Origin: Chryseobacterium bernardetii
GTDB taxonomy: Bacteria; Bacteroidota; Bacteroidia; Flavobacteriales; Weeksellaceae
Assembly: GCF_003815975.1 (NCBI RefSeq)
Contig: NZ_CP033932.1
Coordinates: 1,674,001 to 1,738,000 of the forward strand
Direction: 5' to 3'
Length of the DNA stretch: 64,000 bases
A program made the translations under genes and the position numbers. The notes under the pieces are model-generated. The model saw only the letters and a list, made by a program, of their open reading frames with translations, was not told the DNA's origin and ran no database searches. Positions 1 through 64,000 of this stretch are shown piece after piece. The number at the start of each line of letters is the position of its first letter. Positions within the stretch are counted from its first letter, which is position 1.

Positions 1-6
1 GAAGCA

Positions 7-483
7 ATGAGAAAGACAAAAGCGAAAAAAAGACCGTTGTTACCAGATCCGAAGTTTAATGATCAATTGGTAACGAGATTCGTAAACAACTTAATGCTAG
101 ACGGTAAGAAGTCTATCGCATTCAAAATTTTCTATGATGCATTAGATATCGTAGAAACTAAAAAAGGAGAAACTGAAAAAACTGCACTTGAAATCTGGAA
201 AGATGCATTAACAAACGTTATGCCTCACGTAGAAGTACGTTCTAGAAGAGTAGGTGGAGCTAACTTCCAGATTCCTATGCCAATCAGAGCTGATAGAAAA
301 ATTTCTATGGCAATGAAATGGTTAATTAGCTACTCTAAAAAGAGAAATGATAAGTCTATGGCTTTGAAATTAGCTAATGAAGTTGTAGCTGCTTCAAGAG
401 AAGAAGGTGCAGCTTTCAAAAAGAAAACTGATACTCACAAAATGGCGGAAGCTAACAAAGCGTTTTCACACTTTAAATTCTAA
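7..483 (+). CDS. rpsG: 30S ribosomal protein S7
   Basis: The 158-residue product is S7, the primary 16S rRNA-binding protein that nucleates assembly of the 30S head and contacts E-site tRNA. The basic N-terminus ([16 protein letters not shown]) and the central [16 protein letters not shown] segment are hallmarks of the family, and the length is normal (about 156-158 aa). Only six bases precede the start in this window, so the expected upstream neighbour rpsL is out of view. fusA starts 6 bp after the stop, consistent with one str-operon transcript. Confidence 0.97.
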
Positions 484-489
484 TCTGAA

Positions 490-2607
490 ATGGGTAGAGA
501 TCTTAAATTTACAAGAAATATTGGTATTGCTGCTCACATTGATGCGGGTAAAACTACCACTACAGAAAGGATTTTATTCTATACAGGTGTAAACCACAAA
601 ATTGGAGAGGTTCACGATGGTGCTTCTACAATGGACTGGATGGAGCAGGAAGCAGAAAGAGGTATTACTATTACTTCAGCTGCAACTACTTGTTCTTGGA
701 ACTTTCCAACTGACCAAGGAAAAGCTTTACCAGAAACTAAGCCTTACCACTTCAACATCATCGATACACCGGGACACGTTGACTTCACAGTAGAAGTAAA
801 CAGATCTTTAAGAGTGTTAGATGGATTGGTATTCTTATTCTCTGCAGTAGATGGAGTAGAGCCTCAGTCTGAAACAAACTGGAGACTTGCTGACAACTAC
901 AAAGTAGCGAGAATGGGATTCGTAAACAAAATGGACAGACAAGGTGCTGACTTCCTTAACGTGGTAAACCAGGTTAAAGAAATGTTAGGATCTAACGCAG
1001 TTCCAATCGTTTTACCAATCGGTGCTGAAGAAGATTTCAAAGGTGTTGTTGACTTAATTAAAAACAGAGCGATCATCTGGGATGAAGCAGGACAAGGAGC
1101 TACTTTCGAAGTAGTGCCAATTCCTGAAGATATGAAAGATGAAGTTCTTGAATATAGAGAGAAATTAGTAGAAGCTGTTTCTGAATATGACGAAACTTTG
1201 ATGGAGAAATTCTTTGAAGATCCGGATTCAATTACAGAAGAAGAAATCAATGCTGCATTGAGAGCTGCTACTATCGATTTATCTATTATCCCAATGACTT
1301 GTGGTTCTTCATTCAAAAATAAAGGAGTACAGTTTATGCTGGATGCAGTATGTAAATACTTGCCTTCTCCATTGGATAAAGATGATATCAAAGGTACTGA
1401 TCCAAGAACAGACGCTGAAATTACAAGAAAGCCATCTGTAGATGAGCCTTTCGCAGCTCTGGCATTTAAGATTGCTACTGACCCGTTCGTGGGAAGACTG
1501 GCATTCTTCAGAGCTTACTCTGGAAGACTGGATGCAGGTTCTTACATCTTGAACTCTCGTTCAGGAGATAAAGAAAGAATCTCAAGAATCTATCAGATGC
1601 ACGCTAACAAGCAAAACCCGGTAGAATATATTGAAGCTGGTGATATTGGTGCAGCAGTAGGATTCAAGTCTATCAAAACTGGTGATACGATGTGTGATGA
1701 GAAAAACCCAATCGTTCTTGAATCGATGGTTTTCCCTGATCCGGTAATCGGTATCGCTGTTGAGCCTAAAACTAAAGCTGACCAGGATAAAATGGGTAAC
1801 GCTCTGGCTAAATTGGCTGAAGAAGATCCAACGTTTACTGTAAGAACTGACGAGGCTTCTGGACAAACGATCATCTCTGGTATGGGTGAGCTTCACTTAG
1901 ATATCATTGTAGACCGTATGAAGAGAGAATTCAAGGTTGAAGTAAACCAAGGACAACCTCAGGTAGAGTACAAAGAAAACTTAACAAAAGTTGCTCAACA
2001 CAGAGAAGTTTACAAAAAACAATCTGGTGGTAAAGGTAAATTTGCTGACATTGTATTTGAACTAGGACCTGCAGACGAAGGTAAAGTTGGTTTAGAATTC
2101 ATCAATGAGATCAAAGGTGGTAACGTTCCTAGAGAATTCGTTCCTGCTATTGAAAAAGGATTTAAAGCTGCAATGAAGAACGGTCCATTGGCTGGTTTCG
2201 AAGTTGAAGGTATTAAAGTTACTCTTAAAGATGGATCTTTCCACGCAGTGGATTCTGACGCTCTTTCTTTCGAAATGGCTGCTAAGCTAGGATTTAAAGA
2301 AGCTGGTAAAGCTGCTAAACCGGTAATTATGGAGCCTATTATGAAACTGGAAGTTGTAACTCCGGAAGAATATATGGGTAACATCATTGGTGACCTTAAC
2401 AAGAGAAGAGGTACTATCAGTGGCCAGGAAGAGAAAAACGGAGCTGTTGTAATCAAAGGTTCTGTTCCACTTTCTGAAATGTTTGGATACGTAACTACTC
2501 TAAGAACACTTTCATCAGGAAGAGCTACTTCTTCTATGGAATTAGAGAAATACGCACCAACTCCACAAAACGTTGCTGAAGAAATCATAGCTAAAGCAAA
2601 AGGTTAA
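490..2607 (+). CDS. fusA: Elongation factor G
   Basis: EF-G is the GTPase that drives translocation and, with RRF, ribosome recycling. The 705-residue protein is full length. Visible GTPase motifs are the P-loop AHIDAGKT (about residues 15-22), switch I RGITI (about 59-63), DTPGHVD (about 92-98) and NKMD (about 146-149). The C-terminal half carries the domain III-V signature [14 protein letters not shown] and an EF-G domain IV/V end with EEIIAKAKG. It sits between rpsG (6 bp gap) and rpsJ (16 bp gap). No tuf gene follows, the usual arrangement in Bacteroidota. I see no frameshift or missing motif. Confidence 0.98.
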
Positions 2608-2623
2608 TTTTTAAACTAAAGAA

Positions 2624-2929
2624 ATGTCACAAAGAATCAGAATAAAACTAAAATCTTACGATTACAACTTGGTAGACAAGTCTGCTGAGAAAATCGTAAA
2701 AACGGTAAAGGCTACTGGTGCTGTTGTAAACGGTCCAATTCCATTGCCAACGAATAAGAGAATCTTCACAGTGTTGAGATCTCCGCACGTAAATAAGAAA
2801 GCAAGAGAGCAGTTCCAATTATCAGCTCACAAGAGACTAATGGATATCTACTCTTCTTCTTCTAAGACTGTTGATGCTCTAATGAAATTAGAACTTCCTT
2901 CAGGTGTAGACGTTGAAATTAAAGTGTGA
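2624..2929 (+). CDS. rpsJ: 30S ribosomal protein S10
   Basis: The 101-residue product is S10, a 30S head protein that also acts as NusE in transcription antitermination. The start [18 protein letters not shown], the [23 protein letters not shown] block (split here by position about 38-60) and the acidic VDVEIKV end are typical. It is the last gene of this transcript: a strong intrinsic terminator follows 27 bp after the stop. In most relatives rpsJ is followed directly by rplC. Here rplC lies 18.6 kb downstream under its own promoter, so S10 is transcribed with S7 and EF-G only. Confidence 0.97.
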
Positions 2930-3247
2930 TAACTGCATACTTTGCAATGATTATACAATCCGTTCCTTTTTAGGGACGGATTTTTTATTTTTTCTCATTT
3001 AACTTGGTTGGAAAGGGCTGTTAAATGAAAGTTTTTTCCCATACAAATCTGCTTTTTATTATCGATAAACATTATGCAGTACCGGGAGTTTATATTCAAT
3101 AGCCGGAAAACAGTATTAGTATATTTTTATCATAACTATTTTGCTATTATCGATCCCACATTACAGGACATTCCCAACCTGACATATCTCACCTTGGTTT
3201 ATTTATTTAGAATTATTAAAAATAATAATTTTGCAAAAAAATTATTG
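2930..3247. other. Intergenic region rpsJ to TonB receptor, with promoter-like site
   Basis: Apart from the rpsJ terminator this 318-bp spacer holds no supported gene. An open frame continues upstream of the receptor from 3074, but its translation lacks a signal peptide and reads like non-coding A/T-rich DNA. A -7 box TAATTTTG (3226-3233, matching TAnnTTTG) sits inside a 9-bp inverted repeat (3224-3232 and 3238-3246) immediately before the receptor ATG at 3248. No convincing -33 TTG is seen at 17-23 bp. The repeat could be an operator for an iron or other repressor (inference), or simply an A/T palindrome. Confidence 0.5.
2957..2986 (+). terminator. Intrinsic terminator after rpsJ
   Basis: A 10-bp stem (AATCCGTTCC with GGGACGGATT, two G-T/G-C tolerant positions) closes on a 6-nt loop and runs into TTTTTT at 2981-2986. 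It ends the rpsG-fusA-rpsJ transcript and shows that the S10 operon does not continue. Confidence 0.9.
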
Positions 3248-5257
3248 ATGTTTAGAACAGTATCTTTTTCCTTACTTGTTTTAGGATCAGCTTTGGCAAG
3301 CGGTCAGAAAACAAAGGACACGTTAAAAAGTAACCAGATTAATGAAGTAGTAATAACGGGTTCAGGGTATGCTCAGAAGATCAAAGACACTCCGGCAACT
3401 ATTTCAGTGATTTCTCAGGCAGACCTTAAAAAAAGAGCTTACAGGGATATTACGGATGCCTTACAAGATGTTCCGGGAGTTTTCGTTACTGGAGGAGGAA
3501 GTACAAGTGATTTCTCAATAAGAGGAGCTGAATCTGGCCAGACATTAGTTTTAATAGATGGTAAAAGAATCAATACAAGAGAAACAAGGCCTAACTCTGA
3601 CGGTCCTGGTATTGAGCAGGGTTGGATGCCGCCACTGGAAACGATTGAAAGAATCGAAGTGGTAAAAGGACCAATGTCTTCCTTATACGGCTCTGATGCA
3701 ATGGGCGGAGTAATCAATATCATCACTAAGAAACTGAGTGAAGGTTGGAGAGGATCCGTTGGAACAAGTTTAATACAGCAGGTACATAAAGAATCAGGGA
3801 ATACCTACCAGATTGACGGTTATGCTGCAGGTTCTTTAGTGAAAAACCTGCTTCAGATGAAAGTTACTGGAAGTTATTCAGACAGAAATGAAGATAAATT
3901 TGTAGGTGGATTTACCGAAAGGGTGATCAAAGCTTTTGGTACAGAGTTCAGTCTTACTCCCAATACAAAAAATACCTTTAAGTTAAGTTACGATTATAAC
4001 CGTCAGGAAAGAAACCAGAATCCGGGTTATTCGTTAGGACCAAAAGCAAAGAGTTCACGCAATAACTACGAGAGGAATGTATTGGCACTAAGCCATAAAG
4101 GAGATTATTCAAATTTTCATACCAATTCTTATATCCAGTATGATAATACCAACAACCCCAACAGGGATATGAGATACGAAACTCTTTCAGCGTATAGCCT
4201 TAACAATTTCAATATTAAAGATCATGTAATCAGTTTTGGAGCAGAATACAGGTATGAAAAACTGAATGATCTGGGAAACAAGATGAAGTCGGAAAATGGG
4301 GAAGTAGTAACAAAACTTACCCGTTGGAACTGGTCAGCTTTTGCAGAAGGAAACTGGAAGATAGTTGATAAACTACATCTGGTTACGGGAGCCCGTTTGG
4401 ATAATGATGAGAACTATGGATCCAACTTTACACCAAGAGGATATTTAGTATGGAGTGCTACCCATAACTTTACTTTTAAAGGAGGGGCTTCGTGGGGATA
4501 TAAAGCACCAGGGCTGAGAGCTGTAAACCCGGGATGGGGACAGGTAACCGGTGGCGGAACCCAGGACGGGGTAATCATTGGAAACAAAGACCTTAAACCG
4601 GAAAAAAGCTTTAACCAGGAGTTAACAGTGATGTTTGAAGATAATAAGAAAGTGATTAACCTAAGCGTAACAGGATTTAATACAGACTTTAAAAACAAAC
4701 TTGTTGAAGTTAGAAAATGTAACAACAGTGAAGAATGTAAACAGTTTGAAGCCCTATACAATCATATTTATGACTTCATCTCAACAAGAGAAAATCTTGG
4801 TAAAGCAAACAGCATGGGGCTTGAGGCCAATCTTGGAGTAAATGTATCAAAGGATATCGTATTGAAAGCCAACTATACCTATACAGATACGAAGATTAAA
4901 TCTGATGAAATTCCGGCATTGTATAATAAACCGTATGCAAGAATTCCTAAACATATGGCCAATGTAAACCTATCATGGAAAGCCAATGACAGTTTTGAAT
5001 TCTGGTCAAGAGGAAACTACAGAAGTGAAAGTCAGCCGGGGGTTAACAGGGGAAAAGCGCAGGAATATCCAATTCCGTCTTACTTCTTATTAGATTTAGG
5101 AACGGTATATAGGCTAAACAAACAAGTTCGTTTTACATTTGGGGTGTACAACCTGCTGGATAAAGATATCCGTAATGATACAACAGATCCGGCGAACAAC
5201 TTTGGTTTCAGAATTGATGGAATAAGGTATCAGTTTGGAGCCAATTATTTCTTCTAG
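3248..5257 (+). CDS. TonB-dependent siderophore-type receptor
   Basis: This is an outer-membrane TonB-dependent receptor of about 669 residues that would import an iron-siderophore or similar ligand using energy from TonB-ExbBD. The start at 3248 is chosen because it gives a clean signal peptide (MFRTVSFSLLVLGSALASGQ). A plug domain follows: EVVITGSG, ADLKKRAYRDITDALQDVPG, SIRGAESGQTLVLIDG and MGGVINIITKK, then a long beta-barrel ending in aromatic FGANYFF. The barrel segment with YKAPGLRAVNPGWG and the late YNLLDKDI resemble the CirA/FepA catecholate receptor group. The iron permease-family gene downstream fits iron uptake, but the ligand cannot be read from sequence. Confidence 0.88.
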   Translation: MFRTVSFSLLVLGSALASGQKTKDTLKSNQINEVVITGSGYAQKIKDTPATISVISQADLKKRAYRDITDALQDVPGVFVTGGGSTSDFSIRGAESGQTLVLIDGKRINTRETRPNSDGPGIEQGWMPPLETIERIEVVKGPMSSLYGSDAMGGVINIITKKLSEGWRGSVGTSLIQQVHKESGNTYQIDGYAAGSLVKNLLQMKVTGSYSDRNEDKFVGGFTERVIKAFGTEFSLTPNTKNTFKLSYDYNRQERNQNPGYSLGPKAKSSRNNYERNVLALSHKGDYSNFHTNSYIQYDNTNNPNRDMRYETLSAYSLNNFNIKDHVISFGAEYRYEKLNDLGNKMKSENGEVVTKLTRWNWSAFAEGNWKIVDKLHLVTGARLDNDENYGSNFTPRGYLVWSATHNFTFKGGASWGYKAPGLRAVNPGWGQVTGGGTQDGVIIGNKDLKPEKSFNQELTVMFEDNKKVINLSVTGFNTDFKNKLVEVRKCNNSEECKQFEALYNHIYDFISTRENLGKANSMGLEANLGVNVSKDIVLKANYTYTDTKIKSDEIPALYNKPYARIPKHMANVNLSWKANDSFEFWSRGNYRSESQPGVNRGKAQEYPIPSYFLLDLGTVYRLNKQVRFTFGVYNLLDKDIRNDTTDPANNFGFRIDGIRYQFGANYFF

Positions 5258-5617
5258 AACCAACCGAAAAGATTCAAAAAAGTTGGTTAATGAAATACAA
5301 TAAGAATGTTCTTGCTAAAGAATATTGGAAGAGATTTTTATATGTGCAGAGAAAATCTGATCTCAAGAAGCCACTCCGGTTCAGAGTAAGAAATAACGAT
5401 ATTAATACCGGTTTAGAAAGGAGGAATTACGATAGATTCCTTTCTCAAATTTGTATTAACTTTTTAATTTATTCATATCAAATTAATTTTGTAAACATTA
5501 AGATGGGGTCAGCCGTCTTAATGTTTTTTTTTGTTATGTACCCTTCTATCTTTATTTCAATATTCCTTTCACTTGTTCAGGTTAATTTTATACATTTAAT
5601 ATAAAATAATATGACCT
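5258..5617. other. Intergenic region with hairpins, no supported gene
   Basis: This 360-bp spacer lies between the receptor and the iron permease-family gene. It contains a 7-bp stem (AACCAAC 5258-5264 with GTTGGTT 5282-5288), a smaller GAAAGGA/TCCTTTC dyad near 5416-5444, a TAATTTTG -7-like box at 5484-5491 and a strong terminator at 5494-5532. A 104-codon open frame spans 5290-5604, but its translation runs straight through the terminator and has no family-like features, so I do not call it. Confidence 0.55.
5494..5532 (+). terminator. Intrinsic terminator
   Basis: A perfect 10-bp stem, AACATTAAGA (5494-5503) with TCTTAATGTT (5516-5525), closes on a 12-nt G-rich loop and is followed by a run of nine T. 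It probably ends the receptor transcript. A -7-like box starts only 10 bp upstream. Confidence 0.8.
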
Positions 5618-6118
5618 ATGGATCACAAGAATAATAATCTCTTTGAAAAATTTTCAAACTGGGCCGTAAAATTTACAGGAAGTCAGTATGCTTTTATCGG
5701 AGCAACATTTGTAGTTTTAGCCTGGGCGGTTACAGGGCCTTTTTTTGATTATTCAGAAACGTGGCAGTTGGTTATCAATACCGGAACTACGATCATCACT
5801 TTCCTCATGGTTTTCCTCATTCAAAAAGCGCAGAATAAAGATTCGAAAGCTATACAGATTAAGTTAAATGAAATAATTGCTGCTCATGAAAAAGCCAGTA
5901 ACAGGATTGTGGATATTGAAGATCTTACAGAAGTGGAGCTGGATCAGCTTCATCATTATTACGAAAATTTAGCTCAGTTTGCCAAGAAAGATTCGGACAT
6001 CCATACTTCCCATTCCATAGATGCTGCACAGAGGAATCAGGATTATAAACATGAATTTTTTAAAAAGAAACATGAAGAGTGGCTTCAAAAGAAAGAGCAA
6101 CAAAAAAAAAAAGAATGA
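5618..6118 (+). CDS. Low-affinity iron permease family protein
   Basis: This 166-residue membrane protein matches the low-affinity iron permease family (PF04120) by its layout. A short N-terminal segment ending KFTGSQYAFIG leads into two transmembrane helices (about residues 23-42 and 49-68, the second containing VINTGTTIITFLMVFLIQ), then a cytoplasmic helical tail with KLNEIIAAHEKASNRIVDIEDLTEVEL. The family name comes from yeast Fet4-like proteins; bacterial members are small and their transport activity is largely unproven. The highly charged end (KKKHEEWLQKKEQQKKKE) overlaps the start of its terminator. The position after a siderophore-type receptor supports a link to iron, but they are separated by a terminator. 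Confidence 0.8.
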   Translation: MDHKNNNLFEKFSNWAVKFTGSQYAFIGATFVVLAWAVTGPFFDYSETWQLVINTGTTIITFLMVFLIQKAQNKDSKAIQIKLNEIIAAHEKASNRIVDIEDLTEVELDQLHHYYENLAQFAKKDSDIHTSHSIDAAQRNQDYKHEFFKKKHEEWLQKKEQQKKKE

Positions 6119-6135
6119 TTTTTCATTCTCTTTTT
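6112..6135 (+). terminator. Intrinsic terminator of the iron permease-family gene
   Basis: AGAATGA (6112-6118) pairs with TCATTCT (6123-6129), then CTTTTT. The left arm overlaps the last codons of the gene. Confidence 0.65.
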
Positions 6136-6214
6136 ATGTTTAAAACCCTTCTATAGTATAATTAAATTAAAATTGTTAAATTTATGTTAAACTAAAACTG
6201 AAAAACCAAACACC

Positions 6215-9106
6215 ATGAAACTAAAATTTAACCTTTTAGCCCTCATATTGATATTGGGACTAAATTCAATTGTTTCCGCACAGCAAGACAAAGAATTAAA
6301 GCTCTATAATCTCTATTACCTAAGTAAGGTTATTAATTCTAATAATCTGACATCTGATCAAATTAATGATATATATGCCAGTCTGGTAGCTAATTTAGGA
6401 CAGGCTAAAGTTGATACATTAGCAAAAAAATATAAAGTAACTAATGATTCCTCTAAAGCAAGTTATATAGGAAATTTTCTTGTTAATAGAAACACATTAA
6501 AAGAGCTGACAAGAAGTGATATCATCAGACTATTCAATTTAGGACTGTTTGATAAAAAATACATTGACAGTAACAAAACAGAGAAGATTAACAGCTTTGA
6601 AAAAAGCTTTAAATCTTTAGCATTAAGAGGGGACGAATTAGATAAGGAGAAGGAAGAATTGGAACTCATCAAGACCCTCCTTGTAAATAAAGATAGTATA
6701 CAATTTAATCAGAGATTCAGTCCTAAAGCTAAAATTTTTGAAAACCTATTGAATAATAAAAAACCGGAAGAAGTCCAGAATGATTCATTTAAGCTGTTTA
6801 AAGAAGTTAATTTATCGAAGTTGGAAGAAAAATTAAATGGTAATCGTAAAAAGATAGAGGATTTAGTAAAAGATAATGAATTATATAAAGAAAGTGTAAG
6901 ACAATATGCAAATGCATATGTTAACAAAAGAAAAGATGTAGACCTTGTAGTCCCTTTAAATAATAATTTAGAAGCTTCCCAAAATCAAATCAATATAAAT
7001 TCAATTGTTCAGGCTGCCCAGCAGAGAACTTCCAGTCAGAGTTTCAATATGCCATCAGAATCCCAAATGATCGAAGCAATGGCTATTTTTCTAGCCAACA
7101 GAGCAAAGCAGGAAACTTTGATCTGGTTTATGGATCAGGTGAGGGAGAGACTCAATAATCCACTTGTTTTTGAAGCATTTCCGGAAACTGCTAAGCTTCT
7201 TGCAGGACTTGAAGACTATAAAACTCCTAATTTCAGTAGTTCATGGCGCTACGCAATTTCTTCAGATTTTATAAAGATGCCTGTGAATATAGCTGAAAGT
7301 AAGTGGGTAGAGGAGTTCTTAGTCAAAGATGTTAATAGTAGGAAGGAACTATTAACAAGTATTAGTTTTGGTGCTGATTTAAACAGGTTGATTTCTGAAA
7401 GATATAATTATAGAGATATTGTACGGTATTTTTATATGAATCCTAAGTACAAGGATAACGGAGATGAAATAAAAAAATATCTTAATCAGTCAATATCAAT
7501 GCTATATATATTAACCAATGAACTTTTTGTGGTAGATATAATAGATAATAAAAGTACCTATAGGCTGCTTTCCTTTGAAGAAATCAACAGTTTAAGAATG
7601 GATCAATGGGATGTCCTGCTAGAGTTAATAGAACTTAAATATGGATCTGAACTAAAACATATTAAATTTTCAAATTATAAGAATGATGAGAATCATAAAA
7701 ACCAACTTGCTAAATGGATGGGTAACCTTCTGATTACTCTCAGCCAGTTTGATAAAATAAATAAAGATTCACAAGCTATTTTAGATGGTAATAAAGAGAA
7801 AGAGGAAAGGTCCAATTATAATTTTTATAGTGTCTGGAGAATTACAGAGCAGATTATTAGTAATATGGATGCTAATCAATATTTAGTAAATGGAAATTCA
7901 TCTATTAAACTTTCAGAACAAATAGAGATCTTAAAAGATGGTATTGGAGTATATGAACAAATCCAAATCAAAAACTTTGTAGCCGCCGCTCAAAAAGTAC
8001 TAAATATTATTGATAGGATTAATCAAGATCCTAATAAATCTATATTGGCTTTTTCGTTTAATTTGAATGAAAAAATAGTTCAGATAAATAGTGAAAATAT
8101 TAAATTTTATGATATAAACAAAAATCCAATTTTGGAAATAAGTCAAAAATTTGATAACAATAATCTTGAACTGATATTACAATATGAAGATAAGAGGAAG
8201 GAGAATGATATTATTAAATTTCATCAAATTTCTAAATTGCAACCCTTCTTTAAATATATTTCAGATGTTAAAAGTGATAACTATATTTTATTAAATGAGC
8301 TTGATGATCAGTTTGATTTATTGATTACTCGAGTTGCGGTTAACGCAAAAATTGATAAGATAAATGCTATACATTTGCTCAATATATTGTACTTATTGAA
8401 AAATGATAAAGACGGTAAAGAAAAAATTATGGCTCTTTTAAAAAGTATCGGTACATCTTACCTTCAGCAGCCAAAATATAGTAAAACAGTAGATCAATTA
8501 AAACTGAAGTACCAGGATCAGCTCTTTAAGCTCACCTCATTTTTCGGAGATGTTTTATCCGCAAAAGACGAACATGAATTGGCAAATGTTATTGACTCTC
8601 ATGCATTGCCTCCAACTTCCTATAAACTTAAAAGAAGAATGGCACATTCTATTGATTTGAACGCTTATGTAGGAGGGAGCTTCTCTGGGTTGCTAACCAA
8701 TGGAAATACTTCTTTGAAGAAACAGTTTACCGGTGAAATTGTTGCACCAATTGGAGTGGCTTTTACATGGTCCTCAAATGGACCGAAGACAGATAATTTT
8801 GGTTTTACCGTTGATATTATTGATTTAGGAAATATAGTGAACCATTATTTGGTATCTTCTACAGAAGATTATCCGAAAGATGTTCATTTTTCTGAAGTTT
8901 TTAGCCCTTCGGTGAGTCTTATTTATGGTATAAGAAATAGTCCTTTTGTATTATTTGGAAGTGTAAAGCTTCTTCCGTTAAAAACGGTGTATACAGATGA
9001 TGGACGACTTATTAACAATAAAACATTCGATGCTACTGTATTCAGTGTAGGAGTGAAAATAGATATTCCATTAATCAATTTATGGTCAAGGGATCAGGAT
9101 AGATGA
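6215..9106 (+). CDS. Large secreted/outer-membrane protein of unknown function (963 aa)
   Basis: I do not recognise a named family. The protein begins with a clear signal peptide (MKLKFNLLALILILGLNSIVSAQQ). Residues from about 25 to 800 are helix-rich and charged, with several Lys/Glu/Asn-rich blocks and no cysteine-based or catalytic motif I can name. The last 150 residues, starting near LNAYVGGSFSGLLTNG, alternate like a small beta-barrel or beta-sandwich and contain IVAPIGVAFTWSS and SPSVSLIYGIRNSPFVLFGS. A helical domain exposed by a C-terminal outer-membrane anchor is a reasonable inference. It is monocistronic: a 96-bp A/T-rich spacer precedes it and a strong terminator follows. Its A/T-rich codon use differs from the neighbouring housekeeping genes and suggests accessory DNA. 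Confidence 0.7.
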   Translation: MKLKFNLLALILILGLNSIVSAQQDKELKLYNLYYLSKVINSNNLTSDQINDIYASLVANLGQAKVDTLAKKYKVTNDSSKASYIGNFLVNRNTLKELTRSDIIRLFNLGLFDKKYIDSNKTEKINSFEKSFKSLALRGDELDKEKEELELIKTLLVNKDSIQFNQRFSPKAKIFENLLNNKKPEEVQNDSFKLFKEVNLSKLEEKLNGNRKKIEDLVKDNELYKESVRQYANAYVNKRKDVDLVVPLNNNLEASQNQININSIVQAAQQRTSSQSFNMPSESQMIEAMAIFLANRAKQETLIWFMDQVRERLNNPLVFEAFPETAKLLAGLEDYKTPNFSSSWRYAISSDFIKMPVNIAESKWVEEFLVKDVNSRKELLTSISFGADLNRLISERYNYRDIVRYFYMNPKYKDNGDEIKKYLNQSISMLYILTNELFVVDIIDNKSTYRLLSFEEINSLRMDQWDVLLELIELKYGSELKHIKFSNYKNDENHKNQLAKWMGNLLITLSQFDKINKDSQAILDGNKEKEERSNYNFYSVWRITEQIISNMDANQYLVNGNSSIKLSEQIEILKDGIGVYEQIQIKNFVAAAQKVLNIIDRINQDPNKSILAFSFNLNEKIVQINSENIKFYDINKNPILEISQKFDNNNLELILQYEDKRKENDIIKFHQISKLQPFFKYISDVKSDNYILLNELDDQFDLLITRVAVNAKIDKINAIHLLNILYLLKNDKDGKEKIMALLKSIGTSYLQQPKYSKTVDQLKLKYQDQLFKLTSFFGDVLSAKDEHELANVIDSHALPPTSYKLKRRMAHSIDLNAYVGGSFSGLLTNGNTSLKKQFTGEIVAPIGVAFTWSSNGPKTDNFGFTVDIIDLGNIVNHYLVSSTEDYPKDVHFSEVFSPSVSLIYGIRNSPFVLFGSVKLLPLKTVYTDDGRLINNKTFDATVFSVGVKIDIPLINLWSRDQDR

Positions 9107-9141
9107 TAGAATATAAAATATGATGCTGCAAAATAGCAACA

Positions 9142-9170
9142 AAAAAAGGAATCGCAATGATTCCTTTTTT
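9142..9170. terminator. Bidirectional terminator between convergent genes
   Basis: A 12-bp perfect stem (AAAAAAGGAATC, 9142-9153, with GATTCCTTTTTT, 9159-9170) on a 5-nt loop. The A and T runs at its two ends let it serve both the + strand 963-aa gene and the - strand 912-aa gene. Confidence 0.85.
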
Positions 9171-9202
9171 ATTTGAAGTAACTATTTGTCTGTTGATGTC
9201 TG

Positions 9203-11941
9203 CTATCTCATGAAATAACTAAAATAACTACAGCTTCCCATAAGACTTTTTGTAGTTTCAGCATCCGAATACTGTGCCTTAAGTTGAGCGAAATACGTTC
9301 TGTATTTTTGATTTTTCAGATTGTCCATTTCCTTTTGGCGGGCATCTTCTTTTTCAGACCATTTCGGATCAGAATAGTCGAAATCTTTTTGAGCATTAGC
9401 TTCATACTGGTAGTATTTACCCTGTTCTGCACTTGCCATCTGGAATAAAATCCTGGCTTTTTCTTCTTTATTGTTTGAAAACTTAAGGGCCTTTTGGTAA
9501 TAGTTAATGGCTAAATCAAAATTATCAGGTTCAATATAAGAAGTATCAAGGAAGTTTTTATAGTAGTACTTATAAGGATTTCCTTTATCAGTGTTCCAGA
9601 AGTAATATTTACCTCCATTGCTGTTATCAATATCCATAACGAACAGGTGTCTGTAATAGCCTAAAATGGAAGTATTGTATAACAGGTTCCCGATAAGCTG
9701 GTTCGCTCTTGCTGCTTTCTCATCTTTTCCATTCCCTATTTTCTTAAGCTGGATCAAAACATCCGTCAGTTCAAGCTTATTCATATTGTCTTTGATGAAA
9801 GGAAAATCAGTATATCCTTCAGACTTCATAGATTCGGAAGGGCTGCTTTGATAACTTTCCCAAACATTATGTCCGAAAACAAGACTTGAAATATTATTAA
9901 AACCATTATATTCAGAAGAAGCATACTGTTTTGAGGTGATTTTTTGTCCTTCTTTTTCAGTCCAGTCATAATTCTCCCTTGGGATTCCACCAAACTTCTG
10001 AGCCTTTTCGTAATATGCTTTGGCCTTTTCAAAATCAGCAAGTCTCATAGCCCTGTCACCATAGATGGTATTAAAGAAAGCCTCAATATTTCCTACACTG
10101 TCCATATTTTTAGCAATGATCTGTTGTTCAAACTGAGTCTTGTTAGGCTTTCTGTAAAACTCTTCAACACTTTTTACCAGGCTGGAGTTCGGGTTGTATT
10201 GGAGATCAGATAGTTGGTTATTCATAAGGAATGATTTTCCGTCTTCCCCCTGAAGAAAGTAACGGTTGGCCATTACATCTTTTAAGAAGTCAGCGGTAGA
10301 AGGTGCATCACCGTAATAATCGTAATCACTGTTAACATTAGCGGTATCTTTTTTCACTTCTTTCTCTACAAAATACTCAGCATAATCTTTCATCAGGTGG
10401 TCTTCAAAAGCAGCATCCACTTTAGGTTGGGAAACAATATCATTCAAGACCTTCATCCTTTTGATTTCCTCCAGGTATTCAGGGTTGGTTGTTTTGATAT
10501 CATTCAGTATTTCGGTACTTTCCTTATAATCTTTCTTTAAAAGCTTAAGGTAGGCATCAGCAATCTGCCAGTACTCATCTTTAGATTTTTCTTTAGCCTT
10601 TGAAGTAAATTTTTCAAGATCGTCAAGGTAATCTTTCGTGTTATCATCATATCCGCTGTATCCTGTAGTATAAAAAGGAATTCTGTTAGGATTATTCAAT
10701 AATTCATCATCACTCTGTTCAGCCTTATTTCCAGCGGTGGTGGTATCAGATTTATAACCCCCAAAAAGATTTTTAAAGAACCTTACAATTTTCTGCCAGA
10801 AAGATATTTTCTCTTCTTTAACCTCTTTTACTTCCGTTGTTGTTTTATCAGAAGCAGCATCTTTTGAAGTATGGTTTTCAGTATTGCCCCTGTATACAGA
10901 TATTCTGCCATAAGCATCAGACGTGTAATAATATATAGGAAGGTAGCTTCTTTCCAGTTCATTAATGCTTCTTACTGCCATTACTTTCAGGATTTCAGAA
11001 TCCGGGTTAATGTCAAACATCTTTTCCATAATAGGAATGGGGTTGTTGAAATCTTCATATCCTAAAAGGAAATAAGCCATATTTTTTTCCTCATTTGTAT
11101 TGGCTCTTTTCATAATATTACTGAAAGAAGCCGTGTCTGAAAGTTTCATAGAAACAAAAGCAGATTCCTTACGGTCTTTACTGTTCATAAATACCTGGAA
11201 GAAATTCCAGTTGGCATCACTATTCATTTCCAGCCCCCTTTGAGCTCCTGCCAGTTGGTCCAGAGCCATATAATATACCGTACCTTTTAGTTTCACAGGT
11301 TCAATATAAGTTTTGAAAGCCTGCAGGGCAGAGTCATAGTTTCTGGTATAATGGTTCAGGCGAACAAGTTGGTATCCGTAACGTTGCCTGATCTCAGGAT
11401 TTCTGGCTGCATTATACAAAGAGGTGAGGGCCGCAATTGTTTTATTGTAATCAAGAGAGGTGGCATTTTTCCTGTTCTCATCTCTGTTATAATAAAAAGA
11501 GTTTTCACTTTCAATATAGTTGATGCTCATGTAAGGCTCCAGATATTTAGCCTCAATTAAATAATCAATTCCCTCTTTGTATTTCTGATAAAATCCTGTT
11601 CCCAGCTTTTGTAAGAGCGGGTTGGTAGGAGTTCCGTTTTTAAGAGCATTCAGATCATTCATGCTTACCTTGTATACCAGGTTTTGTGTCTCGGCATAAT
11701 TAAGCTGATTGTTGAAATATTTCTTCCAGGTCTCAATATTATCATCAGGGATCATAGATGGATTATAATTACCAAAGAATCTTGAAGAATAAGTATGAAG
11801 AAAAGGAAGATAAGATTTATCCTTAATAATACTCTGCGTAAAGAGGTTGAAGTATTCGTAATCCGGATCCGACCATGAACAGGCGTTGGAGTTGGTGTAG
11901 AAAAGAGATACAACCGCAAGTGAAAGAATATACTTTTTCAT
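9203..11941 (-). CDS. Secreted TPR-like repeat protein, possible lipoprotein (912 aa)
   Basis: The N-terminus MKKYILSLAVVSLFYTNSNACSW is a signal sequence. Cys at about position 21 could be a lipidation site, although the preceding SNA is not an ideal lipobox. The mature part is almost wholly helical with TPR-like pairs, for example FDLAINYYQKALKFSNNKEE (near residue 820), DRAMRLADFEKAKAYYEKA (near 640) and the YDSALQAFKTYIE segment (near 205). A low-complexity acidic/Lys stretch with EVKEVKEEKISFWQKIVRFF lies near residue 370. Such proteins usually scaffold protein contacts at the cell surface or periplasm; no enzyme motif is visible and I assign no function. The start is the only ATG in front of the signal peptide. 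Confidence 0.72.
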   Translation of the reverse strand: MKKYILSLAVVSLFYTNSNACSWSDPDYEYFNLFTQSIIKDKSYLPFLHTYSSRFFGNYNPSMIPDDNIETWKKYFNNQLNYAETQNLVYKVSMNDLNALKNGTPTNPLLQKLGTGFYQKYKEGIDYLIEAKYLEPYMSINYIESENSFYYNRDENRKNATSLDYNKTIAALTSLYNAARNPEIRQRYGYQLVRLNHYTRNYDSALQAFKTYIEPVKLKGTVYYMALDQLAGAQRGLEMNSDANWNFFQVFMNSKDRKESAFVSMKLSDTASFSNIMKRANTNEEKNMAYFLLGYEDFNNPIPIMEKMFDINPDSEILKVMAVRSINELERSYLPIYYYTSDAYGRISVYRGNTENHTSKDAASDKTTTEVKEVKEEKISFWQKIVRFFKNLFGGYKSDTTTAGNKAEQSDDELLNNPNRIPFYTTGYSGYDDNTKDYLDDLEKFTSKAKEKSKDEYWQIADAYLKLLKKDYKESTEILNDIKTTNPEYLEEIKRMKVLNDIVSQPKVDAAFEDHLMKDYAEYFVEKEVKKDTANVNSDYDYYGDAPSTADFLKDVMANRYFLQGEDGKSFLMNNQLSDLQYNPNSSLVKSVEEFYRKPNKTQFEQQIIAKNMDSVGNIEAFFNTIYGDRAMRLADFEKAKAYYEKAQKFGGIPRENYDWTEKEGQKITSKQYASSEYNGFNNISSLVFGHNVWESYQSSPSESMKSEGYTDFPFIKDNMNKLELTDVLIQLKKIGNGKDEKAARANQLIGNLLYNTSILGYYRHLFVMDIDNSNGGKYYFWNTDKGNPYKYYYKNFLDTSYIEPDNFDLAINYYQKALKFSNNKEEKARILFQMASAEQGKYYQYEANAQKDFDYSDPKWSEKEDARQKEMDNLKNQKYRTYFAQLKAQYSDAETTKSLMGSCSYFSYFMR

Positions 11942-12053
11942 AGGGTTTGTAGTGTTTTTTTAATTTTTATAGCGTTGTTTTGTAATTAATGGTGCGGACA
12001 GAAAATAGCATATGAAGTTGAACTTTTATTCTCTGTCTTAATCTATGGTAGAT

Positions 12054-13025
12054 TTAAAATTTCTGATCTAACACAAATTTACTATCTAATTGATAATAAA
12101 TAATATTAAAATGCGGGATTTTTTTCTGAAGGAAAACAATTACATCAGTTAATTGTGCTTCCGATATTTCTTCCACTTTTATTTTGAAACCTTTATTCAG
12201 GTAACTTCCAAAGTAGAAACCGTCTTTCAATACTTCTGCTTCATATTCTGAAATCTTTTTGAAATTAGGATTTTTGAGGTCCTTTTCAGATAAAGCATTG
12301 ATGAGTTTATGTTTGCCCAGATGATTCGTAATGATTCCCCACGAATAAATAGGAAGGGCCACTTCAACTTTTTTGATAGGATAGTCTTCCATTTTAGAAA
12401 GATAGCTTTTAAGAATATTCACATCAAGAATAGAGTTTTTATCCGATTTTTCCAGTGGAGAAGAAGTGGAGTAGCACATTAGATACACTTTTTTCACCGG
12501 AGGAATCCCGGTCAGTTTTTTATCTTTAACCTGGTGAAGGCGTAAAGTACAGGTAACTTCCTTTCCAGAAACTCTCTTCAATTCTTTCAGAAATTGAAAA
12601 TAATCATCGCGTGTGCCGGCAGTCCAGTCGCAGTCAATCTGAATTTCGTTATTGATATTTAAATGATATTCTTCTGCTTTTTTCTGAACCAAATGATGAA
12701 TATGCTCTGCCAGAAACTTAATTTCTTCCTGAGAAATACCCAGCATAGTTTGATTAGTAATGAAAACAGTAGGTACGATCTGTTTGTCCGTCTGAAAACT
12801 CTGGTCTTTTGTAATAACAGCTACGGGTAGAAATTTTCCGTCTGATTTATCAACATCAAAAAATCTTGTATATAAATAAGGAACTGTTGCCTGATCTAAA
12901 ACTTTCTTTTCTTGCTGATCCAGTTTCAGATTCGTTTTCCAGTAATAAAATGTATAAGGATGGTTCTCTTTTTTACTGCAGGAAACAATAAAAAGTAAGA
13001 CCCATAAAATATTGAATATTTTCAT
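12054..13025 (-). CDS. Lipoprotein of unknown function, possible TIM-barrel glycosidase-like
   Basis: The 323-residue product starts with a lipoprotein signal (MKIFNILWVLLFIVSCSKK, lipidation Cys at 16). The body has an alternating strand/helix rhythm. Motifs such as IQIDCDWTAGTRDDYFQFLK (near residue 130), KKVYLMCYS (near 185) and VEVALPIYSWGII (near 230) recall strand ends of (beta/alpha)8 glycosidase-like barrels, with DxDW and the YSWG segment in catalytic-loop positions. I did not recognise a specific family, so an enzyme role is inference. Upstream, within its 237-bp 5' spacer, lies one copy of a 20-bp repeat that also occurs upstream of the next gene. Confidence 0.6.
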   Translation of the reverse strand: MKIFNILWVLLFIVSCSKKENHPYTFYYWKTNLKLDQQEKKVLDQATVPYLYTRFFDVDKSDGKFLPVAVITKDQSFQTDKQIVPTVFITNQTMLGISQEEIKFLAEHIHHLVQKKAEEYHLNINNEIQIDCDWTAGTRDDYFQFLKELKRVSGKEVTCTLRLHQVKDKKLTGIPPVKKVYLMCYSTSSPLEKSDKNSILDVNILKSYLSKMEDYPIKKVEVALPIYSWGIITNHLGKHKLINALSEKDLKNPNFKKISEYEAEVLKDGFYFGSYLNKGFKIKVEEISEAQLTDVIVFLQKKIPHFNIIYYQLDSKFVLDQKF

Positions 13026-13080
13026 ACTTTGGTGTGCATAATTGATCCCTCAAAAATAAAGATATTTATACAAACCATAA

Positions 13081-13100
13081 ACCGTAAAATCCCGGCGATT
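13081..13100 (-). repeat. Dispersed 20-bp upstream repeat, copy A
   Basis: ACCGTAAAATCCCGGCGATT on the + strand. It matches copy B at 13725-13744 in 18 of 20 positions and lies 55 bp upstream of the minus-strand lipoprotein start at 13025. Confidence 0.6.
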
Positions 13101-13184
13101 CTTTATTACCGGTAAATTCCATCATCTCGGACTTCGTTTCCTGAAAATCCCAACAATTCATATACCCATTCCTGTTCGTTGAGG

Positions 13185-13213
13185 GTGTTAAAAATTCATT
13201 GGATTTTTAACAC
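13185..13213. repeat. Inverted repeat/hairpin in the 13026-13262 spacer
   Basis: A perfect 11-bp dyad: GTGTTAAAAAT (13185-13195) with ATTTTTAACAC (13203-13213) around a 7-nt centre. It could be a second terminator for the minus-strand gene ending at 13263 or a regulatory dyad upstream of 13025; it lacks a T run on either strand. Confidence 0.5.
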
Positions 13214-13221
13214 ATTACAAT

Positions 13222-13245
13222 AAAAACCACCTCAAAAGGAGTGGC
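13222..13245 (-). terminator. Terminator of the 139-aa gene (minus strand)
   Basis: Read on the - strand, CCACTCC and GAGGTGG form a stem with one mismatch on a TTTT loop, followed by TTTTT. It lies 18 bp past the stop of the gene at 13263. Confidence 0.55.
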
Positions 13246-13262
13246 TGTATTTGTAATCAATT

Positions 13263-13682
13263 TTATTCATAGAGTTCACTTTCACAGGTGCAGGTTTCTT
13301 TATCTATACTTTCCCTTGCAGAACAACAGCCTTCAAGATTTAGAATATTCCCTTTTTCATCTGTAAGATAGATTTTATCTGTACCGAATTTCACAAAGAA
13401 GGTTTCTTTATAATTTTTGAACTGAACCTTCATGACTTTATTCGGAGCATATTGGCCAGCATTGATTTCTTCGTTGGTTTCTTTTCCATTAGCCTGGTTA
13501 ACCTGAACATACCCAAAAAGAACATTACCGTTCTTTTGTATATTAAGATAATAATGGGGAGTGCCAGTACCGCTGTATCCTTTCAGAAGATCAAAGCTTC
13601 TGTGTCCGGTAAAGGGTAATTTTGTTTGTGCAAGAGTGAAAATACTGATGCATAAAATCATTAAACTGAAAATCTTTTTCAT
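13263..13682 (-). CDS. Small secreted protein of unknown function
   Basis: The start at 13682 is the ATG giving MKKIFSLMILCISIFTLAQ, a clear signal peptide; five further in-frame codons upstream begin only with TTG. The mature part is about 120 residues and beta-rich, with LNIQKNGNVLFGYVQV and a C-terminal cluster of cysteines (GCCSARESIDKETCTCESE). The five Cys near the end could form disulfides or bind metal; this is inference. No family recognised. The gene has its own terminator, and one copy of the 20-bp upstream repeat lies 42 bp before the start. Confidence 0.65.
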   Translation of the reverse strand: MKKIFSLMILCISIFTLAQTKLPFTGHRSFDLLKGYSGTGTPHYYLNIQKNGNVLFGYVQVNQANGKETNEEINAGQYAPNKVMKVQFKNYKETFFVKFGTDKIYLTDEKGNILNLEGCCSARESIDKETCTCESELYE

Positions 13683-13724
13683 ATTATTTTTCCTCAAATT
13701 TAAAAATATATGTTCAATCTATAT

Positions 13725-13744
13725 ACCGTAAAACCCCGGTGATT
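13725..13744 (-). repeat. Dispersed 20-bp upstream repeat, copy B
   Basis: ACCGTAAAACCCCGGTGATT on the + strand, two transitions away from copy A (13081-13100), and again upstream of a minus-strand gene for a secreted protein. Confidence 0.6.
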
Positions 13745-13782
13745 TTTATCTATTCTAAATTCTATACCAACACAATCCAACA

Positions 13783-13810
13783 AAAAGCCACTCCAAAAGG
13801 AGTGGCTTTT
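13783..13810. terminator. Terminator of the glycerol operon
   Basis: A perfect 12-bp stem AAAAGCCACTCC (13783-13794) with GGAGTGGCTTTT (13799-13810) on a 4-A loop. It lies 24 bp past the stop of the minus-strand outer-membrane gene at 13834 and ends the glpD-glpK-glpF transcript. Confidence 0.85.
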
Positions 13811-13833
13811 ATATCATCTCAGTGAAAATTAAA

Positions 13834-14646
13834 TTAAAAAACAGTTGCAGCCAGCTGAATTCTTGCATATTTATTAGAAGGATTCCACATGGCCATCATA
13901 GAAACAGGTAAGTTGTAATGTTCTGTAATTTTAAGGATCTTTCCTGCTTTTACTCCTACATTCACAATATCAAAATTGTTTTTTCCATTTCCATACAAAA
14001 ATGTATTCCCATTTAAGGAAAATCCTGCTCCTACAAAAGCATCAAGATTTACTTTTTGTCCGCTGATAACAGGGTAGCTGGCCTGAACATAAGTGGAGTA
14101 TCTGTTCTTTTTATAGCTTCCGTCAGGTTCCAGAATTACTTCCCCTGCATTAGCACCACCATAAAGCATAATGTCTGCTTCAATATTAATCGGGAATGAA
14201 GGCCCGAAAGTATAATTGGTTCTTAAATCAATAATGTGTGCTGTTCTTCTCTGTGAGTAGCTGAAAATATCATCAGCAGCCACCGCAGTATTGATGTTTC
14301 TGGAATTATAAAGGTCCCATAACCCGATATAAAAACGCCCGTTAGAATATTGAACATAATAATTGATCTCTTTATAATGAGTGTTGTCCTTATCATCGGC
14401 TAATGCAGAGGCACCCCAGATTCCTACCTTCCATTTTTTCTCCGCATCCAGGGCGTAAGAAAGATTCCCCATCACTACAGGTTTATCCGTAATAATTAGT
14501 CCTCTCCATAAGTGATTGTTCTGAATGTTGGCTGTAAAATCAAGCCTTCCTTCTTTGGTTTCCTTGGTTTCACCGCTTTCCTGTGAAAATAACCTTCCTG
14601 TGCCTAAAGCAAGAACGAAGATTCCCTTTAAGATTTTTCTCATCAT
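13834..14646 (-). CDS. Predicted outer-membrane protein in the glycerol operon
   Basis: The start at 14646 (MMRKILKGIFVLALGTGRLFSQ) gives a signal peptide and lies 5 bp after the glpF stop; the open frame extends 29 codons upstream into glpF without a start or signal. The roughly 240-residue mature chain alternates in beta-strand fashion (for example YYVQYSNGRFYIGLWDLYNS, YSTYVQASYPVISGQK) and ends in LAATVF, a plausible barrel end. The early HLWRGLIITDKPVVMG resembles the WRG motif of Gcw_chp-type outer-membrane proteins. Its place as last gene after glpD, glpK and glpF suggests an outer-membrane route for glycerol or glycerol phosphate; this role is inference. Confidence 0.7.
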   Translation of the reverse strand: MMRKILKGIFVLALGTGRLFSQESGETKETKEGRLDFTANIQNNHLWRGLIITDKPVVMGNLSYALDAEKKWKVGIWGASALADDKDNTHYKEINYYVQYSNGRFYIGLWDLYNSRNINTAVAADDIFSYSQRRTAHIIDLRTNYTFGPSFPINIEADIMLYGGANAGEVILEPDGSYKKNRYSTYVQASYPVISGQKVNLDAFVGAGFSLNGNTFLYGNGKNNFDIVNVGVKAGKILKITEHYNLPVSMMAMWNPSNKYARIQLAATVF

Positions 14647-14651
14647 TTGTC

Positions 14652-15383
14652 TTATTTTAAAAATCCATATAATACTGCTGCAAGAATTGCTCCTGTAATC
14701 GGACCTACTATAGGAATCCACGCATATCCCCAATCACTGCTTCCTTTTACAGGTAAAATGGAATGCATGATTCTTGGAGCAAGATCTCTCGCCGGGTTAA
14801 TAGCATATCCTGTAGTTCCACCCAAAGATAAACCGATAGCCCAAACGACAAACGTAACAGGGATCGCTCCGATGGAACCAAGGCCTACTTTAGCTGCCGG
14901 ATCTGCCTGTAAGGAAATGCTGGGACCAGCAAAATAAAATACGCAGAATACCAGTACAAATGTGCCGATGATCTCACTTATAAGATTGGAAGATGTTTTT
15001 CTGATCGCCGGACCAGTACTGAAGCATGCCAGTTTCGCACCTTCGTCCTCCGTAATAGCAAAATGATCTTTATGAAAAAGCCATACTAAAAATGCACCCA
15101 GCATTCCTCCGATCATTTGTGCCGCGATATAAGACGGAACAAGGTCCCATGAGAATTTTCCTGCAACAGCAAGACCAATGGTTACTGCCGGGTTCAGGTG
15201 GGCCCCACTTATTGGCCCTGCAACGGTTACTCCCACAAAAACGGCCAGCGCCCAGGCGGTAGTAATAACAATCCATCCGGAATTATTTCCTTTCGTATCT
15301 TTTAAGACAACATTGGCTACAACACCGTTGCCTAACAATATAAGAAGCATCGTGCCGATAACTTCTGCAATAAATGGGGTCAT
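14652..15383 (-). CDS. glpF: Glycerol uptake facilitator (aquaglyceroporin)
   Basis: GlpF is an inner-membrane MIP-family channel passing glycerol by facilitated diffusion. With the start at 15383 (MTPFIAEVIGTMLLILLGNG) the protein has 243 residues, six membrane helices and both selectivity motifs: HLNPAVT (NPA at about 64-66) and YAINPARD (NPA at about 196-198). The Asp after the second NPAR is the glycerol-facilitator hallmark, unlike water-only aquaporins. An alternative start at 15416 adds 11 residues overlapping glpK and is less likely. It follows glpK by 22 bp; trapping by the kinase would pull glycerol through the channel. Confidence 0.94.
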   Translation of the reverse strand: MTPFIAEVIGTMLLILLGNGVVANVVLKDTKGNNSGWIVITTAWALAVFVGVTVAGPISGAHLNPAVTIGLAVAGKFSWDLVPSYIAAQMIGGMLGAFLVWLFHKDHFAITEDEGAKLACFSTGPAIRKTSSNLISEIIGTFVLVFCVFYFAGPSISLQADPAAKVGLGSIGAIPVTFVVWAIGLSLGGTTGYAINPARDLAPRIMHSILPVKGSSDWGYAWIPIVGPITGAILAAVLYGFLK

Positions 15384-15405
15384 ATAAGTTTTTTTGATAA
15401 GTGAG

Positions 15406-16902
15406 TTAATCTTCAATCCAGCTTTGAGCGCTTTTTACAGCTTTCTTCCAGAAATGGGTCATTTTATTTACCTTTTCTCTGTCCAGTTGAGGGTGGAAGT
15501 CCTTGTCTACAATCCATTGTTCCTGGATTTCGTCTATACTTTTCCAATATCCTACTGCAAGCCCTGCAAGGTAGGCTGCTCCAAGAGCGGTAGTTTCCAA
15601 TGTTTTGGGTCTTGTAATTTTGAATCCGAAAAGATCAGACTGAATCTGCATCAGAAGATCACTTGCAGAAGCACCTCCGTCTACTCTTAATTCAAGGCTG
15701 GCTCTTCCGGAATCTGCTTCCATTGCTTTTACAATCTCGTATACCTGAAATGCAATTCCTTCCAGGGTGGCTCTGGCGATATGGGCATCAGTAGTTCCAC
15801 GGGTGATCCCTACAATCGTTCCGCGTGCATACTGATCCCAGTAAGGAGCACCAAGGCCGGTTAATGCAGGAACGAAATAAACACCACCATTATCTTCTAC
15901 AGAAGCAGCCAGTTCGTTCACCTGTTCAGAAGAATGAATAAGTTTAAGACCGTCTCTAAGCCATTGAATAGCTGCACCTCCTACAAATACACTTCCTTCC
16001 AGTGCATAGTTAACCTCTCCGTTAATTTTCCACGCTACAGTGGTAAGAAGATTGTTTTTAGAAGAAACAGCTTCCGTTCCTGTATTCATTAGCAGGAAGC
16101 ATCCTGTTCCGTAAGTATTTTTTACCATTCCCGGAGTGGTACACATCTGTCCGAACAGGGCGGCCTGCTGGTCTCCGGCAATACCTGCGATCGGAATTTT
16201 GGTAGAGAATAGGGTAGTAGCCGTCTCACCATATATTTCACTGCTCTGTTTTACTTCCGGGAGAATATTTTTAGGAATATCAAATAGCGCTAATAAATCA
16301 TTATCCCATTCCAGAGTGTGAATATTCAGAAGCATGGTTCTGCTGGCATTGGAAACGTCTGTGATGAACATTTTTCCGCGGGTAAGTTTCCACACAAGCC
16401 ATGTGTCAACAGTTCCGAAACACAATTTTCCTTCTTCAGCTTTTTGTCTTGCTCCTTCTACATTATCAAGGATCCACTTTAATTTGGTTGCTGAAAAATA
16501 AGCATCCAGAACAAGACCTGTTTTTTCTTTGATGGTTTCTGCATGTCCCTGTTCTTTCAGTTTGTCACAGTATTTTGAAGTTCTGCGGTCCTGCCATACA
16601 ATTGCATTGTAGATCGGTTCTCCGGTTTCTTTATCCCATACAATTGTAGTTTCACGTTGATTGGTAATTCCGATAGCGGCAACTTCCAGTCCGGAGATTC
16701 CTGCTTTCGCTATCACTTCTGCTGCTACGGAGATCTGAGAAGACCAGATTTCATTCGGATCGTGTTCTACCCATCCCGGAGTAGGGAATATCTGTCTGAA
16801 ATCTTTCTGAGATACATATTTGATTTCTCCACTATGGTTGAAGAGAATCGCTCTGGAGGAAGTTGTCCCCTGGTCTAGAGCGAGGATAAGCTTTTCATTC
16901 AT
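15406..16902 (-). CDS. glpK: Glycerol kinase
   Basis: GlpK phosphorylates glycerol to sn-glycerol 3-phosphate with ATP in the cytoplasm. The 498-residue product has the FGGY-kinase start [20 protein letters not shown], with the phosphate-binding DQGTTSS at about residues 10-16, [14 protein letters not shown] near 80, [13 protein letters not shown] near 240 and the C-terminal ATP-site [15 protein letters not shown] near 410. The length equals that of typical GlpK. It lies 10 bp after glpD and 22 bp before glpF in one transcript whose promoter carries GlpR-like operator repeats. Confidence 0.97.
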
Positions 16903-16912
16903 GTATATAGTG

Positions 16913-18511
16913 CTAATTTAGGTTGATAACTTTAGGTGAATAAGGAGTTAATAAATATCCTTTTGCCAATTCAATGAATTCTCTTTCCTGTTGCTGTGCC
17001 CATTCTTCAGAATATCCTTTTTCTTCAGCAATAATTCTCGCTACATTATGTGCACTGTCTATGGCAGCCCTTGCATCCAGGAATAACAAGCGGGCTCTTC
17101 TGGCCAGGACATCTTCAATTGTTTCAGCCATTTCATTTCTTACAGCCCATACTACTTCTGCTACAGTAAAAGGATGATCTGGATGTATTTTTTGTTTAAA
17201 ACGTGGGTTGCTTTCCTGTAAAGCTTTTATTGCAGGGATATCAGATCCGTATACATATAAATGGTTGGTTCTGTCTACCTGCTCAGGTTTTACATTTCCA
17301 TGAATAGACATGTGTTCTGTTTTAGAAGTACTATTACCCAGATTATGTACCTGCATGGCTTTATCAATAGTATCTTCAGCCATTTTACGGTAAGTGGTCC
17401 ATTTTCCGCCAATGATGGAAATCAATCCTGTGTCAGAAGCAATAACCTTGTGGCTTCGGGAAACTTCTTTTGTGTTTTTGCTTCCGTCTTTTGGAGCGGC
17501 AAGAGGACGAAGTCCGGCAAAAACCGATTTTACATCTTCACGTGTTGGCTTTTTAGAAAGATACTGTCTTGCTGTATTTAAAACAAAACTGATTTCTTCT
17601 TCCAGAGCACGGGGTTCGAAGCTTTCGCTTTCTAAAAGAGTATCTGTAGTTCCCACCAAAGCTCTGTCATGCCATGGTACTACAAATAAGACCCTTCCGT
17701 CAGAAGTTTTCGGGATCATAATAGCATCATCGCTTTTCAGAAATGATTTATCCAGTACAAGGTGGATTCCCTGGCTTGGTACCACAAGTTTACCATGCTT
17801 AGGATTGTTCATATTAAGGATGTCATTCGTGAAAACACCAGTAGCATTGATGACTACTTTTGCGTAGATCTGATATTGCTGCTTGGAGAACTGATCTTCA
17901 GCAACTACTCCAATTACTTTATCTTTATCGTCTTTCAGAAGATTTACAACCTTTACATAGTTTACTGCACTTCCCCCTTTTTCAATAATGGTTTGAGTTA
18001 AATTAACAGCAAGCCTCGCATCATCAAACTGTCCGTCCTGGTAAACAACCCCACTGGCTAAGTGATTTTGTTCAATCGTAGGAAGTTTTTCAATAGTCTT
18101 TGATTTGCTGATGTATTTCGTTTTTCCCAAACTTAATTTTCCGGCAAGGAAATCGTAAACAGATAAACCTATTTTATAATAGATTCCGCCCCACCAGGTA
18201 TAATTAGGAATAATGAAAGATTGGTTTTTCACAATATGTGCTGCATTTTTGGCTAAAAGCCCTCTTTCTTTTAATGCTTCTTTCACTAAGCCTACGTCTC
18301 CCTGCGCTAAATATCTTACTCCACCGTGTACCAGTTTGGTACTTCTGCTGGATGTTGCTTTCGCAAAGTCATGAGATTCAAGCAATAAAGTTTTGAATCC
18401 TCTGCTTACCGCGTCTAATGCTGAACCTAAACCACTGGCTCCCCCTCCTATGACTATAAAGTCCCATTCTTTTACACTGGTTAATTTACTGAGTTCTTCG
18501 TTTCGTTTCAT
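16913..18511 (-). CDS. glpD: Aerobic glycerol-3-phosphate dehydrogenase
   Basis: GlpD is an FAD enzyme on the inner membrane that oxidises glycerol 3-phosphate to dihydroxyacetone phosphate, passing electrons to menaquinone. The 532 residues start [10 protein letters not shown], with an N-terminal FAD fold ([25 protein letters not shown] at about 22-27), the family segments [17 protein letters not shown] (about 56-72) and a late [21 protein letters not shown]-terminal DAO_C-type helical domain follows. It is the first gene of the minus-strand glycerol operon. The start codon region itself contains one TTTCGTTT operator-like unit (18501-18508), consistent with repression near the start of transcription. 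Confidence 0.96.
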
Positions 18512-18564
18512 AAATGTTTCGTTTATGTTTCGTTTTCAAATATATAAATTAAAAATGAAAGCAA
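18501..18564 (-). promoter_or_regulatory. glpD promoter with tandem GlpR-like operators
   Basis: On the minus strand a -33 TTTG (18562-18565), 17-bp spacer and -7 TATATTTG (18537-18544) match the Bacteroidota promoter pattern TTTG/TAnnTTTG. Downstream, over the expected transcription start, three direct copies of TTTCGTTT (+ strand) lie at 18501, 18517 and 18528; the last two are 11 bp apart, one helical turn. DeoR-family regulators such as GlpR and AgaR are known to bind TTCG/TTTC-containing repeats, so these are good operator candidates. Confidence 0.7.
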
Positions 18565-18581
18565 AAAGAAAATAAATGAAA

Positions 18582-18623
18582 TTTTAAGATGTCAAAAAAA
18601 AACGGTAATTTTGATGAAACGAA
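18582..18623 (+). promoter_or_regulatory. Promoter of the DeoR/GlpR-like regulator
   Basis: TTTT (18582-18585), 20-bp spacer and -7 TAATTTTG (18606-18613) point to a transcription start near 18620. An inverted operator half, GAAACGAA (complement TTCGTTTC, 18616-18623), overlies it, suggesting autoregulation. This placement argues that translation begins at 18628, not at the upstream ATG 18589. Confidence 0.55.
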
Positions 18624-18627
18624 TAAA

Positions 18628-19392
18628 ATGGAGAAGCTAATACCAAGACATGATGAAATCTTAAAGGAACTGGATGATAAAGGGCATGTTCTTGTTCAGG
18701 ATCTTTGTGAAAAACTGAATGTTTCTTCGGTTACGATACGAAAGGATCTGAATCATCTCGAAAGTCTGGGACTTCTTTTTAGAAATCATGGAGGGGCAAG
18801 TAAGCAGGTAAGATATGCTTATGAAAAAAATGTAGGAGAAAAAGAGAATATTAATGTAGAAGCAAAACAGGCAATTGCCAGGGCTGCACTATCTTTGATT
18901 CACGAAAATGACTGTATCATATTGGCATCAGGAACCACAATGCACTATCTTGCAAGGATGCTGATGAACTTTGGCCCACTTACGGTGCTTACATCTTCAC
19001 TAAGAGTAGCTATTGAACTTTGTAATAATCCCAATATTAATGTCATCCAACTGGGAGGAGAGGTGAGAAAAAGCTCAACTTCAATTGTAGGATCTATTTC
19101 AGAAGGGATTCTTAAACAATTTTCATGCAACAAGCTTTTCCTGGGAGTAGACGGAATTGACCTGGAGTTTGGGATCAGTACTTCTAATGCTGCAGAAGCG
19201 CATCTTAATCAGGTTATGATTGAATGTGCAGATAAAACGGTAGTTCTGGCAGATTCTTCTAAATTGAACAAGAAAGGTTTCGGTAAAATTGCCTCACTGG
19301 ATGAAGTGGATTATCTGATTACAGATGATGGTATCAGTAAGGAAGATACGTCAGCTTTGGAGGAAAGAGGGGTTACGGTCATTGTAAAATAG
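18628..19392 (+). CDS. DeoR/GlpR family transcriptional regulator
   Basis: From 18628 the protein has 254 residues and begins MEKLIPRHDEILKELDDKGH, the standard DeoR-family N-terminus. A helix-turn-helix follows (VQDLCEKLNVSSVTIRKDLN, about residues 24-43), then the RNHGGASK wing. The C-terminal sugar-phosphate isomerase-like sensor shows ASGTTMHYLARML, VIQLGGEVRKSS, FLGVDGIDLEFGIST and VLADSSKLNKKGFGK. An earlier ATG at 18589 would add 13 atypical residues and lies upstream of the likely promoter. Divergent placement from glpD-glpK-glpF supports a glycerol 3-phosphate-responsive repressor; the effector is inferred. Confidence 0.88.
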   Translation: MEKLIPRHDEILKELDDKGHVLVQDLCEKLNVSSVTIRKDLNHLESLGLLFRNHGGASKQVRYAYEKNVGEKENINVEAKQAIARAALSLIHENDCIILASGTTMHYLARMLMNFGPLTVLTSSLRVAIELCNNPNINVIQLGGEVRKSSTSIVGSISEGILKQFSCNKLFLGVDGIDLEFGISTSNAAEAHLNQVMIECADKTVVLADSSKLNKKGFGKIASLDEVDYLITDDGISKEDTSALEERGVTVIVK

Positions 19393-19411
19393 ACTTTATT
19401 TGTTAACATTA

Positions 19412-19447
19412 AAATAGAGACAGCCTGGTTTCAGAAAGTCCCTATTT
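19412..19447 (+). terminator. Weak hairpin after the DeoR-type gene
   Basis: AATAGAGAC pairs with GTCCCTATT with one mismatch across an 18-nt loop in the 75-bp gap between convergent genes. There is no long T run, so it is only a candidate terminator. Confidence 0.35.
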
Positions 19448-19467
19448 ATATTAAAAATGAATTGTTT

Positions 19468-19911
19468 CTATACCTTCCAGAAAAATCTTTCTTTGTTTTT
19501 CCTTTCTGCTCCAAGCCGTGAGTAGAATTTAATGGCCCCTGTATTAAAGTTTGGGGTTTGCCATTGGATTATTGAGCAGTCCTCTTCTTTTGAAAAGGCT
19601 CTTATTAGTTCCATTATTTGTTTTCCTGTTCCGTTTCCTCTTGCGTTTTCTTTCAGGAATAAGCAGTCAACATACATATAATAGCCGGCATCCCATGTTG
19701 AAAATTGTTTAAAGAATGTTGCATATCCTATTATTTCAGTATCGGATTCAGCAATGAGGCATTTTATATTAGAATCCCGATTAAGAATATATTTAGAAAG
19801 CAGTTCTTTCTTGTTTTCTTCCTTAAAGTAACTTCTTTCATATTGGGTGTGGGCTTTACATAATTCAATAATAGAGGTGAGGTCTCTTTCTTCGGCAAAT
19901 CTTATTCTCAT
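19468..19911 (-). CDS. GNAT-family N-acetyltransferase
   Basis: The product would transfer an acetyl group from acetyl-CoA to an unidentified amine. The start at 19911 gives MRIRFAEERDLTSIIELC, the usual GNAT opening; six further upstream codons overlap the rhodanese gene. About 147 residues include the acetyl-CoA segment CLFLKENARGNGTGKQIMEL, whose RGNGTG fits the Q/RxxGxG/A loop, and an aromatic late strand FYSRLGAERKNKERFFWKV. The gene starts 5 bp after the rhodanese stop, so the two are probably co-transcribed, opposite a LysR regulator. Confidence 0.85.
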   Translation of the reverse strand: MRIRFAEERDLTSIIELCKAHTQYERSYFKEENKKELLSKYILNRDSNIKCLIAESDTEIIGYATFFKQFSTWDAGYYMYVDCLFLKENARGNGTGKQIMELIRAFSKEEDCSIIQWQTPNFNTGAIKFYSRLGAERKNKERFFWKV

Positions 19912-19916
19912 ATTTC

Positions 19917-20309
19917 TTAGCAGGCACATACGAATGTAGAACCCTTGGTAGGGGTAGTTCCTTCTGTAGCGTAGCCATCAAACTTCCACCATTCAATACC
20001 ACCTATTAATTCAAGGACCTTAAATCCCAATTTTGTCATTTTTAAAGCTCCTTTTGTAGAGGCATTACAGCCGATGCCGTCACAATAGCATACGTATATT
20101 TTTGATTTGTCAAGATGCTGTGTGCTCTCTTCTGTCATTTCCCGATGAGGAAGATTGATGGCGGATGGGATATGTTCTTTATTATAGCCATTTGGTCTTC
20201 GGGTGTCTACTGCTATATAGTCAGTGCTGTTTTGAAATATTTCATATAAGTCTGAAGGATCCATTTCGTACATTAATTTTTTCTGGTAGAATTCAATTTG
20301 TTCTTGCAT
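19917..20309 (-). CDS. Rhodanese-like domain protein
   Basis: A single rhodanese domain of about 130 residues from the ATG at 20309 (MQEQIEFYQKKLMYEMDPSD); an eight-codon upstream extension starts only with TTG. The domain shows YIAVDTRRPNGYNKEHIPSA (CH2A-like region) and an active-site region YVCYCDGIGCNASTKGALKM. The last strand GFKVLELIGGIEWWKFDGYA is also typical. Sulfur transfer would use a Cys in the CYCDGIGC loop, which is Cys-richer than classical CxxGxR loops. The protein ends in FVCAC, giving extra thiols of unknown use. Substrate unknown; context (GNAT, LysR) does not settle it. Confidence 0.85.
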   Translation of the reverse strand: MQEQIEFYQKKLMYEMDPSDLYEIFQNSTDYIAVDTRRPNGYNKEHIPSAINLPHREMTEESTQHLDKSKIYVCYCDGIGCNASTKGALKMTKLGFKVLELIGGIEWWKFDGYATEGTTPTKGSTFVCAC

Positions 20310-20410
20310 GATTTTAAATTGTTTATGATGCAAAACTATGCTTAGTCTTCTTTTTAGCCTAAGATTGAAATTGAATGCTGTGCAGTTTTATATGAAATAT
20401 TTTCAGATAT

Positions 20411-20437
20411 TATTTTTTCGTTATATTGTTAACTTTG
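20411..20437 (+). promoter_or_regulatory. Promoter of the LysR regulator, likely leaderless
   Basis: A -7 box TAACTTTG (20430-20437) ends only 4 bp before the ATG at 20442; a T-rich -33 region is at 20413-20418. The transcript would start at or next to the initiation codon. Confidence 0.5.
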
Positions 20438-20441
20438 CACC

Positions 20442-21338
20442 ATGGAAATCAAGTTTTTAAAGCTTATTAAAACAATTGCAGAAGAGGGAAGCATTGCCGG
20501 GTCTTCTGAAAAACTATTTTTGACGCAGTCTGCATTAAGTCATCAGCTTAAAGATCTTGAGATCCAGCTTGGTTTTAAGGTATTTTACAGGACACGGAAC
20601 AAATGGGAATTAACTGAAGAGGGGGATGTGCTTTATAAAACTGCATGTACGGTAATAGATAGTATTGAAAATGGTCTGAATACGATTCAGCAGATAAGGG
20701 CCGGAGCGGCGGGTACAATAAAAATCAGTACAGAATGCTATTCATTTTATCAGGGGTTGCCGTTATTTATTCAGAAAATGAAAATGCTGTATCCTGAAAT
20801 TGAGGTGGATCTGGTATTGGAAGCAACTCATAAGCCTGTTGAGAAAGTGATATCTAATGAGATTGATATTGCCGTTGTTACTTCAAAACCTTCTGGTAAT
20901 AAAGAATTAGTAAGCGTTGAAATCTTTGAAGATGAAATTCTTGCCATCATGCATCAGGAAAATCTTCTGAATAATTCAGAGTATCTTACTGCGGATGATT
21001 TTGTGGATGTTCATTTAATTATTCATTCTTTTCCGTTAAAAACAGTCTCTGTGTATGAGCGTTTTCTAAATCCGAACGAAATAATGCCGGTGAAAATCTC
21101 TGCAGTTCCCCTAACGGAAGTAACTTTAGAAATGGTGCAGGCCAACATAGGAATTACCTGTATGCCGAAATGGGCATTAAAGTCTTTCAGATTATCTGAT
21201 GAACTGAAGTTTAAAAAGATCGGAAGTAACGGTTTGAAAAGAAAGCATTATCTTGTTGTAAGGAAATCGGATATTGGAAAAAAATATGTTAATGATTTTC
21301 TTTTGAACTTCAAAGAGTATTTTCAAAATTTCGGATAG
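20442..21338 (+). CDS. LysR family transcriptional regulator
   Basis: The 298-residue protein has the LysR layout: an N-terminal winged helix-turn-helix (MEIKFLKLIKTIAEEGSIAG, with LFLTQSALSHQLKDLEIQLG at about residues 24-43), a linker helix near 60-85, then a periplasmic-binding-protein-like effector domain (IKISTECYSFYQGLPLFIQK and IDIAVVTSKPSGNKELVSV). TQSALSHQL is close to the MetR-type recognition helix, so a methionine/homocysteine-related role is possible, but this is inference. The divergent rhodanese-GNAT pair is the obvious first target. Confidence 0.88.
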   Translation: MEIKFLKLIKTIAEEGSIAGSSEKLFLTQSALSHQLKDLEIQLGFKVFYRTRNKWELTEEGDVLYKTACTVIDSIENGLNTIQQIRAGAAGTIKISTECYSFYQGLPLFIQKMKMLYPEIEVDLVLEATHKPVEKVISNEIDIAVVTSKPSGNKELVSVEIFEDEILAIMHQENLLNNSEYLTADDFVDVHLIIHSFPLKTVSVYERFLNPNEIMPVKISAVPLTEVTLEMVQANIGITCMPKWALKSFRLSDELKFKKIGSNGLKRKHYLVVRKSDIGKKYVNDFLLNFKEYFQNFG

Positions 21339-21392
21339 TTTTTTCTCTCGAATCGCTAAATGATTAAAAATCAAAATATTTTACTTAAAAAA

Positions 21393-21450
21393 TTTGTCGG
21401 TTATAAAATTATTCATAAATTTGCACACTCATTTTAGGAGCGTAGTGTGC
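21393..21450 (+). promoter_or_regulatory. Promoter of the rplC operon with inverted repeat at the start site
   Basis: TTTG (21393-21396), a 19-bp spacer and TAAATTTG (21416-21423) give a near-ideal Bacteroidota promoter. Transcription should begin near 21428-21430. A perfect 7-bp inverted repeat, GCACACT (21423-21429) and AGTGTGC (21444-21450), straddles this point. It leaves an A/T-rich untranslated leader of about 100 nt before rplC. Confidence 0.75.
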
Positions 21451-21529
21451 CTATATCAAAAGTAGAAATCACTTCAGACTTCCGGAAAATGAAAGAAAAT
21501 AAAGGATAAATTTTATTATAATATAAACA

Positions 21530-22153
21530 ATGTCAGGTATTATTGGTAAAAAAATCGGTATGACATCTTTGTTTAACGAAGAAGGGAAAAACATTCCTTG
21601 TACAGTTATTCAAGCTGGTCCATGCTCGATTTTACAGGTCAGAACCTTAGAAAACGACGGTTATACAGCTGTGCAGTTAGGTTTCGATGACAAGAGTGAG
21701 AAGAACGTTGGTAAAGCGTTAGCTGGCCATTTTAAAAAGGCTGGTTCTGCTCCTAAAGCTAAATTAGTTGAATTCCATGACGGATTCACAGATGCTAAAG
21801 TAGGAGAGGAAGTAAATGTTCAACTATTCATCGAAGGTGAATATGTAGACGTAACAGGAACTTCAAAAGGTAAAGGTTTCCAAGGTGTTGTTAAAAGACA
21901 CGGATTTGGAGGTGTAATGCAGGCAACTCATGGTCAGCACAACAGACTTAGAGCTCCAGGTTCTATCGGTGCTGGATCTGACCCTTCAAGAGTATTCAAA
22001 GGGATGAGAATGGCTGGAAGAATGGGAGGTAAGCAGGTAACTGTTCAAAACCTTCAAGTGTTAAAAGTTGATCAAGAACAAAATCTTTTAGTAGTAAAAG
22101 GTGCTGTTCCGGGAGCTAAAAATTCTTATGTAATTATCAGAAAATGGAACTAG
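21530..22153 (+). CDS. rplC: 50S ribosomal protein L3
   Basis: L3 (207 aa) is an early 23S rRNA-binding protein whose loop reaches the peptidyl-transferase centre. The start [15 protein letters not shown] and the central [19 protein letters not shown] are signatures, as is the [17 protein letters not shown] loop containing the Gln that is methylated in other bacteria. It is the first gene of the long superoperon here because rpsJ has moved away. The stop overlaps the rplD start. Confidence 0.97.
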
Positions 22154-22773
22154 TAGTATTAAATACATCAGGAAAAGAGACCGGAAGAAAAGTAACTCTA
22201 GACGAAACAGTATTCGGAATTGAGCCAAATCAGCACGCGGTTTACTTAGAAGTTAAACAGTACCTTGCTGCACAAAGACAAGGGACTCATAAAGCAAAAG
22301 AAAGAAGCGAAATTACTGCTTCTACTAAAAAGCTTAAGAAGCAAAAAGGATCAGGATCTGCTAGATACGGGGATATCAAATCTCCAGTATTCAGAGGTGG
22401 AGGTAGAGTATTCGGACCAAAACCAAGAGACTACAGATTCAAATTGAACAAAGCTCTTAAGAGATTAGCTAAAAAATCTGTTTTATCTCAGAAAATGAGA
22501 GACAACAGCATCAAAGTTTTAGAAGATATGAGCTTTGCAGCTCCTAAGACTAAAGATTTCATCAATGTATTAAATGCATTGGAACTTAACGGTAAAAAAT
22601 CTTTATTCGTTCTTCCTGAAGCTAACAAGAATGTGTATTTATCTTCAAGAAACTTGCCTAAAGCTAAAGTAATGAACTTCAACGAGATCAGTTCTTACGA
22701 TTTAGTTAACGCTGGTGAGATTATTTTCTTCGAAGGTGCAGTTGAAAAATTCCAGGAAAATTTAAAGAAATAA
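22144..22773 (+). CDS. rplD: 50S ribosomal protein L4
   Basis: L4 (209 aa) binds 23S rRNA domain I and lines the exit tunnel through its extended loop, seen here as the basic [20 protein letters not shown] and [18 protein letters not shown] stretches (about residues 62-100). In E. coli L4 also represses its own operon; no equivalent leader is evident here. The start ATG lies inside the last codons of rplC (10-nt overlap in another frame), indicating translational coupling. Confidence 0.97.
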
Positions 22774-22776
22774 GTC

Positions 22777-23067
22777 ATGTCAGTTATTATTAAACCAGTT
22801 ATTTCAGAAAAGGCTAACTACCTTACAGATTTAAGAGGTACTTATTCTTTCTTAGTTAACCCTAAGGCGAATAAGATCGAGATCAAAAAGGCTGTTGAAG
22901 CAGCTTACGGTGTAAAAGTAGCAGACGTTAACACAATGATTTATGCTCCGAAGGTTTCTTCAAAATACACTAAAAAAGGTCTTCAAGTAGGAAAGACAAA
23001 CAAATTGAAAAAAGCGGTAATCAAACTTGCTGAAGGTGAGGTTATCGATATTTTTGCTGTAAATTAA
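22777..23067 (+). CDS. rplW: 50S ribosomal protein L23
   Basis: L23 (96 aa) sits at the tunnel exit and docks SRP and trigger factor. MSVIIKPVISEKANYLTD and the NKIEIKKAVEAAYGVKVADV strand-helix are characteristic. It begins 3 bp after rplD and precedes rplB by 22 bp. Confidence 0.96.
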   Translation: MSVIIKPVISEKANYLTDLRGTYSFLVNPKANKIEIKKAVEAAYGVKVADVNTMIYAPKVSSKYTKKGLQVGKTNKLKKAVIKLAEGEVIDIFAVN

Positions 23068-23089
23068 TTATTAATTATAAATAATAGTA

Positions 23090-23911
23090 ATGTCTGTTAG
23101 AAAATTAAAACCTATCACCCCGGGACAGAGATTCAGAATTGTAAACAATTTTGAGGAAATTACTACTAACAAGCCAGAGAAATCTCTAGTAGTTGGTATT
23201 AAAAAGTCAGGTGGACGTAACAATACAGGTAAAATGACCATGCGTTACACCGGAGGTGGACACAAAAAGAAATACAGAATTATTGACTTCAAAAGAAACA
23301 AAGCAAACGTTGAAGCCACTGTAAAATCTGTAGAATACGATCCAAACAGAACTGCATTTATCGCTTTATTAGAGTACGCAGACGGAGAAAAGAGATATAT
23401 CATCGCTCCAAACGGTATCAAAGTTGATCAGAAAGTAATTTCTGGTGACAGCGTAGAGCCTAATGTAGGTAACGCAATGAAGTTGAAAAACATTCCTTTA
23501 GGTACTGTTATTTCTTGTGTTGAAATGAAGCCTGGTCAAGGTGCTATTTTAGCAAGAAGTGCTGGTTCTTCAGCTCAATTAACTTCCAGAGATGGTAAAT
23601 ATGCGATCATCAAATTACCTTCAGGAGAATCAAGAATGATCCTTACTGAATGTATGGCAATGATTGGATCAGTTTCCAACTCGGATCACCAATTAACTGT
23701 ATCAGGTAAAGCTGGTAGAAGCAGATGGTTAGGTAGAAGACCAAGAACAAGAGCGGTTGTAATGAACCCAGTAGATCACCCAATGGGTGGTGGTGAAGGA
23801 CGTTCTTCAGGAGGTCACCCAAGATCTAGAAACGGTAAACCAGCTAAAGGTTACAAAACTAGAAAGAAAAACAAAGTGTCTAACCGTTACATCGTATCTA
23901 AAAGAAAATAA
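23090..23911 (+). CDS. rplB: 50S ribosomal protein L2
   Basis: L2 (273 aa) is needed for subunit association and peptidyl-transferase assembly. The N-terminal [20 protein letters not shown], the central [20 protein letters not shown] and the conserved C-terminal [20 protein letters not shown] loop with its functionally important His are all present. Only 2 bp separate it from rpsS. Confidence 0.98.
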
Positions 23912-23913
23912 TT

Positions 23914-24192
23914 ATGGCAAGATCACTTAAAAAAGGACCGTTCATTCATCATACTTTAGATAAGAAGGTTCAGGCAAATATAGAGTCTGGTAAGAAGACA
24001 GTTATCAAAACTTGGTCTAGAGCATCTATGATCTCTCCGGACTTCGTAGGACAAACTATTGCTGTACACAACGGGAAATCTTTTATCCCTGTATATGTTA
24101 CAGAAAACATGGTTGGTCACAAGTTAGGCGAATTTTCTCCAACAAGATCTTTCAGAGGTCATGGTGGTAACAAAAACAAAGGAAGCAGATAA
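23914..24192 (+). CDS. rpsS: 30S ribosomal protein S19
   Basis: S19 (92 aa) forms a head complex with S13 and contacts the A-site tRNA side. [20 protein letters not shown] and the late [20 protein letters not shown] are diagnostic. Gaps to rplB and rplV are 2 bp each. Confidence 0.97.
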
Positions 24193-24194
24193 TC

Positions 24195-24593
24195 ATGGGA
24201 TCAAGAAAACAAGATAGTTCAATCGCAAGAAAAGAAGCTAACAAAGACGTTGTAAAAGCTTCATTAAATAATTGCCCGTCTTCTCCAAGAAAAATGAGAT
24301 TAGTTGCTGATATCATTAGAGGAGAGCAGGTAGATAAAGCTCTTTATATCTTAAAATATTCTAAGAAGGATGCATCTAACAAATTAGAGAAATTACTTCT
24401 TTCTGCTATGGCTAACTGGCAGGTGAAAAACGAAGGTGCGGATATTGAAGAAGCTAACCTTATCGTTAAAGAAATCTTCGTGGATAGCGCAAGACAATTG
24501 AAGAGACTAAGACCAGCTCCACAAGGTAGAGGGTATAGAATCAGAAAAAGATCTAACCACGTTACATTAATCTTAGGTAATAAAGAAAATTAA
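24195..24593 (+). CDS. rplV: 50S ribosomal protein L22
   Basis: L22 (132 aa) extends a beta-hairpin into the exit tunnel. The [20 protein letters not shown] segment and the tail [18 protein letters not shown] identify it. The N-terminus is about 20 residues longer than in E. coli, as in other Bacteroidota. Confidence 0.96.
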
Positions 24594-24600
24594 TCAAGGT

Positions 24601-25350
24601 ATGGGACAGAAGACAAATCCAATTGGTAATAGATTAGGTATCATCAGAGGATGGGATTCTAACTGGTTTGGTGGAAACGATTATGGAGACAGAATCGCTG
24701 AAGACTACAAAATCAGAAGATACCTTGAGGCTAGATTATCTAAAGGTGGTATTTCAAAAATCTATATTGAAAGAACACTTAAATTAGTAACAGTTACAAT
24801 CACTACTGCTAGACCGGGACTTATCATAGGTAAAGGAGGTCAGGAAGTTGATAAATTAAAAGAAGAGTTGAAGAAATTAACTGGTAAGGATATTCAAATC
24901 AACATCTTCGAAATCAAAAGACCTGAATTAGATGCTGTACTAGTTGCTGATAGTATTTCTAAGCAAATTGAAAACAGAATTTCTTACAGAAGAGCTGTTA
25001 AAATGGCAATGGCAAGTACTATGAGAATGGGTGCTGAAGGTATCAAAGTTCAGATCTCTGGTAGATTGAACGGAGCTGAAATGGCAAGATCAGAATCTTT
25101 CAAAGAAGGAAGAATTCCATTGTCAACTTTCAGAGCTGATATCGATTACCACTGGGCAGAGGCTCACACTACTTATGGTAGACTAGGGGTAAAAGTTTGG
25201 ATCATGAAAGGTGAAGTTTACGGTAAAAGAGAACTTTCTCCACTAGTGGGACAACAGAAAAAAGGTGGTCAGTCTGAAAGAGGAAACAGAGGAGGAGACA
25301 GAGACAACAGAAGACCTAGAAAAAACAACAACAATAACAATAATAATTAA
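24601..25350 (+). CDS. rpsC: 30S ribosomal protein S3
   Basis: S3 (249 aa) lines the mRNA entry tunnel and has helicase activity with S4. [20 protein letters not shown] opens the protein; the KH motif is [20 protein letters not shown] (about residues 64-83); [20 protein letters not shown] closes the core. The tail is a Gly/Arg/Asn-rich extension ending in eight Asn encoded by AAC/AAT repeats, a low-complexity addition common in this phylum and prone to length change. A 97-bp gap with heptamer repeats follows before rplP. Confidence 0.97.
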
Positions 25351-25408
25351 AATTTTAGATTAGAAGTTTTGAATTTTAAATTACCGTTACTTTTTTAAAA
25401 TAAGAAAA

Positions 25409-25436
25409 ATCTAAAATCTAAAATCTAAAATCTAAA
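25409..25436 (+). repeat. Tandem heptamer repeat ATCTAAA x4 in the rpsC-rplP spacer
   Basis: Four perfect copies of ATCTAAA followed by an ATTTAG variant. An upstream TTTTAGATT near 25352-25361 is complementary, so the spacer transcript can fold. No open frame is present in the 97-bp gap. Confidence 0.75.
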
Positions 25437-25447
25437 ATTTAGAAATT

Positions 25448-25873
25448 ATGTTACAACCAAAAAGAACCAAATTCCGTAGAGTTCACAAGATGAAGATGAA
25501 GGGGAATGCCCAGAGAGGTAGTCAACTTGCATACGGAACTTTTGGGATCAAAGCAACAGAAGGTGCTTGGATCACTGCAAGACAAATTGAAGCGGCTCGT
25601 ATCGCTGCGACAAGATATATGAAGAGAGAAGGTCAGTTATGGATCAAAATCTTCCCGGATAAGCCAATTACTAAGAAACCAGCGGAAGTACGTATGGGTA
25701 AAGGTAAAGGTGCTGTTGAATACTGGGTAGCTGTAGTAAAACCAGGTAAAATTATGTTCGAAGTAGGTGGAGTTCCTTACGAAGTAGCGAAAGAAGCTCT
25801 TAGACTTGCTGCACAGAAATTACCAGTAGTTACTAAATTCGTAGTTGCTAACGATTTTGTTAAACCTCTATAA
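25448..25873 (+). CDS. rplP: 50S ribosomal protein L16
   Basis: L16 (141 aa) contacts A-site tRNA and is essential for late 50S assembly. [20 protein letters not shown] and the [20 protein letters not shown] block are family signatures. The 97-bp spacer before it is unusual within this otherwise tightly packed operon. Confidence 0.97.
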
Positions 25874-25885
25874 TCTTTGAATACA

Positions 25886-26071
25886 ATGAAAAAAGCTGAT
25901 ATTAAAAATTTAAGCGCGGGTGATATTCAAGCTCAATTAACTGAAGCAAAAGCTCAATATTCTAAATTGAAATTGGCTCATGCAATCAGCCCAATTGAAA
26001 ACCCGATTCAAATCAGAGATTTGAGAAAAACAATCGCAAGACTAAACACTGAGTTAACTAACAAACAATAA
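25886..26071 (+). CDS. rpmC: 50S ribosomal protein L29
   Basis: L29 (61 aa) is a two-helix protein at the tunnel exit beside L23. The ATG at 25886 (MKKADIKNLSAGDIQAQLTE) is preferred; a three-codon extension begins with TTG. The IRDLRKTIARLNTEL helix is typical. Confidence 0.94.
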   Translation: MKKADIKNLSAGDIQAQLTEAKAQYSKLKLAHAISPIENPIQIRDLRKTIARLNTELTNKQ

Positions 26072-26083
26072 TTTCATTTTACA

Positions 26084-26338
26084 ATGGATAGAAATTTAAG
26101 AAAAGAAAGAATCGGAGTGGTTTCCAGCAATAAAATGGAAAAGACCATTGTTGTTAGTGAAACGATGAGAATGAAGCACCCGATGTACGGTAAATTCGTA
26201 TTAAAAACGAAAAAATATACTGCACACGACGAGAACAACGAATGCAACGAGGGAGATACAGTTTTGATCCAAGAAACTAGACCTTTGAGCAAGAACAAGA
26301 GATGGAGATTAGTAAGAATCATTGAAAAAGCTAAGTAA
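26084..26338 (+). CDS. rpsQ: 30S ribosomal protein S17
   Basis: S17 (84 aa) is a primary 16S rRNA binder of the body. [20 protein letters not shown] and the [19 protein letters not shown] end match the family's OB fold. It is 12 bp after rpmC and 2 bp before rplN. Confidence 0.96.
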
Positions 26339-26340
26339 TA

Positions 26341-26709
26341 ATGTTACAAACAGAATCAAGATTAAAAGTTGCTGATAACACAGGTGCAAAAGAAGTACTA
26401 GTTATCAGAGTTCTGGGAGGAACCAGAAGAAGATATGCTTCAGTTGGTGATAAAATCGTTGTTACGATCAAAGATTCTACGCCATCAGGAAACGCAAAAA
26501 AAGGTCAGGTATCTAAAGCTGTAGTAGTAAGAACTAAAAAAGCAGTAAGAAGAAAAGATGGTTCATACATCAAATTCGACGATAATGCTTGTGTATTACT
26601 AAACGCAGCGGGAGAAATGAGAGGAACACGTGTTTTCGGACCGGTTGCTCGTGAGTTGAGAGACAAAGAATATATGAAAATCATTTCATTAGCTCCTGAA
26701 GTACTTTAA
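26341..26709 (+). CDS. rplN: 50S ribosomal protein L14
   Basis: L14 (122 aa, exactly the usual length) forms intersubunit bridges. [20 protein letters not shown] and the ending [20 protein letters not shown] are signatures. Confidence 0.97.
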
Positions 26710-26730
26710 TTTTTAAAATTTTTTAAAGAA

Positions 26731-27057
26731 ATGTCAAAGTTAAAAATAAAAAGAGGAGATAACGTAATCATTACTACTGGTAAGAAAGATATCAAAGGTA
26801 AGACTGGTGAAGTTATTGAAGTGATCAAGAAAGAAGGAAGAGACCCTAGAGTAGTTGTTGCAGGACTTAACATCATCAAAAAGCACGTTAAGCCTTCAGC
26901 TTCAAATCCTCAAGGAGGAATCGTTGAAAGAGAAGCTTCTATTCATATCTCAAACGTAGCTTTAGTAGGTAAAGACGGAAAAGCTATCAAAGTAGGTTAC
27001 AAAATCGAAGGAGATAAGAAAGTAAGAATCAACAAAAAAACGGGTGAAACTTTATAA
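26731..27057 (+). CDS. rplX: 50S ribosomal protein L24
   Basis: L24 (108 aa) initiates 50S assembly. The N-terminal KOW motif (IKRGDNVIITTGKKDIKGKT) and the QGGIVEREASIHISNVALV segment identify it. Spacing to rplE is 13 bp. Confidence 0.96.
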   Translation: MSKLKIKRGDNVIITTGKKDIKGKTGEVIEVIKKEGRDPRVVVAGLNIIKKHVKPSASNPQGGIVEREASIHISNVALVGKDGKAIKVGYKIEGDKKVRINKKTGETL

Positions 27058-27070
27058 TTTTAAATAACAC

Positions 27071-27622
27071 ATGGAATATATAGCAAGACCCAAAAAAGCA
27101 TATAAAGAGACAATTGTTCCTGCAATGATGGAAGAATTCGGGTATAAGTCAGTAATGCAAGTACCTAAATTAGAGAAAATCGTTGTATCACAAGGTTTAG
27201 GTGATGCTACTGCAGACAAAAAAATCATTGATTATGCTGTAGAAGAACTTACAAATATCACAGGTCAAAAGGCTGTTGGTACAATCTCTAAAAAAGACGA
27301 AGCTGCTTTCAAATTGAGAAAAGGTATGCCAGTAGGTGCAAAAGTTACCCTAAGAGGAAATCAGATGTATGAATTCTTAGACAGACTTACTTCTTCTGCT
27401 TTGCCTCGTATCAGAGATTTCTCTGGAATCAAAGCTGATGGTTTCGATGGTAGAGGTAACTACAACTTAGGTATTACTGAGCAGATTATCTTCCCTGAAA
27501 TCGTAATTGACAAAGTGAAAAAAATCCAAGGGATGGACATCACTTTCGTAACTACTGCGAAAACAGATAAAGAAGCTAAAGCATTATTAACTCACTTCGG
27601 TTTACCATTTAAAAAGAACTAA
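27071..27622 (+). CDS. rplE: 50S ribosomal protein L5
   Basis: L5 (183 aa) binds 5S rRNA and contacts P-site tRNA. The blocks [36 protein letters not shown] and the late [18 protein letters not shown] are diagnostic. It precedes rpsN by 3 bp. Confidence 0.97.
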
Positions 27623-27625
27623 GAA

Positions 27626-27895
27626 ATGGCTAAAGAATCAATGAAAGCGCGTGAGCGCAAAAGAGAAGCACTAGTTGCTAAATACGCTGCTAAAAGACAA
27701 GCTCTTAAAGAAGCTGGTGATTACGAAGGTCTTCAAAAATTGCCTAAAAATGCTTCTCCTGTAAGATTACACAACAGATGTAAACTAACAGGTAGACCAA
27801 GAGGATATATGAGAACGTTTGGTATTTCCAGAGTAACTTTCAGAGAAATGGCTAACAACGGTCTTATCCCAGGTGTAAGAAAAGCTAGTTGGTAA
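27626..27895 (+). CDS. rpsN: 30S ribosomal protein S14 (zinc-free type)
   Basis: S14 (89 aa) is a head protein near the decoding site. The form here is the zinc-independent one: the CxxC pairs of short S14 are absent, while [20 protein letters not shown] and the end [20 protein letters not shown] are present. A 146-bp spacer with a 13-bp stem-loop follows. Confidence 0.96.
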
Positions 27896-27946
27896 TAATT
27901 ACTAATTAAAAATCGGGACAATTAAGTTGTTCAGATACTAAAGATA

Positions 27947-27984
27947 AAAATATCAGACTGAAGATTTCTGAAGTCTGATATTTT
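27947..27984 (+). other. Strong stem-loop between rpsN and rpsH
   Basis: A perfect 13-bp stem, AAAATATCAGACT (27947-27959) with AGTCTGATATTTT (27972-27984), closes on a 12-nt loop. It lies in the only sizeable gap of the spc operon. It could be an attenuator or partial terminator (the right arm ends TTTT), an RNA-processing site, or a protein-binding site; sequence does not decide. TTTGCAAAAC at about 27998 downstream is a weak -33-like start of a possible internal promoter. Confidence 0.65.
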
Positions 27985-28041
27985 ACTCTTCAAGTCTTTG
28001 CAAAACTGATTGTTCTTTAACCAATAATTTATAAAAGAAAA

Positions 28042-28440
28042 ATGGTAACAGATCCAATTTCAGATTTCCTAACAAGAGTAAGGAACGCACAAAGCGCAGG
28101 CCACAAAGTGGTGGAAATTCCTGCATCGAAAATCAAAAAGGAGATTACTAAGATCTTATTTGATCAAGGGTATATCTTAAACTACAAGTTTGAAGATAGC
28201 GCTGTTCAAGGTTCGATCAAAATCGCTTTAAAGTACGATAAGCAAACTAACAAACCTGCTATTAAGTCTATTCAGAGAGCTTCAAGACCAGGTTTGAGAC
28301 AGTACAAAGGTTCAGCTGAGCTTCCAAGAGTACTTAACGGTTTGGGTATAGCTATCATCTCTACTTCTAAAGGAGTAATGACTGATAAGAAAGCTAGAGA
28401 AGAGAAAGTAGGCGGTGAAGTAATCTGCTATGTTTATTAA
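28042..28440 (+). CDS. rpsH: 30S ribosomal protein S8
   Basis: S8 (132 aa) binds the central domain of 16S rRNA and in E. coli represses the spc operon. [20 protein letters not shown] and the end GEVICYVY are diagnostic. The preceding 146-bp spacer with a strong hairpin may matter for its regulation. Confidence 0.97.
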
Positions 28441-28457
28441 TTTTTAATCAGAGGAAA

Positions 28458-29003
28458 ATGTCAAGAATTGGTAAAGCAATTATAACAATTCCAGCAGGAG
28501 TTACAGTCACTGAAAATAACGGTGTAGTAACTGTAAAAGGAGCTAAAGGAGAACTTTCTCAGGAGCTTACTGCAGGAATTACTTTAGAACAAAAAGATGG
28601 TGAGCTTAATGTAAACAGACCATCTGATTCTAAGCAACACAAAGCGCTTCACGGTTTATACAGAGCGTTAATTAACAACATGATTGTTGGTGTTTCAGAA
28701 GGATTCACAAAACAATTAGAACTAGTAGGGGTAGGATACAGAGCATCTCACGCAGGTCAAAAGCTTGAGTTAGCTTTAGGATTCTCTCACGGTATCGTAT
28801 TAGAACTTCCAAGTGAAGTAAAAGTTGATACATTGACTGAAAAAGGTAAAAACCCAATTATTACTTTAACGTCTCATGACAAGCAACTTCTAGGAATGGT
28901 TACTGCAAAGATCCGTTCTTTCAGAAAGCCTGAGCCATACAAAGGAAAAGGTGTAAGATTCGTAGGAGAAATTGTTAGACGTAAAGCTGGTAAATCTGCT
29001 TAA
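28458..29003 (+). CDS. rplF: 50S ribosomal protein L6
   Basis: L6 (181 aa) supports the factor-binding site near the sarcin-ricin loop. MSRIGKAIITIPAGVTVTEN and the C-terminal KPEPYKGKGVRFVGEIVRRK are signature stretches. Gap to rplR is 15 bp. Confidence 0.97.
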   Translation: MSRIGKAIITIPAGVTVTENNGVVTVKGAKGELSQELTAGITLEQKDGELNVNRPSDSKQHKALHGLYRALINNMIVGVSEGFTKQLELVGVGYRASHAGQKLELALGFSHGIVLELPSEVKVDTLTEKGKNPIITLTSHDKQLLGMVTAKIRSFRKPEPYKGKGVRFVGEIVRRKAGKSA

Positions 29004-29018
29004 TAAATTATAAGTATT

Positions 29019-29372
29019 ATGGCATTAAGTAAATTAGAAAAAAGAATAAGAATCAAAAGAAGAGTAAGAGGAAAAATCTCTGGTTCTTCTGAATTGCCAA
29101 GATTATCTGTATATAAAAGTAATAAGGAAATTTACGCTCAGTTAATCGACGATAAAAACGGTAAAACTTTAGTATCTGCTTCTTCTAGAGAGAAAGGTGT
29201 AGACGCTAAAGGAACTAAGACAGAAGTTTCTACAGCTGTTGGTAAAGCTATTGCTGCTAAAGCTATCGCTGCAGGAATCGAAAATATTGTATTTGACAGA
29301 AACGGTTTCGTATACCACGGTAGAGTAAAAGCTCTGGCTGATGGTGCGAGAGAAGGAGGACTTAAATTCTAA
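29019..29372 (+). CDS. rplR: 50S ribosomal protein L18
   Basis: L18 (117 aa) carries 5S rRNA with L5. [20 protein letters not shown] and the end [20 protein letters not shown] are diagnostic. Confidence 0.97.
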
Positions 29373-29391
29373 TCATTAAATTTCGGAAAAT

Positions 29392-29913
29392 ATGTTAGGA
29401 CTAGATAATATAGAAAGAGTAAAACCGGGAGGATTAGAATTAAAAGATCGTCTCGTAGCTGTTAACAGAGTAACAAAAGTAACAAAAGGAGGTAGAGCTT
29501 TCGGATTTTCTGCTATCGTAGTTGTAGGTAACGAAGATGGTATAATCGGTTTCGGTTTAGGAAAATCTAAAGAGGTTGCTTCTGCAATTGCTAAAGCAGT
29601 TGAAGACGCTAAGAAAAACCTTGTGAAAGTTCCGGTAATGAACCATACTATTCCTCACCAAACTACTGCTAGATACGGTGGTGCAGATATCTTCTTAAGA
29701 CCTGCTTCTCACGGTACAGGGCTTATCGCCGGAGGTGCGGTAAGAGCAGTATTGGAATCAGCTGGTATTCACGATATCCTTTCAAAATCTAAAGGATCTT
29801 CTAACCCTCACAACGTGGTGAAAGCTACTTTCAAAGCGTTATTGGATATCAGAAGACCTGAAGAGATTGCTAGAATGAGAGGAGTTTCTCTAAGTAAAGT
29901 GTTTAACGGTTAA
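29392..29913 (+). CDS. rpsE: 30S ribosomal protein S5
   Basis: S5 (173 aa) works with S4 and S12 in decoding fidelity. The double-stranded RNA-binding fold shows [20 protein letters not shown] and the second domain [20 protein letters not shown]. It precedes rpmD by 11 bp. Confidence 0.97.
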
Positions 29914-29924
29914 TAATTAAAACA

Positions 29925-30101
29925 ATGGCAACAATTAAAGTAAAGCAAGTAAGAAGCGCTATTGGTAGAACAAAAACCCAAAAGAGAACGCTTGAAGCAT
30001 TAGGATTAAAAAAACTTCACCAAGTTGTAGAGCACGAAGCTACTCCTTCTATCTTAGGAATGATCGCTGCAGTAAACCACTTACTTGAAGTTCAAAAATA
30101 A
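29925..30101 (+). CDS. rpmD: 50S ribosomal protein L30
   Basis: A 58-codon frame between rpsE and rplO encodes L30. It opens MATIKVKQVRSAIGRTKTQK, followed by RTLEALGLKKLHQVVEHE and a helix ending MIAAVNHLLEVQK. Length (58 aa), sequence and position (rpsE-rpmD-rplO) all agree with the standard spc order. Confidence 0.95.
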   Translation: MATIKVKQVRSAIGRTKTQKRTLEALGLKKLHQVVEHEATPSILGMIAAVNHLLEVQK

Positions 30102-30122
30102 TTTTATAAAAGAGAAATTAAA

Positions 30123-30572
30123 ATGAATTTAAATAACATACAACCTGCTGCAGGATCTACTTTCAACTCAAAGAGAATTGGTAGAGGTCAAGGTAGTGGA
30201 AAAGGAGGTACTTCAACAAAAGGACACAAAGGTCAGAAGTCTAGAGCTGGTTATTCTCAGAAAATCGGTTTCGAAGGTGGACAAATGCCTTTACAAAGAA
30301 GATTACCTAAATTCGGATTCAAAAACGTAAACAGAAAAGAGTTTAGAGGAGTAAACCTTGATACGATCCAAACTTTAATCGAGAACAAATCCATCACTGG
30401 AGATATCACGAAAGAAGTTCTAGTAGAAAACGGTTTAGTTTCTAAAAACGAATTAGTGAAAATTATGGGTAGAGGAGAATTGAAATCTGCGGTTTCAATC
30501 TCTGCTGACAAATTCACTAAATCTGCTGAAGAGCTTATTGCGAAGGCAGGTGGAAAAGCAATTACCTTATAA
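30123..30572 (+). CDS. rplO: 50S ribosomal protein L15
   Basis: L15 (149 aa) is a late-assembly 50S protein. The Gly-rich N-terminus (RIGRGQGSGKGGTSTKGHKG), the GFEGGQMPLQRRLPKFGFKN block and the C-terminal AEELIAKAGGKAITL are typical. secY starts 9 bp later. Confidence 0.97.
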   Translation: MNLNNIQPAAGSTFNSKRIGRGQGSGKGGTSTKGHKGQKSRAGYSQKIGFEGGQMPLQRRLPKFGFKNVNRKEFRGVNLDTIQTLIENKSITGDITKEVLVENGLVSKNELVKIMGRGELKSAVSISADKFTKSAEELIAKAGGKAITL

Positions 30573-30581
30573 TACTTACTA

Positions 30582-31961
30582 ATGAAAGAATTTATACAAA
30601 CACTTAAAAATATTTGGAGTCTTAAAGAACTTAGAGATAAAATTCTCTTTACTTTAGGTATTATCCTTGTGTATAGATTCGCATCTTATATCTCACTTCC
30701 CGCAATTAATCTTGCAGAGGTGGGAGATCTCTTAGAGCATTATAAAAATCAAGGCGGTAACAAGCAAGGAGCAGGTCTCCTTGGCTTGCTTTCGTCGTTT
30801 ACGGGGGGAGCATTCAGCCACGCTTCCGTAATGGCGTTAGGAATTATGCCTTATATTTCTGCTTCTATTATTGTTCAGTTGATGGGGATGGCTATTCCTT
30901 ATCTTCAGAAGCTTCAGAAAGATGGAGAGTCAGGTAGAAATACATTGAACCAAATTACAAGATGGTTAACGATCGGGGTTTGTCTGGTACAGGCACCTTC
31001 TTACTTAACTTCTATTACTCAATTATTCTTACCGTATGCTCAGTTCCAGTCTGCATACTATGTAGAGCCCAATTCAATCATGTTCTGGTTACCAAGTATT
31101 GTTATTTTGGTTGCCGGTTCAGTATTTGCAATGTGGCTAGGTGAAAAGATTACCGATAAAGGAATCGGAAATGGTATCTCTATCCTTATTATGGTGGGGA
31201 TTCTTTCAAGATTACCTGAGGCATTCGTACAGGAGATGGCCGTGCAGAACGGAAAAGGAGGAATGGGATCTATCATGATCCTTATTGAAGTATTATTCTG
31301 GATGTTGGTAGTTCTTTTAGCAGTGATCCTATCGGTAGCTGTTAGAAAAATTCCGATTCAGTATGTAAGCAGAGCTCAAGCAAGAGGAGGTGTAAACAGA
31401 AATCTTATGCAGGGAGCAAGACAATGGATCCCATTGAAAGTAAATGCTGCTGGTGTAATGCCGATTATCTTTGCCCAGGCATTGATGTTCGTACCAGGAT
31501 TATTAACAAAATTCGATGAGTCTAACACTTTTCTTGCAGGTTTCAAGAATGTTTTTAGCTGGCAGTACAACGTATTGTTTGCGCTATTAATTATTATCTT
31601 CTCATTTTTCTATACTGCGATTACTATTCCGGTAAACCAGATGGCTGATGACTTGAAGAGAAATGGAGGTTTAGTACCGAAAGTAAGACCCGGAAAAGAG
31701 ACCGCTGATTATTTAGATGATATTTTATCAAAAATTACCTTGCCAGGTGCAATTTTTTTATCTATCTTTGCAGTCCTTCCAGCAATTGTGCATGGAAGCT
31801 TTGTTCAGACAGATGCGTTTGCCCTATTTTTCGGGGGAACGTCACTATTAATTATGGTGGGTGTAATTTTAGATACAGTTCAACAGATTAATACATATCT
31901 GCTGAACCATCACTATGATGGCTTAATGCAGTCTAAATTATCAAGAACGACTGGATATTAA
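30582..31961 (+). CDS. secY: Preprotein translocase subunit SecY
   Basis: SecY (459 aa) is the channel of the Sec translocon. Ten membrane helices are apparent; conserved points are the plug region with LLGLLSSFTGGAFSHASVMA (near residue 70), GIMPYISASIIVQLMG (about 88-103), NGISILIMVGIL (near 205) and RPGKETADYLDDIL (near 368). Its place between rplO and infA is standard in Bacteroidota, which lack adk and map at this point. Confidence 0.98.
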   Translation: MKEFIQTLKNIWSLKELRDKILFTLGIILVYRFASYISLPAINLAEVGDLLEHYKNQGGNKQGAGLLGLLSSFTGGAFSHASVMALGIMPYISASIIVQLMGMAIPYLQKLQKDGESGRNTLNQITRWLTIGVCLVQAPSYLTSITQLFLPYAQFQSAYYVEPNSIMFWLPSIVILVAGSVFAMWLGEKITDKGIGNGISILIMVGILSRLPEAFVQEMAVQNGKGGMGSIMILIEVLFWMLVVLLAVILSVAVRKIPIQYVSRAQARGGVNRNLMQGARQWIPLKVNAAGVMPIIFAQALMFVPGLLTKFDESNTFLAGFKNVFSWQYNVLFALLIIIFSFFYTAITIPVNQMADDLKRNGGLVPKVRPGKETADYLDDILSKITLPGAIFLSIFAVLPAIVHGSFVQTDAFALFFGGTSLLIMVGVILDTVQQINTYLLNHHYDGLMQSKLSRTTGY

Positions 31962-31964
31962 TTT

Positions 31965-32180
31965 ATGGCAAAACAAAAACATATTGAACAAGATGGCGTG
32001 ATCGTGGAAGCACTTTCAAACGCCATGTTCCGTGTAGAGCTGGAAAATGGGCATATCCTTATTGCTCATATCTCTGGCAAAATGAGAATGCATTATATTA
32101 AACTTTTACCTGGAGATAAGGTAAAACTAGAAATGTCTCCCTATGATTTAACAAAAGGGAGGATCACATTTAGATATTAA
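31965..32180 (+). CDS. infA: Translation initiation factor IF-1
   Basis: IF-1 (71 aa) occupies the ribosomal A site during initiation. The single OB-fold protein shows [40 protein letters not shown] and [14 protein letters not shown]. It starts 3 bp after secY. Confidence 0.97.
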
Positions 32181-32241
32181 ACAATTAGCCAAATGGAATT
32201 CTCATTCCATTTGGCATTTGTAAAAAATAAATACTATCAAA

Positions 32242-32358
32242 ATGAAAGTAAGAGCATCAATTAAAAAAAGAAGCGCTGATTGCAAAATCGTACGCAGAAA
32301 AGGTGTACTGTTCGTAATCAACAAGAAGAACCCAAAATTTAAACAAAGACAAGGTTAA
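32242..32358 (+). CDS. rpmJ: 50S ribosomal protein L36 (zinc-ligand-poor form)
   Basis: A 38-codon frame in the infA-rpsM gap encodes L36: it begins [20 protein letters not shown] and ends [10 protein letters not shown]. Of the usual zinc ligands (Cys11, Cys14, Cys27, His33) only Cys14 remains; Ser11, Asn27 and Phe33 replace the rest, so this is the zinc-free type seen in Flavobacteriia. It lies 61 bp after infA; that spacer contains a small AATGGAATTCTCATTCCATT stem. Confidence 0.95.
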
Positions 32359-32367
32359 CATTAAATT

Positions 32368-32745
32368 ATGGCGAGAATTGCAGGTATTGATTTACCAAAA
32401 AACAAAAGAGGTGTTATCGGTTTAACTTACATCTATGGAGTAGGAAGAAGTACTTCTTCTGAAATCCTTAAAGCTGCCGGTATCAGCGAAGACAAGAAAG
32501 TCAACGAATGGAATGACGATGAATTGGCTGCAATCAGAACATATATCTCTGAAAACGTAAAAGTAGAAGGAGAATTGAGATCTGAAGTGCAATTGAACAT
32601 CAAGAGATTGATGGACATAGGATGCCAACGAGGAATACGTCACAGACTTGGATTACCTTTAAGAGGCCAGAGAACGAAAAACAACTCTAGAACACGTAAA
32701 GGGAAGAGAAAAACTGTTGCTAACAAGAAAAAAGCTAGTAAATAA
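32368..32745 (+). CDS. rpsM: 30S ribosomal protein S13
   Basis: S13 (125 aa) bridges to the 50S subunit and contacts P-site t[43 protein letters not shown] and the basic tail are diagnostic. Confidence 0.97.
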
Positions 32746-32757
32746 TCGTTAGGAATT

Positions 32758-33147
32758 ATGGCAAAACAAACTAAAGTAGTTAAGAAAAGAAAAGTAAAAG
32801 TTGAAGCTATTGGTGAAGCTCATATTCAGGCTTCTTTCAATAACATCATCATTTCTTTAACAAATAAAAACGGAGAGGTTATCTCTTGGGCTTCTGCCGG
32901 TAAAATGGGATTCAGAGGTTCTAAAAAGAATACTCCATTTGCTGCTCAGATGGCAGCTGAAAATTGCTCTGCTGTAGCTCACGAAGCTGGTTTAAGAAGA
33001 GTAAAGGTGTTTGTGAAAGGTCCAGGTGCAGGTAGAGAATCTGCTATCAGATCTATCCACAATTCAGGAATTGAAGTTTCAGAAATCGTTGACGTGACTC
33101 CTATGCCACACAACGGATGTAGACCACCAAAAAGAAGAAGAGTTTAA
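32758..33147 (+). CDS. rpsK: 30S ribosomal protein S11
   Basis: S11 (129 aa) shapes the platform and E site. The [20 protein letters not shown] segment and the end [15 protein letters not shown] identify it. Confidence 0.98.
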
Positions 33148-33166
33148 TTTTTAGAATTTACCCATT

Positions 33167-33775
33167 ATGGCAAGATATATTGGACCTAAAACTAAGATTG
33201 CTAGAAAGTTTGGTGCTGCAATCTACGGAGATGATAAAAACTTCGAAAAAAGAAAGAACCAACCGCCAGGACAACACGGTCCTAACAAAAGAAGAGGTGC
33301 TAAAAAATCAGAATACGCAGTTCAGTTAGCTGAAAAACAAAAAGCTAAATATACTTACGGTATCTTAGAAAGACAGTTTGCTAACTTATTTGAAAAAGCA
33401 CACAGAAGTAAAGGTGTAACAGGGGAAGTTCTATTACAACTTTGTGAATCAAGATTGGATAACGTAGTTTACAGATTAGGTTTTGCTAAAACTAGATCTG
33501 GAGCTAGACAATTAGTTTCTCACAGACACATCACTGTGAACGGAGAAATCCTTAATATCCCTTCTTACTTGGTAAAAGCTGGTGATGTAATCGCTGTAAG
33601 AGAAAAGTCTAAGTCTCTTGAAGTTGTTACCAATGCATTGGCTTCTAAGTCAAACTATGAGTGGTTACAATTCAACGATGAGAAGAAAGAAGGTACCTTC
33701 ATTTCTGCTCCTGAGAGAATCCAAATTCCGGAAGACATCAAGGAACAGCTTATCGTCGAACTTTACTCTAAATAA
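33167..33775 (+). CDS. rpsD: 30S ribosomal protein S4
   Basis: S4 (202 aa) nucleates the 30S body and, in E. coli, represses the alpha operon. The N-terminus [20 protein letters not shown] lacks the zinc cysteines of some S4 forms; the S4 RNA-binding domain is [20 protein letters not shown] and [20 protein letters not shown] (about residues 92-140). The downstream 33-bp gap leads to rpoA. Confidence 0.97.
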
Positions 33776-33808
33776 TTTTTTAATCAAATTTTTGCTCAAC
33801 CCAATAAT

Positions 33809-34804
33809 ATGGCAATTTTACAATTCATAAAACCCGATAAAGTAATTTTACTTAACTCTGATGAATTTAAAGGTCAATTTGAATTCAGACCTTTAGAACC
33901 AGGTTTCGGGCTTACAATCGGTAATGCTTTGAGAAGAGTGTTGCTTTCTTCTCTGGAAGGATACGCTATTTCATCTATCAAAATAGAAGGTGTAGAGCAC
34001 GAATTTTCAACTATTCCAGGAGTAATCGAAGACGTTACCGAAATTATTCTTAACCTAAAGCAGGTAAGATTAAAAGCTTCAGCAGAAGGCCAGGCTAATG
34101 AGCAGGTTGTTGCTAAAGTTTCAGGTCAAACGATTATTACTGCTGGTGATTTAGGAAAATCGATCAACGGATTCGAGGTATTAAACCCGGATTTAGTGAT
34201 TTGTAACCTAAATACTGATGTAACTTTCGAAATTACTTTCAATATTGAAAAAGGTAGAGGATATGTTCCTTCAGAACAAAATAAGTCGAACAATGCACCT
34301 GTTGGTACTATTGCTATTGACTCTATTTTCACGCCGATCAAGAAAGTACAATACAGCATTGAAAATTATCGTGTAGAGCAAAAAACAGACTACGAAAAAC
34401 TTGTATTAGATATAGAAACTGATGGGTCTATCAGCCCTCAGAATGCTTTAACAGAAGCTTCTAAGATATTAATTTATCACTTCATGCTATTCTCTGATGA
34501 GAGAATCACTCTTGAAACTGAAGCTGTAAAAGCATCTATCCAATATGATGAGGAAACTCTTCATACAAGACAATTACTTAAGTCTAAATTAGCAGATATG
34601 GATCTTTCTGTAAGAGCCCTTAACTGTCTTAAAGCAGCTGAAGTAGAAACTCTTGGAGAATTGGTTTCTTACAGTAAGTCTGATTTGATGAAATTCAGAA
34701 ATTTTGGTAAAAAATCTTTGACAGAACTAGAAGAATTAGTGCATTCAAAAGGTCTTAACTTCGGTTTCGACGTTGCAAAATATAAGTTAGACGCTGATAA
34801 ATAA
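33809..34804 (+). CDS. rpoA: RNA polymerase subunit alpha
   Basis: The alpha subunit (331 aa) dimerises to start core polymerase assembly. The N-terminal domain carries [20 protein letters not shown] (about residues 28-47). The C-terminal domain, which contacts UP elements and activators, is seen as [20 protein letters not shown] and [20 protein letters not shown] (about 267-310). It is placed between rpsD and rplQ as usual. Confidence 0.98.
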
Positions 34805-34810
34805 TTAATA

Positions 34811-35332
34811 ATGAGACACGGTAAAAAATTCAATCACTTAGGAAGAACAGCTTCTCACAGAAGTGCTTTACTTTCTAATATGGCTTGTTCTCTAATTGAG
34901 CATAAAAGAATCAACACTACTGTAGCTAAAGCTAAAGCTTTAAGAGTATATGTTGAGCCTCTATTAACAAAAGCAAAAGAAGATACTACACACAACAGAA
35001 GAGTAGTATTCTCTTACCTTCAAAATAAATTTGCGGTTGCTGAATTATTCAGAACTGTAGCTCCTAAAATCGCTGAAAGAAACGGTGGTTATACAAGAAT
35101 CATCAAAACAGGATTCAGACCAGGTGATGCTGCTGATACTGCACTTATCGAATTAGTAGATTTCAACGAGCTTTACAACCCGAATGCAGAGGAGAAAAAA
35201 GCTACAAGAAGAAGCAGAAGATCATCTGCTGCACCTAAAAAAGCTGAAGCAGTAGTTGCTGAAGCTCCTGCAGTAGAAGAGAAAGTAGAAGAAGCTAAAG
35301 CTGATGCTACTGAAGAAAAAACTGAGGAATAA
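34811..35332 (+). CDS. rplQ: 50S ribosomal protein L17 with acidic tail
   Basis: L17 (173 aa) surrounds the exit tunnel. [20 protein letters not shown] and the [20 protein letters not shown] block define the core. Residues after about 127 form a basic then Ala/Glu-rich tail ([20 protein letters not shown] and onward), an extension common in Bacteroidota and absent from E. coli L17. It is the last gene of the superoperon. Confidence 0.97.
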
Positions 35333-35353
35333 TATTCATTCAGATATAAATAG

Positions 35354-35384
35354 AAAACCATCCGAATTTCGGATGGTTTTTTTG
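35354..35384 (+). terminator. Terminator of the ribosomal superoperon
   Basis: AAAACCATCCGAA pairs with TTTCGGATGGTTTT and runs into seven T. It lies 21 bp past the rplQ stop. Confidence 0.9.
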
Positions 35385-35402
35385 TTTATATAAAAGTGTA
35401 AA

Positions 35403-35428
35403 AAAACCGTCCCTGTTGGAACGGTTTT
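35403..35428 (-). terminator. Terminator of the 144-aa lipoprotein gene
   Basis: Read on the minus strand, AAAACCGTTCC and GGGACGGTTTT form a stem with a short loop followed by a T run. It begins 3 bp past the stop at 35432. Confidence 0.8.
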
Positions 35429-35431
35429 AAT

Positions 35432-35866
35432 TTATATTTTGGTTCTTTTGAGTTCAATAATATTATTACCCTGTTCCAAATGAAGGCTGTCTCCTTTTAC
35501 TCTTGCAGTCATATCATCTTTCTTATAGATAGTTTCGTCTCCTTTGGTCTCCGATTTAGGAAGGGTAAACGTCTTTTTATTGCTGGTAATAGCTACCGTA
35601 CTTTCTTTCGGATCATTTTTAAAAACTACTTTTACCAATGTGCCATCTGTAGCCTTGTAAACAAAATCTGTTTTTTCAAATTTTTTACCATTCACATCCA
35701 CTGTTGATGAACTCTGGGTTACAGAATCAATTTTTCCATTGTTATCTGTAACTACTGTTTCTGAGCTATCTGTTTTAATGATACTCTTATTTCCGCTTTC
35801 ACTTTTTTTGCAGCTGATTACCATTAATGCAAGGACAGCGCTAAGTGCTAAAAGACTTTTTTTCAT
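35432..35866 (-). CDS. Small lipoprotein of unknown function
   Basis: The 144-residue product starts MKKSLLALSAVLALMVISCK, a lipoprotein signal with the lipidation Cys at 19. The mature part is Ser/Thr/Lys-rich, then a beta-rich domain with KFEKTDFVYKATDGTLVKVV and a second repeat-like stretch KKDDMTARVKGDSLHLEQGN. No family is recognised. It is transcribed away from the response-regulator cluster and has its own terminator. Confidence 0.7.
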   Translation of the reverse strand: MKKSLLALSAVLALMVISCKKSESGNKSIIKTDSSETVVTDNNGKIDSVTQSSSTVDVNGKKFEKTDFVYKATDGTLVKVVFKNDPKESTVAITSNKKTFTLPKSETKGDETIYKKDDMTARVKGDSLHLEQGNNIIELKRTKI

Positions 35867-36206
35867 GATTATATTATTTGATATTGAATATGATTTTTAC
35901 CCTTTAATTTTGCAAAAATCATGCCTTACAATATGATGATTTTTTCACTTTTTGGACAAATAATTTTGTCTGTTTCTTTTAATAATATAAAATGATATTC
36001 AGTTTTTAGTAACAAAATCATTGTCAGTACAATGACAGGTTGATTTGTCAAAATTTATTAAAAAAATATAGTTTTGAAATGGAAAAATAATTAATTTTAA
36101 TAAGACTAAAAACTAACCATAACTGTAAACTCACTCCCAAGATTACACAAAAGTGTAATTGACTACAATTTGTTTTCTGTTGAAATTTGTTTCAAATAAT
36201 AAAGAC
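35867..36206. other. Divergent intergenic region with inverted repeats
   Basis: This 340-bp gap contains no supported gene. It has three notable dyads: GACAAA-TAAT-TTTGTC (35955-35970), TGACA...TGTCA (near 36031-36049) and ATTACAC-AAAA-GTGTAAT (36142-36159). The last abuts the response-regulator promoter and shares GTGTAATTGAC with the promoter of the 126-aa gene at 39124. No certain promoter for the minus-strand lipoprotein was found. Confidence 0.6.
36142..36189 (+). promoter_or_regulatory. Promoter of the response-regulator operon with GTGTAATTGAC box
   Basis: The element GTGTAATTGAC (36153-36163) is followed after exactly 18 bp by GAAATTTG (36182-36189). The TTG inside the box and the AnnTTTG form a -33/-7 pair, and the GTGTAAT half of a perfect ATTACAC/GTGTAAT dyad overlaps its upstream edge. 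The same arrangement recurs at 39068-39104. Confidence 0.6.
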
Positions 36207-36839
36207 ATGAGCATTTCCATTGCCATAGTAGAAGACGAAAAAAACTACAACAATGCGTTGAAGAAAGTGATCAATTATCAAAAGGATATGAAAGTTGTTG
36301 GCCAATTCTTCGATGGCAATGATGCTTTGAAAAACTTACCTGACCTTTCGCCCAATGTTGTCATGATGGATATCCAGCTCCAGGATATGCTGGGTATTGA
36401 AATCATTGAAAAGCTTAAAAAAGAAATGCCCGAAACCCATTTCATCATGTGCACCAGTTTTGAAGATGATGAAAAGATCTTTAATTCTTTAAAAGCAGGC
36501 GCCATGGGATATCTTGTTAAGGGTGAAAGTATGGATAAAATACTCTCTTCTATCCGGGACGTGTATAGCGGTGGTGCTCCTATGAGTTTTTCTATTGCTA
36601 GGAGAGTCCTTCAGCACTTTGAAAAGAAACTTCCGGAGATCAAAGGTTTTGATGAACTGACCAAACGAGAACAAGAAATTCTTGAGCTTCTCTCGCAAGG
36701 TTTCCTATACAAAGAAATTGCAGATCAAAAGTGTATCAGTATGGATACTGTGAAAAAGCATGTTGGAAATATTTACAGAAAACTCCACGTCAGCAATAAA
36801 GTGGAGGCTATTAATAAATTTAACCATTTTAAAAACTAA
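36207..36839 (+). CDS. NarL/FixJ-family response regulator
   Basis: From the ATG at 36207 (an upstream extension begins with TTG) the protein has 210 residues: a receiver domain and a LuxR-type DNA-binding domain. The acidic pocket is ED at about 9-10, the phospho-acceptor Asp about 55 in VVMMDIQLQD, followed by MCTSFED and the conserved Lys in YLVKGES. The C-terminal helix-turn-helix is LTKREQEILELLSQGFLYKE with SMDTVKKHVGNIYRKL (about residues 147-190). It heads an operon with an unknown gene, a membrane protein and a histidine kinase, its probable partner. Confidence 0.93.
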   Translation: MSISIAIVEDEKNYNNALKKVINYQKDMKVVGQFFDGNDALKNLPDLSPNVVMMDIQLQDMLGIEIIEKLKKEMPETHFIMCTSFEDDEKIFNSLKAGAMGYLVKGESMDKILSSIRDVYSGGAPMSFSIARRVLQHFEKKLPEIKGFDELTKREQEILELLSQGFLYKEIADQKCISMDTVKKHVGNIYRKLHVSNKVEAINKFNHFKN

Positions 36840-36845
36840 GAAATC

Positions 36846-37634
36846 ATGGAGAATTTTACCGAAACAAATCAAGAAATTGTCAATGGTACGATGACTTATG
36901 CAGAAGGTCCTATTGGAAACAAATTTGAGAACCTGCTTGAAGGTCAGGAACTTATTGGAATTGCAGCTGCCCTGGCAGAAAGTTTTATTAATAAAGCTAA
37001 AAAGGATATGCTGCCTTTTATGAGGAGTCACGATCTTAATTTCAATAAAGAAGGCATTTATGAAGTAAGTTATTCATTATTGGATAATATTCGGGAACTT
37101 ATGGAAGAAAATAAGGCAACTTATTTAACCTTTACTTTTGTGGAAATATCACCCAACAATCCCAGATTACAAGTTACCCCATATTCCGAGGCAGGTATGA
37201 TATATATGATTGCTTCTTTACAAACACAAGACAAGACAACGATTGGAGAACATAATTATCTTATCATCAATGCTAATCAACAGCTCTCATTGAAAGATCT
37301 TAAAATTTCAAACAAAGATTTTGAGGATCTTAAGATAACATATAAAGAACATGGCAGGCTCATCATGGATGCATATTTTAGAGGTAAAACCAATACTCTT
37401 TCTATCAGTTATCATATTGTGGATTTAATAGATACTTTACATAAGGAGTCTTGTAATAAATTTATTGTAAATCTTAGCACGATTAGTGATGTAAAGAAAT
37501 TAGTAGCTGAAGAGAGACTTGGTACAATTAAGGAAGCTCAATACAGGGCGCATTTTGAATCACATTTAGACCAAATGACATTAGTTTTTAAGGGGAATAA
37601 TAATTATTATGATATGGGCTCATTATATCCGTAA
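36846..37634 (+). CDS. Protein of unknown function in the two-component operon (262 aa)
   Basis: I recognise no family. There is no signal peptide or membrane helix, so the product should be cytoplasmic. It has mixed alpha/beta content: the N-terminal half includes LIGIAAALAESFINKAKKDM and a long helix, followed by strands such as NKATYLTFTFVEISPNNPRL, then LSISYHIVDLIDTL and NKFIVNLSTISDVKKLV. It lies 6 bp after the response regulator and 2 bp before the membrane protein gene, so it is almost certainly part of the signalling unit. An adaptor or effector-sensing role is inference only. Confidence 0.6.
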   Translation: MENFTETNQEIVNGTMTYAEGPIGNKFENLLEGQELIGIAAALAESFINKAKKDMLPFMRSHDLNFNKEGIYEVSYSLLDNIRELMEENKATYLTFTFVEISPNNPRLQVTPYSEAGMIYMIASLQTQDKTTIGEHNYLIINANQQLSLKDLKISNKDFEDLKITYKEHGRLIMDAYFRGKTNTLSISYHIVDLIDTLHKESCNKFIVNLSTISDVKKLVAEERLGTIKEAQYRAHFESHLDQMTLVFKGNNNYYDMGSLYP

Positions 37635-37636
37635 AA

Positions 37637-38272
37637 ATGTTATTTCAGATATTATATTTAACAGTACTTTTTACAGTCACTGTAAAGTCAATAGTTTTAG
37701 CTGGAAAGAAAGGACTTTCCAGTCAAAACTATTTTGCTGTTTTTCTATTGGTTTCTCTTGGATTGGAGTTGTATGGGCATTATAAAATTTATATCAGAGA
37801 GTTTGATTTTGCTTATCTGTTCAATTATTATAGTATTTTCATGATTATATTCTTTTATATATACTATAGCCGGATATTTTCCAGACAGCTAAGAATAGTT
37901 TCTTTCGTTTTAGTTATCGCAATCCTTACTTACATTCTATTGTTTGTAAAGTTTTATGGTGGAGATTATGCCAATGAACTGGGAATATTAGTCTGCTTCT
38001 ATTTTATTATTAATGCTTTGGTTTGGCTCTATAACAGGATTAAAAACTTTGATGCTGTCAAAATTACTGATGATCCTCACTTTTGGGTATCATCCGGACT
38101 GCTTTTTTGGAGCATTTTTTTTATTTTCAGATCCATTCCAATGTATTTTTTTAAAGATAATGATCCTGCTTTTTTACAGGTTCTAAAGAATATACAGTAT
38201 GGTGTGAATATTTTGATGTATACGATGTTCTATATTGCTCTAAATAAATTTAGAAAATCGATGGAATTATGA
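37637..38272 (+). CDS. Polytopic membrane protein, candidate sensor
   Basis: The 211-residue product consists of about six or seven hydrophobic helices, for example FQILYLTVLFTVTVKSIVLA, FLLVSLGLELYGH and YFIINALVWLYNRI. It has no recognised domain. The stop overlaps the start of the kinase gene (ATGA), so the two are translationally coupled, and the kinase itself has only one membrane helix and no input domain. A split sensor, with this protein detecting the stimulus, is a reasonable inference. Confidence 0.65.
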   Translation: MLFQILYLTVLFTVTVKSIVLAGKKGLSSQNYFAVFLLVSLGLELYGHYKIYIREFDFAYLFNYYSIFMIIFFYIYYSRIFSRQLRIVSFVLVIAILTYILLFVKFYGGDYANELGILVCFYFIINALVWLYNRIKNFDAVKITDDPHFWVSSGLLFWSIFFIFRSIPMYFFKDNDPAFLQVLKNIQYGVNILMYTMFYIALNKFRKSMEL

Positions 38273-39057
38273 AGCAGTTACCCGATACAATCAGATTAAC
38301 CTATATTATTGCAGCAATTTTGCTCATAATATTTGTTGTATTTATTGTTTTGGTTATTATTTTGTACAATAAAAAGCAGATCTTTTTTATTCAGCAGCAA
38401 CGTCTCAAAGAAGCAGAGCATCAAAACCAGCTTCTTCAAAAAGAACTTGAACAGCAAAGGTCTATTAAAAAGGAAAGAGAGCGAATTTCCCATGATATGC
38501 ACGATGATCTTGGTGCCGGTATTTCAGCACTGAAACTTCAGGCTGAGTTCCTGAAATATAAAATTGAGGACAATGAGCTTCAGAATGATATTGAAGAATT
38601 ACTGAAAACCTCAGAAGAAATGAATATTTCCATGCGGGAAATGCTTTGGAGCCTGAATTCAGGAAATGATACATTAGGCAGCTTTATTGAGTATGCTATA
38701 TTGTACGCCGGAAGCTTCTTAAAGAAAACGAAGATAGTATTTCATTCAGAATGTGAAGATATTGTTTCTGATACTCCTATTTCTACAGAGTTGAGACGTA
38801 ACCTGTTTTTATGCTTAAAAGAAGCTGTTAATAATGTATATAAGCATAGTGGGGCAACCGCTTTAAAGTTGTCATTTTTCCAAAACAGGAATAAATTCTT
38901 AATGACCATTGAAGATAACGGTATAGGCATTCCTGATAACCAGCCACCAGGAAACGGACTTCGTAATATGAAACGAAGAATGAATGAAACAGAAGGAGAT
39001 TGCCACATACTCTCTGCAAGTTCAGGAACGAATCTTACCTTTGAAGTAAAATTATAA
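38269..39057 (+). CDS. Sensor histidine kinase (HisKA_3 type)
   Basis: The 262-residue kinase has one membrane helix (about residues 12-33), a coiled-coil linker rich in Gln/Glu, and an H-box RERISHDMHDDLGAGISALK with the likely phospho-His about 78. The ATPase part shows LKEAVNNVYKHSGATALKLS (N box, near 184) and EDNGIGIPD with GNGLRNMKRRM (G boxes). This type pairs with NarL/FixJ regulators, matching the first gene of the operon. No sensory domain is present, so input probably comes from the overlapping membrane protein gene. Confidence 0.9.
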   Translation: MKQLPDTIRLTYIIAAILLIIFVVFIVLVIILYNKKQIFFIQQQRLKEAEHQNQLLQKELEQQRSIKKERERISHDMHDDLGAGISALKLQAEFLKYKIEDNELQNDIEELLKTSEEMNISMREMLWSLNSGNDTLGSFIEYAILYAGSFLKKTKIVFHSECEDIVSDTPISTELRRNLFLCLKEAVNNVYKHSGATALKLSFFQNRNKFLMTIEDNGIGIPDNQPPGNGLRNMKRRMNETEGDCHILSASSGTNLTFEVKL

Positions 39058-39067
39058 TCACCCTTTT

Positions 39068-39104
39068 GTGTAATTGACAGGTGTCTTTTTTAGAAAGAAC
39101 TTTG
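39068..39104 (+). promoter_or_regulatory. Second GTGTAATTGAC promoter
   Basis: GTGTAATTGAC (39068-39078), 18 bp, GAACTTTG (39097-39104). It copies the box and spacing seen before the response regulator (36153-36189) and drives the two genes at 39124 and 39510. Confidence 0.6.
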
Positions 39105-39123
39105 AATAATAAAACTGATAGCC

Positions 39124-39504
39124 ATGAAAACTTTAATAAAAAAATCAATTAAAACTTTTAAACCGGCTGAAGCTGATACAAATTATGTTTTAGTAATCAC
39201 TATTTCTACTGAAGCTCAGGTAAATACTAATGTAAGATATCTAGCCACAACCAATGATCTCTACGATGGATCTGATGATGTAATACATATAAATGTTGTA
39301 AAGGGTGAAAAACTGAGAGTTCGTCATATATTTGATTTTAGTGGCGTCCATACAGACCTTTTAGATAATGCTATGCAGCATGCTACCATCACATATACCT
39401 TGCTTGGCCAGGAGAATAGAGTGAAGCCTTTTGAAAATAATACAAAAGATGATCTGAGTTCAATGAAAAGAATTATCAGCGTAAAAGTGATAACTGTAAA
39501 ATAA
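39124..39504 (+). CDS. Protein of unknown function (126 aa)
   Basis: No family recognised. The product has no signal peptide or membrane helix and is predicted to be beta-rich, with VLVITISTEAQVNTNVRYLA, HINVVKGEKLRVRHIFDF and a final KRIISVKVITVK. It is separated from the kinase by 66 bp holding its own promoter with the shared GTGTAATTGAC box, and lies 5 bp before the 407-aa gene. It is therefore a likely output of the response regulator. Confidence 0.6.
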   Translation: MKTLIKKSIKTFKPAEADTNYVLVITISTEAQVNTNVRYLATTNDLYDGSDDVIHINVVKGEKLRVRHIFDFSGVHTDLLDNAMQHATITYTLLGQENRVKPFENNTKDDLSSMKRIISVKVITVK

Positions 39505-39509
39505 AGATC

Positions 39510-40733
39510 ATGAAAAAGATAGTTTTAATGGTGTTAACTTTTATAGCCATACATGGATATAAATCACAAAATAAAGAGACCGAAGTAAAGAAAATTGATG
39601 TAGAGCTTAAAGAACTTGCTATTTCAAATCCTGCATCTATTATTCTGTTGGGAATTTCTCCTTCTGAGTTAGAAACTCCAAAGTCAAAAAAAGCAATTGC
39701 TTTAAGCCTGGTCAATTCATTTAAGAAAAATGAAGGAATTCCGGATACCTATGCATTTGAAATTACCCCATATTGGCTGTTACGTTCTAAAAACATGAAT
39801 TCACTCAAATATGCAGGATTAAAAGAAGATAAGGAAAAGATATATAAACAGAATATTTTTAATGAACTGAACAGAGCTTCCTTTTCGTTAGGGTTTGTAA
39901 GAGACCTGACTTTAAATTCAGGAGATAATATCAAGAATCCTGCCTTTGCCATAAGTGTAAGAGGAACTTTAATTAAGATTAGAACCCAGGATAATATCAA
40001 AAAAATAATAAAAGAAGATTCTGCGAAAAAAGCTCAATTAAAGTTGGTTAGTAAATATTTAAGCGACAAAGAATTAGAAGCTGAACAAAAATGTATTGAT
40101 GAAGGTTTAAGTGATTCAGATTGTGAAGATTTGTTAGAAGGCAGCTTAAGCAAGCTATTAAAAAAGTATGAAGAAGGTGAAAATGGGCTCAAAAATGTCG
40201 ATTATTACAGAAGCCTTTTAGAAGCCTCTCCATTACTTGCTGTAGATTTTGCCGGTGGATACAGTACTTTTTTTTCTGATAATAAATTTTCTAGCAATCA
40301 TTTTGGAAAGTTAGGATTCTGGTTAACGCTGAATAGCGGAATCGATTTCACAAATAAAAAGAAACCAGAGGAAGAAAAGAAGCTTAATTTCTATGGAATA
40401 GTTCGGTATCTTGATGACAGAACGATGATGGATGACAATCAACAGTTTTTTAAGACCAGGAATTATGATTTTGGAGGCAAAGCAGAATTAACCTATAAAA
40501 GGTTTTCCATCTCATGGGAATATATTTATCGCATCAACGATATTGAAAATACATTCCGGTCCAATGGTGTGCTAGCCTATAAAGTTTCGGATAAAATATA
40601 CATTAATGCTGCATTTGGTAAAAATTATGGAGAGAAAGATAATCTTATTTCCTTTTTAGGTCTTAATTGGGGATTAGATTCCGAAAAGCCGGCTGTTTTT
40701 ATAGATCCTCCTACTGAAAAAAAGATTGAATAG
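39510..40733 (+). CDS. Secreted/outer-membrane protein of unknown function (407 aa)
   Basis: An N-terminal signal (MKKIVLMVLTFIAIHGYKSQ) is followed by a region with NPASIILLGISPSELETPKS and PDTYAFEITPYWLLRS, then strand-rich segments such as RASFSLGFVRDLTL and FAISVRGTLIKI. A charged helical insert containing Cys and LSDSDCEDLLEGSLSKLLKK occupies about residues 180-225, and the C-terminal third again looks like barrel strands (ISWEYIYRINDIENT, DKIYINAAFGKNYG). An outer-membrane barrel is likely; the function is unknown. It is the last gene controlled by the second GTGTAATTGAC promoter. Confidence 0.6.
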   Translation: MKKIVLMVLTFIAIHGYKSQNKETEVKKIDVELKELAISNPASIILLGISPSELETPKSKKAIALSLVNSFKKNEGIPDTYAFEITPYWLLRSKNMNSLKYAGLKEDKEKIYKQNIFNELNRASFSLGFVRDLTLNSGDNIKNPAFAISVRGTLIKIRTQDNIKKIIKEDSAKKAQLKLVSKYLSDKELEAEQKCIDEGLSDSDCEDLLEGSLSKLLKKYEEGENGLKNVDYYRSLLEASPLLAVDFAGGYSTFFSDNKFSSNHFGKLGFWLTLNSGIDFTNKKKPEEEKKLNFYGIVRYLDDRTMMDDNQQFFKTRNYDFGGKAELTYKRFSISWEYIYRINDIENTFRSNGVLAYKVSDKIYINAAFGKNYGEKDNLISFLGLNWGLDSEKPAVFIDPPTEKKIE

Positions 40734-40754
40734 TAATATTATACTTTAAAAATA

Positions 40755-40789
40755 AAACCCTTTTTTGATTTGATGTCGAAAAAGGGTTT
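40755..40789. terminator. Hairpin terminator after the 407-aa gene
   Basis: AAACCCTTTTT (40755-40765) pairs with AAAAAGGGTTT (40779-40789). It lies 21 bp past the stop; there is no extended T tail on the + strand, so it may work mainly by its A/T-rich stem. Confidence 0.6.
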
Positions 40790-40895
40790 CTGTTGCATTA
40801 AAACAAGAGTTTATCATAATATAAATTAACTAAAATTTAACTTGGAATTATCTCAAAAAAAAACGGTGAAATACCCCTAAAAGTTAAATTTTGAT

Positions 40896-40903
40896 TAAAT
40901 TTG
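40896..40903 (+). promoter_or_regulatory. -7 promoter box of enolase
   Basis: TAAATTTG matches TAnnTTTG and lies 22 bp before the eno ATG. No clear -33 TTG is present at the usual distance. Confidence 0.5.
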
Positions 40904-40922
40904 TCTAAACTAAAAAAATTAA

Positions 40923-42218
<1,296 letters not shown>

Positions 42219-42233
42219 TCGAATTTATAAATA

Positions 42234-42266
42234 ACGGCAAGCGATAATTTTTGTTTGCCGTATTTT
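42234..42266 (+). terminator. Hairpin between eno and gltA
   Basis: ACGGCAA (42234-42240) pairs with TTGCCGT (42255-42261), followed by ATTTTA. The right arm overlaps a TTTG (42254-42257) that stands 20 bp from a TATATTTA (42278-42285), a possible gltA promoter. Confidence 0.55.
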
Positions 42267-42302
42267 ATGGAAAGTGGTATATTTAAAAAAAATAAATAAA
42301 TA

Positions 42303-43589
42303 ATGTCAGACAACAAAGTAATATTGAATTACGCAGGTAATTCATATGAATATCCAATTGTGGATAGTACTATCGGAGACAGAGGGATTGATATTTCAAA
42401 ATTAAGAGACCAGACAGGTTTAATCACTCTGGATTTAGGTTACAAAAATACAGGAGCTACTATTAGCGACATCACTTACTTAGACGGAGATAAAGGAGAG
42501 TTATTCTACAGAGGTTATCCAATTGAGCAGATTGCTGAAAAATCTAACTTCACTGAAGTAATGTATCTTTTATTACATGGAGAATTACCTACTCAGGACC
42601 AATTTGCTTCTTTCGAAAACAACATTAAAAAATATAACTTTATTGCAGACGAGATGAAAAAAATCATCGACGTTTTCCCTCGCTCTGCTCACCCTATGGG
42701 AGTTTTATCTTCTTTAACTTCCGCTTTAACAGCTTTCAACCCGAAAGCCGTTAACGTAAACTCTAAAGAAGAAATGGATCATGCTGCAGAGCTTATGATC
42801 GCTAAGTTCTCTCACCTTTGTGCATGGACTTACAGAAAGACTCAAGGTTTACCATTAAACCACGGTGATAACAACCTAAACTACGTAGAAAACTTCTACA
42901 AAATGGCATTCAGATTACCAAACGCTGACTTCGAAATCGATCCGGTAGTTGTAAATGCATTAGATAAATTACTAATCCTTCACGCAGATCACGAGCAAAA
43001 CTGTTCTACTTCTACAGTAAGAATGGTAGGTTCTGCTCACACAGGTCTTTTCGCTTCTATCTCTGCTGGGGTATCTGCACTTTGGGGACCACTTCACGGT
43101 GGTGCTAACCAGGCTGTAATCGAAATGCTTGAGCTTATCGAGAAAGATGGTGGTGATGTATCTAAATATGTTGCTAAAGCGAAAGATAAAAACGATAACT
43201 TCCGTCTAATGGGATTCGGACACAGAGTTTACAAAAACTTCGACCCAAGAGCGAAGATTATCAAGAAAGCTGCTGATGATATCCTTAAAGCATTAGGTAT
43301 CCAGGATAAAGCTCTTGATATTGCAATGCAGTTAGAAAGAGTAGCACTTGAAGACGAATACTTCGTAGAAAGAAAACTATATCCAAACGTAGACTTCTAT
43401 TCAGGTATCATTTACAGAGCATTAGGAATTCCTACAGAAATGTTCACTGTAATGTTTGCATTAGGAAGACTACCAGGATGGATCTCTCAATGGAAAGAAA
43501 TGAGATTGAAAGGAGACCCAATCGGAAGACCAAGACAGGTTTACCAAGGTGCTCAGCAAAGAAACTATATCGATATTGCAAGCAGATAA
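42303..43589 (+). CDS. gltA: Citrate synthase
   Basis: Citrate synthase (428 aa) condenses oxaloacetate with acetyl-CoA at the entry of the TCA cycle. The catalytic triad motifs are LLILHADHEQNCSTSTVRMV, PLHGGANQAVIEML and the Asp in NVDFYSGIIYRALGIP; FGHRVYKNFDPRAK is also present. The roughly 50-residue N-terminal beta domain (YEYPIVDSTIGDRGIDISKL) marks the Gram-negative hexameric type I enzyme, which is NADH-inhibited in E. coli. It is full length. Confidence 0.97.
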   Translation: MSDNKVILNYAGNSYEYPIVDSTIGDRGIDISKLRDQTGLITLDLGYKNTGATISDITYLDGDKGELFYRGYPIEQIAEKSNFTEVMYLLLHGELPTQDQFASFENNIKKYNFIADEMKKIIDVFPRSAHPMGVLSSLTSALTAFNPKAVNVNSKEEMDHAAELMIAKFSHLCAWTYRKTQGLPLNHGDNNLNYVENFYKMAFRLPNADFEIDPVVVNALDKLLILHADHEQNCSTSTVRMVGSAHTGLFASISAGVSALWGPLHGGANQAVIEMLELIEKDGGDVSKYVAKAKDKNDNFRLMGFGHRVYKNFDPRAKIIKKAADDILKALGIQDKALDIAMQLERVALEDEYFVERKLYPNVDFYSGIIYRALGIPTEMFTVMFALGRLPGWISQWKEMRLKGDPIGRPRQVYQGAQQRNYIDIASR

Positions 43590-43610
43590 TATTTGCTTTT
43601 ACCATATCAG

Positions 43611-43639
43611 AATCCCAAAGCTTGCTTTGGGATTTTTTT
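43611..43639. terminator. Terminator of gltA
   Basis: AATCCCAAAG (43611-43620) pairs with CTTTGGGATT (43625-43634) on a 4-nt loop and runs into seven T. The convergent esterase gene ends at 43638. Confidence 0.9.
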
Positions 43640-44456
43640 ATTTAAAATGCTGCCTGAAAAAAACAAGATGCTGCTCAATAGAATTTCTCCAATATTTTGT
43701 ATTATGATTTCCCGGCTGAGAAATGAATGTAATGGGAATTTTCAGGCTGTCAGCAATATTCCTGATTTCAATGGTAGATGGATAAAGTATATCTTCCAAA
43801 CCACAGTCTATTAAAAAAGGATTTCCTTTATTATAGGTTTTTAACAGTGTTGAAATATTATACTGCTTCCATTCGTCCGGCGAACCAAGTATTTTGTTCA
43901 GGTCATCAGTAATCCTTTCTGTATTAAAGAATTGCAAGCTCGCATTCCTCATAATATCAGGATCCAGGGAAAAAGCACCACTAGTACTTCCTGCAGTATT
44001 AAAATAATCCTGATGAAGTAAAAAATATCGGATAGCACCATATCCTCCCATACTCAATCCGCTGATGAAAATATTCTTTTTGTCAATATTGAAATTTTTA
44101 TGAACCTTGGGTACCAGCTCCTTAAAAAAGAAATCTTCAGCTCTTGCTCCTTTATCATAAGGACTGTTGATGTACCACGTGGTAAACCCGTCCGGGCAGA
44201 CAATAATCATTTTATATTGATCAGAAAACCTATGAAGGCTTGCTGTTTGTGACCATTGACGATAATTTTCACTGTATCCGTGTAATAAATAGACTAATGG
44301 ATACTTCTCTGTCTTGTTATAGGTTTCAGGTTTGAAAATAAGTACAGTATCCGGTTTTGACATAAATTCCGATTTCAGGATCCATTGTTCCTGCGCTTTG
44401 AAGAGTTGCAGGCCTAGTACAAGACCAATAACCAGCAGAATATTTTTTATACTCAT
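43638..44456 (-). CDS. Secreted esterase of the esterase D/PHB-depolymerase-like family
   Basis: A 272-residue alpha/beta hydrolase (PF00756-like) with a signal peptide (MSIKNILLVIGLVLGLQLFK, cleavage after KA). It shows YPLVYLLHGYSENYRQW (oxyanion region), SGLSMGGYGAIR with the nucleophile Ser about 135 and a late SQPGNHNTKYW with His about 251; the acid is probably in LIDCGLEDILYPS. The family includes S-formylglutathione hydrolase, feruloyl and acetyl-xylan esterases; secretion favours a carbohydrate or ester substrate. Single gene, divergent from an HxlR regulator. Confidence 0.85.
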   Translation of the reverse strand: MSIKNILLVIGLVLGLQLFKAQEQWILKSEFMSKPDTVLIFKPETYNKTEKYPLVYLLHGYSENYRQWSQTASLHRFSDQYKMIIVCPDGFTTWYINSPYDKGARAEDFFFKELVPKVHKNFNIDKKNIFISGLSMGGYGAIRYFLLHQDYFNTAGSTSGAFSLDPDIMRNASLQFFNTERITDDLNKILGSPDEWKQYNISTLLKTYNKGNPFLIDCGLEDILYPSTIEIRNIADSLKIPITFISQPGNHNTKYWRNSIEQHLVFFRQHFK

Positions 44457-44532
44457 AATTTTGTAATTTTAATGTAAATTTCTGCAAGTTGCCTGTGGAT
44501 TACAATAACGAACAAAATTGTGAGTGATAATT

Positions 44533-44910
44533 ATGAGAAAAGAAACTTCAACCAATGCAGCAAACGAACAGTTTTTGTTCGGAATTTGTGAACTGAATTC
44601 GGCAGTAAGTATCATCAGTGGACGTTGGAAGTCGCAGATTATTTATTCGATATCAGAGGGAAATAACAGGTTTCATCTTCTAAAGAAAGAATTGCCTAAT
44701 ATTTCTGAGCAGGTTTTAGGGAGACAGCTAAAGGAACTGGAAATCCATAAAATTATCATCAAAAAAGAAATCCCCGGCACCATTCCTGCCGGAATTGAAT
44801 ATATATTGACAAACAAAGGGAAAGATCTTGTACCAATTCTGAAAAACTTATGTGAATGGGGAAAAGAATATGCAGATGGAAAAGAAATACTGATCTGTAA
44901 TATTTCTTAG
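44533..44910 (+). CDS. HxlR-family transcriptional regulator
   Basis: A 125-residue winged-helix regulator. The ATG at 44533 is chosen; three upstream codons start with GTG. Characteristic are CELNSAVSIISGRWKSQIIY (about residues 20-39), FHLLKKELPNISEQVLGRQL (recognition helix) and GIEYILTNKGKDLVPILKN. HxlR proteins often respond to reactive electrophiles or redox state, but no sensing Cys is certain here. It is divergent from the secreted esterase, which it may control. Confidence 0.88.
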   Translation: MRKETSTNAANEQFLFGICELNSAVSIISGRWKSQIIYSISEGNNRFHLLKKELPNISEQVLGRQLKELEIHKIIIKKEIPGTIPAGIEYILTNKGKDLVPILKNLCEWGKEYADGKEILICNIS

Positions 44911-45011
44911 AAAAACATGTATGTTGCTGAAATTGAATTCAATAATTTATTAATTTTGCTTGTATGAAATTATTGGCAGCACAATACTATTAAATAAATA
45001 ACTAAACGATC

Positions 45012-46073
45012 ATGACTTTTGGACAACAGATGTTATTCTTCTTCAGTGCAGTAGGAGCATTCAACGGACTTCTGCTGGGGATTTATCTGCTGTCTGTAAA
45101 AAAACTGAAATATCTCCCGGATTTTTTTCTTGGGCTCCTTTTGCTGATGCTGAGCACAAGAGTAGGAATTGCTGTCTGCATTTACTTTTATCCGGATCTG
45201 CCAAGGATTATCCCGCATCTGGGATTGTCAGCCTTATTTTTTACCGGACCGGCACTCTATTATTATGTGAGATCTTCTTTTCAGCAAGAGCAGTTTGATT
45301 GGAAGAATTGCCAGAAATGGTTTGGGATACTGACTGTTATTTTAGGAACTGTTGGTTTACTGTATTTGGTTTTTCCTGTTACCTGGGAACATTATTTCGG
45401 AACCTTTATTTATACTGTTTGGTCTGTATTTATATTTCTTACGGTGTACCAATACTATACCTTTTCAAAGCATAATCATAAAATCCCAAACAAATTTGTT
45501 CTTCCGGTTCTTATCAGTAATGTGATTATCTTCCTCACGTATCAGCTGATTTCAACGGGTTGGGTGCAAATATATTGTGCAGGAGGAAGCCTTGTATTTT
45601 CATTTGTGCTGTATGCTAATTTTTTGATTTTATTCAATAAAAAATATCAGCAGCTCCCGGCAAAAGAAGCTGGGAGGTACTCCAATAAAAAGATTTCAGA
45701 AGAGCAGGCAGATAATTTTGTTTCCAGGTTAAAAAGATTGATGACCACAGAAGAACTTTATAAAAATCCTAATCTGAAACTGAATGATCTTGCTTCCCGA
45801 ATGAATATTTCTGCTCATCAGCTTTCTCAGCTGCTGAACGATAATTTGGGTAAAAGCTTTTCAACCTACATTAATGAATATCGGATTAATGAAGCCTGTG
45901 AAAAAATAGAAAATGGTTCTTATTTGAAAATTGAAGAGATAGGATATGAGGTGGGGTTTAACTCTAAATCTACTTTCTTTTCAACATTCAAAAAAATCAA
46001 AAATACAACACCTCTTTTGTACAAACAGTCACAAACCCTTACTGAACCTACGTTTCAGAGTTCAAATTTATAA
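45012..46073 (+). CDS. Membrane-anchored AraC-family regulator
   Basis: The 353-residue protein joins an N-terminal membrane domain of about seven helices (MTFGQQMLFFFSAVGAFNGL to FVLYANFLILF) with a C-terminal AraC double helix-turn-helix (LNDLASRMNISAHQLSQLLN and IEEIGYEVGFNSKSTFFSTF, about residues 255-335). This architecture is common in Bacteroidota, where the membrane part is thought to sense an unknown signal. It precedes a beta-barrel receptor by 78 bp and is its probable regulator. Confidence 0.9.
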   Translation: MTFGQQMLFFFSAVGAFNGLLLGIYLLSVKKLKYLPDFFLGLLLLMLSTRVGIAVCIYFYPDLPRIIPHLGLSALFFTGPALYYYVRSSFQQEQFDWKNCQKWFGILTVILGTVGLLYLVFPVTWEHYFGTFIYTVWSVFIFLTVYQYYTFSKHNHKIPNKFVLPVLISNVIIFLTYQLISTGWVQIYCAGGSLVFSFVLYANFLILFNKKYQQLPAKEAGRYSNKKISEEQADNFVSRLKRLMTTEELYKNPNLKLNDLASRMNISAHQLSQLLNDNLGKSFSTYINEYRINEACEKIENGSYLKIEEIGYEVGFNSKSTFFSTFKKIKNTTPLLYKQSQTLTEPTFQSSNL

Positions 46074-46151
46074 TTTCGTACTGCGGAATTTTAATTCCAA
46101 AACCTGATTTTTCTACCATGCCAATACTTTTGATTCATAAAATTAAAAATT

Positions 46152-48326
46152 ATGATTATCAAATTATGGTTCTTATTGTTGCTACTATTATTATCTATTT
46201 TGGGGAAGGCACAGGAAATCTCAAAAATGAATGTTTCAGATTCTCTGCCGGATAATAAAAGTTCCACTACAACTATTTCGGAAGTTGTTATTCAATCCAC
46301 TTCACGCAGGATGAAGCTCAATGACGGGAATCTGGTACTCACAGTTGCCGGAAATAAAGACTTTAAAACCGCGACTCATCTTCTTGATGTCCTTAGAAAA
46401 ACTCCGGGAGTCTCTGTAGAGCAGGAAGACGGAATTTTTATTGGCGGAAGAATTTCTCCGGCCATTTTTATTAACGGGAAGCAGATTGTAATGAGCAGTC
46501 AGGAATTACAGGCATATTTAAGGTCTTTATCTCCTGAAATGGTAGAATCTATAGAGGTTAATGCCAACCCTTCTTCTAAATATGATGCAGAATTTAAAGG
46601 GATTATTGATATCAGGTTAAAAAAGAATGTTAATCTGGGCTGGAAAGGTAATTACAATGGAAATGTGTATGTGAATAAATTCAGCTACCGGGAAAATGCT
46701 TTCAATATTTCTTATCATACAGGAAAAGCCACTTACAGCATACAGGGAGGAATTAACGATGGAATTTCAACGTACCGGTATGAGGCTTTACAGCATTTGG
46801 CCAACACGAATATTATGCGAACCAATACCTATCAGAAAGATCAGGGAAAAGTTTACAGTATTCAGGCAGGAGCAGACTTTACGTTAAATGAAAAAAATAG
46901 GCTTGGCTTTAGTTTAAGGGGTAATTCAAGGAAAAATGACCGCATCCGGAACGGATCACTTTATACTGTTGATAATGATGAATCTCAAACTATCTTTAAT
47001 ACAGCCAGTGAAAATCCTATAGATTATAATCAGGAAAACTATGGAATAACAGCTGATTATTCCTTTCAGAATAAACAATTTAAGATTGATTTTATTGGGA
47101 ATTACCTTTCCGTTAAAAACAGTCAGGTTGATGATTTTATCAATAAAGAAGCATCTACAACTGGTATTTTGTCTTATTGGAAGTCAGATCTTTTGAATAA
47201 AATTAATATCTATATTGCTCAGGCTGATGCTTCCCGGAAATTAGGAAATGCAGATTTGGGCGCCGGGATTAAATACAGCAGTTCATATACACGTAATAAT
47301 ATCAGGTATGATACACTATCCGCAGGTAATCAGTTTAGTTATGATCCCATACGGAGCAATATATTTTCGTATAAAGAAAAAATATGGGCAGGTTATGTAA
47401 GCTACAGGCAAAAATTTGGAAATTTTCAGATCAATGCAGGAGTAAGACTTGAAAGTACAAATAGTATATCAAATGCAATGAGTACTGATTCCATTGTCAA
47501 AAGAAATTACCTTGAGTGGTTACCTTCCTTAAGTCTTAATTACACATTCAATAAATCCAGTGAATTTTCCCTGTCTTACAGCAGAAAGATAACAAGACCA
47601 GCTTTTTCTCAGCTTAATCCTTTCCGGTACTATTTCAGTCCGTTGAACTATCGGATAGGGAATCCTTATCTGCAGCCTTCATTTACAAGCCAGATTAAAG
47701 CAACCTATCGTTATAAAAACTGGATAACAAGCTTTGTTATTGGAAAAGAAAAAGATGTAATGGCCCGTTATCCACTGTATAATCCGGAAACAAATGTTTT
47801 GGAATACCTTGGGACAAATTTGCCTTATCGGAATTTTGCAATATTTGAAACAAGCTTTCCGGTAAAAATTACGAAATGGTGGAGCGTGACCAGCCAAATA
47901 ACAGGATATTATAATTATGAATTTATGCCCTATCTGGATGAGGTCTTTGCACTGAATGTCTATAATTATGAACTGAGATTAAATCAGGTATTTTCCCTTC
48001 CGAAAGGTTATACGGTGAATGTTTTTGCCAATTATGAATCCAGAACAGGAAATAGCCTTTACATCATTAAACCGAGGTATAATGTAGATATTTCAATCCA
48101 GAAATCATGGCTGGATAATAGGCTTAATACAAAAATCGGTTTCAATAATATTTTTGATTCTTATGAGCAACGCTTAGAGTTCAGGCATAAACAGATTATG
48201 GATAATCGGTTTACACATTGGTGGGACAGCAGCAGATTGATTTTTTCTCTGAGTTATAATTTTGGAAGTTCAGATTATCAGCTCAAAGAAATCCGGAAAA
48301 CAGAAGAAGAAAATAGGACAAGGTAA
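46152..48326 (+). CDS. Outer-membrane beta-barrel receptor (OMP_b-brl_3-like)
   Basis: The 724-residue protein has a signal peptide (MIIKLWFLLLLLLLSILGKA), a TonB plug-like domain (ISEVVIQSTSRRMKLNDGNL, HLLDVLRKTPGVSVEQEDGI, RISPAIFINGKQIVMSSQEL) and a C-terminal beta-barrel of about 500 residues resembling the TonB-dependent OMP_b-brl_3 family. The AraC-type membrane regulator just upstream is the likely controller. The ligand is unknown. Two paralogs of the same barrel type lie in tandem at 54.1-58.7 kb. Confidence 0.82.
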   Translation: MIIKLWFLLLLLLLSILGKAQEISKMNVSDSLPDNKSSTTTISEVVIQSTSRRMKLNDGNLVLTVAGNKDFKTATHLLDVLRKTPGVSVEQEDGIFIGGRISPAIFINGKQIVMSSQELQAYLRSLSPEMVESIEVNANPSSKYDAEFKGIIDIRLKKNVNLGWKGNYNGNVYVNKFSYRENAFNISYHTGKATYSIQGGINDGISTYRYEALQHLANTNIMRTNTYQKDQGKVYSIQAGADFTLNEKNRLGFSLRGNSRKNDRIRNGSLYTVDNDESQTIFNTASENPIDYNQENYGITADYSFQNKQFKIDFIGNYLSVKNSQVDDFINKEASTTGILSYWKSDLLNKINIYIAQADASRKLGNADLGAGIKYSSSYTRNNIRYDTLSAGNQFSYDPIRSNIFSYKEKIWAGYVSYRQKFGNFQINAGVRLESTNSISNAMSTDSIVKRNYLEWLPSLSLNYTFNKSSEFSLSYSRKITRPAFSQLNPFRYYFSPLNYRIGNPYLQPSFTSQIKATYRYKNWITSFVIGKEKDVMARYPLYNPETNVLEYLGTNLPYRNFAIFETSFPVKITKWWSVTSQITGYYNYEFMPYLDEVFALNVYNYELRLNQVFSLPKGYTVNVFANYESRTGNSLYIIKPRYNVDISIQKSWLDNRLNTKIGFNNIFDSYEQRLEFRHKQIMDNRFTHWWDSSRLIFSLSYNFGSSDYQLKEIRKTEEENRTR

Positions 48327-48330
48327 AAAT

Positions 48331-48352
48331 AACCTGCTTAAAAAAGCAGGTT
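48331..48352. terminator. Bidirectional terminator, receptor and peptide 1
   Basis: AACCTGCTT (48331-48339) pairs with AAGCAGGTT (48344-48352). On the + strand TTTATATTTTTT follows; on the - strand ATTTTTA follows. It ends both the receptor transcript and the first Cys-rich peptide gene. Confidence 0.8.
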
Positions 48353-48360
48353 TATATTTT

Positions 48361-48519
48361 TTATGGGCAAACACAGTTACCACAGGTCCAGATTCTGCAG
48401 CTGCCATCCTCATTCCACTCACAGCAGTATCTTTCCCTTATAATACCTCCGGTTACTGATTTTTGTTGCTCTCTTCCTAGTTTCTGTGCATTTTTAAGCA
48501 CTGGATTGTTTTTGTTCAT
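48361..48519 (-). CDS. Cys-rich double-glycine peptide 1 (RiPP/bacteriocin-like precursor)
   Basis: A 53-codon frame encodes a 52-residue peptide. The first 20 residues are MNKNNPVLKNAQKLGREQQK, then SVTGG (Gly-Gly at 24-25), then a core with five cysteines: RYCCEW, four residues plus Cys41, then C46 and C49, and a CVCP end. The leader resembles the double-glycine leaders of bacteriocin-like and RiPP precursors known from Chryseobacterium. It is too short for routine gene calling. Its neighbour at 48698 has an identical leader. No maturation enzyme or peptidase-transporter is in the window. Natural-product function is inference; translation of this frame is supported by the paralog. Confidence 0.78.
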   Translation of the reverse strand: MNKNNPVLKNAQKLGREQQKSVTGGIIRERYCCEWNEDGSCRIWTCGNCVCP

Positions 48520-48571
48520 GATTTTGTTGTTTTGATGTTAATAGTTAAATTTTAATTTTTTTATAATCTTG

Positions 48572-48594
48572 CAAAATTATATCACTAATATATG
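48572..48594 (-). promoter_or_regulatory. Upstream region of peptide 1, shared with peptide 2
   Basis: A minus-strand -7 box TAATTTTG (48572-48579) lies 53 bp before the start codon. The 22 bp at 48573-48594 are identical to 48914-48935 upstream of peptide 2. No clear -33 element is seen. Confidence 0.5.
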
Positions 48595-48666
48595 GATTTA
48601 TTTAAAAAAATAATAAAAACCAATGAATAATTGATGAGTGAAATATATTGATATTGAGCAAAATAA

Positions 48667-48688
48667 AGCCTGCTCGAAAAAGCAGGCT
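48667..48688 (-). terminator. Terminator of peptide 2
   Basis: AGCCTGCT and AGCAGGCT form an 8-bp stem; on the minus strand TTTATTTTG follows. It begins 10 bp past the stop codon at 48698. Confidence 0.75.
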
Positions 48689-48697
48689 ATATTATTT

Positions 48698-48862
48698 TTA
48701 TGGGCATACACATCTATCACAAGTATAGATAATGCATTTTCCTGAAGGATCCCACTCACAACATCTTTTGCCTGTTGAGATTCCTATTCCACCCACTACT
48801 GTTTTTTGTTGTTCTCTTCCTAGTTTCTGTGCATTTTTAAGCACTGGATTGTTTTTGTTCAT
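48698..48862 (-). CDS. Cys-rich double-glycine peptide 2 (RiPP/bacteriocin-like precursor)
   Basis: A 55-codon frame encodes a 54-residue peptide. Residues 1-20 are identical to peptide 1 (MNKNNPVLKNAQKLGREQQK); TVVGG follows with Gly-Gly at 24-25. The core has KRCCEW, five residues before C43, then C48, C51 and the CVCP end, so six cysteines counting the CC pair. The spacing of Cys matches peptide 1, while residues between them differ, the pattern expected of a diversified core under a conserved leader. It has its own terminator and an upstream region similar to peptide 1, indicating cassette duplication. A CtlX-like gene pair lies divergently at 49153. Confidence 0.78.
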   Translation of the reverse strand: MNKNNPVLKNAQKLGREQQKTVVGGIGISTGKRCCEWDPSGKCIIYTCDRCVCP

Positions 48863-48912
48863 GATTTTGATTTTTGATGTTAATAGTTAAGTTTTAAACA
48901 ATATAATTTCGC

Positions 48913-48935
48913 GAAAATTATATCACTAATATATG
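48913..48935 (-). promoter_or_regulatory. Upstream region of peptide 2
   Basis: The 22-bp segment 48914-48935 is identical to that upstream of peptide 1; the -7 box here is TAATTTTC, one base from the consensus, 51 bp before the start codon. Confidence 0.45.
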
Positions 48936-49102
48936 AAATTAAAATTAAATAATATCTGTTTTTTTGTTCTTATATAGATGAAATATAGTAGGTTGTAGAT
49001 ATTTTTATATACCAACCCCTGTAGTTGGCTTAATAGAAGGAGAAATTTGCTGCATAGTGTTTATTGAGAGTCCCAAATTTCATAGAGAAAATAAGGCAAA
49101 AG

Positions 49103-49133
49103 TTTTATAGGTAGAGACCTTTACTTATATTTG
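49103..49133 (+). promoter_or_regulatory. Promoter of the amidinotransferase/CtlX pair
   Basis: TTTT (49103-49106), a 19-bp spacer and TATATTTG (49126-49133), which matches TAnnTTTG, end 19 bp before the ATG at 49153. Confidence 0.6.
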
Positions 49134-49152
49134 TAGTATTGCATAAATCTTT

Positions 49153-50067
49153 ATGAGACTAAACATTAAAAACGAAACGGGGAGGCTGAGATCAGTAGTT
49201 TTGGGCCAGCCTAATTCATTGGGACCGGTTCCCACGCTAGAGGAAAGTTATGACGCCAAGTCATATTACTCAATCGAACACAATATTTATCCTAAAGAAG
49301 AGGATATTATCAATGAAATGAACGCTTTTGAAGCGGTGTTGAAAAAGTATGATGTTGAAGTACTTCGCCCAAGTATCATTAAAGATTATAATCAGGTCTT
49401 TTCAAGAGACGTAGCTTTTGTAATTGATGATAAGATGATTATTTCCAACGTAATTGCAGACAGAGCAGATGAGCAGGAAGCATACAAAAGTGTTTTTGAA
49501 AAAGTAGCCTGGAGAAAAATTATTAATCTGCCGGAAACAGCACATATTGAAGGTGGAGATGTTATTGTATGGAATGACTTCCTTTTTATCGGAACCTGCT
49601 TCAGCGAAGATTACAGAAACTATAAGACGGCAAGAACTAACGAGTATGCCATTGAAATTCTAAAAGAATATTTTCCGAAGAAAAGAATCATAGATCTTGA
49701 ACTGAAGAAAAACGATAAAGTACCTTTTGAAGGAATTTTACATCTTGACTGCACTTTCAATCCAGTAGGAGAAGACAAATGCATCATCTACAAAAACGGA
49801 TTCGTAGATGAAAGCGATTATCGTCTTATCATCGATATTTTCGGAGAAGAAAACTGCTTCCACATCAATGATGAAGAAATGTTTGAAATGTTCCCGAACA
49901 TTTTCTCTATTTCTCCGGATGTTGTAGTTTCAGACAAAGCATTTACGAGAATGAATAACCACTTAAGAAACGAATGGGGAATGACTGTAGAAGAAATTCC
50001 TTACAGGGAAATCTCTAAAATGGGTGGACTACTGAGATGTTCTACAATGCCGCTTGTAAGAGACTAA
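49153..50067 (+). CDS. Amidinotransferase/dimethylarginine dimethylaminohydrolase-like enzyme
   Basis: A 304-residue protein of the guanidino-modifying (pentein) superfamily, which uses a Cys-His-Glu/Asp set on arginine-like substrates. Visible elements are FSRD (about 83-86), HIEGGDV (H131, D136), HLDCTF with His about 197 and a C-terminal LLRCSTMPL with the nucleophile Cys about 296. DDAH converts N-methylated arginine to citrulline; amidinotransferases move the amidino group. Which reaction applies here cannot be read directly. It is followed 67 bp later by a CtlX-like gene, so citrulline made by the first enzyme could be used by the second. Confidence 0.85.
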   Translation: MRLNIKNETGRLRSVVLGQPNSLGPVPTLEESYDAKSYYSIEHNIYPKEEDIINEMNAFEAVLKKYDVEVLRPSIIKDYNQVFSRDVAFVIDDKMIISNVIADRADEQEAYKSVFEKVAWRKIINLPETAHIEGGDVIVWNDFLFIGTCFSEDYRNYKTARTNEYAIEILKEYFPKKRIIDLELKKNDKVPFEGILHLDCTFNPVGEDKCIIYKNGFVDESDYRLIIDIFGEENCFHINDEEMFEMFPNIFSISPDVVVSDKAFTRMNNHLRNEWGMTVEEIPYREISKMGGLLRCSTMPLVRD

Positions 50068-50134
50068 TTAAGTTGTGGAGTAGGAGAGTTTAAGAGAGAG
50101 AAAAAATCATCTTTTAATTTTTAATTCAAAAAAA

Positions 50135-51058
50135 ATGCAAACTACAGATACAGTATTAATGATAGAGCCGATTGCATTCGGTTACAACGCAGAAACTGCG
50201 AAAAACAATTATTTTCAGGTAGAACAGACGGGATCCGATATCCAGTCAAAAGCACTTGCAGAGTTCAATACCTTTGTTGGAAAGCTGAGAGGAAAAGGAA
50301 TTAATGTAATTACCATAAAAGATACATTAGACCCTCATACACCGGATTCCATTTTTCCCAATAACTGGGTAAGTTTCCACAGAGACGGAAAAGTGGTTTT
50401 ATACCCTATGTTCGCTTCCAACAGAAGAGTAGAAAGAAGAGATGATATTCTTGAAAGCATCAAAGACCAGGGATTTGAAATTACTGAAATTGACGACTGG
50501 TCATTTCCTGAAACCCAGGGTCATTTCCTGGAAGGAACAGGGAGCATGATCTTTGATCACGATAACAAAATTGCCTATGGTTCAGTTTCTTTAAGATTAG
50601 ATGAAAACTTATTCAGAGAATTCTGTGCAAAATATGGCTTTACGCCAGTGGTTTTCCATTCTTATCAGACGGTAGGTACAGAAAGACTTCCCATTTATCA
50701 TACCAATGTAATGATGTGCGTGGCAGATAAGTTTGTAGTGATCTGCCTTGATTGTATTGATGATGAGCTGGAAAGAGAAAAGGTTATTGAAACCATCAAG
50801 AATTCAGGAAAGGAAATTGTTGAAATTTCGGAAGAGCAAATGCAGCAGTTTGCAGGAAATATGCTTCAGGTTCAGAATAAGGACGGAGAAAAATTCCTTG
50901 TGATGAGCCAGACAGCTTATCAGTCATTAAATCAGGAACAGGTAGCTGCCATTGAAAAATATTGTGAAATTATTTATTCCGATCTGCATACGATTGAAGT
51001 AAACGGAGGAGGAAGCGCAAGATGTATGCTTGCAGAAGTTTTTCTTCCAAAAAAATAA
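50135..51058 (+). CDS. ctlX: Citrulline utilisation hydrolase CtlX-like
   Basis: A 307-residue pentein-fold hydrolase. CtlX of Francisella degrades citrulline to ornithine. Recognisable segments are MIEPIAFGYN, PDSIFPNNWVSFH, GTGSMIFD, the His in LPIYHTNVMMCVADKF and the C-terminal GGGSARCMLAEVFLPKK with the nucleophile Cys about 297. All the catalytic-type residues expected of the superfamily are present. It is the second gene of a pair with the DDAH-like enzyme and ends in a strong terminator. Confidence 0.85.
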   Translation: MQTTDTVLMIEPIAFGYNAETAKNNYFQVEQTGSDIQSKALAEFNTFVGKLRGKGINVITIKDTLDPHTPDSIFPNNWVSFHRDGKVVLYPMFASNRRVERRDDILESIKDQGFEITEIDDWSFPETQGHFLEGTGSMIFDHDNKIAYGSVSLRLDENLFREFCAKYGFTPVVFHSYQTVGTERLPIYHTNVMMCVADKFVVICLDCIDDELEREKVIETIKNSGKEIVEISEEQMQQFAGNMLQVQNKDGEKFLVMSQTAYQSLNQEQVAAIEKYCEIIYSDLHTIEVNGGGSARCMLAEVFLPKK

Positions 51059-51090
51059 TTGAACCCATTATCAAATAAAGGTTTACATAT

Positions 51091-51124
51091 TCTTCTGACT
51101 TTGGAAACAGAGTCAGAAGATTTG
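51091..51124 (+). terminator. Terminator of the ctlX pair
   Basis: A perfect 10-bp stem, TCTTCTGACT (51091-51100) with AGTCAGAAGA (51111-51120), on a 10-nt loop, followed by TTTGTT. Confidence 0.8.
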
Positions 51125-51341
51125 TTATTGGACAGCAAAGGTTTTTATTTGTAGGAATCATCTTAGGTTTTACCTTTTTAGAATTTCTGTGGAAACTTTA
51201 GTTTGAAAAGAACACTTTTCACTGGACCTGGCTATTTCTGAAAACCTGCTTCAATTTTTAGTTCCGTTATTAGTTGTTCCCCAGCTTACTCATTACCTTT
51301 TGGATGGCTTTATTTGGAGAAAACTAAAAAAAGTTAACTAA
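51121..51341 (+). pseudogene. Decayed fragment of a membrane-protein gene
   Basis: Between ctlX and the GH43-like gene, two frames read as pieces of a hydrophobic protein. One gives VIGQQRFLFVGIILGFTFLE and stops; about 80 bp later another frame gives ENLLQFLVPLLVVPQLTHYL then LDGFIWRKLKKVN before a TAA at 51339-51341. A frameshift and at least one internal stop separate them. The rest of the 310-bp gap contains only the ctlX terminator and the promoter of the next gene. The family of the ancestor is not certain. Confidence 0.5.
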
Positions 51342-51346
51342 CTTTG
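51313..51346 (+). promoter_or_regulatory. Promoter of the GH43-like gene
   Basis: TTTG (51313-51316), a 22-bp spacer and TAACTTTG (51339-51346, matching TAnnTTTG) precede the ATG at 51369 by 22 bp. Confidence 0.5.
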
Positions 51347-51368
51347 CTTCAATCTATAAAATCTAAAA

Positions 51369-53123
51369 ATGAGACAATATCTTCTGTCATTAACTATTTT
51401 CCTTGGGATCATTGTAGGAGCTCAGCAGAAAACTTTTTGTAATCCTATTAATATTGATTACGGTTATACTCCTTTTGAAGTTTTTTCAAAACAGGGAAAA
51501 CACCGTGCTACAGCCGATCCTGTAATTGTTAATTTTAAGAATAAGCTGTTTCTTTTTTCTACCAATCAGGAAGGATACTGGTATAGTGATGATATGCTGG
51601 ACTGGAAGTTTGTTAAAAGAAAATTCCTGAGGGATAATAAATACATTCACGACCTTAATGCCCCGGCTGTATGGGCTATGAAAGACACACTCTATGTATA
51701 TGGCTCCACCTGGGAACAGGATTTTCCGATCTGGAAAAGCACAAATCCTACTAAAGATGACTGGAAAATTGCAGTGGATACTTTAAAAGTAGGAGCGTGG
51801 GATCCTGCCTTCCATTATGATGAAGACAAAAATAAATTATACCTGTATTGGGGTTCAAGTAATGAGTGGCCGTTGCTGGGAACAGAAGTGAAGGTGAAGA
51901 ATCTCCAGTCCGAAGGTTTTGTAAAACCTATTATTAAACTGAAGCCTGAGGACCATGGTTGGGAACGTTTCGGGGAGTATAATGATAATGTTTTTCTTCA
52001 GCCCTTTGTGGAAGGTGCATGGATGACAAAACACAATGGGAAGTACTATATGCAGTATGGCGCTCCGGCAACAGAATTCAGTGGATATTCCGATGGGGTA
52101 TATGTAAGCAAAAATCCTCTGGAAGGCTTCGAATACCAGCAGCATAATCCATTCTCTTATAAACCGGGAGGTTTTGCAAGGGGCGCAGGCCACGGAGCTA
52201 CCTTTGAAGATAATTATAAAAACTGGTGGCACGTTTCCACCATCTTTATTTCTACCAAAAATAATTTTGAAAGAAGACTGGGAATATGGCCGGCAGGTTT
52301 TGATAAAGATGATGTGATGTATTGTAATACGGCCTATGGTGATTATCCTACCTACCTTCCGCAATATGCCCAGGGAAAAGATTTTACAAAAGGTCTTTTT
52401 GCAGGATGGATGCTATTGAATTATAATAAACCGGTTCAGGTTTCATCTACTTTAGGCAGCTATCAGCCTAATTATGCTGTAGATGAAGATATCAAGACCT
52501 ATTGGAGTGCTAAAACAGGAAATTCAGGAGAATGGTTCCAGACTGATCTTGGTGAAGTTTCCACCATCAATGCTATTCAGATCAATTATGCAGATCAGGA
52601 TGCTGAATTTATGGGAAAAACAATAGGAAAGATGCACCAATATAAAATCTATGGTTCTAATGATGGGAAGAAATGGAATGTAATTGTGGACAAAAGTAAG
52701 AATACTAAAGATGTTCCTCACGATTATGTTGAACTTGAGCACCCTGCAAAAGCCCGTTTCCTTAAAATGGAAAATCTGAAGATGCCTACCGGAAAATTTG
52801 CATTAAGCGGTTTCAGGGTATTTGGAAAGGGATCTGGAAAACAGCCAGCCAAGGTAGAAAACTTTGTTCCTTTAAGGGCTGATCCTAAAAAATATGGAGA
52901 AAGAAGAAGTATCTGGATGAAATGGCAGCAGAATCCCGAAGCAGACGGCTATGTAATCTATTGGGGAAAATCTCCTGATAAAATGTATGGAAGTATTATG
53001 GTATACGGAAAGAATGAGTATTTCTTTACAGGAGCAGACAGAACAGATGCTTATTATTTTCAGATTGAAGCCTTCAATTCCAATGGAGTTTCAGAAAGAA
53101 CAGATGTTGTAAAATCAGAATAA
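51369..53123 (+). CDS. Secreted GH43-like glycosidase with discoidin and FN3 domains
   Basis: The 584-residue protein has a signal peptide (MRQYLLSLTIFLGIIVGAQQ). A five-bladed GH43-like domain fills about residues 20-340 (ATADPVIVNFKNKLFLFST with a candidate catalytic Asp, GAWDPAFHYDEDKNKLYLYW and PFVEGAWMTKHNGKYYMQYG with a Glu). About 350-485 is a discoidin (F5/8 C) domain: SSTLGSYQPNYAVDEDIKTY, GEWFQTDLGEVSTINAIQI and LSGFRVFGKGSG. The last 95 residues are fibronectin III-like (IWMKWQQNPEADGYVIYWGK). It would act on plant or microbial polysaccharide outside the cell; the substrate cannot be stated. It ends in a strong hairpin. Confidence 0.86.
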   Translation: MRQYLLSLTIFLGIIVGAQQKTFCNPINIDYGYTPFEVFSKQGKHRATADPVIVNFKNKLFLFSTNQEGYWYSDDMLDWKFVKRKFLRDNKYIHDLNAPAVWAMKDTLYVYGSTWEQDFPIWKSTNPTKDDWKIAVDTLKVGAWDPAFHYDEDKNKLYLYWGSSNEWPLLGTEVKVKNLQSEGFVKPIIKLKPEDHGWERFGEYNDNVFLQPFVEGAWMTKHNGKYYMQYGAPATEFSGYSDGVYVSKNPLEGFEYQQHNPFSYKPGGFARGAGHGATFEDNYKNWWHVSTIFISTKNNFERRLGIWPAGFDKDDVMYCNTAYGDYPTYLPQYAQGKDFTKGLFAGWMLLNYNKPVQVSSTLGSYQPNYAVDEDIKTYWSAKTGNSGEWFQTDLGEVSTINAIQINYADQDAEFMGKTIGKMHQYKIYGSNDGKKWNVIVDKSKNTKDVPHDYVELEHPAKARFLKMENLKMPTGKFALSGFRVFGKGSGKQPAKVENFVPLRADPKKYGERRSIWMKWQQNPEADGYVIYWGKSPDKMYGSIMVYGKNEYFFTGADRTDAYYFQIEAFNSNGVSERTDVVKSE

Positions 53124-53142
53124 ATCAAATTTAAAATAAAGG

Positions 53143-53173
53143 AATAACACGTTTTGAATCAGAACGTGTTATT
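53143..53173. terminator. Terminator between the GH43-like and esterase genes
   Basis: AATAACACGTT (53143-53153) pairs perfectly with AACGTGTTATT (53163-53173), followed by TTTT. It overlaps the stop codon of the convergent esterase gene. Confidence 0.85.
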
Positions 53174-54023
53174 TTTTATCTGCCTTTTTAAGAAAAGCTT
53201 CAATTCTATCAATAAGTAGGACATTGTTAGGTTGCTTATCCCAGTCCAGATGACCGCCATTGAATTCATAAGACTCATGAATAACATTATTTTTACTCAA
53301 AACAGAATCCAGAATCTTACTTTGGCTTAAAGGAACCACACGGTCTGTTTTTCCATAGTAAGAAAGTGTAGGGGAAGAGGCTGTATTAATCCAATGAACA
53401 GGGCTGGCAAAATTAATAGCTGAGGTCTTTGCAGGAAGTATTTTAGCATCAACCAGGTGCTTTTTTACAAAAGAATATTCTTCATAACTTTTGAAGCTTT
53501 TATCTGAAAGGTCAGCAGGACCTACAATATTGATAACTGCCTTTACGTTTTTATCAGCATCAAAATGATAAGCATAAAGCATAGATAAATGGGCGCCGGC
53601 ACTGTTTCCCATAAGAATAAGCTTAGGCTGATAGTTTAGCCTCTTCTTCAGATAGGTAATGACGCTTTTAATATCATCTGTCTGGTTGGGAATGGCATAC
53701 TGTACAACAGAGGCCAGCCTGTAATTCATGTTGACAAAAACATGATCCGGAAACCTTTGCATCAGAGAAAGCGTGAAGAAAGTAAGTTGAGATTTATTTC
53801 CGCCGCGCCAGCCACCGCCATGAATAATAATGAAAATTTCTTTTTCCTCAGATGGTGTTTTATCGGGCATATAAAGGTCTATCACTTGTTGCGGATTGTT
53901 CCCATAATGAAGATTTTCCTCTTTATTAAAGCTGATATTGTTTCCGAGGCTGATCTTATTCTCTTTACAGGCTGTGAATAGTAAGAAAATAAGACTGATG
54001 ATAGATATTAAACTCTTTTTCAT
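53169..54023 (-). CDS. Lipoprotein alpha/beta hydrolase (BD-FAE/carboxylesterase-like)
   Basis: A 284-residue esterase-like protein with a lipoprotein signal (MKKSLISIISLIFLLFTACK, Cys at 19). The alpha/beta hydrolase motifs are IIIHGGGWRGG (HGGGW about 68-72, oxyanion hole), MGNSAGAHLSML with the nucleophile Ser about 141, GKTDRVVPLS for the acid and a late FNGGHLDWD for the His. It resembles carboxylesterases and bacterial BD-FAE enzymes that release feruloyl or acetyl esters, plausibly working on the same carbohydrates as the neighbouring GH43-like enzyme (inference). Confidence 0.85.
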   Translation of the reverse strand: MKKSLISIISLIFLLFTACKENKISLGNNISFNKEENLHYGNNPQQVIDLYMPDKTPSEEKEIFIIIHGGGWRGGNKSQLTFFTLSLMQRFPDHVFVNMNYRLASVVQYAIPNQTDDIKSVITYLKKRLNYQPKLILMGNSAGAHLSMLYAYHFDADKNVKAVINIVGPADLSDKSFKSYEEYSFVKKHLVDAKILPAKTSAINFASPVHWINTASSPTLSYYGKTDRVVPLSQSKILDSVLSKNNVIHESYEFNGGHLDWDKQPNNVLLIDRIEAFLKKADKK

Positions 54024-54038
54024 ATAATTAAAGATAAA

Positions 54039-54064
54039 AAACCTGCTGAAGAATCAACAGGTTT
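54039..54064 (-). terminator. Terminator of the downstream receptor gene
   Basis: On the minus strand AAACCTG (complement of 54058-54064) pairs with CAGGTTT (complement of 54039-54045) and runs into a T-rich TTTTTA. It follows the receptor stop at 54106. Confidence 0.6.
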
Positions 54065-54105
54065 GTGTACAAAATAATTTGATTGAATATGAAGAAAGAT
54101 AGTTT

Positions 54106-56358
54106 TTATCTTGTCCTGCTCTTGATAGAATCAGAAGCGCCTTCAATGTCTCTCACTTTTTTCAGTTTTTTGTTCCCGAAATTGTAAGTAAGGCTCACTG
54201 TAAAGGTTCTTTTGTATTGATTCTGGTGGATGTAATTGTAGTTTCCGTTACTTTGATAGTCATCAATTTCTACAATATTGGTTCTTAAAACATCATTTAC
54301 ATTCAGAGCAAATGTCCAGTCGTTCCAGTTTTTCTTGATGCTGAGGTCCAGACTTGATAAACCTCGTAACATCCCCAGTTCTATCTGCTGTTTGTCTATG
54401 TAGAAAAAGTTAACCCCAAGAAACCATGTTTTAGCCTTATCAAGACGGATGGTATTGTTGGTCTGGATTAGAACACTGGTAGAATTCGTATCATTAACAT
54501 AGGTAACATATTGTCCAAGTTCATTTTTGAATCGGTCTCCTGTAGTAGGATCCATATCAAGGCTCCCGTTATTTCTGTTATGCTGAACTCCAATACTGAA
54601 ATTAGTAGTCCAGTGCTGTTTGAAGAATGATTTTTGGATTCCCACCATTGCAGACATTTCCTGTTTATCTCCAAAATTTGTTCTGATATATCTTAAGGCA
54701 AGATTTTTACCTATATCACCATTCGGTTTTTCAGGATACCCCTGTAACGGAACCTGGGTAATGGCATCTTTAATGTAAGAATGATTTAAAACTACGAAAT
54801 AGGAATTCTTATACATATACATTAATTCCTGATTGTAGGTAGAGGATGCCTTTACAAAAGGATTATTCTGAGTATAATTGTCATCGGTAAGTTTATTCAC
54901 TACCGGGTTGATCTCCCAGAAACTTGGTCTTCTCATTCTGCTTGAAAATGAATAAGAGAGATTGTTTTTATCATTAATAGCATAGTTAAAGCTTAGATAA
55001 GGAAGGAAATTATTGTAGTTTCTTTCAATCCTCTTAAGAGCTTCTGTAGGTGGATTGTCTGATGTTCCTAAACTGTTGGTAATCTCATATCGGGCTCCTA
55101 CTTTTCCGGAGAATTTTTCTGAAAACTTCTTTTCAGCAGTCAAATAGAAACCATAAATATTTTCGTCATAAATAAAATGATTGGGTGCCGATTTTGTTGG
55201 CTTTTCAGGATCAACAAAATAAGTTGTGTTTTTAGTATCGTTATCTGTTTTGGTCTTATTATAATTTCCACCAACAGAAATGGTCAGATCATTCTTAAAT
55301 TTCTGGATATAATCTGCCATTCCGGAAAAATTGTTGATAATTTGCGGCAGATCCTGCAATAGTTGTGTACTCTTTCCCAATACATCCCTGTTTATATTGG
55401 ATTTATAAGTCATATTATCGGTGAACTGAAATCTTTTATAATTCAGATAAGCTGCATTTACGTTCAGTTTACTGCCTAAAGAATCAGTTTTTAATTCATA
55501 ATTTAAATTGATTGAGTTATTATAACTTCTTGAATCCTCCTTATTTTTAGACCATGTATAGCTGGTTCCATCTTTATTAATAATGGTGTTGAACAGGCCT
55601 ACGGTTGAATTATAACTTTTATTTGCCCATGTATTCCAGGATAAAGCTAAATTGCTCTTATCATTTAACTGATAATCTATATTCAGATAACCGCCAATGT
55701 TTTTGTTGGGATCATCAATATCACCGGTTGATTCATTAGATGCGCCAATACTGCTGTTTTTCAGAGTGTAGGTTTGCGCTTCAATATTTTCGCCTCCACT
55801 GAGACTGGCGCTTATTCCCAGTTTATCTTTTCTGTAATTAGCTGAAAAACTTGCCTGGCTGCCATTGTATTTACCCTGGGTATTGGAGAATCTCATATTT
55901 CCGTTGAGACCATCACTCATTTTTTTCTTTAAAACAATGTTGATAATTCCATCCGAAGATTCCACTTGGTATTCACTTCCCGGAACCGTAATTACTTCAA
56001 TTTTCTGGATGTTTTCCGCCGGAGTGTTTTTCAGGAACTGAGCCAAAGATTCTGCATCCATATTGGATTTTCTTCCGTTGATGTAGATTAATACATTGTT
56101 CTTTCCTGCAATCTTTAATGTTTTATCATCTGTTGAAGACAATAAAGGAGTTTGTTTCAGAATATCGAAAGTGGTATTTCCTTTCGCTATAGGAGAAGAT
56201 GCAACATCGTATACCAGACGGTCACTTTGTTTTTTGAATACCTGTTTGGTGATGGTAACACCTTCTATATTTTTAGTCTTTGTCGAGTCAGATTTCTTTT
56301 CCTGAGCAAAAGCACAAGTTCCGAATATGACAGCTATTGACAAAAGTATACGTTTCAT
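54106..56358 (-). CDS. TonB-dependent outer-membrane barrel (OMP_b-brl_3 type), paralog A
   Basis: The 750-residue product has a signal peptide (MKRILLSIAVIFGTCAFAQE), a plug domain (IEGVTITKQVFKKQSDRLVY, FDILKQTPLLSSTDDKTLKI, NVLIYINGRKSNMDAESLAQ and KIEVITVPGSEYQV) and a long beta-barrel ending KKVRDIEGASDSIKSRTR. It is the second of a tandem pair of close relatives; the 45-bp gap after the upstream gene suggests co-transcription. Ligand unknown. A third family member lies at 46.2 kb. Confidence 0.85.
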   Translation of the reverse strand: MKRILLSIAVIFGTCAFAQEKKSDSTKTKNIEGVTITKQVFKKQSDRLVYDVASSPIAKGNTTFDILKQTPLLSSTDDKTLKIAGKNNVLIYINGRKSNMDAESLAQFLKNTPAENIQKIEVITVPGSEYQVESSDGIINIVLKKKMSDGLNGNMRFSNTQGKYNGSQASFSANYRKDKLGISASLSGGENIEAQTYTLKNSSIGASNESTGDIDDPNKNIGGYLNIDYQLNDKSNLALSWNTWANKSYNSTVGLFNTIINKDGTSYTWSKNKEDSRSYNNSINLNYELKTDSLGSKLNVNAAYLNYKRFQFTDNMTYKSNINRDVLGKSTQLLQDLPQIINNFSGMADYIQKFKNDLTISVGGNYNKTKTDNDTKNTTYFVDPEKPTKSAPNHFIYDENIYGFYLTAEKKFSEKFSGKVGARYEITNSLGTSDNPPTEALKRIERNYNNFLPYLSFNYAINDKNNLSYSFSSRMRRPSFWEINPVVNKLTDDNYTQNNPFVKASSTYNQELMYMYKNSYFVVLNHSYIKDAITQVPLQGYPEKPNGDIGKNLALRYIRTNFGDKQEMSAMVGIQKSFFKQHWTTNFSIGVQHNRNNGSLDMDPTTGDRFKNELGQYVTYVNDTNSTSVLIQTNNTIRLDKAKTWFLGVNFFYIDKQQIELGMLRGLSSLDLSIKKNWNDWTFALNVNDVLRTNIVEIDDYQSNGNYNYIHQNQYKRTFTVSLTYNFGNKKLKKVRDIEGASDSIKSRTR

Positions 56359-56403
56359 GTTTGTTTTTTTAAAGAGTGGTTAAGAGAGATAAGTTTTTAT
56401 AGA

Positions 56404-58680
56404 TTAGGTTCTTGATTTTACAGCATCATTCGCTGATTTCATTTCCCTTGCTTTTTTCAGTTTCTGATTTCCGAAATTGTAGGTTACCCCAATACTTATT
56501 AATCGTGGATAGTTGAAGTTGGTTATATTGTTGTATTTTCCATTAGGCTGTACACCATTAACTCTGTAGAAACTTTGGTTAAATAAGTCGTTACCTTCCG
56601 CAAGTATGGTCCAGTCACCAATAATTTTCTTCACACTGATATCAAAGCTTTGTCTTACTCCTATTGTTCCTCCTTCCATAGCCACTTTGCTTCCGAAATA
56701 GTAGTTAACTCCTAAAAACCAGTCTTTTTTAGAAGAAAGACGGATGATATTATTGATGGTTGCAGACATATTGTAGTTCTTAACATCCACAATATAAGGT
56801 TCCAGCTCTTCACTTTCGTATGGGCCTAATTGAGAAGTCGGGTCCTGCCATACTCCACCAGTGTAAGTAATATACCCAAGGTTTACAGAATAATTGGTTG
56901 TCCAGATATCTTTAAACCAGGACTTGTTCATCCCAAGTGTTAAACTGATTTCTCTGTTTTTTCCATAATTTGTTCTGATGTATCTCAGGAATCTTGTTTT
57001 TTCCATAAGCATATTACCTGCCGGATCGTATATGATATTACCGTTTTCATCCCTTTGTGGGGCTGTTAAAATCCCTTGTAAAGGAAGCAGGTCAGAAGCT
57101 GCCGCGTCGTTTACCATAGTATAGCTCAGATTGGCATAGAATGCATTTTTATACATATAGTTCAGCTCCTGGTTATAAAATTTAGCCGCCAGTACAAATG
57201 GATTATTCTGTGTGTAATTGGTTGGAGTGAAATAAGTTCTTGAAGGATTAAGTTCCCAGAATCTTGGTCTTCTGATTCTGCTGGAGAAAGTATAACTTAA
57301 ATTGTGGTCTGAATTGATAGCATAGTTTAAGTTCAGATAAGGAAGCAGGTTATTATAGTTTCTTTCGAACCCTGTTTTTCCAAGGATATCTCCGGTACTT
57401 CTTGTCATTTCATAACGGGCTCCTATCTTTCCGGATAACTTTTCAGTAAGCTTTCTCTCATAATTAAGATAAATTCCTAAAATATTTTCCTTATAAATGA
57501 AATGATTGGTTTGTTTGGGATCCATTACAAACTCCCCGCCTGTTAATTTGTCCTGTCTGGTATCATTATCCGTATTGGTATAATTATAACTTACCCCCAT
57601 TAACCATGTTGCTCCTTTAGCCGTTTTTTTCAGGAAATCTATATTAGCAGCATAATTGTTGATGATTTGTGGTACAGACTGCTGTAAAGCAGAATATCTT
57701 TTTTTATACTCTTCACCTGAAGGATCAATACCTAAAGGGATGCTCTCATTAAAGCTTACCTTGTCTCTGTTGAACCACAGGTAAGAAACATTGGAGGTAA
57801 GTTTGCTGCCTATAGAATCTGTCTTAATTTCATAATTTAAATTGAAAGAGTGATTTCGGGTCTGGGCATCTTCATGATTAACGGTTCTATCCATTAGTTT
57901 CCCGTTTTGCCAGTTCGTCATATCCAGAATAGAATTGAAACTCTTATTATATCTCATATTATAAGAAAGCCCCAGACTCTGTTTTTTGTTAATCTCATAG
58001 TCAATATTGAATCCGCCACCGAAGTTTTTATTAGGATCATCATTAGAACCATAAGATTCATTTCTGAAGGTAGGATCCCCGTTGGAAAGCGTATATCTTT
58101 GTCTTTCTGTCCAGCTTCCCATTCTGAAGTTAGAATTTCCCGACCATTTTCCCTGTCTGAAATTGAAAGATCCTCCCGCATTAGGGTTGTTGTAATAAGC
58201 CTGCTCGTTCTGCATTTTCAAAGTCCCATTGTAGCCATTGTTTTTGTTCTTCTTCATTACAATATTGATAACCCCTTCCTTAGATTCAACCTGAAACTCA
58301 CTTCCGGGAACAGTGATCACTTCAATTTTCTGAATATCTTCAGATGGAGTAGACTTCAGCATTTCAATTAATGCCTCTGCATCCATATTGCTTTTTTTAT
58401 TATTGATGTAAATAATAGCATCAGACTTCCCAAGAATTTTCAATGTCTTTCCATCAATACTGGAAATCATAGGAGTCTGTTTTAAAAGACTAAAAGTATT
58501 AGTCCCTTTTGCAATAGGGGAGGCTGCTACATCGTAAACAAGACGGTCCCCCTGTTTTTTGAAAACCTGTTTCTTAATATTGACTGACTCAATAGCATTT
58601 ATTTTCAAACTATCTTTTTTCTGTTGAGCGGTAATCAGTCCGCTGAAGAATAGTGCTGCAATGAGAATTTGAGTTTTCAT
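56404..58680 (-). CDS. TonB-dependent outer-membrane barrel (OMP_b-brl_3 type), paralog B
   Basis: A 758-residue relative of the gene at 54106, with signal peptide (MKTQILIAALFFSGLITAQQ), plug (VNIKKQVFKKQGDRLVYDVA, KTLKILGKSDAIIYINNKKS, KIEVITVPGSEFQVESKEGV) and barrel, ending MKSANDAVKSRT. The two share the ASPIAKG region and the QKLKKARE-like C-terminus, evidence of tandem duplication. It is transcribed first; a good promoter is visible upstream. Substrate unknown. Confidence 0.86.
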   Translation of the reverse strand: MKTQILIAALFFSGLITAQQKKDSLKINAIESVNIKKQVFKKQGDRLVYDVAASPIAKGTNTFSLLKQTPMISSIDGKTLKILGKSDAIIYINNKKSNMDAEALIEMLKSTPSEDIQKIEVITVPGSEFQVESKEGVINIVMKKNKNNGYNGTLKMQNEQAYYNNPNAGGSFNFRQGKWSGNSNFRMGSWTERQRYTLSNGDPTFRNESYGSNDDPNKNFGGGFNIDYEINKKQSLGLSYNMRYNKSFNSILDMTNWQNGKLMDRTVNHEDAQTRNHSFNLNYEIKTDSIGSKLTSNVSYLWFNRDKVSFNESIPLGIDPSGEEYKKRYSALQQSVPQIINNYAANIDFLKKTAKGATWLMGVSYNYTNTDNDTRQDKLTGGEFVMDPKQTNHFIYKENILGIYLNYERKLTEKLSGKIGARYEMTRSTGDILGKTGFERNYNNLLPYLNLNYAINSDHNLSYTFSSRIRRPRFWELNPSRTYFTPTNYTQNNPFVLAAKFYNQELNYMYKNAFYANLSYTMVNDAAASDLLPLQGILTAPQRDENGNIIYDPAGNMLMEKTRFLRYIRTNYGKNREISLTLGMNKSWFKDIWTTNYSVNLGYITYTGGVWQDPTSQLGPYESEELEPYIVDVKNYNMSATINNIIRLSSKKDWFLGVNYYFGSKVAMEGGTIGVRQSFDISVKKIIGDWTILAEGNDLFNQSFYRVNGVQPNGKYNNITNFNYPRLISIGVTYNFGNQKLKKAREMKSANDAVKSRT

Positions 58681-58729
58681 GATTATTATTTTTTAATTAA
58701 TAGCTTGTATGGTTTGTTATTTAACATTA

Positions 58730-58761
58730 CAAAGATATATAATAAATTTAGTATCATGCAA
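58730..58761 (-). promoter_or_regulatory. Promoter of the tandem receptor pair
   Basis: On the minus strand TTG (complement of CAA at 58759-58761), a 21-bp spacer and -7 TATCTTTG (58730-58737, matching TAnnTTTG) lie about 50 bp before the ATG at 58680. Confidence 0.55.
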
Positions 58762-58869
58762 TACAAAGTACTAAAAAATATTTTTAAATTAATATAACTT
58801 ACTGATTTACAGTTTGTAAAAATTTAGGTTTAAAAATTGATTGCTTGACCTTTCTGTATAATTAGACAA

Positions 58870-58892
58870 CTGTAACAAGAAATTTGTTACAG
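58870..58892. repeat. Inverted repeat CTGTAACAA/TTGTTACAG
   Basis: A perfect 9-bp dyad around a 5-nt centre, 30 bp past the stop of the DUF3817 gene. It lacks a T tail, so it may be a weak terminator or an operator. Confidence 0.5.
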
Positions 58893-58921
58893 CAAAACAT
58901 GAAATTTTATGAAAAATAATT

Positions 58922-59260
58922 TTATTCCCTGTCGAATCTGGCCAGCTTTTTATCTACCCATACTGTAGCAAAGGGGAAAAACGCTGCTAATAAAGCGAAC
59001 ACAAAATCTTCATCATCCCAATTGTAAATTTTTCTTGCTGGAAGACATAGCAAAAGATAGAGTGTAAAAAACAATCCGTGTAAACTACCAATAACGCTGA
59101 TGAAAATAATAGAGTACAGGTTCTCATCATACCGAATCCAGATCATCGCCACACCATATAGTAAAATACATGAAATGGCCTCAGCCAGACAGATCTGTTT
59201 AAACCATTTGATGAGTTTTTCCTGTGAATATTTTGAGAAAAATTTTTCGATGAAGTCCAT
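58922..59260 (-). CDS. DUF3817 membrane protein
   Basis: A 112-residue protein with three membrane helices (about residues 23-45, 50-72 and 85-103) and the DUF3817-type segment IKWFKQICLAEAISCILLYG, with LHGLFFTLYLLLC in the second helix. Proteins of this family are small integral membrane proteins of unknown function. The gene lies between recJ/nadD and the receptor pair, 83 bp downstream of nadD. Confidence 0.78.
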   Translation of the reverse strand: MDFIEKFFSKYSQEKLIKWFKQICLAEAISCILLYGVAMIWIRYDENLYSIIFISVIGSLHGLFFTLYLLLCLPARKIYNWDDEDFVFALLAAFFPFATVWVDKKLARFDRE

Positions 59261-59343
59261 TTATTGTATGATAAGTAGAGTGTTAAAAGTTAAGAAATTT
59301 TCATTTTTCAATTTTTTAACCTCTGATTTTTGGTTATGCAAAA

Positions 59344-59928
59344 TTACTTATAAAAATTACTTCCGTCCAAATATTCAAAAACTTCAGGCGGCAGCATAGG
59401 CCTCACATTCTTACCATCCTTGATCATATTACGGATTTCAGTGGCAGAAAGCTCTATCACTGGAGCCTTTATCAGAGAGATATTTTCGTGCTGAAGATAC
59501 TCAGATTCTTTCTTTCCTCCCTCAAATACCCTTGGATAAACAATGATGTGATGATTATTGATCAGGGCATCAGAATTTTTCCATTTGTGAAGGCTGTCCA
59601 GATTATCTTCACCCATAATCAGGCTGAAAGAATAGTCCGGGTATTTCTCATGAAGGTAAGTAAGCGTATCAATAGTATAGCTTGGCTTAGGAAGAGAAAA
59701 TTCTACATTGGAAGCACGCATATTAGGATAATTCTTCACTGCCAGCTGTACCATATCCAGCCGGTTATGATCCTTCAGCAAAGATTTTTTATCCTTAAAT
59801 GGGTTTTGTGGACTCACTACAAACCACAGTTCATCCATATCCGAATTTTCCAGAATATAATTAGCTAAAATAAGATGTCCGATATGGATCGGATTAAAAG
59901 ATCCAAAGAATAGACCAATTTTTTTCAT
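59344..59928 (-). CDS. nadD: Nicotinate-nucleotide adenylyltransferase
   Basis: NadD joins nicotinate mononucleotide to ATP, giving nicotinate adenine dinucleotide on the way to NAD+. The 194-residue protein starts MKKIGLFFGSFNPIHIGHLI, with the HIGH nucleotidyltransferase motif at about 15-18, YSFSLIMGEDNLDSLHKW near 100 and the SATEIRNMIKDGKNVRPMLP block near 160, which is the ISSTxIR-type motif. Its length is normal. It is 51 bp downstream of recJ on the same strand. Confidence 0.95.
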   Translation of the reverse strand: MKKIGLFFGSFNPIHIGHLILANYILENSDMDELWFVVSPQNPFKDKKSLLKDHNRLDMVQLAVKNYPNMRASNVEFSLPKPSYTIDTLTYLHEKYPDYSFSLIMGEDNLDSLHKWKNSDALINNHHIIVYPRVFEGGKKESEYLQHENISLIKAPVIELSATEIRNMIKDGKNVRPMLPPEVFEYLDGSNFYK

Positions 59929-59979
59929 ATTAGTGAGATAAAGGGTATAAGATATAATAGCAGAATTAATAACTAATAT

Positions 59980-61692
59980 CTAATCCCTGAACTTTACATC
60001 CTTTATATTGAGATAATGAGTCACATTGCCTTTCCAGTGATTTTCTTCCAGCGTAAAAGCAAGATCAAAATTTTTATTTTTAAAATCCTCTACAAACTGT
60101 CCCAGTTTAAAGCCTACACATTCTATATTTCTGCCTGTAGATTCCTGCTTGATATAAAACTTAAGATGATTGTTATCTTTACCCATTGTTTTTACATAAC
60201 CTGAAAGTTTTTGGTTAGACAGAGTAAAGATAGGCTTCATGTTCTGAGGTCCGAATGGCGCCAGTTTTCTGTGAAAATTAATAAACTCCCTGTTGATGTC
60301 ATCAATCTTAATTTCAGAATCAATCGTAATAGAAGGCTCCTTTTGGTGCTCCTGGATCTTTTCAGAAACAACTTTCTCAAATTTAACTTTGAAAGCTTCA
60401 AATTTTTCTTTTTCCATTGAAAGCCCGGCAGCAGCATGATGTCCCCCGAATTTAAGGAAATATTCAGAACACATATCAAGGGCCTCATGAACATCAAAAT
60501 CCGAAACAGATCTTGCAGAAGCTACCATTTCCCCATTATTTCCATCTGTAAATACCAGGGTAGGCTTATAATAGGTTTCAATAAGTCTGGAAGCCACAAT
60601 TCCGATCACTCCTTTATTCCACTCAGGATGATAAACAATGGTAGTATGCTTTGTTTCCTGCTGAGATTCTATGATCTGGTTTAAAGCTGATAGGGTAGAA
60701 TTCATATCCAGTTCGCGTCTTTCATCATTAAGATTCATGATGTCATCTACGATTTGGTGGGCATGTTTCAGGTTTTCAGAAACCATAAGCTCTACAGCAG
60801 CTTTTCCATGGGAAATTCTTCCCGCAGCATTTATTTTAGGTGCGATTTCAAAAACAATATTTGAAATTTCAAAATGAGACAGTTTATCTTCCGGAATTAA
60901 TAATCTTAATCCAAGATTTCTTGTTTTTCTTAGGGTTTTCAGTCCCATTTTTGCAAGAACCCTGTTTTCGCCGGTCATTGAAACAATATCGGCTGCGATG
61001 GATATAGCCAAAAGATCCGTCAGCTCAAATAGCTCGGCATCCGGAAGTTTATAAATGGTATTAAGTCCCTGGCACAGTTTAAAACCTACACCGCATCCTG
61101 AAAGTTCCTTGAATGGATAACGGCAGTCACTTCTCTTAGGATCAAGTACAGCTGCAGCATTAGGAATCTCTTCACCGGGAAGGTGGTGATCACAGATAAT
61201 AAAGTCTATCCCAAGGCTGGAAGCATAATTAATCATATCAAGAGCCTTGATTCCACAGTCTAAAGCAATGATTAATGAAAAACCATTCTCTTTCGCAAAA
61301 TCAATTCCTTCGGTAGAAATCCCATATCCTTCAGAATTTCTGTCCGGGATATAGTAATCCAGGTATTTTTTTTCAACAATTTTGCTGAGGTAAAGGTACA
61401 TTAGGGCAACAGCTGTAGTTCCATCCACATCATAGTCGCCATATACCAATATTTTTTCGCCATTTTCAATTGCAGTGGCAATACGCTCTACAGCTTTTTG
61501 CATATCTGCCATTAAAAATGGGCTGTGTATATCGTTAAGGTTTGGTTTGAAAAATTCTCTCGCCTTCTGATAATTGTCAATTCCTCTTAGAACGAGAAGT
61601 TTAGATTCAAAAGTACCAAAACCAAGTGACGAACTTAGTCCGTCCACAACTTCCTCATCGGGTTCGGGCTTGTAAATCCATTTTTGACTCAT
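59980..61692 (-). CDS. recJ: Single-stranded-DNA-specific exonuclease RecJ
   Basis: RecJ is the 5'-3' ssDNA exonuclease of recombination and repair. With the start at 61692 (MSQKWIYKPEPDEEVVDGL) it has 570 residues; a longer frame from 61722 adds ten unconvincing hydrophobic residues. The DHH domain shows VYGDYDVDGTTAVALMY (about residues 74-90), IALDCGIKALDM and FIICDHHLPGEEIPNAAAV (about 150-168). The DHHA1 part carries VGIVASRLIETYYKP and FGGHHAAAGLSMEKEKF, with a C-terminal OB-like region. All metal-binding motifs are intact. Confidence 0.94.
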   Translation of the reverse strand: MSQKWIYKPEPDEEVVDGLSSSLGFGTFESKLLVLRGIDNYQKAREFFKPNLNDIHSPFLMADMQKAVERIATAIENGEKILVYGDYDVDGTTAVALMYLYLSKIVEKKYLDYYIPDRNSEGYGISTEGIDFAKENGFSLIIALDCGIKALDMINYASSLGIDFIICDHHLPGEEIPNAAAVLDPKRSDCRYPFKELSGCGVGFKLCQGLNTIYKLPDAELFELTDLLAISIAADIVSMTGENRVLAKMGLKTLRKTRNLGLRLLIPEDKLSHFEISNIVFEIAPKINAAGRISHGKAAVELMVSENLKHAHQIVDDIMNLNDERRELDMNSTLSALNQIIESQQETKHTTIVYHPEWNKGVIGIVASRLIETYYKPTLVFTDGNNGEMVASARSVSDFDVHEALDMCSEYFLKFGGHHAAAGLSMEKEKFEAFKVKFEKVVSEKIQEHQKEPSITIDSEIKIDDINREFINFHRKLAPFGPQNMKPIFTLSNQKLSGYVKTMGKDNNHLKFYIKQESTGRNIECVGFKLGQFVEDFKNKNFDLAFTLEENHWKGNVTHYLNIKDVKFRD

Positions 61693-61801
61693 GTTCACAA
61701 AAATAAGGAAAAAAAATAGCATTTTGGTGGGATAGAGAATGAAGTTTTGACTTAATAATTGTTAAAAATTGATTACCTTCGTGCTCCAAATTTAAATGAC
61801 T

Positions 61802-62614
61802 ATGAAAAAAATTATTGTTTGCCTAATATTTTTAGGGGCAATGAATTCGATGGATGCACAGAAAATTAATCTTGGAAAAGCAGCCGGGATCGTTTCAAAT
61901 GGAGCGAAAGCTTTAACATTTACGAACGAAGATGCCATCAAATTATCTAAAGAATCCGTAGACTGGATGGATAAAAACAACCCTGTAGCAGGACCGAAAG
62001 ATCCTTATACAGTTAGGCTGAATAAGCTGTTTGGAAAACACAAATCTCAGGACGGCCTGAACCTGAACTACAAAGTTTATAAAGTAAAAGATATCAATGC
62101 CTTTGCTTGTGCAGACGGAAGTGTCCGGGTATTTTCTTCTCTGATGGATATTATGACAGATAATGAATTATTGGCTGTAATTGGTCATGAGATAGGACAT
62201 GTTAAAAATCAGGATACAAAAGATGCCATGAAATCTGCTTACTTAAAAGCCGCAGCGTTGGATGCCGCTTCATCGGCCTCTGGTGCAGTAGCTACTCTTA
62301 ATGACAGCCAGATCGGAAAGATGGCTAATGCTTTTTTAGATGCTTCTCACAGCAAAAAGCAAGAATCTGAAGCAGATACTTATTCTTATGATTTTATGAA
62401 GGCTAACAAATATGATGTAGTAGGTGCTTATACCGCTTTCAAAAAATTAGCTTTATTGTCACAAGGAAGTACACAATCCGGTTTTGAAAAAATGTTCAAC
62501 TCTCATCCGGACAGTGAAAAAAGAGCTCAGTCTATTAAAAAGAGAGCAGAAAAAGATGGGTTATGGAAAGATCCGGGAACTGTTGCTATTCCAACAACAA
62601 AACTTACAAAATAA
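61802..62614 (+). CDS. M48 family zinc metallopeptidase
   Basis: A secreted or envelope-associated peptidase of about 270 residues. The ATG at 61802 gives MKKIIVCLIFLGAMNSMDAQ, a signal peptide; an earlier ATG at 61796 adds two codons. The HExxH motif is AVIGHEIGHVKNQD (His about 136 and 140), and the third zinc ligand is in KKQESEADTYSYDF. The core resembles M48 minigluzincins, for example YcaL/LoiP-type quality-control proteases, but lacks long membrane helices. The gene ends in a bidirectional terminator. Confidence 0.88.
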   Translation: MKKIIVCLIFLGAMNSMDAQKINLGKAAGIVSNGAKALTFTNEDAIKLSKESVDWMDKNNPVAGPKDPYTVRLNKLFGKHKSQDGLNLNYKVYKVKDINAFACADGSVRVFSSLMDIMTDNELLAVIGHEIGHVKNQDTKDAMKSAYLKAAALDAASSASGAVATLNDSQIGKMANAFLDASHSKKQESEADTYSYDFMKANKYDVVGAYTAFKKLALLSQGSTQSGFEKMFNSHPDSEKRAQSIKKRAEKDGLWKDPGTVAIPTTKLTK

Positions 62615-62640
62615 TTATTTTATTTATTGTTTAAACAAAA

Positions 62641-62667
62641 ATACCTCAAAGCAAAGCTTTGAGGTAT
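62641..62667. terminator. Bidirectional terminator between M48 and ABC-F genes
   Basis: ATACCTCAAAGC and GCTTTGAGGTAT form a 12-bp stem on a 3-nt loop, followed by TTTTTAT on the + strand. Confidence 0.88.
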
Positions 62668-62693
62668 TTTTATATTCATTTGATGTATCAAGA

Positions 62694-64000
<1,307 letters not shown>

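Follow-up and report, generated by a model that had tools for sequence, protein, structure and literature searches.

We propose that two short genes on the minus strand of the window (the whole stretch of 64,000 nucleotides analysed here) encode secreted, disulfide-bonded mini-peptides, which would be cleaved and exported in trans by a C39-type ABC exporter and have their cysteines paired by a VKOR-thioredoxin fusion protein (VKOR-Trx), the module being shared by many leader peptides; we put the probability of this reading at about 0.63. Peptide gene A (48698..48862, minus strand) encodes 54 residues, with the leader at 48788-48862, a predicted mature peptide of 29 residues after Gly-Gly and a core ending in TCDRCxCP (type A), and peptide gene B (48361..48519, minus strand) encodes 52 residues, with the leader at 48445-48519, a predicted mature peptide of 27 residues after Gly-Gly and a core ending in TCGNCVCP (type B). 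Reading of the open reading frames bore out the first-pass annotation, which had described two minus-strand frames of 52 and 54 residues with a shared 20-residue leader and a Gly-Gly site: leader residues 1-20 are identical in both peptides, Gly-Gly is found at positions 24-25 in both, and the genes differ by a single base over their first 60 nucleotides. The six-cysteine CCEW pattern claimed for the cores also stood, while the first spacing, given as four to five residues, is five in both peptides, and the core of each reads CCEW-x5-C-x4-C-x2-C-V-C-P. The six cysteines are packed within about 22 residues, with C-x2-C-x-C-P at the end.

Peptides A and B are real genes and not chance reading frames, given the 17 relatives that keep all six cysteines and the final proline, the 80 loci found in other genomes, pN/pS ratios of 0.10-0.25 and the presence of an upstream element and a hairpin at each gene. 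The 17 relatives came from a search of 5.8 billion proteins, and all eight that carry an organism name belong to Chryseobacterium. In the unfiltered alignment of these relatives with the pair, the six cysteines, CCE and the final proline are invariant in 19/19 sequences, and so are L7, A10, L13, R15, Q18, K19 and both glycines of the leader (numbered as in peptide A minus Met). From 84,980 species genomes a scan returned 82 relatives, of which 80 loci were kept (54-92% identity), 78 of them titled Chryseobacterium and the other two being Weeksellaceae MAGs. Homologues with a conserved leader and cysteine spacing, for which the first-pass annotation had suggested looking in related genomes, were found in both searches.

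The Pfam scan of both peptides gave nothing above cut-off, and the search of solved structures with the peptides gave no meaningful relative (best E 0.34); the AlphaFold2 model of peptide A is of low confidence (mean pLDDT 60.3, pTM 0.32). Against NF047798 (leader_Chryseo, 'bacteriocin-like protein') the window peptides score 16.6 and 14.1 bits, under the curated cut-off of 23.5; NF047792 (CCPGW) gives 12.1 bits for peptide B, under its curated cut-off of 80, and no match for peptide A, and no NCBIfam model is over its cut-off on the CCEW core of either. Of 36 members of the family that were scanned, 23 are matched by leader_Chryseo (best E 3.8e-4) and 12 by CCPGW (best E 5.3e-4). The leader signature is common to these models and the CCEW family, although the CCEW matches are weak. 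The CCEW pair belongs to a conserved family without a Pfam or NCBIfam model over cut-off, and double-glycine peptides are the known class into which it falls. The open-access literature covered (titles and abstract openings, among the matches listed, with most subscription papers outside) holds no description of the CCEW family and none of a VKOR-exporter link in Chryseobacterium.

The family occupies a fixed position in the chromosome. The citrate synthase gene (42303..43589, plus strand) and the divergent gene for an arginine-deiminase/DDAH-like protein (49153..50067, plus strand) form the edges of the conserved locus and flank the peptides in 80/80 loci, while the outer-membrane beta-barrel protein between them (PF14905; 46152..48326, plus strand) has a relative in 47/80. 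From 79 of the 80 loci (L115 gave no clean reading frame) we collected 96 family genes, which together with the two of the window comprise 51 of core type A, 37 of type B and 10 of type C, with one to four genes per locus and up to three core types in one locus; these 98 members were chosen by their cysteine pattern, so that their cysteine invariance is by construction. The third reading frame of locus L048, seen in a looser scan, departs from that pattern. In the 173 genomes of the genus the family is found in at least 150 at E 1e-3, at least 129 at 1e-6 and at least 125 at 5e-18 or better. Across the Weeksellaceae (320 genomes, with no more than 20 candidates scored in each) E 1e-6 is reached in at least 129, which belong to a single one of the 33 genera, and at that threshold the 147 genomes of the 32 other genera gave no match. 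In viral contigs ten stretches fit a pattern and none of them encodes a CCEW relative.

The deiminase-like gene was considered as a maturase and rejected: it is kept in 20/20 genus genomes chosen for lacking the CCEW family, and so is probably unrelated in function; citrate synthase lies within the 1.5 kb flank in 11 of these 20. On a tree of this gene (100 rows out of 101 intended, made up of 79 named loci, the window and the 20 family-less genomes, with genome G068 outside), presence of the CCEW family needs 3 changes. A single gain with two losses would account for these, although the number of changes cannot by itself separate gain from loss. The fixed locus and the tree of the flanking gene together suggest that the pair is a vertically inherited chromosomal gene rather than a mobile bacteriocin cassette. 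Beside the deiminase-like gene of genome G040 (locus L161, about 2700-2815) there is an apparent broken CCEW remnant, with a core-like tail in one frame and the intact leader gone.

The sequence differences between the two cores had been taken in the first-pass annotation as a sign of a core diversifying under a constrained leader. This idea is contradicted by the pN/pS ratios between species, with cores at least as constrained as leaders: in type A they are 0.160 for the core and 0.207 for the leader (uncorrected; 636 of 1275 pairs, equal lengths only), and in type B 0.096 and 0.249 (uncorrected; all 666 pairs). Each core type recurs between species, and the difference between A and B in the window arises because each gene belongs to a different core type, A or B, both of them conserved. 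The linker past Gly-Gly varies in length from 6 to 9 residues. The identity of the leaders was set aside as proof of constraint alone, as nucleotide identity of A and B leaders within a locus (0.883) is slightly above that between loci (0.851 for A-B, 0.865 for the same type; 10 loci); some copying of leaders within a genome is possible, the effect being small and relatedness uncontrolled.

Each gene is also preceded by its own copy of a partly palindromic element (TTCATATATTAGTGATATAATTTTCGCGAAATTAT...), found at 48896..48937 before gene A and at 48555..48596 before gene B, both on the minus strand. Across the family the upstream block, aligned for a sample of the genes, is strongly conserved with the consensus TTCCTATATTAGTGATATAATTTTCGCGAAATTAT, and its short core TT[AC]GTGA[TA]A stands before 89/98 family genes, 57-70 nt from the ATG in 88 of those 89. 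Three of the nine genes lacking the core motif (the B genes of L049, L050 and L052) start 39-45 nt behind an A gene and so may be co-transcribed with it. The motif is missing at 19/20 peptide-less loci, where the single match looks unrelated. Terminator-like hairpins follow gene A (48667..48688, minus strand; 9 pairs, then T-rich) and gene B (48331..48352, minus strand; this one could also serve the convergent gene of the outer-membrane protein), and the terminator scan of 48200-49200 on both strands gave 4 sites against 0.3 expected. The copy before gene B suggests that B has its own transcription start and, with a hairpin behind and an element before each gene, A and B look like two separate transcription units. 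The element is a putative promoter or operator. The standard sigma-70 promoter scan showed no excess (6 versus 5.8 expected) and Rfam over 47800-49600 gave nothing above the gathering score; the box TAnnTTTG, which is of Bacteroidota type, occurs by itself before 8/88 genes versus 4.7 expected from simple shuffling.

What would such peptides do? Our guess is that, once outside, they target other cells, antagonism towards close relatives being slightly likelier than signalling. Among the neighbours seen no immunity gene was recognised, which weakens the toxin reading. A secreted signal, a pheromone sensed by the same genus, is the alternative that survives best, although we consider it unlikely. 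The strong purifying selection on the core and the fixed chromosomal locus would suit a signal as much as the lack of a recognised immunity gene does, and so would the upstream element, which in the part of the genome examined stands before none of the other leader peptides (with a weight matrix run on this DNA, scores over 10 are confined to the two copies of the window). However, no sensor kinase was recognised among the partly annotated neighbours, up to four copies and three core types in one locus speak against a signal, and the predicted mature CCEW peptides are longer and more Cys-rich than known double-glycine pheromones. An AraC-type regulator is encoded 2.3 kb from the pair and has a relative in 47/80 loci.

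The proposed export of disulfide-bonded peptides by a shared module has its context in the rest of the genome, where the leader_Chryseo model gives 23 matches over cut-off and 47 at E 10. Forty-three of the 47, the window pair included, can be read as short double-glycine-leader peptides (accepted cleavage sites G-G/A/S/E/K; the N-terminus of 4013112 was shortened to the leader Met); the four dropped are two in long frames (690 and 436 aa), 210648, where the short reading frame was not recovered, and 4497327, which is without a cleavage site. After the cleavage site these peptides carry 2 (two peptides), 3 (one), 4 (15), 5 (one), 6 (21) or 8 (three) cysteines, so that the number is even in 41/43 and 4 or more in 40/43, while the leaders hold zero. 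The model spans the leader only, so that its use did not favour even numbers; those of the 43 that stand in tandem are not independent of each other. In the genus, leader matches at E 1e-3 are found in at least 160 of 173 genomes, from at least 1 to at least 47 in each.

Some of these peptides are grouped. Five lie on one strand at 2806399-2807384 (locus L188, G000:C1:2804200-2808200), four of them with C-x5-C-x4-CC-x3-C-x4-C after the cleavage site, a C-C-CC-C-C order like that of inhibitor cystine knots. Six others are found in 3.9 kb (locus L183, G000:C1:4292800-4296700), with 4, 6 or 8 cysteines after the cleavage site, and one at G000:C1:4027881 (locus L020) differs from the rest in having a long Gly-Val repeat ahead of its four cysteines.

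Two C39 exporters are found in the genome, at 1.31 and 1.87 Mb, both outside the window (1.674-1.738 Mb). The first-pass annotation had noted no transporter within the 64 kb, and whole-genome searches for C39 exporters and MNIO enzymes agree, placing all of them elsewhere. The C39 ABC exporter that we favour (locus L016, G000:C1:1866008-1868194) is about 145 kb from the pair and belongs to a cluster whose genes all lie on one strand: first come the grasp-with-spasm ATP-grasp and the SPASM maturase, then VKOR-Trx, a leader peptide, the C39 ABC exporter itself and last HlyD. VKOR-Trx scores 37.4 bits against PF07884 (VKOR; cut-off 27.5) and 30.4 against PF13462 (Thioredoxin_4; cut-off 23.2), and its C-terminal part is similar to DsbA-like proteins of solved structure (E 1.5e-5). 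Its C174, C186, C253-RV-C256 and C365-GF-C368 are invariant in 37/37 aligned rows (66-100% identical to the first). Among the matches listed, the VKOR-Trx gene precedes that of the exporter by 0-5 kb, in the same orientation, in 132/139 genomes compared; of the seven exceptions three have the two farther apart on one contig and four on different contigs, and in G042 and G162, outside the 139, they are adjacent by eye. The leader peptide encoded between VKOR-Trx and the exporter scores 25.4 bits with leader_Chryseo, over cut-off (19.9 without Met), and has three cysteines, an odd number.

The N-terminus of VKOR-Trx (L016:8542-10050) shows a weak C39-like match, to the later part of the profile only, which is seen in two of four VKOR-Trx proteins at 13.2 and 13.5 bits, below the cut-off of 22, and this part might bind leaders. 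Near the second C39 exporter (locus L015, G000:C1:1306000-1320000) there are a thioredoxin-like protein and two small double-glycine-leader frames, which by eye resemble class II bacteriocins.

Across the genus the module and the peptides occur together. Genomes with a VKOR-Trx match (E 1e-20) have leader matches in 159/162 cases, against 1/11 of those without (Fisher p 6e-13, n=173), and with an exporter match (E = 0, corresponding to 89-100% identity among the matches listed) 159 genomes have leader matches and 4 have none, while otherwise the numbers are 1 and 9 (p 2e-11, n=173; G128 counted among those with the exporter). The CCEW family itself (5e-18) is found in 125/162 genomes with VKOR-Trx and 0/11 without, and neither an exporter match nor VKOR-Trx is missing from any of the 125 CCEW genomes, counting as present the exporter of G128, which is fragmented in this poor genome. 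These p-values ignore kinship, and the leader and family counts are lower bounds. On the tree of the deiminase-like gene, where the 80 named loci carry no VKOR-Trx state, that state undergoes 5 changes among 21 rows, at least 3 of them on well-supported branches, and provides only 3 independent pairs, of which 2.8 agree on average (p = 0.25). The link between VKOR-Trx and the peptides is consistent and repeated, correlative, not phylogenetically independent and not statistically proven. VKOR-Trx without any leader match is the state of three genomes, G029 (where VKOR-Trx is matched weakly), G088 and G137. Genome G068 has neither a C39 nor a VKOR-Trx match, yet four leader_Chryseo matches and one weak CCEW match (4.6e-5); another exporter or decay could explain these leaders.

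In the mechanism that we propose, the C39 peptidase domain of the distant ABC exporter would recognise the 25-residue leader and cut it after Gly-Gly, the core of 27-29 residues would be exported with the HlyD partner, and the six core cysteines would be paired by the VKOR-thioredoxin fusion, whose gene stands directly before that of the exporter; the same exporter and VKOR-Trx would also serve many of the roughly 40 other scattered Cys-rich leader peptides. With the loss of 6 H on such pairing, the predicted monoisotopic masses of the cores would be 3199.384 Da (A) and 3201.281 Da (B). Cleavage and export by this exporter are suggested by homology, and disulfide formation by this VKOR-Trx by the even cysteine numbers and the linkage. 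Double-glycine precursors go with PCAT exporters in Bacteroidales, according to the available part of PMC10352776, and the C39 protease LahT, as described in the available part of PMC6363468, binds leader residues -4, -7 and -12 in a hydrophobic groove. In the 43 leaders of this genome position -12 is L/I/V in 43/43, -10 is K/R in 42/43, -6 is K/R in 43/43, -4 is I/V/L in 43/43 and -2 is G in 43/43, with L/M in 34 and Gln in 5 at -7; in the CCEW family -12 is L in 89/89 and -4 is I/V/L in 88/89 (GG being required by selection here and invariant in the unfiltered 19). However, the family has Gln at -7 in 88/89, not a hydrophobic residue, while LahT needs one there, Leu-7 to Lys or Asp being harmful (PMC6363468, in the same part). 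The CCEW leader fits C39 recognition at -12 and -4, and Gln at -7, in place of the usual Leu, would speak against it or indicate a special fit. The suggestion made in the first-pass annotation, of bacteriocin-like double-glycine-leader precursors processed in trans, is supported. Against a shared module stand the odd-Cys peptide in the cluster, the second C39 exporter, G068, the three genomes with VKOR-Trx and no leader match, the association with the SPASM maturase and the NF047798 scores below cut-off; it is the odd-Cys peptide inside the exporter cluster that keeps our confidence at the value given above rather than higher.

It is improbable, in our opinion, that the pair are true RiPP precursors, in which an enzyme encoded elsewhere (grasp-with-spasm, radical SAM or other) modifies the core before export. 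In favour of such a model is the grasp-with-spasm pair adjoining the exporter, about 145 kb from the peptides (TIGR04193 412.8 bits, TIGR04192 346.3 bits; the genome has a second TIGR04193 match), together with the distribution of the CCEW family, which is found in 115/138 genomes with a TIGR04193 SPASM maturase match and 10/35 without (p 1e-9). However, those 10 of the 125 CCEW genomes (among them G135, 73% complete) lack a TIGR04193 match at E 1e-3, and six of them, read at the exporter, have VKOR-Trx, C39 ABC and a HlyD-like frame together in 6/6, VKOR-Trx being identified by Pfam in three and by likeness to that of L016 in the rest. The SPASM maturase, the only modifying enzyme tested genus-wide, is associated with the CCEW family and not required, which does not favour the dedicated enzyme considered in the first-pass annotation. 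Maturation by an MNIO, also raised there, fares no better: the single MNIO found in the genome is ChrH (NF050165, 696 bits), at 3.55 Mb and 1.8 Mb from the pair, and ChrH precursors end in CPxCGxG (PMC12636315, in the part available), a C-terminal motif absent from peptides A and B, which makes ChrH an unlikely partner. A metal-binding or redox-active secreted peptide using free thiols, for which the dense cysteines and the C-x2-C-x-C-P end could speak, is very doubtful, since even cysteine numbers in 41/43 peptides and a disulfide-forming enzyme beside the exporter point to oxidised cysteines.

The closest precedent is provided by the bacteroidetocins, for which class IIf is proposed (Coyne et al. 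2019, PMC6671954, in the part of the paper available, as for all that we say of them here). Both systems combine a short double-glycine leader, a Cys-containing peptide, a C39 ABC exporter, an oxidoreductase and no recognised immunity gene, in Bacteroidota. Four genes make up the bacteroidetocin cluster: besides the peptide they specify a TM protein, a C39 exporter and, in most regions, a thiol oxidoreductase, and when the gene of the last was deleted the activity was reduced (PMC6671954). In contrast, the CCEW locus has no such cluster of TM protein, oxidoreductase and C39 exporter. The window is free of C39 matches, the CCEW machinery is about 145 kb away and would serve many peptides, and the CCEW core has six cysteines, against four in bacteroidetocins A and B. 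Prochlorosins resemble the CCEW set in that some 30 double-glycine precursors in one genome are discussed with one transporter protease (PMC6363468, available part), although these are thioether-crosslinked lanthipeptides and for the CCEW set only disulfides are implied. The ChrA-ChrH MNIO system (PMC12636315, available part; see also PMC10214503) comes from the same genus, with ChrH in this genome, but its own precursors carry CPxCGxG and the CCEW peptides do not. Precursors of the graspetide or grasp-with-spasm kind would be encoded with their maturase pair and depend on it, whereas the CCEW pair lies about 145 kb from the matched one and occurs in 10 genomes without a TIGR04193 match.

What is surprising is the setting and not the pair: scattered disulfide-type peptides with, probably, one shared export and oxidation module. 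It is conceivable, though we hold this wider picture only tentatively, that Chryseobacterium genomes hold dozens of disulfide-rich mini-peptides as a scattered arsenal, part of it knottin-like in Cys pattern, for which a C39 exporter and a VKOR-DsbA-type oxidase act in trans as one line dedicated to secretion and oxidative folding. The CCEW pair would be a cargo of this line that is inherited vertically across the clade and has a regulatory element to itself. As the precursors stand alone, cluster-based genome mining would tend to miss them. If the picture is true, a bacterium can maintain scattered mini-peptides rich in disulfides that share a single line for folding and export, and these would also be a source of new folded peptide scaffolds. 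There would then be one genetic switch, as removal of one exporter or one oxidase would be expected to turn off dozens of peptides together, and the purpose of this peptide layer in a common environmental and opportunistic genus would become directly testable.
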